The notes beneath the pieces are model-generated. The model had not been told where the DNA came from. It was given only the letters and a program-made list of their open reading frames with translations, and made no database searches. Below are positions 1-62,242 of a stretch of 62,242 nt of DNA, piece after piece; the first letter of the stretch is position 1, and every line of letters begins with the position of its first letter. The DNA is taken from NCBI GenBank assembly GCA_944323735.1, contig CALUTO010000013.1, positions 1 to 62,242 on the forward strand. The letters are read 5' to 3'. Both the position numbers and the translations under genes were made by a program. Source of the DNA: Candidatus Gastranaerophilales bacterium. GTDB lineage: Bacteria > Cyanobacteriota > Vampirovibrionia > Gastranaerophilales > Gastranaerophilaceae.

Positions 1-11
1 ATATGAATAAA

Positions 12-421
12 TGGTGGAGACGAGGGGAATCGAACCCCTGTCCGAAATGGAATGCAGCAAACATCTACGAGCGTAGGAGTCTTTTATCTCGCTTTAGCAC
101 GGAAAGCATCCATAACCTGAGCTAAAACAAAGCAGTTTTAGAAGATACGCTTCTTGAGAAAAAACTTGATACGGCTAATTCTCATCACCGTACTGCGTCT
201 TGCATAATTTACCCTTGCAGCCGGCAAGCTGGGCTGTAAGAGTGGGCATAGTTCAGTCTGTTGAACTATCGGTTACTAGGCAGCGAGAGCTGCTCTTCTG
301 CCGAAATTGCCTTCGATAACGTTGTTAGCGTTTATTTTAAGTTGCTCGTTGATAACCGAGAACAGCGCTCGGACCCGCAGTTTGATACAAACTATCACCC
401 CGTCAAATCCAAAACGTCCCC
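12..421 (-). ncRNA. ssrA: transfer-messenger RNA (tmRNA)
   Basis: One-piece tmRNA that rescues stalled ribosomes together with SmpB (smpB is at 9280-9729). The 3' end (12-47) reads as a T-arm and acceptor ending in an encoded CCA. The 5' end (398-421) has the typical GGGGACG start and pairs with the 3' end to form the tRNA-like domain. The tag frame lies at 276-329: the resume codon is GCU at 329, the peptide is ANNVIEGNFGRRAALAA, and UAG-UAA follow. The C-terminal ALAA is the usual protease-recognition tail. Both ends are recognisable, so the limits are secure. Confidence 0.95.
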
Positions 422-453
422 ATATTCATATTTCAAAGTACTGTGTATTTACT

Positions 454-462
454 ATTATACCA
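454..462 (-). promoter_or_regulatory. extended -10 promoter of tmRNA
   Basis: On the minus strand the sequence reads TGG-TATAAT, an extended -10 element, about 33 bases before the mature 5' end of tmRNA. No good -35 box is visible, as expected for extended -10 promoters. It implies a short 5' leader that RNase P would remove. Confidence 0.5.
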
Positions 463-473
463 CAAAAAATCTA

Positions 474-1061
474 CTATTCCAGTGCATCGTATGCTTTTTT
501 AATTTCCTTAATATCCTGCCACATTAGCCATTTTGGACTACCTTTTTCTCTGGAATCGTTTCTCAGGAGGTATGACGGGTGAAAAATCGGCATCATTTTC
601 GAACCATATGGACCGTCAAACCACTTTCCCCTGACTTTTGTAATACCTGTCGGAGTATCCAGCATTGAATTTACGGCGACACCCCCGCAAAGCAGTATTA
701 TACGCGGCTTTAGAATTTCAATTTGTGCATCTAAAAATTCTCTGCAAGCTGCTTTTTCTTCCGGCAGCGGATTGCGATTGTCAGGCGGTCTGCACTTTAA
801 AGTATTACATATATACACATCCTTTGTACGAGACAAACCAACACAGGCAAAAATTTTATCAAGAAGCTGACCTGCTTTTCCGACAAACGGCTCTCCTTTC
901 TGATCCTCCCAGTATCCCGGAGCTTCACCTATAAGCATAAGCCTGTGATTAGGCACACCACCTGAAAATACGGAATTTGTTCTTGTATTCCCGAGCGGAC
1001 ATTTATGGCAATTTTTGCATTTTTCTCTGATTTTCTCAAGCTCGTCTATCTCAACTATCAC
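474..1061 (-). CDS. Uracil-DNA glycosylase, family 4 (Fe-S)
   Basis: Removes uracil from DNA in base-excision repair. The family-4 signature is clear: paired cysteines near the N terminus (KCKNCHKC), the GEAPG active-site motif followed by GEPFVGKAGQLLD, a second cysteine pair (CNTLKC, then AACREF) for the 4Fe-4S cluster, and a C-terminal HPSYLLRN motif. The start chosen is GTG at 1061. It has a GGAGG ribosome site eight bases upstream and gives 195 residues, normal for the family. An ATG at 1124 would overlap the upstream secreted-protein gene by 59 bases and has no reason to be preferred. Probably co-transcribed with the 1066-1278 gene, whose stop is five bases away. Confidence 0.9.
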   Translation of the reverse strand: MIVEIDELEKIREKCKNCHKCPLGNTRTNSVFSGGVPNHRLMLIGEAPGYWEDQKGEPFVGKAGQLLDKIFACVGLSRTKDVYICNTLKCRPPDNRNPLPEEKAACREFLDAQIEILKPRIILLCGGVAVNSMLDTPTGITKVRGKWFDGPYGSKMMPIFHPSYLLRNDSREKGSPKWLMWQDIKEIKKAYDALE

Positions 1062-1065
1062 AATA

Positions 1066-1278
1066 TCAGCCTCCGCATTTCTTGCATGCCACACCGCCTC
1101 TGGCTTTTGCTTCTTTTTTGTCAATTTTTATACAGTTCACAGTGCAGCTTTTTGCACTAGGACAGGAAAGCTTATGAATTTTTCCAGTTTTTGTATTGTA
1201 CATAACAATCTCTGCCAGTACAGCGTTCACTGACAAAAATAAAACTAAAACTAAAGAAAAAAGCTTTTTCATACACAA
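1066..1278 (-). CDS. Small secreted cysteine-containing protein
   Basis: A 70-residue protein with an N-terminal signal peptide (KKLF then a hydrophobic stretch ending near ALA). The mature part carries a YNTKTGKIHKLSC...C...C pattern and ends in EAKARGGVACKKCGG. This pattern resembles the small zinc-binding domain seen at the C terminus of thermonuclease-like and Ada-like proteins: a Lys-Thr-Gly-Lys-x-x-His strand, then a Cys and a final CxxC. Function unknown; binding of a metal in the periplasm is a guess from the cysteines. The 3' end contains the ribosome site (GGAGG at 1070-1074) for the glycosylase gene, so the two are likely translated from one message. Confidence 0.75.
   Translation of the reverse strand: MCMKKLFSLVLVLFLSVNAVLAEIVMYNTKTGKIHKLSCPSAKSCTVNCIKIDKKEAKARGGVACKKCGG
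1070..1074 (-). promoter_or_regulatory. Ribosome binding site deciding the glycosylase start
   Basis: GGAGG inside the last codons of the small secreted protein gene, eight bases before GTG at 1061. It fixes the glycosylase start and couples the two genes. Confidence 0.7.
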
Positions 1279-1312
1279 TATCCTGCTTTTTTCTTATTTT
1301 ACCGTAAAATTT

Positions 1313-1349
1313 CAAAAAAATACTGCCATGTTTTATCAATGGCAGTATT
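1313..1349 (-). terminator. Rho-independent terminator of the 1364-1642 gene
   Basis: An 11-bp stem (AATACTGCCAT / ATGGCAGTATT) followed on the minus strand by a run of seven T. It lies just after the stop codon at 1364. Confidence 0.85.
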
Positions 1350-1363
1350 TATATATGACAGTA

Positions 1364-1642
1364 TTATATTTTCAGGTCAATTGGTGATTGAAGCTGTTCT
1401 CTTGTTACTTCAGACGGCTCCTGTATTTCTTCGGAACCGTTTTCTTCATCTTCTTCATCAATTGATAAATTTTCATTGATATCATCAAGTTTGTTTATAT
1501 CAATGCTTTGAACTGTGCTTTCCAGCATTTCCTGCTGCATTTGGGTAAGACTTTTTTTACCCTCCTGCAATTTTGCAATCCATGAACTCATATCAGTTCC
1601 TGATGTTTCAGCGGAACTTGCTGCATAAGTCAAAATAGTCAT
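1364..1642 (-). CDS. Small acidic protein with C-terminal SPID tail
   Basis: A 92-residue protein of no family I recognise. The N-terminal half is Ser/Gln-rich and probably helical. The middle is strongly acidic (IDEEDEENGSEEIQE), and the end is REQLQSPIDLKI. The last residues closely match the end of the next gene upstream, the YjfB-like protein at 1806-1997 (AQLRSPIDIRV). That suggests a shared terminal motif rather than chance. Start: ATG at 1642 with AAGGA at good distance. Its own promoter region and a leader hairpin (1668-1694) lie upstream, and a strong terminator follows. Confidence 0.7.
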   Translation of the reverse strand: MTILTYAASSAETSGTDMSSWIAKLQEGKKSLTQMQQEMLESTVQSIDINKLDDINENLSIDEEDEENGSEEIQEPSEVTREQLQSPIDLKI

Positions 1643-1667
1643 AATGTTCCTTCTTTCTCTATATTCC

Positions 1668-1694
1668 GACTCACCCGAAATCCTTTTGCGGGTC
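1668..1694 (-). promoter_or_regulatory. Leader hairpin with GGA in the loop
   Basis: In the 5' leader of the 1364-1642 gene the minus strand folds ACCCG...CGGGT around a loop that contains AAGGATTT, about 25 bases before the start codon. GGA in a hairpin loop is the geometry bound by CsrA/RsmA-type repressors. No csrA gene is in this window, so the link is only a suggestion. Confidence 0.3.
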
Positions 1695-1781
1695 TTTCAC
1701 ACCTAAAATAAAAAACTTTGCATCTGTATTAAATTATATACTTTGAAAAATATATTTATATCCTGTCTTTATATGAATAGT

Positions 1782-1807
1782 AAAAAGCGGCAGCTTTGCC
1801 GCTTTTT
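1782..1807 (-). terminator. Terminator of the YjfB-like gene
   Basis: A perfect inverted repeat, AAAAAGCGGCA / TGCCGCTTTTT, with a four-base loop. It overlaps the TAA stop codon at 1806-1808. It is symmetrical and could stop transcription in both directions. Confidence 0.85.
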
Positions 1808-1997
1808 AGACTCTTATGTCAATGGGGGACCGGAGCTGTGCGGACGTAATAGTCGAAGGATCCTGCGGCATATTAGTCGCACCTGCCAGTAATTGTAAAG
1901 CAATAGCGCCTTGTTGTTTTGCCATTGTCAATGCAGAAATTTGCATTTGCAATGCCTGAGTCTGGGACGCCATGGCTGAGGAAATAGAATCTACCAT
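1806..1997 (-). CDS. YjfB-like putative motility protein
   Basis: A 63-residue protein starting MVDSISSAMASQTQ, followed by a helical stretch rich in Gln, Ala and Met. This fits the small YjfB family (Pfam 'putative motility protein'), which is typically about 60 residues; the family's molecular role is not established. Unlike the usual family member it ends in AQLRSPIDIRV, a tail shared with the neighbouring 92-residue protein. Start: ATG at 1997 with AGGG upstream. No flagellar genes are in the window, so a motility role cannot be supported from context. Confidence 0.7.
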   Translation of the reverse strand: MVDSISSAMASQTQALQMQISALTMAKQQGAIALQLLAGATNMPQDPSTITSAQLRSPIDIRV

Positions 1998-2026
1998 GTT
2001 TTTTCCCTTTTATAATATACAAATGT

Positions 2027-2035
2027 ATTATACCA
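2027..2035 (-). promoter_or_regulatory. Extended -10 promoter of the YjfB-like gene
   Basis: The minus strand reads TGG-TATAAT about 30 bases before the start codon of the 1806-1997 gene. It is the same nonamer as in front of tmRNA. Confidence 0.45.
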
Positions 2036-2081
2036 TTATGCAGTTTTTCTTAAACAGTACAAATGTATGAATTTTGTACAA

Positions 2082-2471
2082 TCATAAAAAATCCTTGAAT
2101 CTCTTGCCCTCAACACGATAACCGCAGCCTTCATGCATTTTTGCAGGATACAAAATATGATTTGCCGGGTATTTTTTACACATAGAAAGCCGCCTGTCAT
2201 ACACCGAACACAATCCCTCTTCTGTCACATACTTACATGCAAAAATCAAATTGCCTTCATCGTCTCTGCCTCTTATGTAAAACCGCCTGTAAGCAGGAAA
2301 AAGAAACTGCATTAATTTGAATTCTCTTTCAGTGTAAGTATCATAACTATACATATATTTGCAGCACTTTCCGCATTTTTTGCACTCACCCGTGATTTTA
2401 TAACGCTGCTTTTGCGGCACAAAATATGAAAGAAATTCATAGTAAATCGACTTGAAAAAATCAATAATCAT
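2082..2471 (-). CDS. YkgJ-family cysteine-cluster protein
   Basis: A 129-residue protein with the CxxCxxCC cluster of the YkgJ/zinc-iron-chelating family: ECKKCGKCCKY near residue 30, then further cysteines in FACKYV, GLCSVYDRRLSMCKKYP and EGCGYR. The family is thought to bind an iron-sulfur cluster or zinc; no enzyme activity is settled. The N terminus has a short aromatic stretch before the cluster. It stands alone between two terminators' worth of intergenic DNA, on the same strand as its neighbours. Confidence 0.85.
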   Translation of the reverse strand: MIIDFFKSIYYEFLSYFVPQKQRYKITGECKKCGKCCKYMYSYDTYTEREFKLMQFLFPAYRRFYIRGRDDEGNLIFACKYVTEEGLCSVYDRRLSMCKKYPANHILYPAKMHEGCGYRVEGKRFKDFL

Positions 2472-2489
2472 ATCTAAAGAATACCATAC

Positions 2490-2515
2490 AAAAAGAAAAG
2501 AGGCTAAAAAGCCCC
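2490..2515 (-). terminator. Terminator of the 2574-3704 gene
   Basis: On the minus strand GGGGCT-TTTT-AGCCTC forms a six-base stem with one mismatch, followed by TTTTCTTTTT. It lies about 60 bases after the stop codon. Confidence 0.65.
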
Positions 2516-2573
2516 GTGTTAATTGTTGAGTATCGTCTATAAATTTCTCTCTCTTCTATTTAGATGGTTTGGT

Positions 2574-3704
2574 TTATTTAACCATTTGTGCTTTTTTTAA
2601 ATTGTCTTTAAGTCCTTTTGCCAGATCATTTCTTCCGTTCTTTTCATATATTTTCGTAATTGTTTCAAGAAACTTCATGCTGTCTATATCTGACGGCTCC
2701 ATTGATTTTTTGGATGAAACAGGCGACGATTTTTTAGCTTTAATCGTGTTATTTATCACGTTTTTTGCGTTAGAAACAGGAACAGACATCTGTGTCTTTT
2801 TCATAACTGGTTTCGGGTGTGAAAGCGGACGTCTGGGAATACCTGAAACACCATTTTGCATTGAATTTGAAGTCATATAAGGATTTTTGAGACTCTGCTG
2901 ATAAGCTTTTACCCCATACGCAGATGACGGGGCTGATATATTCAATTTTTGCGGCACTTGTGCTGCCATATCTTCATTTAAGCCGACTTCTCTGCTCATA
3001 TTAGTACGGCTGAGACCGATTTTTTGAACAGGTTCTTTTTTATTTTTTGGTCTAAGAAACAAAGCTGCAGCAATAAATACTATTCCGGCAAGGGTTGTAA
3101 TATTAAAATCAAAACCGCCGGCAACATTTTTAGCAGAACCTATCAGCTTTTTCGCAGCCCCTTTTGCTGAAACAACAGCAGCTCTGTCGATATTCAGACT
3201 TGTTAAAACTTCATTTACTTTAGGGTTAGACGTCTGGTCAATTTCTTCCTCAATAAAGTCAGAAGGATTATAAACAGGAGTATAAGAATTCATTGGTCTG
3301 CCCAGCTCTATGGTTTCCTCCTGCTGATTGGAAACAGGAGCAGCAGATTTTGCTTTCGCAAAATATATCTTACTTTTTGAAACATTCTCACCTTTAAAAG
3401 AGATTTTTAAATTATCCTTTGCTGCCGGCTGTATAGTAACATTTTCCATATCAGAAACATTGTTATAAACGGTATTCAAAGACTCTGAAGCCTGTACATC
3501 TTTAAGCTCAATATACATTTCATCATCACCGTTAACAACTTTTTTTAATTCAGCAGCACTGTCTGTTTTTAAAACTATGTCATAACCTGCACCGGCTGCG
3601 TTAATTTCGACTTCGGACAGTGTATTTGCAAGAACAACCGTCGGAGTTAAAGCAAAAAACAATGCTAACCCTAAAATTTTTTTTCTTAAATCGATACTAC
3701 TCAT
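2574..3704 (-). CDS. Secreted, membrane-anchored protein with AMIN-like N terminus
   Basis: About 376 residues. A signal peptide (RKKILGLALFFALTPTVVLA) is followed by a beta-rich domain with alternating hydrophobic residues (EVEINAAGAGYDIVLKTDS), similar in style to AMIN domains of envelope proteins; this is a weak match. A single transmembrane segment (near FNITTLAGIVFIAAALFL) is followed by a charged PKNKK stop-transfer and a long, low-complexity Ser/Lys/Pro tail ending in a helical MKFLETITKIYEKNGRNDLA segment. Start: ATG at 3704 with a purine-rich site; a TTG at 3725 is possible but adds nothing typical. Function unknown; an envelope assembly role is a guess. Confidence 0.7.
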   Translation of the reverse strand: MSSIDLRKKILGLALFFALTPTVVLANTLSEVEINAAGAGYDIVLKTDSAAELKKVVNGDDEMYIELKDVQASESLNTVYNNVSDMENVTIQPAAKDNLKISFKGENVSKSKIYFAKAKSAAPVSNQQEETIELGRPMNSYTPVYNPSDFIEEEIDQTSNPKVNEVLTSLNIDRAAVVSAKGAAKKLIGSAKNVAGGFDFNITTLAGIVFIAAALFLRPKNKKEPVQKIGLSRTNMSREVGLNEDMAAQVPQKLNISAPSSAYGVKAYQQSLKNPYMTSNSMQNGVSGIPRRPLSHPKPVMKKTQMSVPVSNAKNVINNTIKAKKSSPVSSKKSMEPSDIDSMKFLETITKIYEKNGRNDLAKGLKDNLKKAQMVK

Positions 3705-3869
3705 ACTCTTCTCTATACTCCCCAAGAGATTTCCATCTACTCAACTATAGCTAAATCATACACGCCTTAAAACATCCATACATCAATCAACAGGTCAGAA
3801 CTTTTATATTAACCAGATGGTCAATATATGAATTTATACATCTGATAACTTATTTATCTGTTATAGTTC

Positions 3870-3898
3870 TTGATTTAAACTTATGTTTCGTGTACCCT
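3870..3898 (+). promoter_or_regulatory. Candidate sigma-70 promoter of the hydrogenase operon
   Basis: TTGATT at 3870-3875 and TACCCT at 3893-3898 with 17 bases between. The -10 box is poor, but the spacing is ideal and the operator-like palindrome at 3915-3928 lies just downstream. Confidence 0.35.
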
Positions 3899-3912
3899 AT
3901 TTATGTACCTAA

Positions 3913-3930
3913 TAGTGATTATTATCACGA
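3913..3930 (+). promoter_or_regulatory. Rex-like operator upstream of hydC
   Basis: GTGA-TTATTA-TCAC (3915-3928) in the flanks TA...GA. The same palindrome with the same spacing and similar flanks occurs twice in front of adhE (42308-42325 and 42476-42493). The half-site and six-base spacer match the known Rex operator (TTGTGA-N6-TCACAA). CRP-type sites look similar, so the regulator's identity is inference. Confidence 0.6.
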
Positions 3931-3968
3931 TTATGTGTAGTGTGGACCAGATATTAAAGGAGAGTTAA

Positions 3969-4469
3969 ATGTCGTTACCGACCCAGACAGGATTTGACTT
4001 TCACAAGGTGGATAGTATTCTTGAAGCTAATTCCTATGAAAAGTCAAAATTAATTGCAATTTTGCAACAAGTACAGGAAGAGTTCAGATATCTTCCGCTT
4101 GATGTGCTAACATACATCGGCACAAAAATAGAAGGACTTTCGCCGGCTACAGTCTACGGTGTAGCTACATTCTATGCCCAGTTCAGCCTTGAGCCGAAGG
4201 GTAAATTCGAAATTAAAGTATGCGATGGAACAGCCTGCCACGTAAGAGGTTCAATGCCTGTTCTCAATGCAATTAAAGCCAGACTAAACCTGAAAGACGG
4301 CTTTTTTACCACAGATGACGGTCTGTTTTCTGTTGAAACAGTAAGCTGCCTGGGGGCTTGCGGACTTGCACCTGTTGTTGTTATAAACGGTAAAGTTTAC
4401 CCGCAAATGACCTCGGATGCGATAAAAATCGTTATAGATACAATAATAAACGAAGAAAAAGAGGCATAA
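3969..4469 (+). CDS. hydC: [FeFe]-hydrogenase subunit HydC (NuoE-like)
   Basis: The small 2Fe-2S subunit of an NAD(P)-linked [FeFe]-hydrogenase, related to complex I NuoE. It is 166 residues, the usual size. The N-terminal helical part leads to a thioredoxin-like domain with the four cluster cysteines C85, C90, C127 and C131 (CDGTAC and CLGAC). ATG at 3969 is preceded by AAGGAGAG. It is the first gene of hydC-hydB-hydA: three bases separate it from hydB. In trimeric enzymes of this type the subunit helps pass electrons between NADH, ferredoxin and the H-cluster. Expression is probably under the palindrome at 3915-3928. Confidence 0.93.
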   Translation: MSLPTQTGFDFHKVDSILEANSYEKSKLIAILQQVQEEFRYLPLDVLTYIGTKIEGLSPATVYGVATFYAQFSLEPKGKFEIKVCDGTACHVRGSMPVLNAIKARLNLKDGFFTTDDGLFSVETVSCLGACGLAPVVVINGKVYPQMTSDAIKIVIDTIINEEKEA

Positions 4470-4472
4470 ATT

Positions 4473-6329
4473 ATGACAACAACATTAATAGATATAAAAA
4501 AAGAACAGGAAAAAGCTAAAGAAAAAATAAAAGCCCAGGGACTCAGAGTGCTTGTATGCGCCGGCACAGGGTGTATTGCAAACGGCTCTCTTGAAGTTAT
4601 AAAACAGTTTGAAAAATTCGGTGCAGATGTAAGAACTCTCGAACACCATGACAAAATGACAGTAGTGCCCACAGGCTGCCACGGTTTTTGCGAAAAAGGT
4701 GTTCTTGTAATCATACCCGACCTTGATATAACATACGTAAAAGTCAAACCGGATGATGTAGAAGAAATAGTAGAAAGCCATATATTAAACAACAAACCCG
4801 TTGAAAGACTTTTATACACAGACCCGAAAACAGGCGAACACATTCACAGAAATGAAGATATCGGATTTTATAACCAGCAGACCAGAACATCTCTTGCAAA
4901 CTGCGGTCATATAAATGCGGAATCTCTTGATGAATCAATAGCAGTCGGGGGATATGCAGCATTGCACAAAGTTCTTGAAGAGAATAACCCTGAAGCCGTA
5001 ATCGAAGAAATTACGAAATCCGGATTAAGAGGAAGAGGAGGCGGAGGTTTCCCGACCGGTCTAAAATGGAAATTCACAGCAGCAAACAGAGGCGGGAAGA
5101 GTTACGTAGTCTGCAACGGTGATGAAGGCGACCCCGGTGCATTTATGGACAGAAGTATTATGGAAGGCGACCCGCATAAACTTCTTGAAGGTATGGCAAT
5201 TGCCGGTTTTGCTATAGGCGCAGATGAAGCTTATATATATGTAAGAGCTGAATACCCGATGGCTATTAAACGTTTAAGAATTGCTATAGCAGATGCTGAA
5301 AAAGCAGGATATCTTGGCAAAAACATAATGGGTTCTGATTTCAATTTTGAAATCCATATTAAAGAAGGTGCCGGTGCTTTTGTTTGCGGCGAAGAGACAG
5401 CACTTCTTGCATCTATAGAAGGTGAAAGAGGAATGCCAAGACCGAAACCGCCATTTCCTGCGAACAAAGGTTTATTCGGAAGACCGACACTTATTAACAA
5501 CGTTGAAACACTCGCTAACGTACCTGTTATCATCTCAAAAGGTGCTGAATGGTTCAGTTCCCTCGGTACAGAAAAATCAAAAGGCACAAAAACTTTTGCA
5601 CTCACGGGCGAAGTAAACAATACAGGTCTGATTGAAGTTCCCATGGGTACTACTTTAAGAGAAATTGTATTTGATATCGGCGGTGGTATCAGAAACGGCA
5701 AAAAGTTTAAAGCCGTTCAAATAGGCGGCCCATCTGGCGGCTGTCTCACAGAGGAACACCTTGATATTCCAATGGATTATGACAACCTTATAGCCGCAGG
5801 CGCAATGGTCGGTTCAGGCGGTCTTGTCGTAATGAACGAAGATACTTGTATTGTAGAAGTAGCAAGATTTTTCATGAACTTTACCCAGAATGAATCTTGC
5901 GGTAAATGTGTACCCTGCCGTGAAGGTACAAAAAATATGCTCAAAATCTTAGAAAAAATCGTCAAAGGCAGAGGCGAAATGAAAGATTTGGAAACGCTTG
6001 AAGAACTTGCACACGCAGTAAAAGACGGTTCTCTCTGCGGTCTCGGTAAAACTGCGCCAAATCCGGTTCTTTCCACTCTGAAGTATTTTAGAGATGAGTA
6101 TATAGCTCACATCAGAGACAAAAAATGTCCTGCAGGAGTTTGTACAGCTCTTAAAGTTATTGAAATTGACCCCGAACTTTGCAAAGGTTGTACAAAATGC
6201 GCAAGAAATTGTCCTGTCGGGGCAATCGAAGGAACAGTTAAAAATCCTCACAAAATTGACCAGACAAAATGTATTAAGTGCGGTGCTTGTTTGAATTCAT
6301 GCCCGTTCAAGGCTATCAAGCAAAAGTAA
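4473..6329 (+). CDS. hydB: [FeFe]-hydrogenase subunit HydB (NuoF-like, NADH/FMN)
   Basis: The flavin subunit that oxidises or reduces NAD(P). Domains in order: an N-terminal thioredoxin-like 2Fe-2S domain (C29, C34, C69, C73); the NuoF core with FMN/NADH glycine loop GRGGGGFPTG at 187-196, then NGDEGDPGAF and GAFVCGEETAL; a 4Fe-4S site ESCGKCVPCREGT; and a C-terminal two-cluster ferredoxin domain (CKGCTKCARNCPVG and CIKCGACLNSCPF). The 618-residue length and this order match HydB/HndC of trimeric, often electron-bifurcating hydrogenases. The start is three bases after the hydC stop and uses a GAGG inside the end of hydC. Confidence 0.95.
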   Translation: MTTTLIDIKKEQEKAKEKIKAQGLRVLVCAGTGCIANGSLEVIKQFEKFGADVRTLEHHDKMTVVPTGCHGFCEKGVLVIIPDLDITYVKVKPDDVEEIVESHILNNKPVERLLYTDPKTGEHIHRNEDIGFYNQQTRTSLANCGHINAESLDESIAVGGYAALHKVLEENNPEAVIEEITKSGLRGRGGGGFPTGLKWKFTAANRGGKSYVVCNGDEGDPGAFMDRSIMEGDPHKLLEGMAIAGFAIGADEAYIYVRAEYPMAIKRLRIAIADAEKAGYLGKNIMGSDFNFEIHIKEGAGAFVCGEETALLASIEGERGMPRPKPPFPANKGLFGRPTLINNVETLANVPVIISKGAEWFSSLGTEKSKGTKTFALTGEVNNTGLIEVPMGTTLREIVFDIGGGIRNGKKFKAVQIGGPSGGCLTEEHLDIPMDYDNLIAAGAMVGSGGLVVMNEDTCIVEVARFFMNFTQNESCGKCVPCREGTKNMLKILEKIVKGRGEMKDLETLEELAHAVKDGSLCGLGKTAPNPVLSTLKYFRDEYIAHIRDKKCPAGVCTALKVIEIDPELCKGCTKCARNCPVGAIEGTVKNPHKIDQTKCIKCGACLNSCPFKAIKQK

Positions 6330-6340
6330 GGATGTGACAA

Positions 6341-8122
6341 ATGACAGATAAAAAGACATTGATTATAAACGGAAAAGAAGTTGAATTTACAAACGAGCCT
6401 AATTTGCTCGAAGTTATAAGAAAAGCAGGATTTAAAGTTCCGACATTCTGCTACAGACCTGACCTGACACAGTTTGGTGCCTGCAGAATGTGCGTTGTTG
6501 AGGTTGAATACCCCAATGGCAGAGTTATGATTAACTCCTCCTGCACAATGCCGCCTGAAGCAGGTATTAAAGTTAAAACAAACACAGAGCGAATAAGAAG
6601 AATCAGAAAAACCGTTCTTGAACTGCTTCTTGCAAACCATGACAGAGAATGCACAACCTGTGAAAAATCAGGAAACTGCGAGCTTCAGGAATATGCTCAC
6701 GAATACGGCATAAAAGACATAAAATATGTTGAAAAAAGAAAAGATGCATATCTGCCGATTGACGACTCAAACCCGTCAATTGTCAGAGATCCGAACAAAT
6801 GTATTCTCTGCGGCGCATGTGTCAGAGCTTGCAGTGAATTTCAGGGACACAGCGTACTCGGTTTTGCAAACAGAGGTTCAAAAACAGTAGTACAGCCAAT
6901 AGCAGGAAAAAGCCTTGCAAGCGTAGACTGTGTATTTTGCGGACAGTGTCAGGCAGTCTGCCCGACAGGAGCACTGACCATAAAATCAGATGTTGAAACA
7001 GCATGGTCTCTGGTTAATAATCCGGAAATCAAAACAGCAGTACAAATTGCACCATCAGTCAGAGTTGCACTCGGTGAAATGTTCGGCTTAAAACCCGGTG
7101 AAAACACAATAGGACTTATTTATGCAGCATTGAAAGAAATCGGGTTTGATCTTGTGTTTGATACAAACTTCTCTGCTGACCTGACCATTATGGAAGAAGC
7201 ACATGAGTTTGTCCAAAGACTAAGCGAAAACAAAGATTTACCGCTTTTCACTTCTTGCTGCCCCGCATGGGTCCGATATCTTGAAACACAGCATCCGGAT
7301 ATGCTGAATCACCTCTCAAGCTGCAAATCACCGCAGGGTATGCTTTCACCTGTACTGAAAGAACTGGTACCGCAAAACTTTGAAGGAATTACAAAAGAAA
7401 ATCTCAAAGTAGTATCTATAATGCCCTGCACAGCTAAAAAAGTTGAGGCTAGACGCGCGCAGCTTATAAAAGACGGAAAACCCGAAACGGATGTTGTACT
7501 GACAACACAGGAACTCGGAAAAATGATAAAAGCTGCAGGTATTGACTTTGATACACTGGAACCCGCTAAAGCAGACTCACCTTTTGGAGGATATACTGGT
7601 GCCGGTACTATTTTCGGTGCCTCAGGCGGTGTTGCGGAGGCTGCAGTCAGAACAGCTTATACTTTTGCAACAGGTGAAGAACTATCAAATGTTGATATTA
7701 CACCACTCAGAGGTGTCGATAAAGGTTCAAGAACAAAAGATGCAGAAGTCGACATAAAAGGAACAAAAGTAAAAATCAGAGTCGTTTCAACCCTGAAAGA
7801 AGCAGAAAAATCTATCAAAGAAATCAAAAACGGAACAGCCGATTTTCAGCTTCTGGAAGTTATGGCTTGCCCCGGAGGATGTATAAACGGAGGCGGACAG
7901 CCTAGAAGCTGTGATGATATACATATTAAAGAAGAAAGGGCACAAGGGTTATACAAAGAGGATAGAGAGCTTCCTGTCAGAAAATCGCACCAGAATCCTG
8001 ACATTAAAAAGCTCTATGCTGAATATCTCGAAGCCCCCGGTTCACATAAAGCACATGAACTGCTGCACACGACATACAGTGATAAATTCACAGGCTCGTA
8101 TAAAGATTTAGTGAAGCACTAG
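6341..8122 (+). CDS. hydA: [FeFe]-hydrogenase catalytic subunit HydA
   Basis: Makes or consumes H2. The 593 residues hold: a 2Fe-2S domain (C37, C48, C51, C68); a His-Cys3 4Fe-4S site (H100, C104, C107, C113); two ferredoxin clusters (C154/157/160/164 and C197/200/203/207); and the H-cluster domain with all three signatures: TSCCPAW (C306 and C307), MPCTAKK (C363) and EVMACPGGCINGGGQP (C510, C514). All ligands and the proton-transfer cysteine are present, so the enzyme looks intact. With hydB and hydC it fits the trimeric group A3 type. The hydEFG maturation genes are not in this window. A strong terminator follows. Confidence 0.97.
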   Translation: MTDKKTLIINGKEVEFTNEPNLLEVIRKAGFKVPTFCYRPDLTQFGACRMCVVEVEYPNGRVMINSSCTMPPEAGIKVKTNTERIRRIRKTVLELLLANHDRECTTCEKSGNCELQEYAHEYGIKDIKYVEKRKDAYLPIDDSNPSIVRDPNKCILCGACVRACSEFQGHSVLGFANRGSKTVVQPIAGKSLASVDCVFCGQCQAVCPTGALTIKSDVETAWSLVNNPEIKTAVQIAPSVRVALGEMFGLKPGENTIGLIYAALKEIGFDLVFDTNFSADLTIMEEAHEFVQRLSENKDLPLFTSCCPAWVRYLETQHPDMLNHLSSCKSPQGMLSPVLKELVPQNFEGITKENLKVVSIMPCTAKKVEARRAQLIKDGKPETDVVLTTQELGKMIKAAGIDFDTLEPAKADSPFGGYTGAGTIFGASGGVAEAAVRTAYTFATGEELSNVDITPLRGVDKGSRTKDAEVDIKGTKVKIRVVSTLKEAEKSIKEIKNGTADFQLLEVMACPGGCINGGGQPRSCDDIHIKEERAQGLYKEDRELPVRKSHQNPDIKKLYAEYLEAPGSHKAHELLHTTYSDKFTGSYKDLVKH

Positions 8123-8146
8123 CCACAGTCTGCATCATTAAATAAA

Positions 8147-8183
8147 AAAACAGGGTTGGAAAATCATCCAACCCTGTTTTAAT
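8147..8183 (+). terminator. Terminator of the hydrogenase operon
   Basis: Stem AAACAGGGTTGGA / TCCAACCCTGTTT with a six-base loop, then TTAATTT, 25 bases after the hydA stop. Confidence 0.9.
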
Positions 8184-8374
8184 TTATTCATTAGCAAAAA
8201 GTTCTCCGTTATTTAGAACATTTTTATTAAGAATTGTAAACTCTATTTACGCATTAATTACAACACTTTTGTTAAATTCAAAAATATTAATCTTAAGATT
8301 TTAGCAATATTTCTATCGTATATGTTTTATATATAACATAGAGAGTTTATTTAATACAAAGAGGAGAGAACATT

Positions 8375-8713
8375 ATGTCATTAAATTTTTCAACAGCAAC
8401 AGAAATCAGATCATGGGGCGCAGATGCAAAAAGCAGCCTGAATGCAGTAAAAAGCAACCAGACAAAAGGTAAAAATCAGCTTACATCCATTTTTCAAGAA
8501 ATGGCAAAAAAAGCAGGCATAACCGAAGCAAAAAGTGATATAAATGAAGTTATGAAAAGAGAACAAGAACAAGATTTGATCAAAACAATAAAAGCCACAA
8601 TAAATGAATTAGAAAAATACGAAACAGAATTAAACAAAGAAGTAAAAAACGGTAATGAAAAAGACAATGATAATAAAGAAGGAATGAAAACATCTATAGG
8701 TTTTAATGCATAA
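8375..8713 (+). CDS. Small helical protein, unknown function
   Basis: A 112-residue, highly charged protein (Lys/Glu/Asn-rich) without signal peptide or membrane segment. It has heptad-like helices in the middle (KREQEQDLIKTIKATINELEKY) and begins MSLNFSTATEIRSWG. ATG at 8375 follows AGGAGAG at ideal distance, and a clean terminator lies 23 bases after the stop, so it is a real single-gene unit. I do not recognise a family. Its N terminus follows the style of the other small lineage-specific proteins in this window. Confidence 0.75.
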   Translation: MSLNFSTATEIRSWGADAKSSLNAVKSNQTKGKNQLTSIFQEMAKKAGITEAKSDINEVMKREQEQDLIKTIKATINELEKYETELNKEVKNGNEKDNDNKEGMKTSIGFNA

Positions 8714-8735
8714 TAAAAAGCAGAAACTGTAAATA

Positions 8736-8766
8736 AAAAAGGCATTGTTAAAAACAATGCCTTTTT
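8736..8766 (+). terminator. Terminator of the 8375-8713 gene
   Basis: Perfect stem AAAAAGGCATTGTT / AACAATGCCTTTTT, with the T run as the end of the stem. Confidence 0.9.
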
Positions 8767-8835
8767 ATATACCTGTCTGATAAAACATAGTCGATTGCTG
8801 CATAAATAGTGGAATTTACGTAATTCGTAAACTAT

Positions 8836-9250
8836 TCAGTCATGCTGAAGTGCGGGGGGGGTGTGACCGGCGTGGGTGTTTGCGGCTGGCGGGCATGACA
8901 GAAAGATGTCATCATGAAGCGATGATTGGTGTAAGAGTACAATAATCGCTGATGTTCAGGATTTTAAAAACGCAACATGAGGTTTTCGTTTTCGCATAAA
9001 ACTGTCATCCTGAAGCGTTTAATGGCGAAGGTGTATAAAAAATCGCAGGTATTCAGAATCTTAAAAGCCGCGGGGGCGGTTAATAATCATTGAGAATTAG
9101 AATGCGCCCTGTTTTTAACAATTCCTCACGACCTGAAAGATGCTGAACATCCACACCTGACACACACATCTCCCGCCTTGTGCTTCAGCATGACATTTTT
9201 TTAAGCCTCCATCGGGGCCATGCCCGCCTGACGCTTCAGGTTGACAGAAC
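8836..9250. repeat. Island of inverted-repeat elements (copy 1)
   Basis: No gene in 8770-9279. The stretch is unlike its surroundings (G-rich on one strand) and is built from copies of a core close to TGTCATGCTGAAGCG in both orientations, near 8840, 8908, 9003, 9183 and 9232. Two segments are inverted copies of parts of the island at 14146-14645: 8969-9018 matches 14594-14643, and 9134-9195 matches 14418-14480. Core pairs face each other and would form long hairpins. No transposase is encoded. MITE-like or REP-like intergenic repeats are the best description. Confidence 0.8.
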
Positions 9251-9279
9251 AAGCAGTCTGTATACATTTTACCGGGACA

Positions 9280-9729
9280 TTACCTTATTTTAATATTTCT
9301 TTGAATATCTCTGTTTACTGATTTTTTTGCAATATCTTCACGCTTGTCGTGGAGTTTTTTACCTTTTGCCAGCGCAATTTCGATTTTTGCCCAGCCGTTT
9401 TCCAGATAAAGAGAAAGAGGTATGATAGCATAGCTCTCTTTTTTTACTTTGCCGAGCATTTTTAATATTTCTTTTTTATTAAGCAACAGTTTTCTTTTTC
9501 TGTCAGGGTCATGATTAAATCTGTTACCCTGTTCATACGGAGTTATATGGCAGCTGTATAACCATGCTTCACCATCCTCTATTTTAACAAAGCTATCTTT
9601 CAGGTTCACGGCATTTTTTCTGATAGATTTTATTTCCGTACCGCTCAAGACCATACCTGCATTATATTTTTCAAAGATGGTATAGTCATGAAAAGCTTTT
9701 TTATTTGTTGCAATAATTTTTCTGTTCAT
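9280..9729 (-). CDS. smpB: SsrA-binding protein SmpB
   Basis: Binds tmRNA and brings it to stalled ribosomes. The 149 residues show the SmpB core: [39 protein letters not shown], the PYEQGN motif, [12 protein letters not shown], and the basic C-terminal tail ([16 protein letters not shown]) that reads the decoding site. The start is ATG at 9729. No ribosome site is visible; instead TATAAT lies seven bases upstream, so the message may be leaderless. The tmRNA gene is also in this window, at 12-421. Confidence 0.95.
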
Positions 9730-9735
9730 ACAGAA

Positions 9736-9741
9736 ATTATA
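9736..9741 (-). promoter_or_regulatory. TATAAT box directly before smpB
   Basis: The minus strand reads TATAATTTCTGT-ATG. A -10 box so close to the start codon would place transcription initiation at or next to the ATG. No strong -35 box is seen. Confidence 0.4.
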
Positions 9742-9767
9742 CAATAGAAATCCGGAAAAGTTTTATA

Positions 9768-12392
9768 TCAGAATTGCGACAAACAGTTTTGCGGTGCAAC
9801 AATCGTTATAACTGCTTTGTTATTAAAATATTTGTTTGCAACCCTGATAACATCGCTTGCTGTGATAGATTCAATGAGGTCAGGATATTTGTTGATAAAA
9901 TCAAATCCCCTGCCTGATGCCTCAAACCATCCTAATGTCAAAGCTTTTTCAGAGTTAGTTTCCTGTGAAAGAATAAAGTTTCCTAAAATTCTGTCTTTTG
10001 CTTCACGAAGCTCTTTGTCTGAGATAAATTCTTTTTTCAGCAGGTTAACCTGTTTAAAGAGTTCGTTTTTGGAGTGCAGAGCTGTTTTCGGGCTGGTTCC
10101 TATAAACACACCGAACATACCGCTGTTCATATTGGGAACAAATACAGACCCTACCTGATAAGCAAGCCCCTGCTCATCTCTCAACCTGTTAAACAGTCGG
10201 GAACTCATACCCGAGCCTAAGATTGTATCAATAATTTGAAGGGTTGCGACATCTTTCTGGTTTGTAAGTCCGTCAGTACTCCATCCAATAACAATCCAGG
10301 CCGCTTCAGAAGGTTTTGCTTTTTTTATGGTGACTGATTTTGAAAGCGGTTTGAACTGGCTTTTGTAGTCTTTGTAGTTGACTTTTTTACATGTTTTGTT
10401 CTGAAACATGACTGTAAAATATTCAATTATTTCTTTATCATTAACATTTCCGTTGACAGAAATAACGATATTTTCAGGGTTTGAGAGTTGTGAATAGTAG
10501 TCCAGAATATCTTGTTTTGTAATGGTCGGAATGGTCTTTTCAAGAATTTTCCCTGTCCTGCCGTACGGCGTGTTTTTCCACAATTCAGTTCTGAATTCTT
10601 CAAATGCAACACCGGACGGATTGTCTCTCTGTTTTTCTATAGCAGAAAGTTTTTCTGATTTTATTTTTTCTATTTCAATTTCTTCGAAAGATGCATTGTT
10701 TATGATTTCTGACAGCAAATCCATGGTGAGTTTTATGTCATTTTTAGTCGTTTTTACAGAAATAACAAAACTGTCCGGCATATTTGCCGGTGAAATTTGA
10801 ATTCCGTTCTGTTCCATGATTTGCGATAAATCAATATTAGAATATTTATTTGTTCCTTTAAGCATTCCTGCTGCGCTAAGAGCCGCAACACCCGGTTTTT
10901 TTTCTGTAAGGGAGCCTCCTTTAACAAATATACGGATTGCCACAATATCATTAAGTGTATTATGGTTTATTATCAGGTTTGCGTTATTGGAGAGCTGATA
11001 TTGTGATATTGTTTTGTCCTGTTTTATCAGAGAAGCAGGAAGTTCTGTTTTGTTGGCAATCGGTTTTGTTGCTTCTGTTTTTGATTCTTGCGGTAATATA
11101 ATTGATATAACTGCATTTTCAGGATTTAAATATTTTTTTGCAACTTTTTCTATATCAGATTTTGTTACCTTCTGAATATTTTCTACATATTCATTATAAA
11201 AGCCGGAGTCATTAAACAAAAGTGTTGTATAGCCGAGCTCATTAGCTATATTTGAAGTAGATTCACGGGAATAGTATGTGTTTCTTTCTATAATACTTTT
11301 TGCTGTTTTTATGTCTGTTTCATCAAAACGCCCCTGTCTGATTTTTTCGATTTCAGAAAATATACTGCTTTTTAATTTTTCTACATTCTCAGGTTTAAAA
11401 TTTGCCTGAACAAAAAATATGCTGTCATCCTTCATAGACGAATGTCCGGAGGAAATACTGAAAGCAAGTTGTTTTTGTTCTTTGACAGAGTGATAGAGTT
11501 TTGAAGATCTGCCATCGCCGAGTATTGTCGCAAGAACATCAAGCGCATACTGATCTTTTTTGTCGCTTGCCTTAACCCCTCTGAATCCTATTAAAAGATA
11601 CCCTGTTTTTACATTATCATAAGAGACAACCTGCTGTTGTTTTGCAATATTTTTATCCATTTTATACACAGGAAGTTTTATTTTTTCTTTTTCTTCCATT
11701 GTAAATTCTTTTTTTACTGTATCAAGAGCCTCCTGTGTATTAACATCACCGACGATAACGGTTATCATATTTGAAGGTCTATACCAGAGATTGTAAAATT
11801 TCAGGATTTCATCTCTCGGAATAGTTTCTATAACCTGCCTTGTGCCTATAACTTTTCTTTTATACGGATGAGAAGAATAGAATTTTTCATTCATTTGTTC
11901 AAAAAGCCGGTTTTCTGTAGAATCCTGTGTTTTAGAAATTTCTTCGAGAACAACTTTTCTTTCTTTTTCCAGCTCTTTTCTGGGTATCAACGGATGGAGC
12001 AGCATGTCGGCATGCAACTCCATTGCTGTTTTAAAATGACGGGAAGGAATTGTTATGTAGTAGTGTGTAAAATCCTTGCTGGTGGCTGCATTTGTGTATG
12101 CACCTTTTGACTCAAGAATTTTGTCAAACTGTCCTGTCGGATATTTTTTTGTTCCTTTAAAGAACAAATGTTCAAGAAAATGCGCAACACCGTTATTCTT
12201 GTCATTTTCATTAATTGAGCCTGTTTTTATCCATGTGTCAATTGTGACAATCGGATTGTCATGAACTTCTTTTATAATGACGGTTTGGCCGTTGTCAAGT
12301 TTGAAGGTGGAAAAATCTTCCGCCAAAACAGATATACAAGTAGTAAAGACAAAAATAAAAATAAAGAAAAATGTTTTATTAATATATTTCAT
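9768..12392 (-). CDS. M16 family zinc peptidase, two-domain, secreted
   Basis: An 874-residue secreted or periplasmic peptidase. A signal peptide (NKTFFFIFIFVFTTCISVLA) precedes the first M16 domain, which has the inverted zinc motif HFLEH (H71, E74, H75) and the downstream glutamate region ERKVVLEE. The second half repeats the M16 fold (KGGSLTEKKPGVAALSAAGML) without HxxEH, as usual for the inactive partner domain. The arrangement is that of pitrilysin-like two-half M16 enzymes. The gene is upstream of smpB on the same strand with a 38-base gap, so read-through is possible. A divergent gene starts 141 bases away. Confidence 0.92.
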   Translation of the reverse strand: MKYINKTFFFIFIFVFTTCISVLAEDFSTFKLDNGQTVIIKEVHDNPIVTIDTWIKTGSINENDKNNGVAHFLEHLFFKGTKKYPTGQFDKILESKGAYTNAATSKDFTHYYITIPSRHFKTAMELHADMLLHPLIPRKELEKERKVVLEEISKTQDSTENRLFEQMNEKFYSSHPYKRKVIGTRQVIETIPRDEILKFYNLWYRPSNMITVIVGDVNTQEALDTVKKEFTMEEKEKIKLPVYKMDKNIAKQQQVVSYDNVKTGYLLIGFRGVKASDKKDQYALDVLATILGDGRSSKLYHSVKEQKQLAFSISSGHSSMKDDSIFFVQANFKPENVEKLKSSIFSEIEKIRQGRFDETDIKTAKSIIERNTYYSRESTSNIANELGYTTLLFNDSGFYNEYVENIQKVTKSDIEKVAKKYLNPENAVISIILPQESKTEATKPIANKTELPASLIKQDKTISQYQLSNNANLIINHNTLNDIVAIRIFVKGGSLTEKKPGVAALSAAGMLKGTNKYSNIDLSQIMEQNGIQISPANMPDSFVISVKTTKNDIKLTMDLLSEIINNASFEEIEIEKIKSEKLSAIEKQRDNPSGVAFEEFRTELWKNTPYGRTGKILEKTIPTITKQDILDYYSQLSNPENIVISVNGNVNDKEIIEYFTVMFQNKTCKKVNYKDYKSQFKPLSKSVTIKKAKPSEAAWIVIGWSTDGLTNQKDVATLQIIDTILGSGMSSRLFNRLRDEQGLAYQVGSVFVPNMNSGMFGVFIGTSPKTALHSKNELFKQVNLLKKEFISDKELREAKDRILGNFILSQETNSEKALTLGWFEASGRGFDFINKYPDLIESITASDVIRVANKYFNNKAVITIVAPQNCLSQF

Positions 12393-12533
12393 GTAAACCC
12401 CTTTGAATTTATTCTGATTTCACCAAAAATTATACTATATAAAAACAAAGATTAATAATACTGTAGCCATGGCTATTTTTATATTACTCTTTTATCCAAT
12501 GGTTTTTTATTCTGATTTGTTTAGAATACGGGT

Positions 12534-14138
12534 ATGTTTAATTATTTTATCGGGAACAAAATGAGTTATAATGATTGTGCTGTTCAGGGTAGCTGCAGCG
12601 TGGATCCTCTTGTTTATTCACTAATAGAGGTTTTGTTATATGAACTAAAACAGGTTACATATTATTTATTAAAAATGCAGGAACTCGGATACGAAAACCG
12701 GTTTTTGAAAGACAAGATTATAAAATATTTATCTTTGATAATTTTAGGTTATGAATTTAACCGCAAAGAATTTGAGGACATAATAAAAGATATTCACAGA
12801 GAAAAAGAAGAGGTTCAAAAAATTTTTATAAAAATTTGTGAGGATAAAAATTTGGACTGCCAGATTTTAAAGTCTCCTCTGAAACTTGATAAATTCAATT
12901 TTTCTGCGTTGATAAATGAAGGTGAAAAACAGGCGTTGCTGAGAAGTAAAACATTGAGCAGTGCAAATAAAAACCTGACAGAAATTATTTTACAGCTGAT
13001 AAAAAGCGCAAGTATGAGACTTGTAGAATTAAAAGCCTATACATCTGACACAGATGAGGATGAGAATGCAATATTGAAACTTTTTAACAGTTTGAATTTT
13101 ACTACACTCACCTCTGCAAAGCTTGTGAAAAGAATAAACGAGTTTGCAAAAATAAATTTTGAAATACATCAAAAACTTCATAAAGCAAGAGAAGAATATT
13201 TCGGAAAAATAAGGCTCATAGAGGTTTCGTGCAGCGTAAAAAAAGGACCTGCAATACTTGCATCAGGTCAAAATTTAAAAGACTTTGAATTACTGCTTAA
13301 AGCCGTGAAAGACACGGATATAAACGTATATACACATGACAGCCTTATTGTTGCTCACTCTTTTCCCAAATTTGACAAATACAAAAATCTTGCAGGTCAT
13401 TTTCAAAAAAGTCTTGATAACTTGCAAATGGATTTCGAGTTGTTCAAAGGCGCAATCTTAATAACAAAAAACTCCCAGCAAAAACTGGACCGGCTGATGC
13501 GTGGAAGAATTTTTACAACAAACGAGCTATCCGGCAAAGGCATGTCAAAAATTACAGACAACAATTTTGCCCCCATAATAGAAGCCGCAAAAGAAGCAAA
13601 AGGATTCATCGAAGAGACAAATTTTCGTTCAATTCGTGTCGGTTACGATGAAGAAAAGGTTATGAGCGACATAGAACGAATAATCAACGGGATAAAACAA
13701 CAGAAAATAGAACATCTTTTTATCATAGGCTTAATCAATCATTCACTGTTTTCATCAGAGTATTTTAAGCATATAGTAAACGAATTGCCTGAAAAAACTT
13801 TTGCAATATCAACGGTAATAGATGCAGACAATGATAATATTCTGCACCTGAACTCATTTTTTAATACATCTCTTGTATACAAAATTCTTGACAAATTAAA
13901 ACAGAGCATAGATTTCGAAAAATTTCCGGTAACGGTTTTTTTAACCAGATGCAACCTTCATACAATATCGCATTTGTTCAGCCTGCGGCATCTTGGTGTA
14001 AAAAATATTTTCCTTCCCGTGTGTTCTGCAGATATAATCACGCCGAATATGGTAAATTTTTTGTCCGACAAATTCGGCTTTCTGAAAACTACATCATACC
14101 CTGAAGCTGATTTAAAAAAAGTCATTGATATACACTAA
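12534..14138 (+). CDS. Degenerate hybrid-cluster-protein (Hcp) homologue lacking metal ligands
   Basis: The 534 residues follow the Hcp (hydroxylamine reductase/NO reductase) fold end to end. The core GPAILASG-x-x-LKD (238-250) is followed by NVYTHDSLIVAHSFPKFDKY (264-283), GAILITKNS (306-314), RIFTTNELSG (325-334) and a C-terminal LGVKNIFLP...LSDKFG. The ligand positions are changed: MFCxQC at the N terminus is MFNYFI; TTNC is TKNS; and the GGCDG, LACGK and GQCNDAY motifs read GLINH, VIDAD and LNSFFNT. Only C15 and C21 of the N-terminal cluster remain. The fold is kept but the hybrid cluster cannot be. The ATG at 12534 is supported because it aligns with the family's first residues. Confidence 0.8.
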   Translation: MFNYFIGNKMSYNDCAVQGSCSVDPLVYSLIEVLLYELKQVTYYLLKMQELGYENRFLKDKIIKYLSLIILGYEFNRKEFEDIIKDIHREKEEVQKIFIKICEDKNLDCQILKSPLKLDKFNFSALINEGEKQALLRSKTLSSANKNLTEIILQLIKSASMRLVELKAYTSDTDEDENAILKLFNSLNFTTLTSAKLVKRINEFAKINFEIHQKLHKAREEYFGKIRLIEVSCSVKKGPAILASGQNLKDFELLLKAVKDTDINVYTHDSLIVAHSFPKFDKYKNLAGHFQKSLDNLQMDFELFKGAILITKNSQQKLDRLMRGRIFTTNELSGKGMSKITDNNFAPIIEAAKEAKGFIEETNFRSIRVGYDEEKVMSDIERIINGIKQQKIEHLFIIGLINHSLFSSEYFKHIVNELPEKTFAISTVIDADNDNILHLNSFFNTSLVYKILDKLKQSIDFEKFPVTVFLTRCNLHTISHLFSLRHLGVKNIFLPVCSADIITPNMVNFLSDKFGFLKTTSYPEADLKKVIDIH

Positions 14139-14145
14139 AACAATT

Positions 14146-14645
14146 GTCATGCTGAAATGCGGGGGTGTGACCGGAGGAGATGTATGCGACCGGCGGGGAT
14201 GACCCGCCGGAGGCTAAAATTTGTCATGCTGAAGCGCAGGGCGGGGGATGTGTGCGGCAGGCGGGGATGTTCAGCATCTTGCCGGTAGTGCGGATTTGTT
14301 TAATCATGGGATATTTCTTGCCCGGTGCTTTTTTAATTCTCTCACTGCTTTTAAGATCCTGAACATCAGTGATTTTTAGACTCATTCACCATTCAACGCT
14401 TCAGGATGACATCTTTCTGTCATGCTGAAGCGCAGGGCGGGAGATGTATGTGTCAGGTGTGGATGTTCAGCATCTTGCCGGTAGTGCGGATTTGTTTAAT
14501 CATGGGATATTTCTTGCCCGGTGCTTTTTTAATTCTCTCACTGCTTTTAAGATCCTGAACATCAGCGATTATTTGCACTCATTCACCAATCAACGCTTCA
14601 GGATGACAGTTGTTATGCGAAAACGAAAACCTCATGCTGCGTTTG
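14146..14645. repeat. Island of inverted-repeat elements (copy 2) with 196-bp tandem duplication
   Basis: No gene in 14139-14758. Two direct copies of a 196-bp unit (14222-14417 and 14418-14613) each begin TGTCATGCTGAAGCG and end CGCTTCAGGATGACA, that is, 15-bp terminal inverted repeats with one mismatch. The 95 bases in the middle (starting GCATCTTGCCGG) are nearly identical. A partial third copy lies at 14146-14221. The right end (14594-14643) is the inverse of 8969-9018. Short open frames here are by-products of the repeats. Confidence 0.85.
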
Positions 14646-14758
14646 GTAGATTTGTACAAACAAAATTACCCTCTCCGGTGTGTACTGTTGTGCTATAGTT
14701 CTGTCGAAAGTTTTATATAAAATTGTAAAAAATCAAAACAAATAAAAAGGGGATTTAC

Positions 14759-15541
14759 ATGCGGGTATTATTGATATATTTTGTATTTTTCATCACCATT
14801 ACACCTTCTTTTTCTGCAGCTATAAACGGCAATGTTGAAAAAAGCGGTTACGGAGATTACAATCAGGTTATTGATTCAAAAAGTGGTAATCCTGTCAGCA
14901 ATGCAGATGTAACTCTTCCGTCCAAAGGCTATAGAACGAAAACCGATGATAATGGAAAATTTAATCTGGACAGTAAAAAAATTACCGCTCCGACTATTAT
15001 GTCTGTCGAAAAAGACGGTTACAAACCATTTTCTGTGACTGTTGACAAGCAGTCGCTTTCAAAGCCCATAGTTTTGGGTATTGAAAAATCAAGTCCGCAT
15101 GATATTGTCATAGACAAAGACATGTATCATCTCGGGGATGATAATTTTTCTGAAAATTCAGCAAATGCTTCTGATTTTTTAATGAAAGCAATAGGCCCGT
15201 TTTTTACAAAGTCGTTCAGGATAAAATCTGTTCCTCAAAATCAGGATATGTTTCTTATTATCGGTTCCGTAATAGGGCTCGATACACAAATGGCAAGAGA
15301 TCTGGGACAGTCTAAAGTCAGGACTGCTTATTCCTCTCCGGCAGAAGTGTTTTTTAACGGAAGCAAAATCGCTGATTTAAAAGTAAATGGCGATAATCAG
15401 CAGATAAAAATTCCTAAATCCCTTATAAAGCCGTCTTCTAACAATCAGGTTACAATAAAAGCCGGTCGAAATCTTTTTCAGGCTGCTTATATAGATTATG
15501 ACGATTTTGAGTTTATGAATCTTTATATTGAGGCAAATTAA
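14759..15541 (+). CDS. Secreted protein with carboxypeptidase-regulatory-like domain
   Basis: A 260-residue protein with a signal peptide (VLLIYFVFFITITPSFSAA). Residues about 35-105 resemble the beta-sandwich carboxypeptidase-regulatory-like/CarboxypepD_reg fold: SKSGNPVSNADVTLPSKGYRTKTDDNGKFNLD, ending in a VEKDGYKPFSVTV strand. The rest is a second beta-rich region (FLIIGSVIGLDTQ, EVFFNGSKIADLKVNGDNQQIKIP) of unknown type. Start: ATG at 14759 with AAGGGG upstream. It probably acts at the cell surface or in the periplasm as a structural or binding protein; no catalytic motif is seen. Confidence 0.75.
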   Translation: MRVLLIYFVFFITITPSFSAAINGNVEKSGYGDYNQVIDSKSGNPVSNADVTLPSKGYRTKTDDNGKFNLDSKKITAPTIMSVEKDGYKPFSVTVDKQSLSKPIVLGIEKSSPHDIVIDKDMYHLGDDNFSENSANASDFLMKAIGPFFTKSFRIKSVPQNQDMFLIIGSVIGLDTQMARDLGQSKVRTAYSSPAEVFFNGSKIADLKVNGDNQQIKIPKSLIKPSSNNQVTIKAGRNLFQAAYIDYDDFEFMNLYIEAN

Positions 15542-15651
15542 TCTTTGCCTGCACATTTTGTATCAAATAATCTCCTGAAAATTAAGATTTTATAAAGGTA
15601 TTATAATTAAATGATAGAATTAAGACAGGGCGAATTAAGAAGGAGATTTAT

Positions 15652-16776
15652 ATGATACCTATTATCAATTCAAAAAGACAGTATGAAACAATCGGACCGG
15701 AGGTAGAAAAGGCTGTTGTTGAAGTTCTTCGTTCCGGATCTTACATTCTGGGTAAGAACAATCAGGCTTTGCAGGAAGAGCTTGCTAAATACATCGGAGT
15801 GAAACACACTGTTACTCTAAACTCCGGTACAGACGCACTTCATCTTGCTCTAAGGGCACTTGATATTGGAAAAGGCGATGAAGTTATTACGGTTGCTTTT
15901 ACTTTTGTTGCGACGACAGAATCTGTTGAAATTGTAGGTGCAACTCCGGTTTTTGTTGACATTGACAAAGACACTTTCAATATGAATGCAAAGCTTATTG
16001 AAGAAAAAATTACTCCTAAAACAAAAGCTATTATGCCTGTACATCTTTACGGTCAGCCATGTGATATGGATGTGATTATGGATGTTGCAAAACGATACAA
16101 TCTCCATGTTATCGAGGATTGCTGTCAGGCTATAGGTGCTGAATACAAAGGCAAAAAAGTAGGAACATTCGGAGATATAGGATGCTACAGTTTCTATCCT
16201 ACAAAAAATCTCGGAGCAATGGGTGACGGCGGTCTTGTTACGACAAACAGCGATTACTTGAAAGACAGAATTGTTGCTTTGAGAAATCACGGCGGTGCTG
16301 TCAGATACCACCACGATGAAATCGGGGTAAACAGTCGTCTTGACGAAATTCAGGCTGCTATTCTGAGAGTGAAGCTTCCCTACATTGATGAATGGAACAA
16401 AAAGAGAAGAGCCCATGCTGCTTTTTACAACGAACTCTTTGCAAGATATCCTGAAATTGAAACACCTAAAGAACTTGATAATACATACTGCGTTTATCAT
16501 CAGTACACTATAAAAGTTCCGAACAGGGATGAAGTTCATAAACTGCTGCAAGAAGCCGGAATCGGTGCAATGATTTATTATCCCATCCCGCTTCATATGC
16601 AAAAAGTTCATGCTCATTTGAATGTTCCTGAAAACTCATTGCCTGTTACTGTTGAGAATACAAAACATGTTTTGAGTCTGCCGATGTTCCCCGAAATTAC
16701 TGAGGAGGAGCAGAGAACTGTTGTTGAAGAAGTTGTTAAGGCTGTTGAAAAAGCAAAAACAACTGCTCTTTGTTAA
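15652..16776 (+). CDS. DegT/DnrJ/EryC1/StrS aminotransferase
   Basis: A PLP-dependent aminotransferase that puts an amino group on a nucleotide-linked keto sugar, for use in surface glycans. The 374 residues show the family pattern: [14 protein letters not shown] for phosphate binding, [17 protein letters not shown], and [18 protein letters not shown] with the PLP lysine K185. The usual Asp-Ala in EDAAQ is here Asp-Cys-Cys-Gln; the key Asp and Gln are kept. ATG at 15652 follows AAGGAGA. No other sugar genes adjoin it, so the exact substrate cannot be named. A terminator follows. Confidence 0.92.
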
Positions 16777-16796
16777 TAATAAAACATTGAAAATAT

Positions 16797-16840
16797 AAAA
16801 CACGCCGAATTTGAATTCTTCCGGCGTGTTTTTTGTATTT
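16797..16840 (+). terminator. Bidirectional terminator between aminotransferase and nupC
   Basis: Stem AAAACACGCCG / CGGCGTGTTTT with T runs on both sides. It serves the aminotransferase on the plus strand and the convergent nupC gene on the minus strand. Confidence 0.9.
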
Positions 16841-16851
16841 TTTTGTATCTG

Positions 16852-18132
16852 TTACATCAATATGCCTGCGATGCATGCGGAAAGATACGATGCAAGTGTT
16901 CCGCAGAACAGGGCTTTTACACCGAGTTTTGCCAGATCTTTTCTTCTGTTCGGGGCAAGTTCTCCTATGCCGCCTATTTGGATTGCTATAGAGCCTAGAT
17001 TAGCAAAACCGCAAAGCGCAAAACTTGCGATTATTACACTTTTGGGGCTTAATGCATCTTTTAGCATTGACAAATCAAGATATGCAATAAACTCATTAAA
17101 CACAAGTTTTGTTCCCATAAGTGAACCGACTATGCCTGCTTCTTTGAAAGGAACTCCCATTGCTAATGAGAATAATGAAAAAATGCTTCCCAGTATTTCC
17201 TTCAGTGAAAGATGTCTCAAATCCAATCCGATAGCATTGAGATTAAAATGAAAAGTGTTATAAATAAAGCTTCCAATTCCGCCTAAAATCCAGTCAATCA
17301 TTGATATTAACGCTATGAGCGCAATAAGCATTGCAATAACATTTATAGAAACTTTCATACCGTCGCTTGCGCCGTGAGCAATTGCGTCTATTAGGTTTAC
17401 GTGATTTCTTTTTATTTCTACTTTGACTTCATCTTTTGTTTGCGATTCTTCTGTTTCAGGATACACAATTTTTGAGATAATCAGTGCTCCCGGAGCTGCC
17501 ATAATGGATGCGGCCAGTAAATATTCGGCGGGAATGCCCATTCCGATATACATTGCCATAACGCCGCCTGCTATACAAGCCATGCTTCCCGTCATTGATG
17601 CAAGAAGCTCGGACATCGTCATTGTTGCAAGATATGGCTTTATCATAATTTGTGCTTCTACCTGTCCCACGAAGGCACTCGCTATGTTGGACAAAGACTC
17701 CGCCCCGCTTACATTCATTATTTTATACATTATTTTTGCAAAGAAAGAAACGACTCTTTGCATTATGCCGTAATAATAAAGAATATTTACAAGAATGAGA
17801 ATAAAAATTATCGTGGGGATGAGTTTCAGGGCAAATATAAAATTTGCACCTTCTCCAAAAAGTTCTATCATTTTCTCCGGTTTTCCCGTCAGCACACCGA
17901 AAACAAAATTCCCGCCCATATCGGAAAAGTCGAGTATTTTTTGTATAAACATTCCGATTGCATGAAAAATAGTTTTTCCCAGCGGAATTTTTAAAACAAA
18001 TATGGCAAGTATTATTTGAAGAATGAATCCCGGTATTATTGTTTTCAGGCATATAGCCTTTCGATTGTTTGAAAATGCGTATGCTATAGCGAATATTAAA
18101 ATTATACCGATAATACCAGTGAATCTTTCCAT
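16852..18132 (-). CDS. nupC: NupC-family concentrative nucleoside transporter
   Basis: An inner-membrane, ion-coupled nucleoside importer. The 426 residues have many hydrophobic helices and the CNT signatures: GKxIFHAIGMFIQKILDF near the N terminus, ALKLIPTIIFILILVNILYY, ESLSNIASAFVGQVEAQIMI in the middle, and FALCGFANLGSIAIQIGGIG near the C terminus, where the family binds nucleoside. Length and motif order are normal, so it appears functional. It is a stand-alone gene on the minus strand, convergent with the aminotransferase and sharing its terminator. Confidence 0.93.
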   Translation of the reverse strand: MERFTGIIGIILIFAIAYAFSNNRKAICLKTIIPGFILQIILAIFVLKIPLGKTIFHAIGMFIQKILDFSDMGGNFVFGVLTGKPEKMIELFGEGANFIFALKLIPTIIFILILVNILYYYGIMQRVVSFFAKIMYKIMNVSGAESLSNIASAFVGQVEAQIMIKPYLATMTMSELLASMTGSMACIAGGVMAMYIGMGIPAEYLLAASIMAAPGALIISKIVYPETEESQTKDEVKVEIKRNHVNLIDAIAHGASDGMKVSINVIAMLIALIALISMIDWILGGIGSFIYNTFHFNLNAIGLDLRHLSLKEILGSIFSLFSLAMGVPFKEAGIVGSLMGTKLVFNEFIAYLDLSMLKDALSPKSVIIASFALCGFANLGSIAIQIGGIGELAPNRRKDLAKLGVKALFCGTLASYLSACIAGILM

Positions 18133-18282
18133 CTTTCCATCCTAACTTTTGACTTTTTGATTAATTTAATTTTACCCAAATATCTTGAAATTTTATATAA
18201 TGATTTTATATTTGTAACAATATTAATATTTTTTGTCAAAAAACAGTCTTGATTTGTTTTGTTTAATCGTGAAGGTGTGAAA

Positions 18283-18651
18283 ATGACAAACTCTGTCTCT
18301 AATACTAATATCAGAACTCCTGCTGCAGCACAAAATCTGAGCAGTTTTACGCTGCCGTTGAAAAGAGTGGTTGTTAACCCTCCTTCGAATTTTTATAAAT
18401 TTTCAGTAAGAGATGTCTCAAAACTGGACAGCGATTTATCCAGAAATTATATGAATATAATGCTTTCTTCTCTTCATAACAGTCCTTTTCAGCCGACGAA
18501 AACAAATACCCGACAAAATTTTTTACTAACAACAGCTCTTTTATGCGGAGGAATGGCTCTTTTATGCAGAAAGGATTCGGTCATTACATATTCTAAAAAA
18601 ATTTTTGAAATACTGAAATACAAAATACCCTGTTTAAAGGGCAAATTTTAG
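18283..18651 (+). CDS. Small protein with one membrane segment, unknown
   Basis: A 122-residue protein starting MTNSVSNTNIRTPAAAQ. The first half is polar, then comes one hydrophobic segment (FLLTTALLCGGMALLC) and a short basic end (KKIFEILKYKIPCLKGKF). ATG at 18283 has a GAAGG site; an upstream in-frame TTG is less likely. No family recognised. The N-terminal region resembles the Ser/Asn-rich starts of other lineage-specific proteins in the window. It is followed closely by the coiled-coil gene at 18670 and may be co-transcribed with it. Confidence 0.65.
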   Translation: MTNSVSNTNIRTPAAAQNLSSFTLPLKRVVVNPPSNFYKFSVRDVSKLDSDLSRNYMNIMLSSLHNSPFQPTKTNTRQNFLLTTALLCGGMALLCRKDSVITYSKKIFEILKYKIPCLKGKF

Positions 18652-18669
18652 GCTTACTTGCTTCATAAT

Positions 18670-19350
18670 ATGAGTATGGACGAAACAGAAAAGAAAAAGA
18701 ATATAGAAAAATTTCTTTCCGAAAATAATATGGCGGAAAAAATTTTTTTAGCAAAACAAAAAACAAACCCTATAAATTCATCATTAATGTTCAAAAAACG
18801 ATTGAATGACTTTGATTCATCTCTTTTTGAAGAAACTTCAATAGAAAAGATTGATGATCCTGAATTGAAGCTGGAGACAAAAATAGAAAAACTAGAGGAA
18901 ATGATTTCCGTACTGGAGGAGAAGCTTGTTGTTGCGGAAACTGTACAGGATACTATGAAAGCAAAGGAAATTTTTATACAAAAACTAATGCTTGAAAAAA
19001 AACTTGAAAAAATGCGTGAAGAGTATAAGAAAAACGGTTTTGACTCTAAATTGACCGAAAATATTATGAGCTTTTTCGGGCTGCCTCAGAATATAGAAAA
19101 TGAGTTAAAACAAAAAGCTGAGAATTTTATGAAAAATTCTGCTCTGGCACGACCGTTTAAGCCTGTAATGAATTTTTTCAAAGTCAAAGAAACTTTGAAC
19201 AGGCTGGATAAGATAAACAAATCAGTTGACGAACTTGTTAACATGCAGGTGCCTTTCGGAGAAGGCGAACAGAGATATCAGGCACTCGCAAATCATTTGA
19301 CACGGGCTACATATTTGCAAAACAAAATAGAAAAAAATTTTAAAGGCTAA
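18670..19350 (+). CDS. Coiled-coil protein, unknown function
   Basis: About 226 residues, almost all helical and charged. A clear coiled coil runs from about residue 60 to 120 (heptads in LKLETKIEKLEEMISVLEEK and IQKLMLEKKLEKMREEY). The C-terminal part (FFKVKETLNRLDKINKSVDEL) continues as helix. No signal peptide and no membrane segment, so it is probably cytoplasmic. The start is one of two ATGs (18670 or 18676); no good ribosome site is visible for either. Only 18 bases separate it from the preceding membrane protein, so they may work together. No family recognised. Confidence 0.65.
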   Translation: MSMDETEKKKNIEKFLSENNMAEKIFLAKQKTNPINSSLMFKKRLNDFDSSLFEETSIEKIDDPELKLETKIEKLEEMISVLEEKLVVAETVQDTMKAKEIFIQKLMLEKKLEKMREEYKKNGFDSKLTENIMSFFGLPQNIENELKQKAENFMKNSALARPFKPVMNFFKVKETLNRLDKINKSVDELVNMQVPFGEGEQRYQALANHLTRATYLQNKIEKNFKG

Positions 19351-19550
19351 AAAATTGGGATTTATATGGAAGTTTGCAAAAAATATCTAAACTTGTTTCT
19401 GTGTCCTGCAAATGGTTGTATTTAGCGGGATTGTTCGGCTTTTGTCCCTGCTTAAAAATCAGCAAAATGAGTTTACTAAGACTCCAAATAATTAACCGGT
19501 TTTTTGCTGCGATTTTTTGCCGCAACGATTAGTTCTGTTTTCTGTTACAC

Positions 19551-19718
19551 CTATGCTCTTCTCATCAAATCCGAAAGTTTCAGTTCTTTAGAAATTTTTT
19601 TTGCATGGACAGGTTGTCTTACAGGAACGGGTTTTCTGAAACCGGAAAGTCCGACCATTGATTTTTCGTCCTGCTGCAGCATAAATAAATCCTTAAAAAA
19701 TTTCACAATCTCACTCAT
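19551..19718 (-). CDS. Small 55-residue protein, unknown
   Basis: A short minus-strand gene lying alone between two plus-strand genes. It encodes 55 residues starting MSEIVKFFKDLFMLQQDEKS and ending KELKLSDLMRRA, with a basic Pro/Val-rich middle (RKPVPVRQPVHAKK). ATG at 19718 follows GGAAAGAGAAAC, a reasonable ribosome site, and the composition is protein-like. The plus-strand frame over the same bases is rich in Phe, Ser and Cys with no ribosome site, which marks it as the shadow. Function unknown. The remaining 200 bases to 19351 hold nothing I can identify. Confidence 0.55.
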   Translation of the reverse strand: MSEIVKFFKDLFMLQQDEKSMVGLSGFRKPVPVRQPVHAKKISKELKLSDLMRRA

Positions 19719-19816
19719 GTTTCTCTTTCCTTTCTCGCTCTTTTATTTGTTGTGCATACCATATATTAAAACCTTTTTTTTGTTTTTTTATTCCCCGGTT
19801 ATGCTATATTTAAAAT

Positions 19817-20506
19817 ATGCCGGATAATATAAAAGAATTGACAAAAAGAGCATGTGAATTATGCGAAAAAAATTTTTCGTATGATGAGCTGTTTGAAATT
19901 TTAAAAAACGGAACGGATGACGAAAAACAAATATGTATACTTAAAATTCCAAGCATAAACTCCCAACAGGATGCTGATTTACTTCTTTTTCATCTGACGA
20001 ACCAGCATGGTACTGTCAGGGAAGCAGCTGCCGAAAAAATAAACGAGTTGATGAAAAACGGTTGTGCAAATTTTTTCCAAACAGATTTTGCACGTGAAAA
20101 ATTTCTTCCTGCAATAAATGATGTAAATCCTAATATATGCAGATTTATTATTGAAATTCTTCCTCTGATGAAAGAACATCAGAAGAAAAAATTTCTTGAC
20201 GAGTTGTATGATTGGACTTTGAAAGTTTCTGATGAGGCAAAAAAATTGAATGTTCGAAACAGGAGCCATGTTTATACAAAAAAAATTTTTAATCTCTACT
20301 GGTGCCTGGAGACGATTTCTGCTATAGTTGAAAAACCGTCAGATAAGCTTGGAAAAGTTATTGAAGAAACTTTTGACAGTGAAGAATATACAATCAGGGA
20401 AAAGACTGCAAAAATTTTAAAAAAAGTAAATGCAAAACAATATGCAGATTTTTTTAAAATTATGCAAAATGATGAAAATTTTTATGTAAAGCTGGCATTG
20501 ACTTGA
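19817..20506 (+). CDS. HEAT-repeat-like helical protein
   Basis: A 229-residue all-helical protein. Recurrent helix pairs such as GTVREAAAEKINELMKNG, PNICRFIIEILPLMK and EYTIREKTAKILKKVN have the spacing of HEAT-like repeats, which act as protein-binding scaffolds. There is no signal peptide or catalytic motif. ATG at 19817 has no clear ribosome site. A short terminator-like hairpin follows at 20525. No closer family can be named from the sequence. Confidence 0.7.
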   Translation: MPDNIKELTKRACELCEKNFSYDELFEILKNGTDDEKQICILKIPSINSQQDADLLLFHLTNQHGTVREAAAEKINELMKNGCANFFQTDFAREKFLPAINDVNPNICRFIIEILPLMKEHQKKKFLDELYDWTLKVSDEAKKLNVRNRSHVYTKKIFNLYWCLETISAIVEKPSDKLGKVIEETFDSEEYTIREKTAKILKKVNAKQYADFFKIMQNDENFYVKLALT

Positions 20507-20524
20507 ACATATAAAAAATTCTCT

Positions 20525-20557
20525 AAACAGTACCGCTTTAAAAAGTACTGTTATTTG
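20525..20557 (+). terminator. Terminator after the HEAT-like gene
   Basis: AACAGTAC / GTACTGTT stem, 8 bp, with an 11-base loop, then ATTT. The T tract is short. Confidence 0.55.
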
Positions 20558-20653
20558 CATGCTAAATTTGTAATATTTCTTCAAAATTTTAGAGACTGAT
20601 AATGTCTATTTTGATAGCCTTGAACCCTTAGATATTTCAGTATTAATACATTA

Positions 20654-20681
20654 TTGTCATATTCTATTTTCATGATATTAT
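20654..20681 (+). promoter_or_regulatory. Promoter of the autotransporter gene
   Basis: TTGTCA at 20654 and TATTAT at 20676 with 16 bases between, plus an extended -10 (TGA before TATTAT). It lies about 55 bases before the ATG at 20736. Confidence 0.5.
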
Positions 20682-20735
20682 TAATATAATTAAAATTTTA
20701 ATTTTCATGTTTGGAATAAAGTATAGGAGAACAAG

Positions 20736-23700
20736 ATGAGTAAAGCGAAAAGAAAGCATTTGATAGCTTCGCTGTTAATGCTTAGCTTGGGTTCTTGTCC
20801 TGCAATGGCTTCTACAATTCCGATAAACGCTGCAGTACCAAACAGCGTTGGCGCTTCATTTATGTTGATGAAAACAGCAATGTAAACGAATTTACGGTCG
20901 GACGTGTAGAAGGGTGGACAGGAACAAATCAGGGAGCCGTTGTGAATTATTATTCGGGTAAAGACCTGATACTGAATGCGGCAGATGGTGCTGTACAGGA
21001 ATACGTAAATAACAAAGCAGGATACGATATCGGCGGCGCTATTTATAACAGTCAACTTGCCAACCCTGAAGCAAAAGTTGTAATAAACGGTGATTCATAT
21101 TTTTCGGGAAATACGGCAAACAGAGCCGGTGCTATATATAATGATGGTGGTTTCGAATTTAACGGAAACGTTACCTTTGACAAAAACATCGCAACAGGTG
21201 CATCCGGAGCACCGGGTGGTGGTGCCATCCTGAATGCAGATGGTACAGTAAGTTTTCAGGAAGGCTCTACTGTTATTTTCTCTAACAACGAAGCAACAGG
21301 TGACGGCGGTGCTATCCTGAATGCAACTACACTCACTGACAGAACTAACAGCTTTGACTTAACAAAAGTTGATTCTGTAAAATTTGAGAAAAATACAGCT
21401 AAAGGAAACGGTGGTGCTGTTGCAAATATCGAGTTTATTGATGCAGATGGAACATTCAAAGCAAATAATGCAATATTTTCTGAAAATGGCGCAGCTAATG
21501 GCGGTGCTATTTACAACGACTCTATTGCAGAGCTGACCGATTCAGAATTTATTGGCAATACCTCCTCAACATACGGCGGTGCTATTATGTCTACAGAAGG
21601 TTCCGACCTGACTATCACAAATGGAACTTTCACTGAAAATAAAGTTATTGATAATGAAAAAGCATCATACGGCGGTGCTATTTTCAACAAGGGCAAAATG
21701 GAAGTAAGCGGAAACTTCTCCGGTAACGAAGCCGGAAGAGGCGGCGCTATTTATAACTACACAACAGCAGAAACAACAATTAAAGAAGACACGGTTTTTG
21801 AAAACAATAAATCTACCTACGGTCACGGTAGTGCTGTATATACATTTAACGGCATGACAATTGAAGACGGTGTACAATTCAAAAACAACCACGCAAACTG
21901 GGGTGGTGCACTTGCTGTCGAACTTAGAAAATCGGATACAATGCCAATGCCTGAAAAGGACACAGTTACTATTGGTAAAAATGTTGTGTTTGAAGGCAAT
22001 ACATCAGATGCCGGCGGTGCTGCTATCGTAAATACAAACGGAAAAATAGAAATAGCTGACGGTGCACAGTTTATTGAAAACACATCAGGTGCGGGCGGCG
22101 GTGCTATCTATAATACTATGGATACAGACCCTACCTCAGGTGATGCTGTATCATCCGCTATCACTCTGGGTTCCGCAACTTTTACGGATAACTTAACAAC
22201 CGGAGACGGCGGTGCTATCTATAATGACGACAAATCAACAGTAACTATTACAGGTAAGACAACATTCAGCGGTAACAATGCAACCGGCAAGGGCGGTGCT
22301 ATTTCAAATGCTGCTGACAGCGTTATAGCTCTTGACACGGCTACAGGTAATATAACATTCACCGGAAACACTACCGGTGCAGAAGGTGCGAAAGTGCTTA
22401 ACGATATCAACACTGACGGTACTGTTAATATTACAGGAGATGAAAACACTGTTTCTGTTAACACTATCACTGGTTCAAATACAGGTATAATCAATAAAAC
22501 TGGCAACAACACTCTCGCTTTGAACGACAACAACAGCGGTTTCCTTGGAAAATTCACACAGACTGCAGGTAAGACCGAAGTTCTAAAAGAATTTTTCGGC
22601 GGCACCAGCACTGTATCAAACAGCTCTGTTGACATGAAAGACGGTTCTTCAGTTGTTGCCGATTCTGAAATAATCCTGAATTCCAACGGTGCTATGAATA
22701 TTGAAGAAGGTGCTAATGTAAATATTGCCGGTTCTGTTACGGGTACAGACGTAAAAGGTGTTGTCAATAACAGCGGAAATATTTATATCAATAATGGCGG
22801 TAGCTTGAATGCTGATATCAATCAGACAGATAACGGTTCTATTACGGTTTATAATGGCGCTACCTTCGGTACATTGTCAGATGAAAATTCAGCGATTGCT
22901 GCAGGCTCTTTGACTGTTAAAGATGGGGCTATTATTGACGGAATTGTTGAAGTCACAGAAGCCGTCTCTCTTGATATTGACGGTCGTCATGTGGTCTTTG
23001 ATCAGACTGGTTTAAAAATCGAATCCGGTTCTGGCATTGGACATATCACAAATGAAGGTACATTCAATCTTGGAAATGCAGTTATTGGAGTTGAAGATTC
23101 CGGATTGAATGATGATATCACTCTTTCAAATGGTTCATATCTTTCACCGGTTACAGAAGATGCTAAAGTAATCAACCTTGGCGACAGTGTAACAGGTGAA
23201 GGCGAAAATCCGACTATTACATATTCATCGGATGCTGTTACTAAAGCAGAGCACACATTGAACGTAAACAAAGACGCAACTCTGAAACTTGCACCGACAA
23301 AAGGTAATAACTTTGAATTAAATTCCAAAGTTACCTCTGCTGACGGCGAGGGAAAGGTTCTCGTTGATCAGATAAAAGTTAAAAATCCGAATTATGTTGA
23401 TGATGCAACTACTCCGGATGAGGAGGAATTTATTGAGCAGGGTGTCGGAACAGTCACTATCAACTCTGACAACAGCGGATTCAAAGGTAACTTCCTACAG
23501 AATATGGGTAATGTTATTCTTGCAGCCGATGCAAAATTCTTTGGCGGTCAAAACAAAATCGACGGCGGCTCCGTAACAGTTCAGAAAGACGCTGTATTAA
23601 CCGGTGCAGACGATAATGCAACACAGGTGACCGGAGGCTCTTTGACTCTTCAAGACGGTGCAATTCTTGATAAGAACGTTACTGTAACAACAGACGATAA

Positions 23701-26131
23701 TTCTTACGGTACCGTAAATCTCTACAACGCTATCAAAGGCGAAACAGGTGAAGACGGTATTACAAGAATCAGCGCAGACAGCATTGCCAACGGAAATGAC
23801 GGCACATTGACTTATGTAAATTCTGATGACTCAGAAAAAATAAGTATCACTAACGGTGCCGGCTTAGGCTTGTTTAACGGTGTAAGAGTCGAAGGCGATT
23901 CACTTGCATTACAGCAGGATAAAGGTGTAAGAGATCTGACATTCGGAAACGGCTCAGGCTCTGAAACAAACAGCATCGTATTAAACGAAAACACAAAATT
24001 AACTTACCGTGATGGCGCTTACATAAAAGATGATTCTACAGTCGACATGAAAGACGGTGCATCATTAAATCTAGCAAATAACACAACCGATGTTACATAC
24101 AATCCGATTATCTCGGGAACGGCAAATTCTACAATAAACAAAACAGGCAACGGTTCAACTGTTATAGCTTCCGCTCTTGACAAATTTACAGGTAATGTGA
24201 ATGTCTTAGGCGGTGCATTAGAACTTGCCACAGCAGAAGATAAAACATTTAATAACTTGAATGTTCAAAATGCTGACTTCCATTCAGTATCTAACATTGG
24301 TGTAGAAGGTGCTGAAGGTAACGGCAAAGTAAATATTGAAAATTCAAACTTCTCTGTAGACAAAACTCTGGAAGCAATGGCAGAGGTAAATATTGATGGT
24401 TCTAATGTAAATATTGCAGAGAATCTTGGCGGTGCTGACACTACTATCACCGATTCTACAGTTAATGTCGGCAAAGAAATGTCTACAAATGACTTGAATG
24501 TTACAAATTCAACATTGAATGTAGCATCTAATTTGTATTCCGATAACACCGTTCTGGATGCTGTAAATGCAACAATCGGCGGAAATCTTGATGCAGAAAA
24601 TCTCACAGCGCAGAATGGTACAAACCTTACTGTTGCAGGTGATGTTTCCGCTGCTGACTCTGCATTCACCGATTCAACAGTCAATCTTAACGGAAAGAAT
24701 TCCTCTTTCAATTCTTTGATTGTTAACGGTTCAACTTTGAACAATATGACGAATATGACTGTCGGAAACGACCTTATATTCGGCGCAGGTGCCGACGGTG
24801 CAAATTCAACGCTGAATATGACAAACGGCACTGTTAACACAATTACAGCAAACAATACAGTATTGAACAGTGACCTGAATATAGCCTTCGACGTTGACCC
24901 GTCTAAGGGCTATGCTATGGATTCGATACAGACAAACACATTTACCGACAACGGAAATCAGTTGATAGTCGGTGGTATCAACTTTGTTTCTTCACCGATT
25001 GACAGAAATTTTGCGGTTGATGCTTCAAAATTCATCAACTCCGGTGACGGTAATGTTGCAAGCTTTGGTGAATCAAGCTTCCTTGCTAACACTCATTTAG
25101 GTCAATACCTGATGAGTACGGGTACAGGCGGCGGCTCTGTTATCGCCGGAAGTCTGCAGTCTATTAACCCGCAGATGTACAGAGGACAGGTTGCTACTGT
25201 TGCAAGCTATATGAACCAGCTTGTTGTTAACAATATGCTCTTTGACCATATGGAAGTCATTACAAGACAGATGATGGCTCAGGAACGTACGGCTAACAAA
25301 TACTCAGCAACCGAACCGCTCTTTGCTCCTTATCAATACAGTGCAAAAGACGGTACTCTCTGGTACAAAGCTTATGCTAACTTTGAACGTCTTTCTATGA
25401 CTCAAGGTTTGAGCGTTGGCAACAATGCTTACGGTTCTTTAATCGGTGCTGACTTCCCTCTCGTTGAGTTAGAGAACGGATGGAAAATTATACCTACCGC
25501 ATATGTTGCATACAACGGTGCACACCAGCACTTTAACGGTGTAAGTATGTATCAAAACGGCGGTCAAATCGGTGCAATGGGTACCGCATACAAAGGTGAT
25601 TTCCTTACTTCATTGTTAGTATACGGCGGCGGTTATGCAAACGACATGAATGTTAACAATGCTGCATTCGGAAGCGCATCAGACACTACAGGAAACTGGT
25701 TTGCAGGTGTTGCTTCAAAAACCGCATATAACTTCCATGTTGCAAAAGACTTCATTGTTCAGCCTACAGCTCTCGTTTCATACAATATGTTCGGAAACCA
25801 GAACTGGCACTCTAACTTCGGTGCAATGGGGATGAATGCCGGATTTATGAACGGTATTAATATCGCCCCCGGTTTGAACTTAATACTTAATAAGAAAACA
25901 TGGAGTCTCTACGCAACTGTTCAGTATATGTATAATATAATGGGCGGTGTTGACGGAAGAGCCGGAAATGTTACACTTGATGGTGTAAGAATGAGACACG
26001 GATATCTTGAATATGGTATCGGTGCTACAAAAACCTTCAAGGATAGACTCACTTCTTATTTCCAGATTACACTGAGAAACGTTGGCAGAACCGGTATCGG
26101 TTTCCAATTCGGACTAAACTGGAAAATATAA
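20736..26131 (+). CDS. Pmp-like autotransporter, signal peptide out of frame with body
   Basis: A surface protein with a long passenger and a C-terminal outer-membrane barrel. ATG at 20736 (AGGAG upstream) starts a perfect signal peptide (KHLIASLLMLSLGSCPAMAS) but that frame stops at 20883. The rest reads on in the -1 frame to 26131. One extra base near 20853 would join them as NSVG-GFIYVDENS and give about 1798 residues. The first 550 residues of the body hold some fifteen GGAIYN-type repeats with F-x-x-N partners, the pattern of chlamydial Pmp proteins. A long beta-helix rich in Asn, Thr and Val follows. The last 270 residues (from LWYKAYANFERLS) form the barrel, ending GFQFGLNWKI. Confidence 0.88.
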
Positions 26132-26145
26132 TACTTTAAAATGAT

Positions 26146-26182
26146 AAAACCCCGTGGACGAAAGTTCACGGGGTTTATTTTT
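26146..26182 (+). terminator. Terminator of the autotransporter gene
   Basis: AAAACCCCGTG / CACGGGGTTT stem with a ten-base loop followed by ATTTTT, 15 bases after the stop. Confidence 0.9.
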
Positions 26183-26341
26183 GGCAACTTATAATTCAAC
26201 TTTTGTTACCTGCAAATATTATCCTATTGTAAAAATTTAATACGAAAAACTAAAATTGTAGCAAAAAAAACAATCAGAGGGTTTTAAATTTATAAAGAAA
26301 GTTGTAAAATAAATTTATTACCAGAAAACAGGAGAGCAGTG

Positions 26342-26848
26342 ATGAAAGTATCAGGTATCGGTTCTATTGGTTATTCTAACAATTATGCTTTAAAAACAAA
26401 TTTTAAGGATGCTGAAAAAAAACAGCAATCAACAAATACTTATGAAAATCCTATTTCAAGAAAAACAGAACGTAATCTGGCTGTTCTTGGTGCACTCGGC
26501 GGTTCTGCAGTTGTCGGAGCCGTGGCTGGCGGGCTTGTGTCTTGTATTCCAGCTGTAAAAGGTTTTAAGATACCTGTTCTCTCCGGCATAGGAGCTGCTG
26601 TTGTTACTCTTGCTCTTACATTACCGACAAAACTATATCATACGGCAGTGAATGCATTTGCCCGTGAAAAAGAAATGGACATTTTTTCAAGAGACAAAGC
26701 ACTGAAAGCAAATCTTACAGAAGAAGTGCATAAGGAAGTACTTGACCCTGAAGTCTCTCTTGACAAAAAACTGGATGACAACTTGAAACTTCAAACTGCC
26801 AACAGGGCTGCTGCAATGTTTTTCAATACAATGAATACTGCTAATTAA
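26342..26848 (+). CDS. Small two-helix membrane protein, paralogue of next gene
   Basis: A 168-residue protein. It starts MKVSGIGSIGYSNN, has two hydrophobic helices (about 45-70 and 75-100: LAVLGALGGSAVVGAVAGGL and VLSGIGAAVVTLALTLP), then NAFAREKEMDIFSRD and a charged helical tail. ATG at 26342 follows AGGAGA. The next gene has the same plan: MKIS start, two hydrophobic helices, NAFKKEKEMDVYIKG and a charged tail. No known family. Both lie directly downstream of the autotransporter but behind its terminator, so a shared role is possible but not shown. Confidence 0.75.
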   Translation: MKVSGIGSIGYSNNYALKTNFKDAEKKQQSTNTYENPISRKTERNLAVLGALGGSAVVGAVAGGLVSCIPAVKGFKIPVLSGIGAAVVTLALTLPTKLYHTAVNAFAREKEMDIFSRDKALKANLTEEVHKEVLDPEVSLDKKLDDNLKLQTANRAAAMFFNTMNTAN

Positions 26849-26867
26849 TTCAGAAATGCAGGATGAT

Positions 26868-27497
26868 ATGAAAATAAGTCCGATAAAAAACGGCTGTTTT
26901 GCCTTTAAATCCGGAGGAAAACAGATTTTGAGGCAGCAAAACACAGATACAGCCGGAAATACTATATCTGATAAAACAGGCAGCGATAAAAATCCTATAA
27001 AAAAGAGTCTGGAACAGCTTGATACACTGAAAGCTACAATTGGAGCCGGTATCGCTGTCGGTGTTTATGCTCTTTATTATCTCAGCAAAGAAGGTTTTGC
27101 TGTTGACACTTTGTTTGACACGGGCGTTGCAATTGCAAAGAAGAACGAATACAAAACAAAAAATGCTCTGAAACCTGTAATGTATCTTGGTTCAATTGCT
27201 CTTGTTTTTGCCGGTTTTATAGGAGCAATTGCGGCTGTTTATACCGCATATAATACACCCAAAGCCCTGTATAAAGGCAAAATTAACGCCTTTAAAAAAG
27301 AAAAAGAAATGGATGTGTATATAAAGGGTAACAAGGTCGAAAAAGAACTTTATAATCAGATGAACGAAGCTGCAAAAAATGCCGATGCGGCGCAAAAAAA
27401 ACATCTTGCTCTTCAATATGCAAAATTAAAATCCGCAAAAAATATAGTTCCGGATTTTGTGCAATTAAAGGCATCCGCTTTATCCGAAAAACATTAG
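26868..27497 (+). CDS. Two-helix membrane protein, paralogue of previous gene
   Basis: A 209-residue protein starting MKISPIKNGCFAFKSGGKQ. It has hydrophobic helices near 55-75 (TIGAGIAVGVYALYYL) and 120-145 (GSIALVFAGFIGAIAAVYTAY), then the NAFKKEKEMDVYIKG box shared with the preceding protein, and a helical Ala/Lys-rich tail. ATG at 26868 with AGGA four bases upstream is preferred to the ATG at 26856, because the MK-[IV]-S start then matches the paralogue. It follows the previous stop by 19 bases, so the two form one unit. Function unknown. Confidence 0.75.
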   Translation: MKISPIKNGCFAFKSGGKQILRQQNTDTAGNTISDKTGSDKNPIKKSLEQLDTLKATIGAGIAVGVYALYYLSKEGFAVDTLFDTGVAIAKKNEYKTKNALKPVMYLGSIALVFAGFIGAIAAVYTAYNTPKALYKGKINAFKKEKEMDVYIKGNKVEKELYNQMNEAAKNADAAQKKHLALQYAKLKSAKNIVPDFVQLKASALSEKH

Positions 27498-27687
27498 GAC
27501 TTTAAAAAACGGATATTGCTTTTTTATCTGCTGCGTTAAAAGACATTTATATAAAGATGTCAATACTATGCTTAATTGTGTAATGCTGTATGTAGTGCTG
27601 TTACATTGTAAAATAATGTGTAATTTTTTTGATAATTTTTCATATACGTATTAAAATAATTGAAAAGATTTAAATAGGAGTATCGAA

Positions 27688-28776
27688 ATGAGAACTTACA
27701 GAGTGGAGGAAATAACAGAAATAGTCGGCGGAATTTTGACAAAAATTTCTGATGCGGAAATAAAAAAACTTATGCCGCCCCTCCTTGCTGATGAAAATAC
27801 ACTTGCGCTGGCGCTTTCTGAGGAAGAAATAGAAAATCTTGCAAAAACAAAAGCGAAAGCGGCACTTGTTCCTCTTGGTGTAAATATGGAGCATATTTCG
27901 ACAATAGAAGTTGAAAGACCCAGACTTGCTATGATGAAACTGCTTCATCTGTTTTACAATGCGCCGGATGCTCCTGCCGGAGTTCATCCGAGTGCTTATA
28001 TACATCCGGAAGCTACGCTCGGTGAAAATGTTTCAATCGGACCGAATGTAGTAGTCGGAAGAGGTTCAAAAATCGGAAGCAATTCAAAGCTTCTGGCAAA
28101 CTGCTATGTCGGCAGAGACTGCACTGTCGGGGAAAATTGTCTTTTCCATCCGGGATGTAAAATCGGCGATAATTCAATAATCGGAAACCGTGTTATTTTT
28201 CAGCATAATGTTTCTATCGGTGCTGATGGTTTCAGTTTTGTAACAGAGAACCCCGATGTAATTGAACAGGCCAGAAAAGAGGGTGCTGTTGTTGAACAAA
28301 ATACAAAACAAAAAGTTTATAAAATCCCTTCAATCGGCGGAGTTGTTATTGAAGATGATGTCGAGATAGGTGCAAACAGCTGCGTAGACAAAGGTACTAT
28401 AGAAAACACCGTTGTCGGCGCACAGACAAAAATTGACGATCTTGTTATGATTGGTCATAACTGTAAAATAGGAAAAGCCTGCATGATTGTATCACAGGTC
28501 GGTATCGCAGGCAGCTGTAAAATCGGCGACAGGGTTGTTATTGCCGGTCAGGCAGGTCTGGCAGACCACCTGGAAATAGGAAGCGACTCGATTATTATGG
28601 CAAAAGCCGGAGTCACAAAAAGCTTCCCTGAAAAATCCATCATCATCGGTGCGCCGGCTGTTCCGAGAAAAGATTTTATAAAACAGCTTAAAACAATGAA
28701 AATGGCGGAAGAGATGGTTCAAAAATTTAAAAAATATGAACATCTTCTCGATTCGCTGGTTAATCAGGAAAATTAA
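27688..28776 (+). CDS. lpxD: UDP-3-O-acylglucosamine N-acyltransferase LpxD
   Basis: Adds the N-linked acyl chain in lipid A synthesis. The 362 residues have the N-terminal uridine-binding domain (to about 100), then hexapeptide repeats of the left-handed beta helix (VSIGPNVVVGRGSKIGSNSK), a loop typical of LpxD (QHNVSIGADGFSFV, with the catalytic histidine region), and a C-terminal helix. ATG at 27688 follows AGGAG. First gene of lpxD-lpxC-fabZ-lpxA, tightly packed on the plus strand; lpxC starts two bases after its stop. Confidence 0.95.
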   Translation: MRTYRVEEITEIVGGILTKISDAEIKKLMPPLLADENTLALALSEEEIENLAKTKAKAALVPLGVNMEHISTIEVERPRLAMMKLLHLFYNAPDAPAGVHPSAYIHPEATLGENVSIGPNVVVGRGSKIGSNSKLLANCYVGRDCTVGENCLFHPGCKIGDNSIIGNRVIFQHNVSIGADGFSFVTENPDVIEQARKEGAVVEQNTKQKVYKIPSIGGVVIEDDVEIGANSCVDKGTIENTVVGAQTKIDDLVMIGHNCKIGKACMIVSQVGIAGSCKIGDRVVIAGQAGLADHLEIGSDSIIMAKAGVTKSFPEKSIIIGAPAVPRKDFIKQLKTMKMAEEMVQKFKKYEHLLDSLVNQEN

Positions 28777-28778
28777 TT

Positions 28779-29594
28779 ATGGAAACAGCATTAAACGAAA
28801 CAGAAATATCATCGGTCAGCTTGATGTCCGGCATAGAATGTACAGCCAGAGTTGTTCCGTCAACAGAAAAGGGAATAAGATTTCACTTTAACGGTCACAC
28901 GGTGGAAGCTTGTATTGATAATGTCGTGTCAACTGAACACTGCACGGTAATCGGCAACAAAGATGTACAAATTGTTCTTATAGAGCATTTTATGGCAGCA
29001 TGCGCAATATGTAACATTACGGCGATTGATGTGTTTTTGAGCCACAATGAAATGCCTATTCTGGACGGAAGTTCAAAAGAATGGGTTGAATTGTTCAAAA
29101 AAATGGGCTATAAACAGATGAGTTCACAGGAAATTTCAACAAACAGCAGAAAAATGAAATTCGAGCCTGCTGTGTATTTGAACGGAAAAACGCATCTCGC
29201 TGTTATTCCGTCGGATGAATTCAGAGTTTCTTACAGCGTAAACTACCGCCACCCCGAGCTCTCTAACAGATGGGTGGAATTAACTCCCGATAATCTTAAT
29301 GAGATTATTGAAGCCAGAACCTTCGGGTATTTAAAAGAGCTTGAAATGATGCAGGCTGCAGGCTTTGGCAGGGGAGCCACTATTGATAATACTGTCGGAA
29401 TGACTGACGATGGCTATACAACGGCACTAAGAAGCTCTTATGAACCTGCAAAGCACAAAATTCTTGACCTGATAGGAGACTTTTATCTGACCGGAATAAA
29501 TCCCCTGACTATCGGTGCTCAATTTATCGCAAAAGAAGCCGGTCATACAGTCCATGTAAAAACGGCAAAAATACTAAAAAACAATTTAAAATAG
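28779..29594 (+). CDS. lpxC: UDP-3-O-acyl-N-acetylglucosamine deacetylase LpxC
   Basis: The zinc deacetylase that commits sugar to lipid A. At 271 residues it is a little shorter than many LpxC proteins. Zinc ligands are visible: H70 (IEHFMAACA) and the HKILDLIGD box with H226 and D230. The catalytic histidine is H256 (AGHTVH). The ARTFGYLKELEMMQ and GRGATIDNTV segments are also family-typical. Nothing essential appears missing. It sits between lpxD and fabZ and is presumably translated from the same message. Confidence 0.94.
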   Translation: METALNETEISSVSLMSGIECTARVVPSTEKGIRFHFNGHTVEACIDNVVSTEHCTVIGNKDVQIVLIEHFMAACAICNITAIDVFLSHNEMPILDGSSKEWVELFKKMGYKQMSSQEISTNSRKMKFEPAVYLNGKTHLAVIPSDEFRVSYSVNYRHPELSNRWVELTPDNLNEIIEARTFGYLKELEMMQAAGFGRGATIDNTVGMTDDGYTTALRSSYEPAKHKILDLIGDFYLTGINPLTIGAQFIAKEAGHTVHVKTAKILKNNLK

Positions 29595-29617
29595 ACTAAG
29601 AAAGAGGAGATATATAG

Positions 29618-30067
29618 ATGGAAAACACATCCGCAGAAACACTTCAGTTTGACATAATGCAGATTATGGAAATGCTTCCGCACCGCTATCCTTTCCTGCT
29701 CGTTGACCGTATTACAGAATGCGTTCCGGGTAAATACTGCAAAGGGTATAAAAATCTTACAATGAACGAAGCGTTCTTTCAGGGACATTTCCCGGGCAAT
29801 CCTATTATGCCGGGAGTATTGCAGGCAGAAGCTCTTGCACAGGTTGGTGCAGGTGTACTTTTGACTCTGCCTGAATACAAAGGAAAACTTTTTGTATATG
29901 CAGGAATTGACAACTGTCGTTTTAAAAGTATGGTCAGACCCGGTGACAGACTGGACATGACTGTAGAACTTATAAAAGCAAAAGGTCCTGTTGTTAAAGC
30001 TCATGGCAAAGCCTATGTAGGTGAAAAACTTGCTTTGGAAGCAGATATGATTTTCTCTGTTGTATAG
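29618..30067 (+). CDS. fabZ: 3-hydroxyacyl-ACP dehydratase FabZ
   Basis: Dehydrates 3-hydroxyacyl-ACP in fatty acid elongation and so competes with lipid A synthesis for the same substrate; it is often encoded with lpx genes. The 149 residues keep the hot-dog fold motifs: MLPHRYPFLLVDR with catalytic H22, and GNPIMPGVLQAEALAQ with E71. AGGAG precedes ATG at 29618. Length and motifs are normal. Confidence 0.96.
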   Translation: MENTSAETLQFDIMQIMEMLPHRYPFLLVDRITECVPGKYCKGYKNLTMNEAFFQGHFPGNPIMPGVLQAEALAQVGAGVLLTLPEYKGKLFVYAGIDNCRFKSMVRPGDRLDMTVELIKAKGPVVKAHGKAYVGEKLALEADMIFSVV

Positions 30068-30131
30068 CTTTGTGTAAATTGTGTATGACAGGTATTGACA
30101 AAACCGCTAAAAACTGGAATTGGAGCAAATT

Positions 30132-30920
30132 ATGATAGACAAAAGAGCAATAATTGCGGATGATGCACAAATCGGAAACAATGTTACTATTGGTGCAAAT
30201 GCAGTAATAGGTAAAAACGTTCAAATCGGCGATAATGTAATAATAATGCCGAATGCATATCTTGAGTACTGTGAAATAGGTGAGGGAACAGTAATATCAC
30301 CATTTGCAAGCATAGGTACGGCACCTCAGGATCTGGGATACAAAAACGAGCCGACAAAGTCTATCATTGGAAAAAACTGTATAATTAAAGAATATGCAAC
30401 AGTTAACAGAGCTTCTGGTGAAGGCAATGCAACTATTGTCGGTAATAAATGCATGCTGATGACAAGTTCTCACGTTGCTCATAACTGTGTTCTTGAAGAT
30501 GAAGTGATTATGGCTAATCTTGCAACAATCGGCGGGCACTGTCATGTCGGTTTCGGTGCATTTTTAGGCGGTATGAGTGTTTTTCATCAAAATTTAAGAA
30601 TCGGTGAAATGTGTATTGTAAGCGGTTTTTCAGCAGCCAGAATGGATATTCTTCCGTATTGCAAAGGCGAAGGTCGCCCGCCGATACCTCACGGTATTAA
30701 TTCAATAGGATTAAAACGCAGAGGTATAGAAGCTGATGTAAGGGCTCATTTAAAAGAAGCCTTGAAAATCTTAAAATCAGGCGACTACACAATTTCAAAA
30801 GCCTGTGATGTGATAGAACAAAACGTTGAACAGGACGAGTATGTTAAAAAATTCGTTCGGTTTATACGTGAATCAAAACGGGGAATTACATTGAGAAAAG
30901 CAGAAAACACGTTTTGCTGA
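30132..30920 (+). CDS. lpxA: UDP-N-acetylglucosamine acyltransferase LpxA
   Basis: The first acyl transfer of lipid A synthesis. The 262 residues are hexapeptide repeats (IGNNVTIGANAVIGKNVQIG) followed by SSHVAHNC, which holds the catalytic histidine, GGHCHVGFGAFLGGMSVFHQ and the C-terminal helical domain (IGLKRRGIEADVRAHLKEA). ATG at 30132 is preferred over the upstream TTG at 30120, because GGAG then sits eight bases before it. Last gene of the lipid A cluster; a terminator follows. Confidence 0.95.
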   Translation: MIDKRAIIADDAQIGNNVTIGANAVIGKNVQIGDNVIIMPNAYLEYCEIGEGTVISPFASIGTAPQDLGYKNEPTKSIIGKNCIIKEYATVNRASGEGNATIVGNKCMLMTSSHVAHNCVLEDEVIMANLATIGGHCHVGFGAFLGGMSVFHQNLRIGEMCIVSGFSAARMDILPYCKGEGRPPIPHGINSIGLKRRGIEADVRAHLKEALKILKSGDYTISKACDVIEQNVEQDEYVKKFVRFIRESKRGITLRKAENTFC

Positions 30921-30937
30921 TGCTTTTAAATTAACTT

Positions 30938-30970
30938 TTAAACAGCGGCTAAAACTGCCGCTGTTTTTTA
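30938..30970 (+). terminator. Terminator of the lipid A cluster
   Basis: AAACAGCGGC / GCCGCTGTTT stem, seven-base loop, then a run of T. Confidence 0.9.
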
Positions 30971-30981
30971 TACTTTTACTT

Positions 30982-31011
30982 TTGAACAAGACTGTTGTTT
31001 TATGTTACAAT
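30982..31011 (+). promoter_or_regulatory. Promoter of lysA
   Basis: TTGAAC at 30982-30987 and TACAAT at 31006-31011 with 18 bases between, 28 bases before the lysA start. No lysine-riboswitch-like leader fits in the short space. Confidence 0.55.
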
Positions 31012-31038
31012 TTACAAAAAGAAAACAAAGAGGGATGT

Positions 31039-32361
31039 ATGACTGCAAATCAATCACTAAAACCTGTTACAACAAAAGTAAACGTAAAAGGAAATCTTGA
31101 AATCGGAGGCTGTGACCTCGTTGAACTGGCTGACAAATACGGCACGCCGCTTTATGTCTACGATGAACAGACTATAAGGACTATAGCAAACGAGTATAAA
31201 CAGGCTTTCAGTGCATACAAAAATATCAATATGCTATTTGCGTCAAAAGCCTTTATGACAAAAGCAATCGCAAAAATTATGGACTCAGAGGGGTTTGGAT
31301 TTGATTTAGTTTCAGGCGGAGAAATTTATACCGTTCACAGTGCCGGTATTGACCTTTCTAAAAGCCTTTTTAACGGAAATAATAAATCCTGCGCAGAGCT
31401 TGAAATGGCTGTGGATTTCGGTGTAGGGAAAATTTCTGTCGACAATTTTCTTGAGCTTGCACTTCTGAATAATGTTGCAAAATCAAAAAATAAAACTGTT
31501 GAAATATTATTAAGAGTAACCCCGGGTATTGAATGCCACACGCATGAATATATTCAGACCGGTCATCTTGATTCAAAATTCGGCTTTGACCTGACTCAGG
31601 TAAATGAAGCTGTTGAACTGATTTTAGATGAATATAAAAATCTCAAACTCGTCGGAGTGCATGCACATATCGGCTCACAGATTTTTGAAACACAGATATA
31701 TTACGATGAAGTTGAAGTTTTGCTCAAAGAAATTTCGATTATACAGAAAAAATTTGGTATAAAACTGGAGCACATAAACCTCGGCGGAGGATTGGGAATA
31801 AAATACACTGATGCTGACTGTCCCCCTTCCGTAAATGAAATTGCGGATAAAATTATTTCAAGTGTTCATGAAAATTCTAAAAAATATGGAATAGATGAAC
31901 CTCATATCTATATAGAGCCTGGAAGAAGTATTGTCGGAACCGCAGGAGTTTCACTATATACAGTCGGAAGCTCTAAACAGGTGCCGGATGGCAGAAAATA
32001 TGTTGCCGTGGACGGTGGTATGGCTGACAATCCCCGTCCGAGTTTGTATCAGGCTGTTTATACTGCAGATGTTGTGAACAAACCTGATGCAGAGCGTTCT
32101 GAAAATGTCACAATTGCCGGAAGATTCTGTGAATCCGGAGATATTTTGATAAAAGATATTGACCTGCCGCCATTAGAAGAGGGTGATATTCTATGCGTCT
32201 ACAATACGGGTGCTTACGGTTATTCAATGTCAAGCAACTACAATAGAGTACTAAAACCGGCTGCGGTACTTGTAAATAACTCACAATCTGATATTATTAT
32301 AGATAGAGAGACTTATGAGCATCTTGTGTCTCTCGACAGAATACCGGACAGATTAAGCTAA
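31039..32361 (+). CDS. lysA: Diaminopimelate decarboxylase
   Basis: Last step of lysine synthesis, from meso-diaminopimelate; PLP enzyme of the alanine-racemase fold. The 440 residues show FASKAFMTKA with the PLP lysine K70, GVHAHIGSQI, NLGGGLGI, the EPGRSIVG motif and CESGDIL near the C terminus. ATG at 31039 with AAAGAGGG is chosen; an in-frame TTG at 30982 falls on the promoter's -35 box and is rejected. It heads lysA-cdaA-aldolase. Diaminopimelate also feeds peptidoglycan, which fits with the wall-linked cdaA. Confidence 0.95.
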   Translation: MTANQSLKPVTTKVNVKGNLEIGGCDLVELADKYGTPLYVYDEQTIRTIANEYKQAFSAYKNINMLFASKAFMTKAIAKIMDSEGFGFDLVSGGEIYTVHSAGIDLSKSLFNGNNKSCAELEMAVDFGVGKISVDNFLELALLNNVAKSKNKTVEILLRVTPGIECHTHEYIQTGHLDSKFGFDLTQVNEAVELILDEYKNLKLVGVHAHIGSQIFETQIYYDEVEVLLKEISIIQKKFGIKLEHINLGGGLGIKYTDADCPPSVNEIADKIISSVHENSKKYGIDEPHIYIEPGRSIVGTAGVSLYTVGSSKQVPDGRKYVAVDGGMADNPRPSLYQAVYTADVVNKPDAERSENVTIAGRFCESGDILIKDIDLPPLEEGDILCVYNTGAYGYSMSSNYNRVLKPAAVLVNNSQSDIIIDRETYEHLVSLDRIPDRLS

Positions 32362-32395
32362 TACATTTAAATATAAATATACAAAAGGATTTACG

Positions 32396-33310
32396 GTGAT
32401 AGGAGAAATAAAAGATATTTTAATTTCGCAATTGCAAACGATTAACTGGTCGTTTACATTGACGAACGTAACTGAAGTCTTTATTATCTTCGTCATTCTG
32501 TTTGTAATTTATAAAAAATTTATTAAAGGTACACAGTCTGAAAAGCTGGTTAAAGGTATATTTATCTTGCTTTTAACATGGTTGTTCAGTGAATTTTTGA
32601 TAAAAATAAATCTTCAAATACTCGGTGTTTTTCTACGGACAATGATTAATATCATAATGTTCGGTGCAGTAATTATTTTCCAGCCGGAAATAAGAAGATT
32701 TCTCGGATATCTCGGACAGTCGAACTTTTTTAAGAATAATTTTTTTAGCAAAAAAGAAACAAAGCATACCGAAAAAGTTAATGTAATAAAAGAACTCATT
32801 GAGTCTGTAAAATATCTGTCTAAAACCAGAACAGGAGCTTTGATGGTACTTGAGCGTTCGGATGAAGCAAACACATATTCCGATGTCGGCACACAGATAG
32901 ACGGGCTTTTGTCTACAGAGCTTATTCTGACACTGTTTCACCCGAATACACCGCTTCATGACGGTGCTGTTGTAATTGCTGATGAGAAAATAAAATCGGC
33001 CGGAGTGCTTCTTCCTCTTACAGAAGATCCTAAATTAAGCTGGAAATACGGAACACGGCATAGAGCTGCAATAGGAATGAGCGAAGTTTCAGATGCAGCC
33101 TGTCTGGTTGTCTCGGAAGAGACCGGAGATGTCTCTATTGCTCTTGACGGGACGCTGAAGAAATATGAAGATATAACTCTATTAAAACATGATTTAGAAA
33201 TTCTGCTTGGATATTCCGATGATGAAGAGCAGGAGAATAAAACCGTTTTTAATTTCATAAAAATTAAAACAAAAAAAACAAACACACAAAACGATAAGCT
33301 GGCAAAATGA
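32396..33310 (+). CDS. cdaA: Diadenylate cyclase CdaA (c-di-AMP synthase)
   Basis: A membrane enzyme that makes c-di-AMP from two ATP. The 304 residues begin with three hydrophobic helices (VFIIFVILFVIY, GIFILLLTWLFSEF, MINIIMFGAVIIFQPEIRRF). The DAC catalytic domain follows, with the DGA motif (LHDGAVVI) and RHR motif (GTRHRAAIG), both intact. The usual partner gene cdaR does not follow; the next gene overlaps by four bases (ATGA) and is a KDPG-type aldolase. The start is GTG at 32396 with AAAGGA upstream. Confidence 0.92.
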   Translation: MIGEIKDILISQLQTINWSFTLTNVTEVFIIFVILFVIYKKFIKGTQSEKLVKGIFILLLTWLFSEFLIKINLQILGVFLRTMINIIMFGAVIIFQPEIRRFLGYLGQSNFFKNNFFSKKETKHTEKVNVIKELIESVKYLSKTRTGALMVLERSDEANTYSDVGTQIDGLLSTELILTLFHPNTPLHDGAVVIADEKIKSAGVLLPLTEDPKLSWKYGTRHRAAIGMSEVSDAACLVVSEETGDVSIALDGTLKKYEDITLLKHDLEILLGYSDDEEQENKTVFNFIKIKTKKTNTQNDKLAK

Positions 33311-33918
33311 ATCCAATTGAATTTATCGCAAAAAATAAAATATATGCGGTTGTCAGAGGTGAAAATCCTGACCGGGTAATAGAAATAGCGGAAGCAATAA
33401 TCGAGGGCGGAATAAAAGCAATAGAAGTTACTGTCGAAAAAGGTGCGCTTCTTTCAGCGGTAAAAGAACTGTCAAAACATAAGAATTTAGTTGTTACAGC
33501 AGGCGGTATTATTACTGCGAAAAGGGCGCAGGAGGCTATAGACAACGGTGCACAGATTATAGTTTCTCCCGTTTTGCAAAACGGGTTGATAAAATACTGT
33601 GTAGGTGCAGGTGTTCCTCATATTGCAACTGTTACGACACAGAATGAAGCCTACATGGCATGGAGAGCAAGAATACCCCTCATAAAAATTTCTCCGGCAA
33701 AATCAATGGGGCAGGTGACTTACCTCGAGGATTTGTTAAGACCGATGCCGTTTTTGAACCTCATGCCTGCGGGTGGAATTACCCATGAAACATTTGTTGA
33801 TTATTTAAAGGCCGGTGCTGCAGCAGTTGCACTTGGCAGGTGTCTTTACAGGGATATTCCGCTTGAAGAAACAAAACGCCGTGCAGCAATTGCTGTTGAA
33901 AATTTAAAAAATATTTAA
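33307..33918 (+). CDS. eda: KDPG/KHG aldolase family protein
   Basis: A class I aldolase of the 2-keto-3-deoxy-6-phosphogluconate/4-hydroxy-2-oxoglutarate type. The 203 residues form a TIM barrel with VVRGENPDRVIEIAEAIIEGG, AIEVTVEKG, VVTAGGIIT and the Schiff-base lysine in IPLIKISPA, then LMPAGGIT for phosphate. The usual KFFPAE after the lysine reads KISPAK, a moderate change. It overlaps cdaA by four bases, so they are translated together. The physiological substrate cannot be told from sequence. Confidence 0.88.
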   Translation: MNPIEFIAKNKIYAVVRGENPDRVIEIAEAIIEGGIKAIEVTVEKGALLSAVKELSKHKNLVVTAGGIITAKRAQEAIDNGAQIIVSPVLQNGLIKYCVGAGVPHIATVTTQNEAYMAWRARIPLIKISPAKSMGQVTYLEDLLRPMPFLNLMPAGGITHETFVDYLKAGAAAVALGRCLYRDIPLEETKRRAAIAVENLKNI

Positions 33919-34169
33919 TTTCGGCTCTGTTCTCCGGCAGGTGCAAAGGCAATTATATATTCATCGCAAATACACATTTTATCATGATGTACAGGCTCGT
34001 TTTCTTTGTCATGGTAGATGAGATCGACATTTTCGAGCACGACAACATCTTCTGCTTCTGATTTTTCATCAAGACACCCGCAGGCGCAAAATTTCGGAGT
34101 ACAGATGTTTATACGTTTTTTGCAGTCACATCCGAGGCTCTTTTTTATTTTATCTCTTTTTCCGAACAT
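33915..34169 (-). CDS. Small cysteine-rich protein, unknown
   Basis: An 84-residue protein with two cysteine groups: GCDCKKRINICTPKFCACGC near the N terminus and MCICDEY near the C terminus, nine cysteines in all, and His residues between them (YHDKENEPVHHDK). There is no signal peptide, so the cysteines are probably for metal rather than disulfides. ATG at 34169 follows GGAGG. It is convergent with the aldolase gene and overlaps its stop by four bases. No family recognised. Confidence 0.7.
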   Translation of the reverse strand: MFGKRDKIKKSLGCDCKKRINICTPKFCACGCLDEKSEAEDVVVLENVDLIYHDKENEPVHHDKMCICDEYIIAFAPAGEQSRN

Positions 34170-34350
34170 AATATCCTCCGTTTTTTATTATTAAAGTAAT
34201 TCAGGTTCTTAAAAAAAACATTGTTCAGGTGTCGGATATAAAAATTTAATATAGTGATTGCAAAAATGTTACAAATATAAGGTTTGCCGTATAATATTAA
34301 TTCATTTGTAATATAATAAATTATCAGACAGTATTTAGGAATATCAATCA

Positions 34351-36252
34351 ATGGAAAATATAGCAACAAACATATGGGACGGTTGGAAACTTGCTCTTGA
34401 TGTAAAAAATGTTCTCAATTCTTCAAAAAATGTTATTCTTGCAGACTCAAGAGACGAGCTTGTTGACCTTTCAGTCGGAGGAAAAGGAAATCTGACTTTT
34501 CATGTATCTTATGAAACAGAAGGATACGGAACTGTTGTTGAAGCAGATGTTATCCGTTGCAAAAACGGCATTGCAGTTAATTACAAAGACCCGTATATGA
34601 GACGCCGGGATCCTGATTGTATGGTTGTTAACAATATCGCAATGACGGATAAAGAAAGGTTTGAGGATAGATTTCACAAGCCTTTTGAAAATGTCAGAAA
34701 AGAAACACTCGACTGGCTTGCTAAAAATGAGCTGATTCTGGTTCCATTTATGGCGGGCGGAGCAAAGTACGGATATCCTGCTCTTATGATTTCGCCTAAG
34801 AATGCGGCATTTTTTGCAATGAGTGTATATGATTTACAGGAAGCCATCCCAATAGCAAAGCTTGATAAAAATTTTGAACCCAGAGCGATAATATATGTGG
34901 CACCGCCTTTCAGACATACTCATTTTAACGGAAAGCAGATTGTTGTACACAATCAGCAAAATACTGTTCATGAAGTATTTTCTTATAATTTATATCCCGG
35001 CCCGAGTGCAAAAAAAGGTGTTTATGGTGTATTGCTTGCGCTCGGTCTAAAAGAGGCATTTGTAACAGTGCATGCATCGACGGTGAATATAATCACACCC
35101 TATGATAACGATGTTAGTATTCTGCATGAAGGAGCTTCCGGAAGCGGAAAAAGCGAGATGCTTGAATACGCACATAGAGAAGAAGACGGGCGACTACTGC
35201 TCGGTCGTAATGTTGTTACCGGAGATGAAAAATATTTGCCTCCGCTTCAGGGATGTAAATTGCAGCCTGTAACAGATGATATGGCATTGTGCCATACCGG
35301 ATTTCAAAAAGATAACGGCAGACTGGCTGTAATGGATGCGGAAAAATCGTGGTTTGTAAGAATTGACCACATTAAAAAATACGGAACAGACCCGAATATT
35401 GAAGCTGTTACGCTGCAGCCCAAAGAACCGCTGATATTTTTCAATCTTGAAGCCCATCCGGGTGCGACATGTCTTATATGGGAGCATACTGAAGATGCGC
35501 CGGGAAAAAGATGCCCGAATCCGAGAATTATTATTCCGAGAAAACAGATGAAAAATATAATGGACGGACCGGTTGAGATTGATTACAGAAGTTTTGGATT
35601 GAGAACACCACCGTGTACAAAAGATAATCCTTCATACGGAATTTTTGGTATGCTTCATATCCTGCCGCCGGCTCTGGCATGGCTTTGGAGACTGGTGGCT
35701 CCGAGAGGATTTGCAAACCCCAGTATAACAAGCGCAAAGGATAACCCTAACGCTTTACAAAGTGAAGGTGTCGGCTCTTTCTGGCCGTTTGCGACAGGAA
35801 AACGTGTCGATCTTGCAAATATATTGCTCGAACAGTTTATGAAAACCACAAAAACCAGAAATATTCTTATCCCTAACCAGCATATTGGCTCGTGGGAAGT
35901 AGGATTTATGGCTGAATGGGTAACAAGAGAATATCTGGCAAGAAGAGGACAGGCTTCATTTAAGAAGCTTAACCTCCGTCCGGCAAGACATCCGCTCGCA
36001 GGTTACATTCCCGGTTATATTCATGTTGAAGGCAGTGCAATATCCCAAAAATTTCTTGATGTAAGCAATCAGCCTGAAGTCGGTGTTGAAGGATATGATA
36101 AGGGTGCAAAAATGCTGGAAGATTTCTTTAAAAAAGAATTGCAGCTTTATTTGAAATCTGACCTTCATCCGCTTGGCAAGGCGATTATCCTCTGCTGTAT
36201 GGACAACGGTACCGTCAGTGATTACGAAAAACTGATACCGGGAATTTACTAA
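34351..36252 (+). CDS. DUF4914-like P-loop protein (PEPCK-like kinase fold)
   Basis: A 633-residue protein that I place in DUF4914 by its length and pattern. Near residue 262 it has HEGASGSGKSEMLEY, a Walker A loop of the kind found in phosphoenolpyruvate carboxykinases and HPr kinases, after AFVTVHASTVNIIT. Downstream are the conserved HPGATCLIWEH, NPRIIIPRKQM and IPNQHIGSWEVGFMAEW blocks. The fold suggests phosphoryl transfer or decarboxylation, but the true substrate is not known. It is a single-gene unit, convergent with metF. No signal or membrane segment. Confidence 0.75.
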   Translation: MENIATNIWDGWKLALDVKNVLNSSKNVILADSRDELVDLSVGGKGNLTFHVSYETEGYGTVVEADVIRCKNGIAVNYKDPYMRRRDPDCMVVNNIAMTDKERFEDRFHKPFENVRKETLDWLAKNELILVPFMAGGAKYGYPALMISPKNAAFFAMSVYDLQEAIPIAKLDKNFEPRAIIYVAPPFRHTHFNGKQIVVHNQQNTVHEVFSYNLYPGPSAKKGVYGVLLALGLKEAFVTVHASTVNIITPYDNDVSILHEGASGSGKSEMLEYAHREEDGRLLLGRNVVTGDEKYLPPLQGCKLQPVTDDMALCHTGFQKDNGRLAVMDAEKSWFVRIDHIKKYGTDPNIEAVTLQPKEPLIFFNLEAHPGATCLIWEHTEDAPGKRCPNPRIIIPRKQMKNIMDGPVEIDYRSFGLRTPPCTKDNPSYGIFGMLHILPPALAWLWRLVAPRGFANPSITSAKDNPNALQSEGVGSFWPFATGKRVDLANILLEQFMKTTKTRNILIPNQHIGSWEVGFMAEWVTREYLARRGQASFKKLNLRPARHPLAGYIPGYIHVEGSAISQKFLDVSNQPEVGVEGYDKGAKMLEDFFKKELQLYLKSDLHPLGKAIILCCMDNGTVSDYEKLIPGIY

Positions 36253-36296
36253 AAGAAAATTATGAAAGTAAATGTTGTCCCTGTACTCAGAGGTAC

Positions 36297-37169
36297 TTAA
36301 TTGACCCGTTCAGGAAAAATTGAAGAAATTATTTCTGATACGGCAGATGACTTATTGAGAGTATAAAAATGAAGTCCGGTGACTCCGTGATTGATAAGTT
36401 CACTGCATTGCTTCACAGCAAACTCAATTCCGCATTTTTTTACATAGTCACTGTCGTCGCAGTGTTTTTCTATTGCGCAGAGGAAATCTTCAGGAATTGT
36501 GACTCTGCATAGCGAGGTCATTTTTGCAAGCTGTTTGCTGCTTGTGACCGGTAGTATACCCGGAACTACCGGTTCATCAATGCCTGCATTTCTGCATTTT
36601 TCAACGAATTTAAAATATTTGTCATTTTCAAAAAACAGCTGTGTGTAAATGACTTCAGCTCCTTTGTCTGTTTTAAGCTTTAGATACTCAATATCTTTTT
36701 CAAGACTTTCAGTCTCTATGTGACCTTCAGGATAACCTGCTGCAGCAACTGACAGACTGCTCTCCCGTTTAATAAATTCAATCAAATCCGATGCATGTAG
36801 AAAATCGTGGCAGATTGTTCCGTCTTTTGGCATGTCGCCTCTTAGGGCAAGAATGTTTTCCACTCCGGCTTTTTCCATTGCCTGCAAATAATTTTTAATA
36901 GTTTCCCTGCTGGTTGAAACACAGGTAAAATGAGGCATCGGTGTAATTTTTAGTTCGTTTTTAACCCGGCATACAATTTCCTCAGATTTGTCTCTGGTGC
37001 TTCCTCCTGCTCCGTATGTAACAGACACTAATGAAGGGTTGTAATGCTTTAAAATTTCCAGCTCTTTCATAAGCTTTTTAAGCTTTTCTCCATTGCTGTC
37101 ATCTTTTGGCGGAAATACCTCAAAAGATATAACAGGTTCTGTTTGTTCATAAATTTCTTTTAGCTTCAT
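36297..37169 (-). CDS. metF: Methylenetetrahydrofolate reductase
   Basis: Reduces 5,10-methylenetetrahydrofolate to 5-methyltetrahydrofolate for methionine synthesis; FAD enzyme with a TIM barrel. The 290 residues start KLKEIYEQTEPVISFEVFPPKDD and carry YGAGGS, the HFTCVSTS and NILALRGDMP motifs, AAGYPEGH and YTQLFFENDKYFKF, all typical. ATG at 37169 has AGGA at good spacing. It follows the Xer recombinase gene by 13 bases on the same strand, so they are likely one unit. Confidence 0.95.
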   Translation of the reverse strand: MKLKEIYEQTEPVISFEVFPPKDDSNGEKLKKLMKELEILKHYNPSLVSVTYGAGGSTRDKSEEIVCRVKNELKITPMPHFTCVSTSRETIKNYLQAMEKAGVENILALRGDMPKDGTICHDFLHASDLIEFIKRESSLSVAAAGYPEGHIETESLEKDIEYLKLKTDKGAEVIYTQLFFENDKYFKFVEKCRNAGIDEPVVPGILPVTSSKQLAKMTSLCRVTIPEDFLCAIEKHCDDSDYVKKCGIEFAVKQCSELINHGVTGLHFYTLNKSSAVSEIISSIFPERVN

Positions 37170-37182
37170 CAATGTGTCCTTA

Positions 37183-38049
37183 CTATTTATTTATTGCAAA
37201 GTATATTTCTTTCAGTCTTTTTTTGCTTACATGAGTGTAAAGTTGTGTAGTAGAAACGTCGCTATGTCCGAGAAGCTCCTGTACGACTCTTAAATCTGCA
37301 CCGTTTTCTAGCATATGTGTTGCAAAACTATGTCTTAGTGTATGGGGAGAAATGTGTTTTGCCAGATGCTCTCCCTGCTTTCTTATAAAGACATAGACAT
37401 CCTGCCTTGAGACAGAACTTCCGTTTTCTTTTACAAGCAGTCTTTTTTCTTCTGACCTGTTTCTTTTTAAATACAATTCTCGATGTTTCAAATAAACTTT
37501 GATGGCGTGTTTTGCTTTATCTCCGATAGGGATTATACGTTCTTTTGAACCTTTTCCGAAACATCTCAGGTATTTTGCATTAAGGTCTATATCAGAGACC
37601 TTCAGATTGACAAGCTCTGAGACTCTTAAACCTGCACCGTAAAGGAGTTCCATAATTACTTTTTCTGTATCATTTAAATGATTTTGTAAAATATCTTCTA
37701 TCTCCGCAGGTGAAATGACCTTTGGCAGACGCTTGCTGAGTTTTGGCTGTTCAATTCCGAGAGACGGATCCTGTGAGATTTTTTCATTTGCAAACATCCA
37801 TTTAAAAAATCCCCTTAGTGATGCAATTTTTCTTGTAATTGAGGCAGGTGTATATTTATTGTCATAAAGGTTTTTTATGTAATAGTTTATGTGATTTCTT
37901 TTTACATCTTTAGATGAGTCTATATTGTAGCTTTGTAAAAAGTCAGCAAAATAATAAAGATCACGCCGGTATGCCTGTATAGTGTTTTCTGACAACCCCC
38001 GCTCTATTTCCAGTGATTCTAAATACTCTGAAATATTTTGTAAGAGCAT
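37183..38049 (-). CDS. xerD: Tyrosine recombinase XerC/XerD-like
   Basis: A site-specific recombinase of the chromosome-dimer-resolving Xer type. The 288 residues have the SAM-like N-terminal domain (LSENTIQAYRRDLYYFADFL) and the catalytic domain with LLYGAGLRVSELVNL (first arginine), HTLRHSFATHML (His and second Arg), GHSDVSTTQLYTHVS and the nucleophile Y271. Length and motifs fit XerC/D closely rather than a phage integrase, and no att-like repeats flank it. Co-transcribed with metF. Confidence 0.92.
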   Translation of the reverse strand: MLLQNISEYLESLEIERGLSENTIQAYRRDLYYFADFLQSYNIDSSKDVKRNHINYYIKNLYDNKYTPASITRKIASLRGFFKWMFANEKISQDPSLGIEQPKLSKRLPKVISPAEIEDILQNHLNDTEKVIMELLYGAGLRVSELVNLKVSDIDLNAKYLRCFGKGSKERIIPIGDKAKHAIKVYLKHRELYLKRNRSEEKRLLVKENGSSVSRQDVYVFIRKQGEHLAKHISPHTLRHSFATHMLENGADLRVVQELLGHSDVSTTQLYTHVSKKRLKEIYFAINK

Positions 38050-38152
38050 ACAGCTATTCTACATCTTTTATAAGAGCAGGGCAATGTCGTATCAATTAAA
38101 AAGCCGATATAAATAGTTTAAAAATAAGATATAATTATTAAAAATTTAGTTG

Positions 38153-38158
38153 AGGAGG
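38153..38158 (+). promoter_or_regulatory. Ribosome binding site deciding a TTG start
   Basis: AGGAGG lies only one base before an ATG (38160) but seven bases before an in-frame TTG (38166), which makes the TTG the better start. Confidence 0.5.
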
Positions 38159-38165
38159 AATGAAT

Positions 38166-38537
38166 TTGGTTGACAGCGTTTCATTGTCAAAAAATTTACA
38201 GGTTTATATCAGTAAAAACAATTTTGTTCAAACTTCGGATTTTGATAAAAATTTATACAATAGCTTAAATTCGACCGTTGAAGGCAATATTTGTGAAGCA
38301 TCGGAAAATATATGTTTCAGGCAATCGTCAAATATTGAAAAACTGTTATTCGAAATGGATTTGAGAACATCTTTTTCTCCTGACTCGGATGTAAATCCTG
38401 TTCAAACGCCGCTTAACCTTGTAGGGTTGCAGGATTTTTGTATTGCAATGGCTGAAAAGAATAACAACTTTAGTGCGGAGTATTTAGATGAACTTATCAG
38501 GAATTATCTGGATAAGTTTTTGTATCAAAGATTTTGA
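38166..38537 (+). CDS. Small unknown protein
   Basis: A 123-residue protein without known domains. It starts (M)VDSVSLSKNLQVYISKNN and ends in a helical segment (LDELIRNYLDKFLYQRF). The TTG at 38166 is preferred over ATG at 38160 because of ribosome-site spacing. The Ser/Asn-rich opening resembles other lineage-specific proteins here. No signal peptide and no membrane segment. It lies between the divergent xerD gene and the flavoprotein gene, with its own upstream AT-rich region. Confidence 0.6.
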   Translation: MVDSVSLSKNLQVYISKNNFVQTSDFDKNLYNSLNSTVEGNICEASENICFRQSSNIEKLLFEMDLRTSFSPDSDVNPVQTPLNLVGLQDFCIAMAEKNNNFSAEYLDELIRNYLDKFLYQRF

Positions 38538-38676
38538 AATAAATCGCATAAAATTTTTGTTGCCGGAGTAAATATCAATCCGGGTCTGTACATTTTTTAC
38601 ATATTTTTTTTAATTTTTATAAATTTTATGTTTCATGTACAATAAAATTGTATGAAAAAAGAAGGAACAATTCTGA

Positions 38677-40050
38677 ATGTATAATGTTGCTATTATCGGA
38701 GCAGGCCCTGCCGGAATATTTGCCGCTCTTGAAATAATGAGTTTGAAACCTGACTGGAAAGTTGTCGTTGTTGAAAAAGGCTTGAAAATAGAGCAGAGAA
38801 AATGCTTTTTACGTGAAGGCTATGAAAAATGTCCGAACTGTAAAACCTGCGGACTTTTGTGCGGCTGGGGCGGTGCAGGCGCATTTTCTGACGGAAAACT
38901 TACTCTCACACCCGATGTAGGCGGACATCTTGTTGATTATATGTCCAGAAAAGAGGTTGAAGAGCTTATAAAATATACTGATGACCTGTATTTAAAATTT
39001 GGTGCGACTGATGAGGTGTTTGGAACGAACAAAGACGATTTCGCCGATATAGAACGGGCTGCGACTCTGGCTGAACTTAAACTCGTTCATTCGCCTGTCC
39101 GCCACCTCGGAACAGAAAGAAGTCTCGGTGTTTTGAAAAATATGCAGGACTATCTTGATGAAAGAATCACAATTTTGAATAAGAAAACAGCTGAGAGTCT
39201 AATTGTTGAAAATGAACAGGTAAAGGGTTTTGTTACAACTGACGGCGAAAAAATTTATTCTGAATATTTAATTATTGCACCGGGCAGAGAGGGTGCAGAC
39301 TGGCTTACAAAAGAATTTACAAAAAACAAAATCGGAATGATTAATAATGCAGTAGATGTCGGCGTAAGAGTGGAACTTCCTGCTCCTGTTATGTCACACA
39401 TAACAGACAAACTGTATGAGTCAAAACTGGTATATCACTCTCCGACCTTCGGTGATGAGGTCAGAACGTTCTGTATGAACCCTTACGGTGAAGTTGTTGC
39501 TGAAAACTACGGCGGCATTGCCACTGTAAACGGACATAGCTATGCTAATAAAAAGACCGCAAACACTAACTTTGCGCTCCTTGTAAGTGAAAAGTTTACA
39601 GAGCCGTTTAAAGAACCTATCGCATACGGACAGCATGTTGCTAGACTTGCCAACATGCTCGGCGGAGGTGTTCTTGTACAGCGTTTCGGTGATTTGCTTG
39701 ACGGCAGACGCTCTACACCCGAAAGAATTAAATCAAGCATAATCACACCGACTCTCGGCTGTGCTACTCCGGGAGATTTGAGTCTTGTCCTTCCTTACAG
39801 GCAGCTGACAGCCATCATTGAAATGCTCTATGCGCTGGATAAAATTGCACCGGGTGTTGCATCAAGATATACGCTTCTTTACGGTATCGAGGTTAAGTTC
39901 TACTCCGGACGTGTGAAATTGACAAACAGGCTTGAAACAGAACAGGTTAAAAATCTCTTTACAATCGGTGACGGAGCCGGTGTAACAAGAGGTCTCATAC
40001 AGGCCTCCGCCTCCGGAGTTTATGTAGCAAGAACAATTTGTTCAAGATAA
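38677..40050 (+). CDS. FAD-dependent oxidoreductase (COG2509-type)
   Basis: A 457-residue flavoprotein. Residues 1-35 form a dinucleotide-binding fold (YNVAIIGAGPAGIFAALE) with the acidic end VVVVEKG. A cysteine-rich stretch CPNCKTCGLLCGWGGAGAFS follows, which distinguishes this group and may be redox-active. A second FAD motif, FTIGDGAGVTRGLIQASASG, is near the C terminus. The group is widespread in anaerobes but its substrate is not established. ATG at 38677 with AAGGA upstream. Confidence 0.88.
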   Translation: MYNVAIIGAGPAGIFAALEIMSLKPDWKVVVVEKGLKIEQRKCFLREGYEKCPNCKTCGLLCGWGGAGAFSDGKLTLTPDVGGHLVDYMSRKEVEELIKYTDDLYLKFGATDEVFGTNKDDFADIERAATLAELKLVHSPVRHLGTERSLGVLKNMQDYLDERITILNKKTAESLIVENEQVKGFVTTDGEKIYSEYLIIAPGREGADWLTKEFTKNKIGMINNAVDVGVRVELPAPVMSHITDKLYESKLVYHSPTFGDEVRTFCMNPYGEVVAENYGGIATVNGHSYANKKTANTNFALLVSEKFTEPFKEPIAYGQHVARLANMLGGGVLVQRFGDLLDGRRSTPERIKSSIITPTLGCATPGDLSLVLPYRQLTAIIEMLYALDKIAPGVASRYTLLYGIEVKFYSGRVKLTNRLETEQVKNLFTIGDGAGVTRGLIQASASGVYVARTICSR

Positions 40051-40104
40051 GTAATATTTCTTAACAATGTATCAATTTGTTGTAATTACTGGTTTTGTAC
40101 GGAT

Positions 40105-42273
40105 ATGAAAATATCTGATGACAGAACCGGTTATAAAAATATCTATACGACGGCTGCTGCCCCTAAAAAAGCTGCTGCTGTAAATGTTTTGGGGGCAAAT
40201 GCTATTTCCCGAAATGCAAATGATGCTGTATGCTCAGCTGCAAAGGCAAAAATTGCAATAGACGGATATGAGGATGCCTGCAGGCTTGTGAACGAGCTTG
40301 TCAGAAATCCAGAATACAGAGATGTAAAAAATATTCTGGACGATAAAACTATTGAATTTATCAAAAAACAAAAGTTTCTGAAATATGAAAGCGGAATAAA
40401 AGCTTTTGACTTTTTAAAAACAAAAAGCATAGGACGTCTCAGTGAAAACAAAAAAATGATAAACAATGTCTTTTCATCGCAGCGTATCAATGATTTAGCA
40501 GTTCTGTTCGAAAGGATAAACAACGAAAAAGCATACCAGCTTTCATTGCCGTTTTATGAGATAGAAACTTGCGGGCTTAAAAATATTTATGATTTAGCGG
40601 AAATTTTGGGTTACATAAACAGCAAACCGGAGTTTTGCAGTGAATATGCGGATTTATATGAGCTTACTTATCTGTTTGAAGAAGAGGGAGACAAAATTAT
40701 TGATTTTGACCCGGAAAGGATAATACCTGCACTGGAAAGACTCTCTGAATATGCAAAACTTACAGGCGAAAACGCCTTCAGACTTCTTGAAAAAAACGGT
40801 CTGTATAATAAAATTATTCTTTCAAACGGAAAATACGTTGAAAAAATAAACCACGAAAGACTCAACCTCTTAAAACGGTTGACAGATACCAAGTCCGGTA
40901 CTGCCATAGCCGGAACAATATTTAAAGAAATACCTGACTTTATTACTAAAAAAGAACCGGCAGCGGCAGTTCTTGAAAAAAATCTTGAAATTCTAAAAAA
41001 ATATGCAGACATACTTTATAAATCCGGTATCAAGCTTGCTCCTCTTTTAAATTTTGAAGGAAACACGGAAAAGCTTTTGCAAATGATTGCCGCTGCACTG
41101 AACGATATGGAAGATGATGAAGAATGCTTTCAATATTCAATATTGCCGGAGAACTCAAGAGTTCTTATTGATGAAGGCGGCAGGGTTATTAATGTATATG
41201 ACAAAAATTTAAACCGGATTTTTGAAGAAGTTACAGAAGAGATTAGTAAAAACGGGCAATTTTTCTATACTACAGAAGTAAAGGACAAACTCCACGACAA
41301 AAGACTGACTGTTGTGCAAACAGCAAAAAGTGAATATGCACTACCGGTGCTTTCTTCAATTACAACAAAAACAAAAGACACTACAGATATATTAAAAAGA
41401 GGTACAATAGACGGAATATACGAATATGACAGAATTCTTAATGACGGGAGAGTACTTCATCCGGTACAAACATTTAATAGTGACAAATCATCAGGATATA
41501 AAAAAGTGTTGACCGGTTTTAACGGTATCACTACACTTGTGGAATATGAAAAGTTAAAGGACGGAAGTCTTGAGTTTTTTGATTATGTGATAAAAGACAA
41601 GGATAATAATATTCTTGCAAGAAAAAATATTGCTAAAAAAAAGCTTTATAACGGTGATTATGAACATATTATAAACGGCAGAAGCTATATTGTCTCGCAT
41701 AAAGAAGATGGAGTTTCCGTGTTAAATACAGAGACAGGAGTGGAAAAATTTTTAAATCTGAAATTGTTTATTAAAAATAAACAAAATGAATTTAAAGAAA
41801 TTTTGAAAGAGCTTCCTGCTGATGTTCTTGAATTTGCTGCTGATAAAATATGTTTTATTGAGTCAGCACCGAAACTGTTTGATTCACGCATTTCTTCATC
41901 TCTTCATCCGTCAGATGCAAGCCGGAGTGAAATCTTTTGTGTTCCGGATATATCCGTTCTTCTGCATGAACTGGGACATGAAAAATATAACAGTATTGTT
42001 GACGATAAGGAATTTATGGAAATTTTTGAAAAGGAACAAAAGCTTTTCAAAAATAACATACCTCCTGTTATCCAGTCACTCTCTGATTATTTTCTTACCC
42101 CTGATGCAAATAATAAATTCGGCATTCTGACAAAACCTGCATCTGAAGCAGCTGCTGAAATAAATGTTATTTTAAATACGCCGTTCTTTTTGAATGAAAC
42201 CTGTGCAAGAACACACTTTCTGCAGCAGTATTTTCCTGAAACAATTGCGTTTTTAATATCCCGTTATTTATGA
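40105..42273 (+). CDS. Large unknown protein with HELGH zinc-peptidase motif
   Basis: A 722-residue protein starting MKISDDRTGYKN. Residues 1-350 are helical and charged. A middle region (about 380-560) has YD-type repeats (IDEGGRVINVYDKNLNRIFE and NGDYEHIINGRSYIVS) that look like beta strands. Near residue 630 the sequence DISVLLHELGHEKYN contains HExxH, the zinc signature of many metallopeptidases, followed about 65 residues later by acidic residues (ASEAAAEINV) that could give the third ligand. There is no signal peptide. The motif is short, so the peptidase idea is inference. No known family. Confidence 0.7.
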   Translation: MKISDDRTGYKNIYTTAAAPKKAAAVNVLGANAISRNANDAVCSAAKAKIAIDGYEDACRLVNELVRNPEYRDVKNILDDKTIEFIKKQKFLKYESGIKAFDFLKTKSIGRLSENKKMINNVFSSQRINDLAVLFERINNEKAYQLSLPFYEIETCGLKNIYDLAEILGYINSKPEFCSEYADLYELTYLFEEEGDKIIDFDPERIIPALERLSEYAKLTGENAFRLLEKNGLYNKIILSNGKYVEKINHERLNLLKRLTDTKSGTAIAGTIFKEIPDFITKKEPAAAVLEKNLEILKKYADILYKSGIKLAPLLNFEGNTEKLLQMIAAALNDMEDDEECFQYSILPENSRVLIDEGGRVINVYDKNLNRIFEEVTEEISKNGQFFYTTEVKDKLHDKRLTVVQTAKSEYALPVLSSITTKTKDTTDILKRGTIDGIYEYDRILNDGRVLHPVQTFNSDKSSGYKKVLTGFNGITTLVEYEKLKDGSLEFFDYVIKDKDNNILARKNIAKKKLYNGDYEHIINGRSYIVSHKEDGVSVLNTETGVEKFLNLKLFIKNKQNEFKEILKELPADVLEFAADKICFIESAPKLFDSRISSSLHPSDASRSEIFCVPDISVLLHELGHEKYNSIVDDKEFMEIFEKEQKLFKNNIPPVIQSLSDYFLTPDANNKFGILTKPASEAAAEINVILNTPFFLNETCARTHFLQQYFPETIAFLISRYL

Positions 42274-42307
42274 TATTATTGGAGTAGCAGAGATTTTAGA
42301 GCTTAAA

Positions 42308-42325
42308 TAGTGAAAAAAATCACAA
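42308..42325 (+). promoter_or_regulatory. Rex-like operator, distal site before adhE
   Basis: GTGA-AAAAAA-TCAC at 42310-42323, flanked by TA and AA. The same palindrome as at 3915 and 42478. Confidence 0.6.
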
Positions 42326-42443
42326 TGCGAAATTACAGTATTAATATATAAAGTAAATACTCCGGCTATCATTATATCCCCCGAAAATCAAATAAATTGC
42401 GAAATCCGGAAAAAAATATTATTAATAATTGTAAAAATAACAC

Positions 42444-42472
42444 TTGAAATTTAATTAATTATAAGGTATATT
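42444..42472 (+). promoter_or_regulatory. Sigma-70 promoter of adhE
   Basis: TTGAAA at 42444-42449 and TATATT at 42467-42472 with 17 bases between. The expected start of transcription, near 42479, falls inside the operator at 42476-42493. Confidence 0.65.
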
Positions 42473-42475
42473 TAA

Positions 42476-42493
42476 TAGTGAATAAAATCACGA
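42476..42493 (+). promoter_or_regulatory. Rex-like operator over the adhE transcription start
   Basis: GTGA-ATAAAA-TCAC at 42478-42491, with flanks TA and GA identical to those of the hydrogenase site. A protein bound here would block initiation from the promoter at 42444. Confidence 0.65.
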
Positions 42494-42511
42494 TAAAGGA
42501 GACCAAATATT

Positions 42512-45154
42512 ATGGCAACCAAAAAACAAGCCGAAACTGAAAAGCTCGAAAAAGCTTTCAACAAATCAACGGAAGTAAAAACCCATGATGATTTGAAATT
42601 AATCATCGAAAGAGCTAAAAAGGCTCAAAAAATCTACGCTACTTTTTCACAAGAACAGGTAGACAAAATCTTCAAAGCTGCCGCTACAGCTGCTGACAAG
42701 ATGAGAATACCTCTTGCGAAAATGGCTGTTGAAGAAACAGGCATGGGCGTAGTTGAAGACAAAGTTATCAAAAATCACTTTTCTTCTGAATATATTTACA
42801 ACAAATACAAAAATACAAAAACCTGCGGTATCATCAGCGAAGACAAAGCTAACGGCATAAAACTCGTTGCTGAACCTATCGGAGTTATAGCTGCGGTTAT
42901 CCCGACAACTAACCCGACTTCTACCGCAATATTCAAATCACTTCTTGCTTTAAAAACAAGAAACGCACTCGTTTTCTCTCCGCACCCGAGAGCTAAAAAA
43001 TGCACAATCGAAGCTGCAAGAATTGTTCTTGAAGCTGCTGTAAAAGCTGGTGCCCCTGACGGACTTATTGCCTGGATTGACGAACCGTCAGTTGAACTTT
43101 CAGGCGCACTTATGCACCACGAAGATATTGACATGATTCTTGCAACAGGCGGCCCCGGGATGGTTAAAGCTGCTTATTCATCAGGCAAACCGGCACTCGG
43201 TGTAGGTCCCGGAAACACTCCTGCTGTTATTGATGAAACAGCTGATATAAAAATGGCAGTTTCTTCAATTCTTTTGTCAAAGACATTCGACAACGGTATG
43301 ATTTGTGCTTCTGAACAGTCTATCGTTTGTGTACAGGATGTATATGATGAAGTTAAAAAAGAGCTCGAATACAGAGGTGCTTATATATTAAACAAATCAG
43401 AAAGAGAAAAAGTAGGCTCAACTGTTATCAAAGACGGCAGAGTAAACGCTGCTATCGTAGGTCAGCCTGCTTATAAAATTGCACAGGAAGCAGGTATCGA
43501 AGTTCCGGAAGATACAAAAGTTCTTATCGGGGAAGTTACTGATATTTGTGAAGAAGAACCGTTTGCACACGAAAAACTTTCTCCTGTTCTGGCTCTTTAC
43601 AAAGCTAAAGACTTTGAAGACGCTGTTCAAAAGGCTTATGACCTTGTTGACTTCGGCGGTGCGGGACATACTTCCGTACTTTATACGGATGAAAGAAAAT
43701 CTGAGAGAATTGACTTTTTCGGCAAAAAGCTTCATACTTGCAGAATACTAATCAATACTCCTTCATCACACGGCGGTATTGGTGACTTATATAACTTTAA
43801 AGTCAATCCTTCATTGACACTCGGCTGCGGTTCATGGGGCGGTAACGCAACTAGCGAAAACGTAGGCGTACACCACTTATTGAACATTAAAACAGTAGCT
43901 GAAAGGAGAGAAAATATGCTCTGGTATAAGGTACCGGCTAAAATATACTTCAAGAGAGGAGCTCTTGATCTTGCACTCAGAGAATTGCAGGGAAGAAAAA
44001 GAGCATTCATTGTTACGGACAGATTCCTGTTCAATTCCGGCATGACAAATGCAATCACAAATGTACTCGATGATATCGGTGTTGACTACCAGATATTCTT
44101 CGATGTGAAACCGGATCCGACTCTGTCCACAATCAACGATGCAATGATGATGGTTAAAGCTTATGAACCTGATACATTCATCGCTCTGGGCGGCGGTTCA
44201 TCTATGGACGCAGCTAAAATTCTCTGGTTAATGTATGAACAGCCTGATACAGTATTCGAAGATATTGCAATGAGATTCCTGGACATCAGAAAGAGAATCT
44301 GCCAGATACCGCAGCTCGGAGAAAAAGCACTTATGGTTTGTGTTCCGACAACTTCAGGTACAGGTTCTGAAGTTACTCCGTTCTCTATCATTACCGATGA
44401 TGAAACTCACGTAAAATATGCTATTGCAGACTACGCTTTGACTCCGAACGTAGCAATCATCGACCCGAACCTTGTTGATACTATGCCGAGAGGCTTGACA
44501 GCTGTTTCAGGTTACGACGCAATCGTTCACTCACTTGAAGCTTATGTTTCTTCAATGGCAACAAACTTCACGAACTCAAATGCACTTGAAGCCGTTAAAC
44601 TCTTGTTCAGATACCTCAAACGTTCATACGATGAAGGTAAAAACGATCCTATTGCAAGAGAAAAAGTCCACTATGCTGCAACTATTGCAGGTATGGCTTT
44701 TGCTAACGCATTCCTCGGAGTTTGCCACTCAATGGCTCACAAACTCGGTGCAATGTTCAACATCCCGCACGGTATGGCTAACGCCCTGTTAATAAATCAG
44801 GTTGTTAAGTTCAATGCAACTGACAAACCTACAAAACAGGCTGCATTCCCGCAGTATAAATTCCCGAATGCTAAGGCTAAATACGGTCAGATAGCAGATG
44901 AACTCGGACTGGGCGGAAAAGATGACGATGAAAAAGTTCAACGCTTACAGGAAGCTTTAATTCAGATGAAGAAAGATTTAGGTCTTCCGATGTCTATCAA
45001 AGATTTCGGTATTCCTGAAGATGAATTCATGGCTAAGCTTGATGAAATGGTTGAACTCGCATTCGACGACCAGTGCACAGGTGCTAACCCGAGATATCCG
45101 CTTATGCAGGAAATCAAACAGATGTACATTGATGCGTACAACGGTGTTATCTAA
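42512..45154 (+). CDS. adhE: Bifunctional acetaldehyde-CoA/alcohol dehydrogenase AdhE
   Basis: Reduces acetyl-CoA to ethanol in two NADH-linked steps. The 880 residues hold an N-terminal aldehyde dehydrogenase domain (to about 440) with FDNGMICASEQSIV and its catalytic cysteine, then a linker and a C-terminal iron-dependent alcohol dehydrogenase with GGGSSMDAAK, PTTSGTGSEVTPF and GVCHSMAHKLGAMFNIPHGMANA for iron binding. All motifs are intact. AAAGGAG precedes ATG. Two operator-like palindromes upstream link its control to the hydrogenase operon. A strong terminator follows. Confidence 0.97.
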   Translation: MATKKQAETEKLEKAFNKSTEVKTHDDLKLIIERAKKAQKIYATFSQEQVDKIFKAAATAADKMRIPLAKMAVEETGMGVVEDKVIKNHFSSEYIYNKYKNTKTCGIISEDKANGIKLVAEPIGVIAAVIPTTNPTSTAIFKSLLALKTRNALVFSPHPRAKKCTIEAARIVLEAAVKAGAPDGLIAWIDEPSVELSGALMHHEDIDMILATGGPGMVKAAYSSGKPALGVGPGNTPAVIDETADIKMAVSSILLSKTFDNGMICASEQSIVCVQDVYDEVKKELEYRGAYILNKSEREKVGSTVIKDGRVNAAIVGQPAYKIAQEAGIEVPEDTKVLIGEVTDICEEEPFAHEKLSPVLALYKAKDFEDAVQKAYDLVDFGGAGHTSVLYTDERKSERIDFFGKKLHTCRILINTPSSHGGIGDLYNFKVNPSLTLGCGSWGGNATSENVGVHHLLNIKTVAERRENMLWYKVPAKIYFKRGALDLALRELQGRKRAFIVTDRFLFNSGMTNAITNVLDDIGVDYQIFFDVKPDPTLSTINDAMMMVKAYEPDTFIALGGGSSMDAAKILWLMYEQPDTVFEDIAMRFLDIRKRICQIPQLGEKALMVCVPTTSGTGSEVTPFSIITDDETHVKYAIADYALTPNVAIIDPNLVDTMPRGLTAVSGYDAIVHSLEAYVSSMATNFTNSNALEAVKLLFRYLKRSYDEGKNDPIAREKVHYAATIAGMAFANAFLGVCHSMAHKLGAMFNIPHGMANALLINQVVKFNATDKPTKQAAFPQYKFPNAKAKYGQIADELGLGGKDDDEKVQRLQEALIQMKKDLGLPMSIKDFGIPEDEFMAKLDEMVELAFDDQCTGANPRYPLMQEIKQMYIDAYNGVI

Positions 45155-45173
45155 CATCTGTTAAAATAATTAG

Positions 45174-45212
45174 AAACAGCGTCCAGCTTTTATAATTGGA
45201 CGCTGTTTTTAT
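45174..45212 (+). terminator. Terminator of adhE
   Basis: AAACAGCGTCCA / TGGACGCTGTTT stem, with a T run, 20 bases after the adhE stop. Confidence 0.9.
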
Positions 45213-45228
45213 ATTTAGCACCGGTTAT

Positions 45229-46842
45229 TTAAAACAATGAAAGCTGCTCTGATTTCTCTTTTTCTTTCCGTTCTTTTTCATATTTTGTTAACTTTAACAA
45301 GTCTGATTTTATCTTTGCAAGGAACGGAGATATTTCGGGATGTTGATATTTTCCGAATACTTTTCTTTTCTGTGAGTGAGAAAGAAACAGTCTGTCTTTT
45401 GCACGTGTCATTCCAACATACAAAAGCCGTTGTTCTTCCTGTCTGTCTTCATCTGTTTTAGCACGATAGAAAGGCAGAATTCCATCTTCCAGCCCTGCAA
45501 TAAAGACACACTTAAACTCGAGCCCCTTTGACGCATGAAGTGTCATAAGTGTTATTCTGTCTCCACGGGAGTCCATTGCATCGTTTTCTGTAAGCAGTGA
45601 TACGGTCCGGATAAAATCCGTTTTTTCAGGGTTGTTTTTTGCTATTTCTGTTAAAAAGTCCAGTATATAAGACTCCAGTTTTTCTCCTTTTTTGACCAGT
45701 TGTTCATCTAACGGCTCAAAATCGTTTAAAGAAGCGAGTATTTTTCGAACTTCACTGTTTTCACACAGCAGATTGTTTGAAAATACGGAATATGGCATGC
45801 CGGAGCGTTCAAATGCTTCAATTATCGGTGCAAGCTGGGTTGATGTCCTGTATAAAACTGCAAAATCAGAAAATGAATAGTCTGTATATTCTCCTTCCGA
45901 ACGGCTAGAGTCAAGAGAAAAAAAACTGTGACCGCCTATCAGATTTTCTATCGTGCTTACAATAAATTCTGCTTCTGCTCTGTCAGTAGGGGCTTTATGG
46001 ATTGTGATTTTTTCGTGTATACCTGCTTTTTTCGCTGTTGTCTTAAAACAGTGAATCATTTGATTAGACGCATCTACTATTGTGTTCGAGGAACGGTAGT
46101 TGTTTTTTAGTGTTTTTGACACTGCGCAGGGATAATCTGCGCAAAAATTTTTGAAAAATCTTGCATCACCGCCTCTGAAACCGTATATGGACTGATTTTC
46201 ATCACCGATTACGCAAATGTTTCCGTCCGGTGGTACAAGACTCCGGATAAGTGTGTACTGGCTCTCGTCTATATCCTGATATTCATCCACAAAAACGTAT
46301 TGGAATTTGTTTTTGTAGCTTTCAAGCGTCTCCGGATATTCGGAAAAAATCTTAAGCGTTAAATTTATTAAATCGTCAAATTCTATCAGTCCTTCCTGTT
46401 TTTCAGTATCATTCTTAATTAAAAGTTCTTTTTCAGATTTTGTTATTATCCTGAAATCTGAGGGAAGTCCTGCCTTTTTGTAATTTTCCTTTAATATTTT
46501 AAGACACAGTGAATGAAAAGTGTGTATATTTATTTTATCAGCTGTATTTCCCAGCAGCGTGCGTAACCTTGAGCGCATTTCTTCAGATGCTTTTCTTGTA
46601 AAAGTCACGGCAAGAATATATTCTGCAGGCAGTGCTTCTTCTTTAATCATACAAGCAATTCTTTTTGTCAGAACTGTAGTTTTTCCTGAACCGGGGCCTG
46701 CTGAAATCAAAAGTTGTTTGTGCGTGTCTTGTATAGCTTCAAGCTGGTATTTATCCGGTTCGAGCTTTTGCTCCTTCCGTTCTTTTTGCGGTGCGGGCAT
46801 GTTTGTTATTTTTTCAGCAGTTTCTTTTAATGGCTGCTGCAT
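45229..46842 (-). CDS. UvrD-type helicase part of a split PHP-UvrD gene
   Basis: A superfamily 1 helicase of 537 residues: LLISAGPGSGKTTVL (Walker A), YILAVTFTRKASEEM, FVDEYQDIDESQ (Walker B), YGFRGGDARFF, TLHASKGLEF and LLYVGMTRAKDRLFL. All helicase motifs are present. No ribosome site precedes the ATG at 46842. If one A is taken from the A10 run at 46892-46901, the upstream PHP frame runs straight through (NFVNLNLGLEIPAGSKI) into this methionine. The joined protein would be about 970 residues, the architecture of bacterial EndoQ-like PHP domains fused to UvrD. It ends in EKSEQLSLF. Confidence 0.88.
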   Translation of the reverse strand: MQQPLKETAEKITNMPAPQKERKEQKLEPDKYQLEAIQDTHKQLLISAGPGSGKTTVLTKRIACMIKEEALPAEYILAVTFTRKASEEMRSRLRTLLGNTADKINIHTFHSLCLKILKENYKKAGLPSDFRIITKSEKELLIKNDTEKQEGLIEFDDLINLTLKIFSEYPETLESYKNKFQYVFVDEYQDIDESQYTLIRSLVPPDGNICVIGDENQSIYGFRGGDARFFKNFCADYPCAVSKTLKNNYRSSNTIVDASNQMIHCFKTTAKKAGIHEKITIHKAPTDRAEAEFIVSTIENLIGGHSFFSLDSSRSEGEYTDYSFSDFAVLYRTSTQLAPIIEAFERSGMPYSVFSNNLLCENSEVRKILASLNDFEPLDEQLVKKGEKLESYILDFLTEIAKNNPEKTDFIRTVSLLTENDAMDSRGDRITLMTLHASKGLEFKCVFIAGLEDGILPFYRAKTDEDRQEEQRLLYVGMTRAKDRLFLSHSQKRKVFGKYQHPEISPFLAKIKSDLLKLTKYEKERKEKEKSEQLSLF

Positions 46843-46876
46843 AATTTTACTGCCGGCGGGTATTTCCAGTCCGAGG

Positions 46877-48139
46877 TTAAGGTTTACAAAGTTTTTTTTT
46901 TACAATTTCATCTTCGTTAAAAAGTCGGATTACTCCGTATTCACCGTCATATCCAGCCTGCTTTATGACTTTGCCCTGTCTGAGTCTTGATATGCCTTCG
47001 GCAAGCAGAGCAGAGTGAGTTTTCTCTATTTCATCGACAGGCACCTCCTGTAAAATAGAAAGCTCAGAACCAAATTTACGTATAAGGTTTTCGTATTCAA
47101 AAATAACTTTTTTGCTCTGTGCACCGACATTACAAATTTCAGCAAGAATTTCCTGTAGAGGGACGAGACTGTAAACTTTTCCTGCTGTTTGTGGTTTGAA
47201 TTCACCGGTTTTTCTGTCAGCAAGTTCGTTTACTCTGTTTAAAACTCCAATTGTTAAAGGCTTCTTGCAAACGGGACACAATCCGTTCAGCTTTTGCGAC
47301 TCTTCCGGAGTCAGGCAGACTCCGCATTTTCTGTGTCCGTCCTCGTGGTATTTGCCTTCTTCAGGGAAAAATTCTACGGTTCCGACATATCCGTTGCCGG
47401 TTTTGAGGGCGTTTAAGATACTGTAGTAATTCGCCTCAGTATCAAAAACTGTTGCTTCACGTGCAAGCTTTGATGGTGAGTGGGCATCTGAATTTGAAAC
47501 AAGTCTGTATTTGTCCAGCGAGGATACTGTCCAGTTCATCTCAGGATCTGATGACAGTCCTGTCTCAACCGCAAAAATATGTCCGGAAAGATCTTCGTAG
47601 CACTCTTCTATTGAATCGAACCCTGATTTTGAACCGAGTACGGAAAACCAGGGTGTCCAGATATGCGCAGGAATGATAAATGTATCTTTTCCTGAATTAA
47701 GAGTAATTTCCAGAAGATTTCTGGAATCAAGCCCGAGTATAGGCCTTCCGTCAGAGTTTATATTGCCTATTGCGTCAAGCTTTTTCCTGAAATTATCAGC
47801 TGTTTCAATATCCGGAGCAAACACTACGTGATGTACTTTTCTGGTTTTGTCCCCCTTTTTGTATATAGTTGAAATTTCAACTGATAAAATAAATCGAACA
47901 GGTTTTCCGCTTATGAGCACCTGTTTTTCTATTTCCGGTTTGAGTCTGTATGCACCGTTTCCGTCAGGTATGAGTTTTTCTTTAATTTCAGAAAACCACG
48001 CCGGATGAGTGAAATCACCGGTAGATATGACACCCAGTCCTTTTTTTTGAGCCCATTGCGCCATTTCTTCAAGATTGCAGCTTTTGCTTGTTGCTCTTGA
48101 GTATTTTGAATGAATATGCAAATCAGCGTAAAAAAACAT
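46877..48139 (-). CDS. EndoQ-like PHP endonuclease part of the split gene
   Basis: About 420 residues of the PHP superfamily close to endonuclease Q, which cuts DNA at deaminated bases. Metal motifs: YADLHIHSKYSRAT, VISTGDFTHP, VEIST, IIPAHIWTPWF, FAVETGLSSDP and NSDAHSPSK. A four-cysteine zinc site follows (CGVCLTPEE...CPVCKKPL), as in EndoQ. The frame ends soon after an A10 run (KKKLCKP); with nine A it would continue into the helicase at 46842. The second of two ATGs (48139) has better spacing to GGGGG. In repair it would work next to the family-4 glycosylase at the other end of the window. Confidence 0.85.
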   Translation of the reverse strand: MFFYADLHIHSKYSRATSKSCNLEEMAQWAQKKGLGVISTGDFTHPAWFSEIKEKLIPDGNGAYRLKPEIEKQVLISGKPVRFILSVEISTIYKKGDKTRKVHHVVFAPDIETADNFRKKLDAIGNINSDGRPILGLDSRNLLEITLNSGKDTFIIPAHIWTPWFSVLGSKSGFDSIEECYEDLSGHIFAVETGLSSDPEMNWTVSSLDKYRLVSNSDAHSPSKLAREATVFDTEANYYSILNALKTGNGYVGTVEFFPEEGKYHEDGHRKCGVCLTPEESQKLNGLCPVCKKPLTIGVLNRVNELADRKTGEFKPQTAGKVYSLVPLQEILAEICNVGAQSKKVIFEYENLIRKFGSELSILQEVPVDEIEKTHSALLAEGISRLRQGKVIKQAGYDGEYGVIRLFNEDEIVKKKLCKP

Positions 48140-48278
48140 CATACCCCCTGTTGAATATAAAAAATTTTAGCAAAAACCTGTTGTGCTAACAATATTTTTG
48201 TTCATGCGACACTGGAAAATTTTTATTTTTTTATATAAGCTTGACTTATAGCAGCTATCAGGTGATAAATTAAATATT

Positions 48279-50111
48279 ATGCTGATATCATCAATAAATT
48301 CGCTTTACACACCGGAACAAACTGTATTGAAAACTGAGCCTCCTGCTGCAATACAAAAAGAAATGAAGGCTAACCTCGCAAATCATACTCTTGCTGTCTA
48401 TAGAAACGGCAAAATAAAATATTACAATCAGAGAAATCTGAAACCTGTATTTCTTGCAATTGAAGCAAACGATATAAAAGATGCATTTATTTTTGACAGG
48501 AGAGTAAGTAAGGCATCAGCCGTTCTTTTTGCATACGGCGGGGCAAAATTTGTCAAAACACCGCTTATGTCAAAAACAGCAAAGGAATTTTTTGACAAAA
48601 AGGGTATAAAATATGATGCTGACGTAATTGCAGACAGCGTAATTGACAGGAATTCAAAACTAAAATGCCCGCTGGAAAAGCTCGTGCTGGATACGGATGA
48701 CCCGAAAACCGCATACGAAATACTAAAACAAAGAGTTTTTCCACGTGGTATTGATTATGAAAAACAGTATTACAATGACAGAATGACTCCGGAGGACTAT
48801 AAGTCGCTCGATAACAGGTTGAAACTTTTATATATGAATAAACAACAGCCTGCGGGTACACCTTCTTTCAAGGGTGCATTTTATAATGCAACTGCATTTA
48901 TCCAGAACCATACCCTTTTAAACAGGGGGCTTACTAACGTCGGCGGCTGTGCAATTCCCCATGCTATAATGTCTAACACGAAAGAAGAAGCAATGGAAAG
49001 GCTTGGAATGTCGGCTATGAGTGTAACATTTGCATTTATAATGCCTTTATTTCTTCTTCCCGGATACAATAAATTTTTTCTTTCTAAAAACAATATAGTA
49101 AAAAATTTTACAAACAACGAAAAAAAAATTATTCAGTTATCAAAAGAATTTTTAACGAAAGAGAAAACTGATTTTGTTAAGGCAGTTAAAAATGCAGGCA
49201 TACAGCTTAAAGCAGAAAAAGATTTTGAAAATATTTTAAAGAGGTTTGAAGGCAGAGAAGAAGAACTCCGAAAAAAACTCATAAAAACGCATGAACAGAT
49301 TTTGCGTTCTGATTTTATGTCAACAGGGCTTTTAATGGGCAGTATTCCCTGGATTGCGACTTCAGTTACCGAACATATAACCGGAAGAAAAGGCTTTTCT
49401 GCCACGTTTAATATGCTGGAGGAAAAAGAAATATCAAAAAAAGAGCAGATAAAAGACAAAATAAAAAGAATTTCAGGCACACTTGCATTCGCTCTTATTC
49501 CAGGATTTATAATATCAAAAGCCGTCACATCCGGACTCTACTCAAAAGGGCCTAACATTATAAAAAATAATGCTTCAAATTTTGACTACACCTCGGGGGT
49601 GAGCATGTCAAAGACTGTTAATGCTATGAAATGGGCTTTTACCGGATTTCTTGCAAAGCTTCCTTCTTCAAGAGACAGGTATGAACTCAGAGACAGAACA
49701 GCACGTGAAGGTGCGACTTTTGTGATGTTTTTCTGCGGTGATTTTTTGATAAACAATATACTCGGCAGATTATCAGACAAATATCTCGGAACAAAAATAA
49801 TGCGTTCTGACAAAAGAACAGGTTTCTGGAAGAGTTTTTCTCTTCCGATAAGACGTTTTACAAAAATCGATATGATGAAAAACGTTTCTCCTGAGGTTAT
49901 CAAAAAGACAAAAAATATAGGTGCCGGACTTTACTGGGTATCTCTTTTGAGCAACATGGCTGTACTCGGATTTACTCTGCCTCATTTTTTGAACAGAATG
50001 CTCCTCCATACCGTTGAAAAAGACAAAGCAAAGACACACCAGAGACCTGCTTTTAGAAGTTTTCCGGTTTTTAATAGTGTGGAGGAATGGACAAACAGGC
50101 TCTCTTCTTAA
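48279..50111 (+). CDS. DUF1893 domain fused to a large membrane domain
   Basis: A 610-residue protein. Residues about 25-150 match DUF1893 (the TM1506-like, deaminase-fold family): ANHTLAVYRNGKIKYY, AFIFDRRVSKASAVLFAYGGAKFV and the end block CPLEKLVLDTDDPKTAYEILKQRV. A second part starts at about 200 with GTPSFKGAFYN and contains several hydrophobic segments (SVTFAFIMPLFLLPGY, TLAFALIPGFIISKAV, LYWVSLLSNMAVLGFTLP) with a charged helical insert. The normal DUF1893 protein is a stand-alone domain of about 130 residues, so the fusion is unusual. No ribosome site is obvious. Function unknown. Confidence 0.75.
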   Translation: MLISSINSLYTPEQTVLKTEPPAAIQKEMKANLANHTLAVYRNGKIKYYNQRNLKPVFLAIEANDIKDAFIFDRRVSKASAVLFAYGGAKFVKTPLMSKTAKEFFDKKGIKYDADVIADSVIDRNSKLKCPLEKLVLDTDDPKTAYEILKQRVFPRGIDYEKQYYNDRMTPEDYKSLDNRLKLLYMNKQQPAGTPSFKGAFYNATAFIQNHTLLNRGLTNVGGCAIPHAIMSNTKEEAMERLGMSAMSVTFAFIMPLFLLPGYNKFFLSKNNIVKNFTNNEKKIIQLSKEFLTKEKTDFVKAVKNAGIQLKAEKDFENILKRFEGREEELRKKLIKTHEQILRSDFMSTGLLMGSIPWIATSVTEHITGRKGFSATFNMLEEKEISKKEQIKDKIKRISGTLAFALIPGFIISKAVTSGLYSKGPNIIKNNASNFDYTSGVSMSKTVNAMKWAFTGFLAKLPSSRDRYELRDRTAREGATFVMFFCGDFLINNILGRLSDKYLGTKIMRSDKRTGFWKSFSLPIRRFTKIDMMKNVSPEVIKKTKNIGAGLYWVSLLSNMAVLGFTLPHFLNRMLLHTVEKDKAKTHQRPAFRSFPVFNSVEEWTNRLSS

Positions 50112-50222
50112 AACAACAAGACAATTACCGAAAAACCGGAAGTCAAAAATAAGCCGGATTTGCTATGATTTTTTGATTAAATTTGTAAACACCGGCAAAA
50201 ATTATTTGTTTCGTGAAAAGTT

Positions 50223-50789
50223 TTAAAGCGTGTCTAAATCACAAATTTCTATTTCTTCAAAAATATTATTTAAAAAACCTTTAGTATCTTTTTGAGTTTC
50301 CAGTGTAATTTTTGGGTTGGATATAACCCATTCATCTTTACCGGCACAATAGGCTATATTGTTTTCAATCCGGCTTCCTTTAAATTTTGAATAAGGAATT
50401 TTGCAATTTTCTAAAAAATTTGCAAAATTCATAAAAATTGTTCTGCTTAAAGGGTTTTTTGTGTCATTTACCGAGCCCAGCAAAAAGCCCTGCAAATCCG
50501 GATTTTTTAGATTTATTTTGCTTTTTATATAGTCTTTAATGATTGAAAAATTGCTATTATGTATCACAGTCGGACAAATATGGGTCAAAAGGACATTTTT
50601 TCCGTCTGTAATACCGCATACGGTACAGTCAAACACGTTTTTTGTATAGGCACTGTCAGAAAACACGCTCTGCTTGATTGTCCACGGGTAATCTACAAAT
50701 TTTTCGCAGCCAATGCGGCCTGCTATTTTTCGGAATTCATCAGGTGCTGCCAGTCGTATTTGCGATTTAAAAGAAATTTTATTCTCCAT
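50223..50789 (-). CDS. Unknown protein with Cys and His conserved-looking blocks
   Basis: About 188 residues starting MENKISFKSQIRLAAPDEF. The centre reads VFDCTVCGITDGKNVLLTHICPT, a Cys...Asp...His arrangement that recalls CheD/CNF-type glutamine deamidases, and is followed by a strand-helix region (GFLLGSVND...IFMNFANFLENCKIPYSKFKG). The similarity is only in spacing and could be chance. No ribosome site is clear; ATG at 50789 is chosen because ISFKS then falls at the N terminus as in other local proteins. ATG at 50804 is possible. Single gene, convergent with the DUF1893 gene. Confidence 0.6.
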   Translation of the reverse strand: MENKISFKSQIRLAAPDEFRKIAGRIGCEKFVDYPWTIKQSVFSDSAYTKNVFDCTVCGITDGKNVLLTHICPTVIHNSNFSIIKDYIKSKINLKNPDLQGFLLGSVNDTKNPLSRTIFMNFANFLENCKIPYSKFKGSRIENNIAYCAGKDEWVISNPKITLETQKDTKGFLNNIFEEIEICDLDTL

Positions 50790-50810
50790 ACCGCAATAAA
50801 ACATGTTAAG

Positions 50811-50945
50811 ATGAAAAATTGTCTTTTTTATTTTAGAATTTTTCGTTGCACAATGCCTGTTTGTTATATATGTTTTTCTTTATTTTGGGCGGTTATTGTT
50901 TTTTTAGCTTTTTTGTTATATTTTCTTAATATAGGCTATGTTTAA
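50811..50945 (+). CDS. Possible 44-residue membrane peptide
   Basis: ATG at 50811 opens a frame of 44 residues (MKNCLFYFRIFRCTMPVCYI, then a 20-residue hydrophobic helix ending NIGYV). The ribosome site is weak (TAAG). It overlaps the start of the next short frame by eight bases and is divergent from the 50223 gene. It could be a small membrane protein or chance AT-rich coding. Confidence 0.3.
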   Translation: MKNCLFYFRIFRCTMPVCYICFSLFWAVIVFLAFLLYFLNIGYV

Positions 50946-51027
50946 ACCTATATGCACACTTTGTTCAAAGAAGGCGGATGTAAAATATCTTTTAATATCG
51001 GATATTCGCAGTTTGAATGCAGGATAG
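50938..51027 (+). CDS. Possible 29-residue CxxC peptide upstream of the SNF2 gene
   Basis: ATG at 50938 opens MFKPICTLCSKKADVKYLLI and ends at 51027, ten bases before the SNF2 start. It carries one CxxC. Its last codons (GCAGGATAG) contain the AGGA that serves the SNF2 ATG, so a short translated leader coupled to the helicase is plausible. It is too short to be certain. Confidence 0.35.
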   Translation: MFKPICTLCSKKADVKYLLISDIRSLNAG

Positions 51028-51037
51028 AGCGGTTATT

Positions 51038-53986
51038 ATGACAATAAATATAAAAAAAAATGATATAGATGACCTGTTTTTGAACCTTACGGAAAATCCG
51101 CAGGGATTGGAAAATAAAGATTTCAGACTGCAGCTCAGTACTATATATCAGCTATTCGAGGATGAATTTGAGAATATATTTGTCGGAAATACTACTCCAT
51201 TAAGGGGAACTGATTTTTATCTGCTTGATAACGGAGACTTTTTTGTTACACCAACTAATAATTTTGATTTTTATCTTAAATCTAAAGGTTCATTATACAG
51301 ACTGCGCTCTGAAATCAGAGAAATTAACGGTGAGCAAAAAATAGGATATAACACCTCGCAAAATATAATATGGGAATATTTTTCCGGTTTTAATACAATA
51401 CTGGATTTTGAGGACGGGTCAGAAAGCTTTAATTTTTTAAACCGTTTTACAGTTACTATTCTAAAAATCATAGAAAAACTTCATTTTATTCCGGTAGTTC
51501 ATTATAACGATAATATTTTTCAAATAAAGTACGAAATATTCAAAAAAGCAAAAGATGTTGCAAAAGTCATTGCGGATTTAAAAAATTCAATGCCTGCAAA
51601 TTTTGCGCTGAATCCTGAAAAATACGGAATAGAAAAACTTATAGATAAATATTTGAACTTTGCTATTTTTAAATTTTTGCATATAAAAGCAACAAAATTT
51701 AAAGATGCAAAATCAGCTGTATACTTTATAAAAGATGCATCTAATAAACGTTTTGTCAGAGGTTTGGATTATGCTTCCGCTATTTCAGAATGGCTGGATG
51801 AAATTTATATCGGAAAATACACGCTGCTGCCCGAGTTTGAAATCTACAAAGGCAGCGGTGATGACGAATATATTCTGAAAATAAACATAAAAGACAAAAC
51901 AAACGATGAAAAATTCCGTGTCGATGATATTTATAACGATACAGCACATTTTTCAAACTATGAAAACAGTGAAGCAATAGAGCTTATAGAAAAACAATTG
52001 AATTATATAGCTAGATATTATCCGGAAATCGCTGAACTGTTTGAAGAAGGGCACAATTTTGAATTAAAAATGAACTTAAACGGTGTATATAAAATTATTG
52101 CCCAGATTTCTTACTATCTGCAAAAAGCATCTGTTGATGTTGTTCTTCCTGAAGGGATAGACAATATTGTTACTCCCCGTGCCTCTATAAATGCAAAAGT
52201 GAAAACAGCAAGACTCGGAGAGCTCCGGGATATTCTGACGGCTAACGGAGCGTCTGACAGCACACTTAATGACATGTTTGAGTTTTCATATACTATTGCA
52301 ATTGGCGATGACAAACTCACTCCGGAAGAATATGAAGAGCTGACAAAAAATGCAAGAGGCTTAATAAAATACAAAGAACACTATGTGCTAATTGATCCTG
52401 CTGAAAACGCAAAATTGCTTGATAAAGTTAAAAATCCCAGGCTTGACGGCAAGACAAAGATGGATATACTCCATGCAGCACTGTCATCGCAGATTGACGA
52501 CTATGATTTTGACTATGATGAAGCATTTGCGAATATATTAAAAGATTTGACAAAAACTGAGGAAGTGCCGCCGCCGGAATCATTGCACGGTGTTTTAAGA
52601 CCGTATCAGGAGCGTGGTTTTAAATGGCTGTATACAAATATTAAAAAAGGTTTCGGCTGCTGTATGGCTGATGATATGGGGCTGGGTAAAACTATACAGG
52701 TAATAAGTTTTATCCTGAAGCAAAAAGAGACAGGCGAGTTGAAAAATCCGGCTCTTGTGGTATGTCCGACAACGCTGCTCGGTAACTGGGTCAAAGAAAT
52801 AAAGATGTTTGCGCCGGTTTTAAAAACCTCTGTTTATCACGGTCTTGAGCGTGAAATTGATACAAAAGCAGATATAATAATCACAACCTATGCAATACTC
52901 AGAATAGATGTAGAAAAAATAAAAAAACAAAAATGGTCAATGCTCATTGTTGATGAGGCACAAAATATTAAAAATCCCGATACATCCCAGACACAGGCTG
53001 TCAAGGCAGTTAAATCCGGAATAAAAATAGCAATGACCGGTACACCGGTTGAGAATAAACTTACTGAATTGTGGAGTATTTTTGATTTTATTAACAGGGG
53101 CTATCTTGGTTCTTTGCGTGATTTTCAAAAGAGCTATGCTATTCCCATTGAAAAATTTAAACAGAATAACAGGGCGGAAAAGCTTCGTCTGGCTATATCT
53201 CCTTTTGTTTTGCGGCGTTTAAAAACAGACAAAACAATTATTTCAGACCTTCCTGAAAAGGTCGTGCTAAACGAATACTGTTATCTTAGCAAAATGCAGG
53301 CGGCACTTTACCAGTCTGTGCTTGATAATCTTATGACTGACATATCTAAACTCAACGGTATCAATAGAAGGGGTATGATTTTTAAATTAATTACAGCCCT
53401 GAAGCAGATATGTAATCATCCGTACCAGTATTTAAAATCCGGAGATATGTCAAAAGAAATGTCCGGAAAATCAGAGCATCTTGTGTCTATCACAAAAAAT
53501 ATTCTTGAAAATAATGAAAAAACGCTTATTTTTACCCAGTACAAGGAAATGGGCAGCATATTGATGTCAATTTTAAACGATGAACTCGGAATAACCCCGC
53601 TATTCTTCCATGGTTCCCTAAACCGTTCGCAGCGGGAGGATTTGATTAAAGATTTTCAGGAAAATTCAGACTCAAATGTCATGATACTTTCTCTGAAAGC
53701 CGGCGGCACCGGTCTGAACCTTACTGCGGCAACTAATGTTATTCATTACGACCTATGGTGGAATCCTGCAGTTGAAGAACAGGCAACTGACAGAACTTAT
53801 CGTATTGGACAGGAAAAAAATGTAATGGTTCACAGGTTTATTACTATCGGAACATTTGAAGAAAAAATAGACGAAATGATTACGAATAAAAAAGATCTGG
53901 CAAATGTAGCAGTATTTGAAGGCGAAAAAGTTATAACAGAACTTTCTGATGAAGAAATATATAAAATATTCTCTCTGGGTGCGTAG
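51038..53986 (+). CDS. SNF2-family helicase
   Basis: About 982 residues. The first 500 are a helical region with no recognised domain (a SWIM zinc finger is not seen). The C-terminal 450 hold a complete SNF2 ATPase: YQERGFKWL, ADDMGLGKTIQVI (Walker A), LVVCPTTLLGNW, LIVDEAQNIKN (DEAQ box), AMTGTPVENKLTELWSI, LIFTQYKEMG, LSLKAGGTGLNLT and ATDRTYRIGQ. Such proteins remodel protein-DNA complexes, for example RNA polymerase recycling by RapA relatives. ATG at 51038 with AGGA is preferred to ATG at 51017, which has no ribosome site. Confidence 0.92.
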   Translation: MTINIKKNDIDDLFLNLTENPQGLENKDFRLQLSTIYQLFEDEFENIFVGNTTPLRGTDFYLLDNGDFFVTPTNNFDFYLKSKGSLYRLRSEIREINGEQKIGYNTSQNIIWEYFSGFNTILDFEDGSESFNFLNRFTVTILKIIEKLHFIPVVHYNDNIFQIKYEIFKKAKDVAKVIADLKNSMPANFALNPEKYGIEKLIDKYLNFAIFKFLHIKATKFKDAKSAVYFIKDASNKRFVRGLDYASAISEWLDEIYIGKYTLLPEFEIYKGSGDDEYILKINIKDKTNDEKFRVDDIYNDTAHFSNYENSEAIELIEKQLNYIARYYPEIAELFEEGHNFELKMNLNGVYKIIAQISYYLQKASVDVVLPEGIDNIVTPRASINAKVKTARLGELRDILTANGASDSTLNDMFEFSYTIAIGDDKLTPEEYEELTKNARGLIKYKEHYVLIDPAENAKLLDKVKNPRLDGKTKMDILHAALSSQIDDYDFDYDEAFANILKDLTKTEEVPPPESLHGVLRPYQERGFKWLYTNIKKGFGCCMADDMGLGKTIQVISFILKQKETGELKNPALVVCPTTLLGNWVKEIKMFAPVLKTSVYHGLEREIDTKADIIITTYAILRIDVEKIKKQKWSMLIVDEAQNIKNPDTSQTQAVKAVKSGIKIAMTGTPVENKLTELWSIFDFINRGYLGSLRDFQKSYAIPIEKFKQNNRAEKLRLAISPFVLRRLKTDKTIISDLPEKVVLNEYCYLSKMQAALYQSVLDNLMTDISKLNGINRRGMIFKLITALKQICNHPYQYLKSGDMSKEMSGKSEHLVSITKNILENNEKTLIFTQYKEMGSILMSILNDELGITPLFFHGSLNRSQREDLIKDFQENSDSNVMILSLKAGGTGLNLTAATNVIHYDLWWNPAVEEQATDRTYRIGQEKNVMVHRFITIGTFEEKIDEMITNKKDLANVAVFEGEKVITELSDEEIYKIFSLGA

Positions 53987-54351
53987 GGATTTTTTTCAAA
54001 AAAAAGAGGCTTTATAGCCTCAAAATACCTTTTCCCGTTCCATTATATCTAATCTAATGATTAATATCGTGTTATTTTATTTAGTCTGTTTTTTTATTTT
54101 ATTTTATTTTATTTTATTTCTCTCTTATATACTATATAAGTATTTAGAAAATAAAATATTGCCCGGAGTATTCTGCGAAAAAAAGTAATACAGTTTGGTT
54201 TATATGTAAATTAAATATTTGATATATATTATTTATATATTAAATATTTAATAAGTATTTAAAAACAATTGTAACAAATTGTAAATGCAGCATTAAACGG
54301 TAAATTTTTTTGATTGAAAATTTTTTATAATTATATAAGGATGGAAAAGTT
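53987..54351. other. AT-rich intergenic stretch with hairpin and ATTTT repeats
   Basis: A 365-base gap without a gene. It holds a hairpin GAGGCT-TTAT-AGCCTC (54007-54022) after the helicase gene, which lacks a downstream T run on the plus strand and so is a weak terminator; a pentanucleotide array at 54096-54119; and a very AT-rich region leading to the 54352 gene that should contain its promoter. Nothing else is seen. Confidence 0.6.
54096..54119 (+). repeat. ATTTT microsatellite, about five units
   Basis: Four full ATTTT units and one of four bases in tandem, inside the upstream region of the 54352 gene, about 230 bases before its start. Confidence 0.85.
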
Positions 54352-55062
54352 ATGTCAAAATTAATAAGACGGCTGGTTGATATAGTTTTGAAGCGCAAAA
54401 AGAACCGCTTACACTCCGAGTATAAAAAAATTACCCGCACTACAACCAATAAGGGGAAAAAATTTGCTGCGACAAGTTCAGCAACTCTTGAACTCAATGC
54501 GGCAATAAATGAAGAGCTCAAAAAACGTGATTTCTGCATAAAAAATATTGTCATTAAATATCTGGATAATCCGTCAGGAATACTTGATTTTATAAAAGAC
54601 CACGGTACACCTGTATATACGCTTAAAAATGCTGATATTTTGCTTGATGTTATAAAAGAAGAAGCGGGCTTTTTGCCGCCAAAAAAAGGATTAAAAGCAT
54701 TATATCTGAACATTTTGCTTTTTGTATTTGCAAGAAAGCCTGTTTGTCTTGCATTAAATACATCTGAGATGTTTATTTTGCAGGATGTTCCTGAAAATAT
54801 ATATTCAATACTGCATCAGTTTCATAAGTGGATGAGTTTTAAAATGGGATTGCCCGGATGTGATGACGAAACGCAGACTCTTTTAAAAGACATGTTTGAA
54901 AACAAATCATCACCTGTCTCGGTGGAGGAAATAGCCTCTTTAAAAGAAGCTATAGCAAGAGATAGAGAGGCAATTGATTTTGTTCTTAATTTTGCAAAAG
55001 AGTATTCCGGTGCAAAAAATGCTGCCTCAAAACTTAAAGACGATGGCTCTGCTACTGTTTAG
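54352..55062 (+). CDS. Unknown 236-residue protein
   Basis: A basic N terminus (SKLIRRLVDIVLKRKKNRLHSEY) is followed by a mixed alpha/beta region with one hydrophobic segment (LKALYLNILLFVFARKPVCLAL) and a helical acidic C-terminal half ending LNFAKEYSGAKNAASKLK. No signal peptide; the hydrophobic part may be buried rather than membrane. ATG at 54352 follows AAGGATGG. It is convergent with the MFS gene and overlaps its stop by four bases. No family recognised. Confidence 0.65.
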   Translation: MSKLIRRLVDIVLKRKKNRLHSEYKKITRTTTNKGKKFAATSSATLELNAAINEELKKRDFCIKNIVIKYLDNPSGILDFIKDHGTPVYTLKNADILLDVIKEEAGFLPPKKGLKALYLNILLFVFARKPVCLALNTSEMFILQDVPENIYSILHQFHKWMSFKMGLPGCDDETQTLLKDMFENKSSPVSVEEIASLKEAIARDREAIDFVLNFAKEYSGAKNAASKLKDDGSATV

Positions 55063-56249
55063 ACTGATTTTTTACGGATAAAAAACAGAACTGCAAAATA
55101 CAAAACCAGTACAGCAAAAGCACCGAGTGAAACATTTCTCAATAGTTCAACAGGGTCAACAAATCCGAAAGTGTGGTGAATTGCCGACATTCCGATTAAA
55201 AATCCAAGTGCATTCATTGCATAAACTATACCGAAGCATTGTCCTCTCAATGCGGAAGGAAGTATAGACTGAAGAATTGTGTCTGATGCAATCAAAATCA
55301 TTGCAGAAAAGATTCCGGTTCCTATAATCCACAAAGCCGTAATTTCATGATTTACGGATAAGAACGAGGTTAAAAAAATCAATAACGTAATAATTAATGA
55401 AACGGAGAATATTTTTTTTAGTTTGAAAAATTTGGCAAGTACAAGAAACAATAATGCACCTGCTATAAGACTGAAACCCAGAATTGTTCTTAAAACGGTT
55501 AAATCAAGAAATGCAAGTCCGTATAAATCTGTCGCTGCAGCATTGAAAGAGTTAAGGACTGCAGAAATAATAAAACCGGTAAATATAGTGGAGCAAGCTG
55601 CAGAAAATATTTTTTTATGATTTTTTAAAAACTCAAAAATACTAAAAACAGAGCGGGTATTTGTAACTTTTGTTTTTATTAATAAACACAAAAGCGATGC
55701 CAGTATATACATTGAACAAACAATAAATACCGTCCATTCTGACGACTTCAGCTCAATAATATTTGCAAAAAACGAACCTATAAGAAATGCGGCAAACATC
55801 GTTGGTGACAAAAATGCATTTGAAAATTTCAACAGTTTTTTATTTGATATTTGTGGCGCAATGGACATTTTTGCAGGATAAAAGAATGCACTTGATGCTC
55901 CGATTGCGGCAGTGCAGGCAAATATTACAGGTGCATCAGGCTTCTTAAAGAGAATTGCAGCGATGAGCAGTACAAAAAATCTGACGAAACAACTGAGAAA
56001 CATTACAGTTTTTTTGGAAAATTTGTCGCAGATTACGCCGGCTGCAGGCGAGAGTATAAGTGCAGGCAGGAAAAAAGATGCAAATGCTATTGCGATTGTA
56101 TTCCCGAATTCTCCTGTCGTTTTTATAATATATGCTCCAAGAAGAAAAAGCACTGCTGCATCTGCAAAATGAGAGAGCAGCTGAGCAAACATTAAACTGT
56201 CAAAACTTAAATTTGCAATCGGGCCTAAAAATCTTTTAACTTTTTCCAT
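55059..56249 (-). CDS. MFS transporter
   Basis: A 396-residue major-facilitator protein with about twelve hydrophobic helices. The first helices (DSLMFAQLLSHFADAAVLFLLGAYI and FLPALILSPAAGVICDKFSKK) contain the family's loop 2-3 motif, here GVICDKFSKKTV. The layout resembles the drug-exporter or lysophospholipid-type MFS proteins, with an added FRFFVLLIAA helix. Substrate unknown. ATG at 56249 follows ACGGAG. It ends convergent to the 54352 gene. Confidence 0.88.
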   Translation of the reverse strand: MEKVKRFLGPIANLSFDSLMFAQLLSHFADAAVLFLLGAYIIKTTGEFGNTIAIAFASFFLPALILSPAAGVICDKFSKKTVMFLSCFVRFFVLLIAAILFKKPDAPVIFACTAAIGASSAFFYPAKMSIAPQISNKKLLKFSNAFLSPTMFAAFLIGSFFANIIELKSSEWTVFIVCSMYILASLLCLLIKTKVTNTRSVFSIFEFLKNHKKIFSAACSTIFTGFIISAVLNSFNAAATDLYGLAFLDLTVLRTILGFSLIAGALLFLVLAKFFKLKKIFSVSLIITLLIFLTSFLSVNHEITALWIIGTGIFSAMILIASDTILQSILPSALRGQCFGIVYAMNALGFLIGMSAIHHTFGFVDPVELLRNVSLGAFAVLVLYFAVLFFIRKKSV

Positions 56250-56343
56250 ATAAAACTCCGTTCCGTCATCTGTAAAGGCATTTCAGGCTAGTTGAAATTA
56301 ACCGGTAACTGCCTGTTTGCCGGTGTAAAAATGCAGTCTTTTA

Positions 56344-56808
56344 TCAGAATTGTTTTAACAGATTAGCCATTTCTATAGCGGCTTTGGCGGCATCGGAGCC
56401 TTTGTTTCCTGCTTTTGTGCCGGCTCTTTCAATTGCCTGTTCAATATTTTCTGTCGTGAGTACACCAAAAAGAACAGGTATTCCTGTAGACAGAGAAACC
56501 GATGCAATGCCTTTTGAAAGTTCGGCTGCAACAAAGTCATAGTGAGATGTTGCACCTCTGATTATTGCACCGAGTGTTATAATTGCATTATATTTTTTTG
56601 TTTCTGCTGCCTTTTTTGCAACAACAGGTATCTCAAAAGCCCCGGGTGTCCAGATAATATCTATATTGTTTTCATTCACACCGTGTCTTACCAGTTCATC
56701 TATTGCGCCGGAGAGGAGCTTTGAACCTATAAATTCATTAAATCTTGATATTACTATGCAAAATTTTTCACCATTAGTAACAAGCTGTCCCTGTATAACA
56801 TTAGCCAT
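56344..56808 (-). CDS. ribH: 6,7-dimethyl-8-ribityllumazine synthase
   Basis: Penultimate step of riboflavin synthesis; forms the shell-like lumazine synthase oligomer. The 154 residues show [48 protein letters not shown] and [16 protein letters not shown], all expected. ATG at 56808 is chosen because GAGG lies five bases before it; an ATG at 56844 would add 12 unusual residues. No FMN riboswitch is visible upstream. It is not next to other rib genes in this window. The flavin enzymes HydB and MetF depend on this pathway. Confidence 0.94.
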
Positions 56809-56925
56809 AAATGCCTCAACTTTCTCTGTTTTGTATGTTTGCATCTTCCTGCGGCAAGCCTACAAGTCGATTTTACAATACAAAAAACTGCTTGCAAAGT
56901 AAATTTTCTATCTTGCTTTACATCT

Positions 56926-57585
56926 CTATAAGTAAGGGCAATATTTCAGATATCTGCATTTTTTACATTTTTCTGTTTTATAACAGAAATAATTTTCTCC
57001 TGTCTCGATTTTTTCAACCAAGCTGAGAATTTTGTTTTTATATTGCATGAAAAGTTCTTCACTGAACGGAATACGGATATTTGTATTTGTATTGAGCAGT
57101 ACATATTTAAGCGAAAAGGATTCATAAGCAACAGGGAGATTTTTTTGTTTGTAAACTTCATATAATGCGCATAGATAAAACATTGTTTGAAAACGCTCAT
57201 TTTCATCTGAGATTTCACCGGTTTTCCAGTCTACTATAACATATTCTCCATCTGTTTCAAATAGTGCGTCTATTCGTCCGGTTAATCTGCCCGTGCCAAA
57301 TTTTACATCAAATGTGTACTCGCTTTCCAGAAAATGATATTTTAAAACAGGAGAATTAATAAAATTGTGCCAGAGTAATTTTTCATGTTTGTCCAGCTGC
57401 AGCACCATGTTTGTTACATCTTTGCCGTTCAGGTAATAGTTTATCAGTGTGTGGATTTTTACGCCTGTGTCCGTTTGTCTGTTTTTTTGTTCAGGAAAGC
57501 GCAGATTGTCTACATACATAAATTTGTATTTCTGTGGACATTCTTCAAATGTTTTCAGCATGTTGATTGTATATGTTTTTTCCAC
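56926..57585 (-). CDS. RecB-family nuclease with AddB-type Fe-S cysteines
   Basis: A 219-residue PD-(D/E)xK exonuclease. Catalytic residues: H45 region, D106 (GRIDALFE), D119 and K121 (VIVDWKTG). Cysteines C16, C207, C210 and C216 (ECPQ ... CKKCRYLKYCP) have exactly the C...CxxCx5C arrangement of the 4Fe-4S staple in AddB nuclease domains. The start is GTG at 57585 with AAGGAG seven bases upstream, 13 bases after the stop of the large helicase gene, so both are one unit. It probably supplies the nuclease for that helicase in double-strand break processing. Confidence 0.88.
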   Translation of the reverse strand: MEKTYTINMLKTFEECPQKYKFMYVDNLRFPEQKNRQTDTGVKIHTLINYYLNGKDVTNMVLQLDKHEKLLWHNFINSPVLKYHFLESEYTFDVKFGTGRLTGRIDALFETDGEYVIVDWKTGEISDENERFQTMFYLCALYEVYKQKNLPVAYESFSLKYVLLNTNTNIRIPFSEELFMQYKNKILSLVEKIETGENYFCYKTEKCKKCRYLKYCPYL

Positions 57586-57591
57586 AAAAAA

Positions 57592-57597
57592 CTCCTT
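57592..57597 (-). promoter_or_regulatory. Ribosome binding site deciding the nuclease GTG start
   Basis: AAGGAG directly upstream of GTG at 57585. The in-frame upstream start at 57630 would overlap the helicase gene and lacks such a site. Confidence 0.65.
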
Positions 57598-57598
57598 T

Positions 57599-60500
57599 TT
57601 ACCTGCAAGACAAAACCGGAACTGCGTCAAAGAAAACAGACGGTTTTGTTTCTTTTATTTTTGAAAACTTTTTGTATTTACCGGCACACGTAATAAAAAG
57701 ACCGAGTTTTGCACGGGTTATGGCTACATAAAACAGTCTCAGATTTTCGCTTGCTATGTTTGATTTTAGCATATATTCATTTTTTATTTCATACTCCGGA
57801 TTAAGGGCTTTTATATTTTCCATAAAACGTTCCTGCGTTTTTATTTTAACATTTTCTGTTCTTAGCGGCAAAATTTCTTCGCTTAGCTGCGGTATAAATA
57901 CGTAATCGAATTCATCGCCTTTTGATTTATGATAGGTCATAAGCATAATTTTACCGCTTTTATTAGTTTGATTTTCCTCTTCTTTACCGAAAAATTTCAG
58001 CCTTCCTGACGGGGCTTTTTGTGCAAGTTCTTCAAGTTTTAGGATAAAATCATGTTTATATTGATTAGACAATTTTTTTATTAAAATTGAAATCATGTAA
58101 ACGTTTGAAATTTCAATATCCGAATTATAGTAATAGCTGCCGGCTTTTATTGCAAATTCTTCATAGGGGAGTTCGCTTGATTCCAGCCAGTAGTCTAAAT
58201 CCCAGTGCAGCTGTGAGAGAGTTTTTGACGGAAGTTCATCCGGATTTTTGCAAATAAACGGTGTTTTTAGCATGGAAACAAAATTCTTTTCTTCTGCACT
58301 TAGATTCATGAGTTTTTGTTCAGTAAGAATTTCTATTATATTTGTTACATTTTGATTATCCCATGGACTGTGTACGAATTTTAAAAGTCCGAGTATCAGA
58401 CGGAACGCAGGCTGCATTTTCAGGCTGTCTGTACGCTGTATTGTATCAAATCCTGCACCTGCCAGAAATGAAGAATATTCATCGATTTGAAAATTGTTTC
58501 TTAAAAGAATGGCTATATTGGCATTTTTGCTTTTTGAATAAATCTCCCTTATCTTTGAAACAATATAGCTTCTCTCCTCCTGATAATTTTCAAAAAGCTT
58601 TGATACGACCGCATTTTCGCAAACAGGATTTTTTCCCTCAACCGGTTTCATGTAAGTTTTATAAAATGCATTTTTTGTATCAGAAATGGTTTCTGCTTTT
58701 TCTACAAGCATATTGGCAAGATTATATACATCTTTTGTGCATCTTTGGGAGCATTCCATTTTTACGCAGGAATTTTTTTTGATAAAATCGAGAAAACCTT
58801 GCATATCAGCATTGGTAAAAGTTGTTGTAATAGACTGGTTTATATCTCCACAGCGGATGAGATTTCCATGTTTTTCTGACAGAATTTTTAAAAGGTTTTG
58901 TTGAATTTTTGAAGAATCCTGCGCTTCGTCCTCGATAATATAGCCGCATATTGTGCTGTAATGCTCTTTTATATCAGGATTTTTTTCAAGAAGTACCAGC
59001 GCAAGCCTGAGCATGTCATCATAATCTATAATGTTTCTTGCTTTCAGAGTTTTATTATAGAGTTTGTACAGCATTAAAAAATCATTTATTTCTTTTGACT
59101 TCGGATGTATTAGCTGTTTTGCACCGGAGAGTTTTAGTGCGGAAATCGCTTTTTCATATTTTTCAAAATCGTCATGATTCAGTCCGAGCGAAGAAATTAT
59201 CTCTCTTAAAATTCGCTGTCTGTCTGTATCGTCACAGACTTCAAAATCTGCACTCAATCCTATTTTGGTAAAATTAGAATTTTCTTTTAAAATTCGCAGG
59301 GCAAGGCCGTGTATTGTCAAGATATTAGGCATTGTGTCTATGTTCGGACATATATTTTTTATCCGCTCTTTGAAATTTCTGGCTGCCGAATCCATATAGG
59401 TCAGAACAAATATATTTTCCGGTTTTATGCCGGACTGCATTAGGTTTACAACAAGAGCCAGCAGTATCGTTGTTTTTCCTGCGCCTGGAACTGCAGATAT
59501 TGCGAGCGTTCCTTTTTTGTATTCAAGAACCGGCTTCTGGTCAGGTCTCGGTATAAAGCTAAATACAGACTGTTCTTTTTTATTTTCATGTTCAAAATCA
59601 AGAAAATTTATTATACCATCAGCATTTTCAAGTCCGTTTATGTCAAAAAGAGACGAGAAAGCATAGATTTTTTCTTCTGAGAGTAAGGAGAGTTTTCGAA
59701 GCTGGCGTTTAACTTTTTCGGCAGACAATTCAAGATTGTCCTCAAAGGTAAAATCTTTTTTGTTCCATGTCGATAAAAACACCCAGGCATTGTAGATTGT
59801 TCCGGTGTCTTGTTTTGTCCATGTTTCTCCTGTTATATCCAGCCAAAACTGGTATTTTGATTTTATATTCAAATCAATAAGTTTCTGTGCGGTTGCAATG
59901 CAGAGTGTATCTGGCTCAACGACCGGTGAATCCGCAGGATTTTCTGAAATGATTGTATTTTCAATTTGGGTTATAATATCTTTTTGAAAATTTTTGTCAT
60001 AAATATTTTGTTCAAAGACAGTTTCAAAATCTCGTATCTGCTTTATAAAAAAGTTGATTTTATTGATAGTCTCGATGTTTTTCGTGTTTATCAGTTCCTC
60101 AAAAATAATTTCAGCCTGTTTAGACAGCGGTTCTGATTTGATTTTTTCAATTATACGGCAAAAAATGTGAAGATTTATATTATATTCGGGATTTTCAAAA
60201 ATATCTTTGTCTGTCAGTGTACCACTCTCTTTGAACATAGATGAAACGGGCAGTGTATCTTTAAACGGCATTGAAAAAACAGTGTGGAAAACAGAGCGGA
60301 TATCAATAGCTGAAAGTTTAAAAGAGCCGGCGTCTGCGGCAAGTTTTAGTATAGTGATTATATTTTTTACTGTTTTGTTGTCAATAAGCTTTTCGCTGCC
60401 AGAAAGTATACAGTATTTTATATTTTTTGCACCGAATATTTCCCTGGCAAAAAAGTATATTGCACTGTTTATATCAGGGACTGCAACAGATATACAGTCC

Positions 60501-61405
60501 GGAGTAAGTTCGTTTTCTCTTATCATAAGACAGATGTACTCAAATGCCTGTTTAATCATTTCTATGTACTTTGAACACTGAATATGCGAGACTTTTACCG
60601 GACAGACAGGAAGTCTGTCCAGTTCTTCAACTTTATCTTTAAACAGATTTTCCAGCTGTTGCGGCATACTAAAATCAGCACAGAGAAATCCGGCTCTTGA
60701 TACACCGTTTTTGTCCATACCTATATACCAGTCAAGAAGTGATGGTTTTAAAAATTTCAAAAAATCCAGCTGTGCATTTGTTATTTCGTCTGCATCGTCA
60801 ATTATAAGGTATTTGATGTTTTTTAAAAAAACTGATTTTTCACATATATGCGGAAAAATAGCACACTGCCTTATGTAATCAAGTGTGCGGTATTTTAGTG
60901 TAAGCTGTTTAAATCTGTCTATTGCGTGTTTTGCATCAGGTGCAAAACTTTCTTTGAGTATTTCAGCACGTTTTTTCACGTCATCTTCAGACAATTTATT
61001 TTGAACGATAAGTGAATATCGTCTGAATAACTGGTGCAGAAGGTTAATTTTTGAGTTGTAGTCCAAAAATCCTGACGATTTTACACACTTTTTAAATAAA
61101 TACTGGGAAATTTCCAGCCCTGTAAGATTTGGCATTATATGCGGAGCTCCGGTGTGTAATGAATTTTCTACATCTGCCCAGTCTGTTTTTATAGTATTGT
61201 ATACAAGGCCGAAAAACGTGTATATTTTAGGATTTTCAAGTACATTGAGCGAGTCTTTTATTTTCTCAATAAAATACTGCTTTTTGTGCCGGTTTTGTAC
61301 GAGCACAAGGATTTCAGCAGTAGAAATTCCTCTTTTTACCAGCTCAATATATTTGCGGATTAAAAATTCAGTTCTGTTTGTTCGTGATGAGCATGATATA
61401 ATCAT
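57599..61405 (-). CDS. AddAB-like double helicase protein
   Basis: A 1268-residue protein with two UvrD-like halves. The N half has a degenerate nucleotide site (SCSSRTNRTEFLIRKY in place of a P-loop) and a Walker B-like YLIIDDADEITNAQLDFL, as in the AddB or RexB structural helicase. The C half is a full helicase: SAVPGAGKTTILLAL near residue 640, YIIEDEAQDSSKIQQ near 820, MLMTYHKSKGDEFDYV near 1160 and LRLFYVAITRAKLG near 1223. No nuclease is fused; it is encoded by the next gene. This looks like AddB and AddA helicase parts joined in one chain. Likely role: end resection and recombination. Confidence 0.85.
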   Translation of the reverse strand: MIISCSSRTNRTEFLIRKYIELVKRGISTAEILVLVQNRHKKQYFIEKIKDSLNVLENPKIYTFFGLVYNTIKTDWADVENSLHTGAPHIMPNLTGLEISQYLFKKCVKSSGFLDYNSKINLLHQLFRRYSLIVQNKLSEDDVKKRAEILKESFAPDAKHAIDRFKQLTLKYRTLDYIRQCAIFPHICEKSVFLKNIKYLIIDDADEITNAQLDFLKFLKPSLLDWYIGMDKNGVSRAGFLCADFSMPQQLENLFKDKVEELDRLPVCPVKVSHIQCSKYIEMIKQAFEYICLMIRENELTPDCISVAVPDINSAIYFFAREIFGAKNIKYCILSGSEKLIDNKTVKNIITILKLAADAGSFKLSAIDIRSVFHTVFSMPFKDTLPVSSMFKESGTLTDKDIFENPEYNINLHIFCRIIEKIKSEPLSKQAEIIFEELINTKNIETINKINFFIKQIRDFETVFEQNIYDKNFQKDIITQIENTIISENPADSPVVEPDTLCIATAQKLIDLNIKSKYQFWLDITGETWTKQDTGTIYNAWVFLSTWNKKDFTFEDNLELSAEKVKRQLRKLSLLSEEKIYAFSSLFDINGLENADGIINFLDFEHENKKEQSVFSFIPRPDQKPVLEYKKGTLAISAVPGAGKTTILLALVVNLMQSGIKPENIFVLTYMDSAARNFKERIKNICPNIDTMPNILTIHGLALRILKENSNFTKIGLSADFEVCDDTDRQRILREIISSLGLNHDDFEKYEKAISALKLSGAKQLIHPKSKEINDFLMLYKLYNKTLKARNIIDYDDMLRLALVLLEKNPDIKEHYSTICGYIIEDEAQDSSKIQQNLLKILSEKHGNLIRCGDINQSITTTFTNADMQGFLDFIKKNSCVKMECSQRCTKDVYNLANMLVEKAETISDTKNAFYKTYMKPVEGKNPVCENAVVSKLFENYQEERSYIVSKIREIYSKSKNANIAILLRNNFQIDEYSSFLAGAGFDTIQRTDSLKMQPAFRLILGLLKFVHSPWDNQNVTNIIEILTEQKLMNLSAEEKNFVSMLKTPFICKNPDELPSKTLSQLHWDLDYWLESSELPYEEFAIKAGSYYYNSDIEISNVYMISILIKKLSNQYKHDFILKLEELAQKAPSGRLKFFGKEEENQTNKSGKIMLMTYHKSKGDEFDYVFIPQLSEEILPLRTENVKIKTQERFMENIKALNPEYEIKNEYMLKSNIASENLRLFYVAITRAKLGLFITCAGKYKKFSKIKETKPSVFFDAVPVLSCR

Positions 61406-61477
61406 AACTCAATTGTAACATGGATAAAGATACGACATCTCACCGGAATTAATTATTATTCTCACCTGTGTAGAGCC

Positions 61478-61506
61478 TTGACATTATATATGTATCTTGA
61501 TAGAAT
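61478..61506 (+). promoter_or_regulatory. Strong sigma-70 promoter P1 upstream of the tRNA array
   Basis: TTGACA at 61478-61483 and TAGAAT at 61501-61506 with 17 bases between, plus an extended -10 TGA. It points rightward, away from the helicase gene, into a 440-base region with no protein gene before the tRNA. Confidence 0.7.
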
Positions 61507-61558
61507 AGCCCTTGGAATAGCAGATAAAAGCCTATTCTGTCAACATTTAAAGAATATG

Positions 61559-61586
61559 TTGAAAATTTTTATTCAGACTGTATAAT
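61559..61586 (+). promoter_or_regulatory. Second promoter P2 upstream of the tRNA array
   Basis: TTGAAA at 61559-61564 and TATAAT at 61581-61586 with 16 bases between. Either P1 or P2 could drive tRNA-Gly through the repeats. Confidence 0.55.
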
Positions 61587-61640
61587 TGTAACAGTAATTG
61601 TTATTGTTCCATAAATTGGCCGGTAATATACCGGTATCGG

Positions 61641-61962
61641 GGACGATTGAAAACTAAATAATGCGGAAGTAACTCAATTGCCGGAAAGCCGAAGGCTTTT
61701 GATTACAGATAAATCCCTGCCGTAAGGAAGGCAGGGACGATTGAAAACTAAATAATGCGGAAGTAACTCAATTGCCGGAAAGCCGAAGGCTTTTGATTAC
61801 AGATAAATCCCTGCCGTAAGGAAGGCAGGGACGATTGAAAATTAAATAATGCGGAAGTAACTCAATTGCCGGAAAGCCGAAGGCTTTTGATTACAGATAA
61901 ATCCCTGCCGTAAGGAAGGCAGGGACGATTGAAAATTAAATAATGCGGAAGTAACTCAATTG
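61641..61962 (+). repeat. 94-bp tandem repeats carrying the tRNA-Gly 5' end
   Basis: Three complete 94-bp units (61641, 61735, 61829) and a partial fourth that runs into the tRNA. Each contains GCGGAAGTAACTCAATTG, the first 18 bases of tRNA-Gly, then a short hairpin AAGCC-GAA-GGCTTTT and a second hairpin CCCTGCC...GGCAGGG. Copies differ by single bases only. In the fourth unit the tRNA continues instead of the hairpins. Confidence 0.93.
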
Positions 61963-62017
61963 GTAGAGTCCCTGCCTTCCAAGCAGGTTGTTGCGAGTTC
62001 GAGCCTCGTCTTCCGCT
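61945..62017 (+). tRNA. tRNA-Gly (anticodon TCC)
   Basis: 73 bases. Acceptor GCGGAAG pairs with CTTCCGC (62010-62016), and the discriminator is T. The D-arm has TTGGTAGAG, the anticodon arm is CCTGC-CTTCCAA-GCAGG with TCC at positions 34-36, and the T-loop is TTCGAGC. CCA is not encoded. It is intact between two arrays that duplicate its ends. Confidence 0.95.
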
Positions 62018-62242
62018 AATAGTTCTTTAAAACCGAAGGAAGGAGTCTCTCACACGCATCTGTAGGCAAACAAGTTTGCCACATCTGCGGTTCACTGTTC
62101 AATTTGCTGTTGCAAATTGCCAGTACCCGTCATTCTACGAAATCAAAGATTTCTTGAATGTCGTGCGAGCCTCGTCTTCCGCTAATAGTTCTTTAAAACC
62201 GAAGGAAGGAGTCTCTCACACGCATCTGTAGGCAAACAAGTT
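62001..62242 (+). repeat. 166-bp direct repeat carrying the tRNA-Gly 3' end
   Basis: The sequence from 62001 (GAGCCTCGTCTTCCGCT, the last 17 bases of the tRNA, and what follows) recurs from 62167 to the end of the window, an offset of 166 bases. Between are three small hairpins (GGCAAAC/GTTTGCC, CAATTTG/CAAATTG, GAAATC/GATTTC). The second copy lacks the T-loop bases before it, so it is only a tRNA end. The array may continue past the window. Confidence 0.9.

Follow-up and report, generated by a model that had tools for sequence, protein, structure and literature searches.

A hybrid-cluster protein paralog lacking the hybrid-cluster ligands in the Gastranaerophilales, with a possible thiol-redox role

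The window analyzed here is the whole 62,242-nucleotide stretch of contig CALUTO010000013.1 (assembly GCA_944323735.1) from a Candidatus Gastranaerophilales bacterium. At 12534–14138 on the plus strand it holds an uninterrupted reading frame for a 534-residue homolog of the hybrid-cluster protein (Hcp), an iron–sulfur enzyme of nitric-oxide defense. We propose the name HcpL for this protein and for the clade of ligand-poor Hcp paralogs in the order Gastranaerophilales to which it belongs. The hcpL start codon is backed by an M-x-N start common among homologs and by conservation of the surrounding DNA in four congeners. The features of the locus are as follows.

9768–12392, minus strand: tandem-domain M16 (insulinase family) peptidase, the divergent neighbor
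12393–12533, no strand assigned: divergent intergenic region of 141 bp that separates hcpL from the M16 peptidase gene (three congeners have a similar one)
12534–14138, plus strand: hcpL, cluster-free Hcp paralog, 534 aa (ORF, profiles, predicted structure)
12540–12551, plus strand: codons N3 to I6, spanning the former cubane C3 and C6, both replaced (alignment)
12576–12578, plus strand: C15, a kept cubane cysteine (alignment)
12594–12596, plus strand: C21, a kept cubane cysteine (alignment)
12837–12839, plus strand: C102, gained (present in 70 of 78 family members)
13269–13271, plus strand: Q246 at the hybrid-cluster His ligand (alignment)
13341–13343, plus strand: S270 at the first Glu ligand (alignment)
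13473–13475, plus strand: S314 replacing the TTNC-motif Cys ligand (alignment)
13734–13736, plus strand: I401 at the persulfide-Cys ligand of motif GGCDG (alignment)
13818–13820, plus strand: I429 replacing the LACGK-motif Cys ligand (alignment)
13857–13859, plus strand: F442 replacing the GQCND-motif Cys ligand (alignment)
13950–13955, plus strand: C473 (gained), then N474 at the seventh-ligand Glu (alignment)
14022–14024, plus strand: C497, a gained cysteine (73 of 78 family members)

A functional tie between hcpL and the M16 peptidase gene was considered but set aside, the two being linked solely in the window's own sub-clade. Elsewhere in the window, genes for HydB- and HydA-like subunits of an NADH-linked [FeFe]-hydrogenase lie upstream of the locus (4473–8122, plus strand), and a 1778-residue protein with Chlamydia-type polymorphic membrane protein repeats, its C terminus autotransporter-like by eye, is encoded at 20795–26131 on the plus strand.

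HcpL matched the Pfam Prismane profile (PF03063) with an E value of 4.7e-33 and 115.1 bits, above the gathering threshold of 27 bits, and the NCBIfam hydroxylamine reductase model TIGR01703 with an E value of 1.1e-68 and 232.1 bits, below the curated cut-off of 360.8; its sequence matched solved Hcp structures with E values of 1e-34 to 1e-23. An AlphaFold2 model built from an alignment of 63 sequences (pLDDT 88.6, pTM 0.89) has the full-length, three-domain Hcp fold, and residues 1–20 are its sole stretch with pLDDT below 50. The top solved-structure matches to this model were all Hcps (VIA-align Z of 30.5–31.2 over 499–512 residues). Because profiles and structure both match Hcp, the homology is full-length rather than due to chance, and the predicted model places the window protein in the Prismane/Hcp fold superfamily. 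Full-length homology had been claimed from the sequence alone, and it stands; two of the motifs quoted for it were loose, GPAILASG being only partly shared. Judged by sequence, HcpL nonetheless lies outside the TIGR01703 equivalog in the enzyme sense, its score falling short of the cut-off, its seven hybrid-cluster ligands being absent and its set of four cubane cysteines being incomplete. A relationship to the Ni,Fe-CO dehydrogenases was considered and rejected, since these ranked below Hcp (VIA-align Z of about 15–16).

HcpL resembles the class I/II Hcps (TIGR01703; Desulfovibrio vulgaris 1e1d, E. coli 7de4, M. thermolithotrophicus 8cnr) in full-length fold and ancestry, in length (534 residues against about 510–553) and in YTH and other glycine-rich motifs. 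Unlike them, it has none of the seven hybrid ligands, only two of the four cubane cysteines, and new cysteines at C102, C473 and C497, and many of its relatives carry a glutaredoxin operon, in contrast to class I and III hcp, which frequently stand alone (PMC10210160). The seven-ligand set is conserved throughout Hcp classes I–III, and class III Hcp, which is shorter by about 100 residues in its middle region, still keeps all metal ligands (PMC10502027). With class III Hcp (M. marburgensis 7e0l) HcpL has the C-terminal two-thirds in common (Z of about 29 over about 406 residues); unlike class III, it has an N-terminal domain of full extent and has lost every hybrid-cluster ligand. The likeness to CODH-II and CooS-V is more distant than that to Hcp. 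CODH holds a Ni-Fe-S C-cluster, or a hybrid cluster in CooS-V; the ligands of these clusters are all absent from HcpL. HcpL is a variant within a known fold family and no new kind of system. A literature search for Hcp in Melainabacteria or Gastranaerophilales, or for Hcp pseudoenzymes, found no paper, which does not prove that none exists.

The fate of the metal ligands was read from an alignment of the window protein with 28 canonical Hcps. We located the ligand columns by the motifs of this genome's own canonical Hcp, which established knowledge of Hcp structures ties to the ligands. In this alignment HcpL retains none of the seven hybrid-cluster ligands (one His, two Glu, four Cys) and two of the four N-terminal cubane cysteines, C15 and C21. 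The sequence-only reading had named the four hybrid-cluster cysteines and two cubane cysteines as replaced; the alignment bears this out and enlarges the loss to seven of seven, since the His and both Glu ligands are gone as well. The alternative that the cysteines are shifted but present was rejected, because the protein has only seven cysteines (15, 21, 102, 109, 233, 473 and 497), of which just C15 and C21 fall on ligand columns; the nearest non-ligand cysteine to such a column is C473, which adjoins the position where the seventh ligand, a glutamate, used to be. That HcpL has lost the hybrid cluster is near certain, and the cluster is presumably absent in the cell as well. These data support the view that the window protein is an Hcp homolog unable to hold the hybrid cluster as it is known.

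The altered sites are shared by relatives. Among 78 aligned family members, no hybrid-cluster ligand is kept in 52, one in 19, two in 6 and three, the maximum, in a single protein. The seventh-ligand position, N474 in the window protein, is mostly Asp in relatives, and position 3 is Asn in 48 of 83 ligand-poor homologs. C15 and C21 are jointly present in 68 of the 78 members and jointly absent in seven, one of which is a fragment.

In a tree of 71 sequences, 38 family members form one clade. When ten cyanobacterial Hcps served as the outgroup, all ligand-poor proteins sampled, from the window's family and two other Gastranaerophilales families, shared one side of a 100/100 branch; opposite stood the canonical and cyanobacterial Hcps, 28 in number. 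The same split was recovered after removal of the ligand columns. The window protein thus falls in the HcpL clade, apart from canonical Hcp, with the caution that long branches demand. Within the genus, hcpL dN/dS was 0.035–0.070 where dS could be estimated (many dS values were saturated), comparable to the 0.043–0.048 of canonical Hcp; hcpL is under purifying selection.

Partly degraded forms occur in two sister families. The protein at L041:800–2446 (genome G049) keeps all four cubane cysteines and three of the seven hybrid ligands (a Glu and two Cys) and scores 374 bits, just above the TIGR01703 cut-off; it is possibly an evolutionary intermediate. In L058 and L059, C15/C21 remain along with one Glu and one Cys. 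The very diverged proteins at L050:5951–7600 and L060:6072–7712, from another family of the order, keep two hybrid-cluster cysteines (the persulfide Cys and the next) and are without C15, C21, C473 and C497. These forms fit a stepwise loss of ligands.

An intact canonical hcp does lie elsewhere in the window's genome, on contig C15, with all 11 checked ligand positions present, and all three congeners tested (81–82% identity) have the ligand-poor copy. TIGR01703 was matched in 255 of 264 genomes of the window's family, and about 89 reach the cut-off, as counted from the table of matches. About 254 of the 264 (about 96%) carry HcpL and about 89 a canonical Hcp; the former number is 254 rather than 255 because G214 appears to have the canonical gene only. 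A renewed search with an HcpL profile found no copy in ten family genomes without a TIGR01703 or P0001 match, namely the nine unmatched by TIGR01703 and G034, which is only 63% complete. Most HcpL genomes lack canonical Hcp. Among 292 genomes sampled from the phylum, every full-length copy below the cut-off, in the matches listed, came from the window's family. These counts apply within the Cyanobacteriota; beyond the phylum, one pattern scan reached close relatives only. In G011 the canonical hcp (L071:342–1913) has one in-frame TAA and the cluster-free paralog is intact. Mutually diverged cluster-free paralogs also stand in tandem, three at L037:8620–13485 (G014) and two at L038:429–3688 (G018).

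The intact frame had been taken from the sequence as a sign that the gene is not decaying, and the selection data agree. Although every cluster ligand is gone and the gene is occasionally absent within the family, a decaying pseudogene or functionless drifting duplicate is highly improbable and was rejected, given the intact frame, the low within-genus dN/dS, family-wide retention, the gained and conserved residues, and the operon linkage described below.

Three cysteine positions that are not conserved cysteines in canonical Hcp, C102, C473 and C497, are occupied in the window protein. C473 is found in 74 of 78 family members; it occurs together with C497 in 73, and four members have neither. 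In the predicted secondary structure, C473 lies shortly past strand 466–469 and C497 just past strand 491–494, so that the model would put both at the C-terminal ends of presumed neighboring strands of the third domain, beside the old seventh ligand. C473 and/or C497 are missing from five relatives that retain the gene; the pair is therefore dispensable in some relatives. On the tree, joint loss of the two agreed in two of three phylogenetic pairs, which is not significant, with very few independent events. Nearly fixed non-cysteine residues in the HcpL clade are P25, D300, R323 and G324.

Glutaredoxin genes adjoin hcpL in many relatives. Of the 82 hcpL loci for which 400 bp or more of upstream sequence were available, 43 have a glutaredoxin gene immediately upstream on the same strand, with gaps of −23 to 60 bp (mostly 0–12; median about 5 bp). 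These genomes have just one to three glutaredoxin genes (PF00462), and chance adjacency is therefore unlikely. Within one clade of 39 HcpL proteins, 38 are accompanied by type g (GST_N/glutaredoxin-like), and five loci elsewhere in the tree have type g2 (GrxC-like). The presence of two types in separate clades suggests that the pairing arose more than once. In one sub-clade the loci have ribosomal neighbors in common (rpsL/rpsG, identified from sequence), and the glutaredoxin is retained at several loci without them. No glutaredoxin gene lies beside hcpL in the window or in its own sub-clade; the single glutaredoxin gene of this genome is elsewhere, on contig C8, and the genome also encodes a glutathione synthetase-like gene and thioredoxin reductase. 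At L046:6851–8356 (G024), a gene on the same strand ends 46 bp before hcpL; going by its N-terminal sequence, its product looks like a glutamate-synthase-small-subunit/NfnB-like oxidoreductase, possibly an alternative electron donor.

The reading that we favor, and hold tentatively at somewhat under even odds, is that HcpL is a cluster-free Hcp paralog turned glutaredoxin-coupled thiol protein. HcpL would have branched off canonical Hcp no later than the last ancestor shared by several Gastranaerophilales families. It would have given up the hybrid cluster, as well as half of the cubane site in most members, and been kept in cluster-free form. The C473/C497 pair, which by topology may sit where the former cluster cavity opens, would form a reversible disulfide or carry an NO or persulfide group, and would be reduced by the glutaredoxin that many relatives encode in the same operon and the window genome at its separate locus. 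We infer the proximity and redox activity of the two cysteines, and the role of glutaredoxin as donor, from the evidence above. Metal chemistry may well have been swapped for thiol chemistry. More speculatively, HcpL may bind a substrate disulfide, S-nitrosothiol or persulfide, a guess that follows from the link of Hcp to NO metabolism (PMC10210160).

The sequence-only reading had interpreted HcpL as a non-decaying Hcp homolog without its hybrid cluster, serving in binding, scaffolding or regulation. Its first half holds, and nothing points to the second: gained paired cysteines and a repeated glutaredoxin operon favor a thiol-redox role. We give roughly a one-in-four standing to a cluster-free shell of that kind, which might, for example, partner canonical Hcp or take up a small molecule where the cluster used to sit. 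Purifying selection on the entire fold despite the loss of all hybrid ligands is consistent with it, and the newly fixed R323-G324 and D300 could make a binding pocket; yet most HcpL genomes have no canonical Hcp to serve as partner, and a shell leaves the paired new cysteines and the operon unexplained.

A different metal centre, such as [2Fe-2S] or Zn held by C15, C21, C102 and/or C473 and C497, seems slightly less probable again. Glutaredoxins are known Fe-S carriers, and the one encoded beside hcpL would then act as such, a role with which CPYS-type glutaredoxins among the operon copies are consistent, as are the joint retention of C15/C21 and the gain of C102 in most family members. No four-ligand set is conserved among the aligned members, however, and the gene is kept in the seven rows (the fragment included) that lack both C15 and C21. 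The low pLDDT of residues 1–20 also argues against such a site, though an apo prediction cannot decide the matter.

On the glutaredoxin-coupled reading in its boldest form, which we regard as rather unlikely as a whole, an Hcp lineage replaced its iron–sulfur–oxygen cluster by a cysteine pair in the same cavity, giving a metal-free, glutaredoxin-driven enzyme. A whole bacterial family would then retain this enzyme more consistently than Hcp, and sister families would still harbor partly degraded intermediates. Speculatively, such an enzyme would act on, for example, NO, S-nitrosothiols, persulfides or a disulfide substrate. The glutaredoxin operon offers HcpL a concrete, assayable partner, and relatives with partial ligand sets, such as L041, open the path of loss to direct testing. 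Hcp has been studied for its unique cluster; a near-universal cluster-free paralog in a family of gut bacteria indicates that the fold can be reused without it. A hydroxylamine reductase label on such genes would mislead readings of nitrogen metabolism in uncultured gut bacteria.
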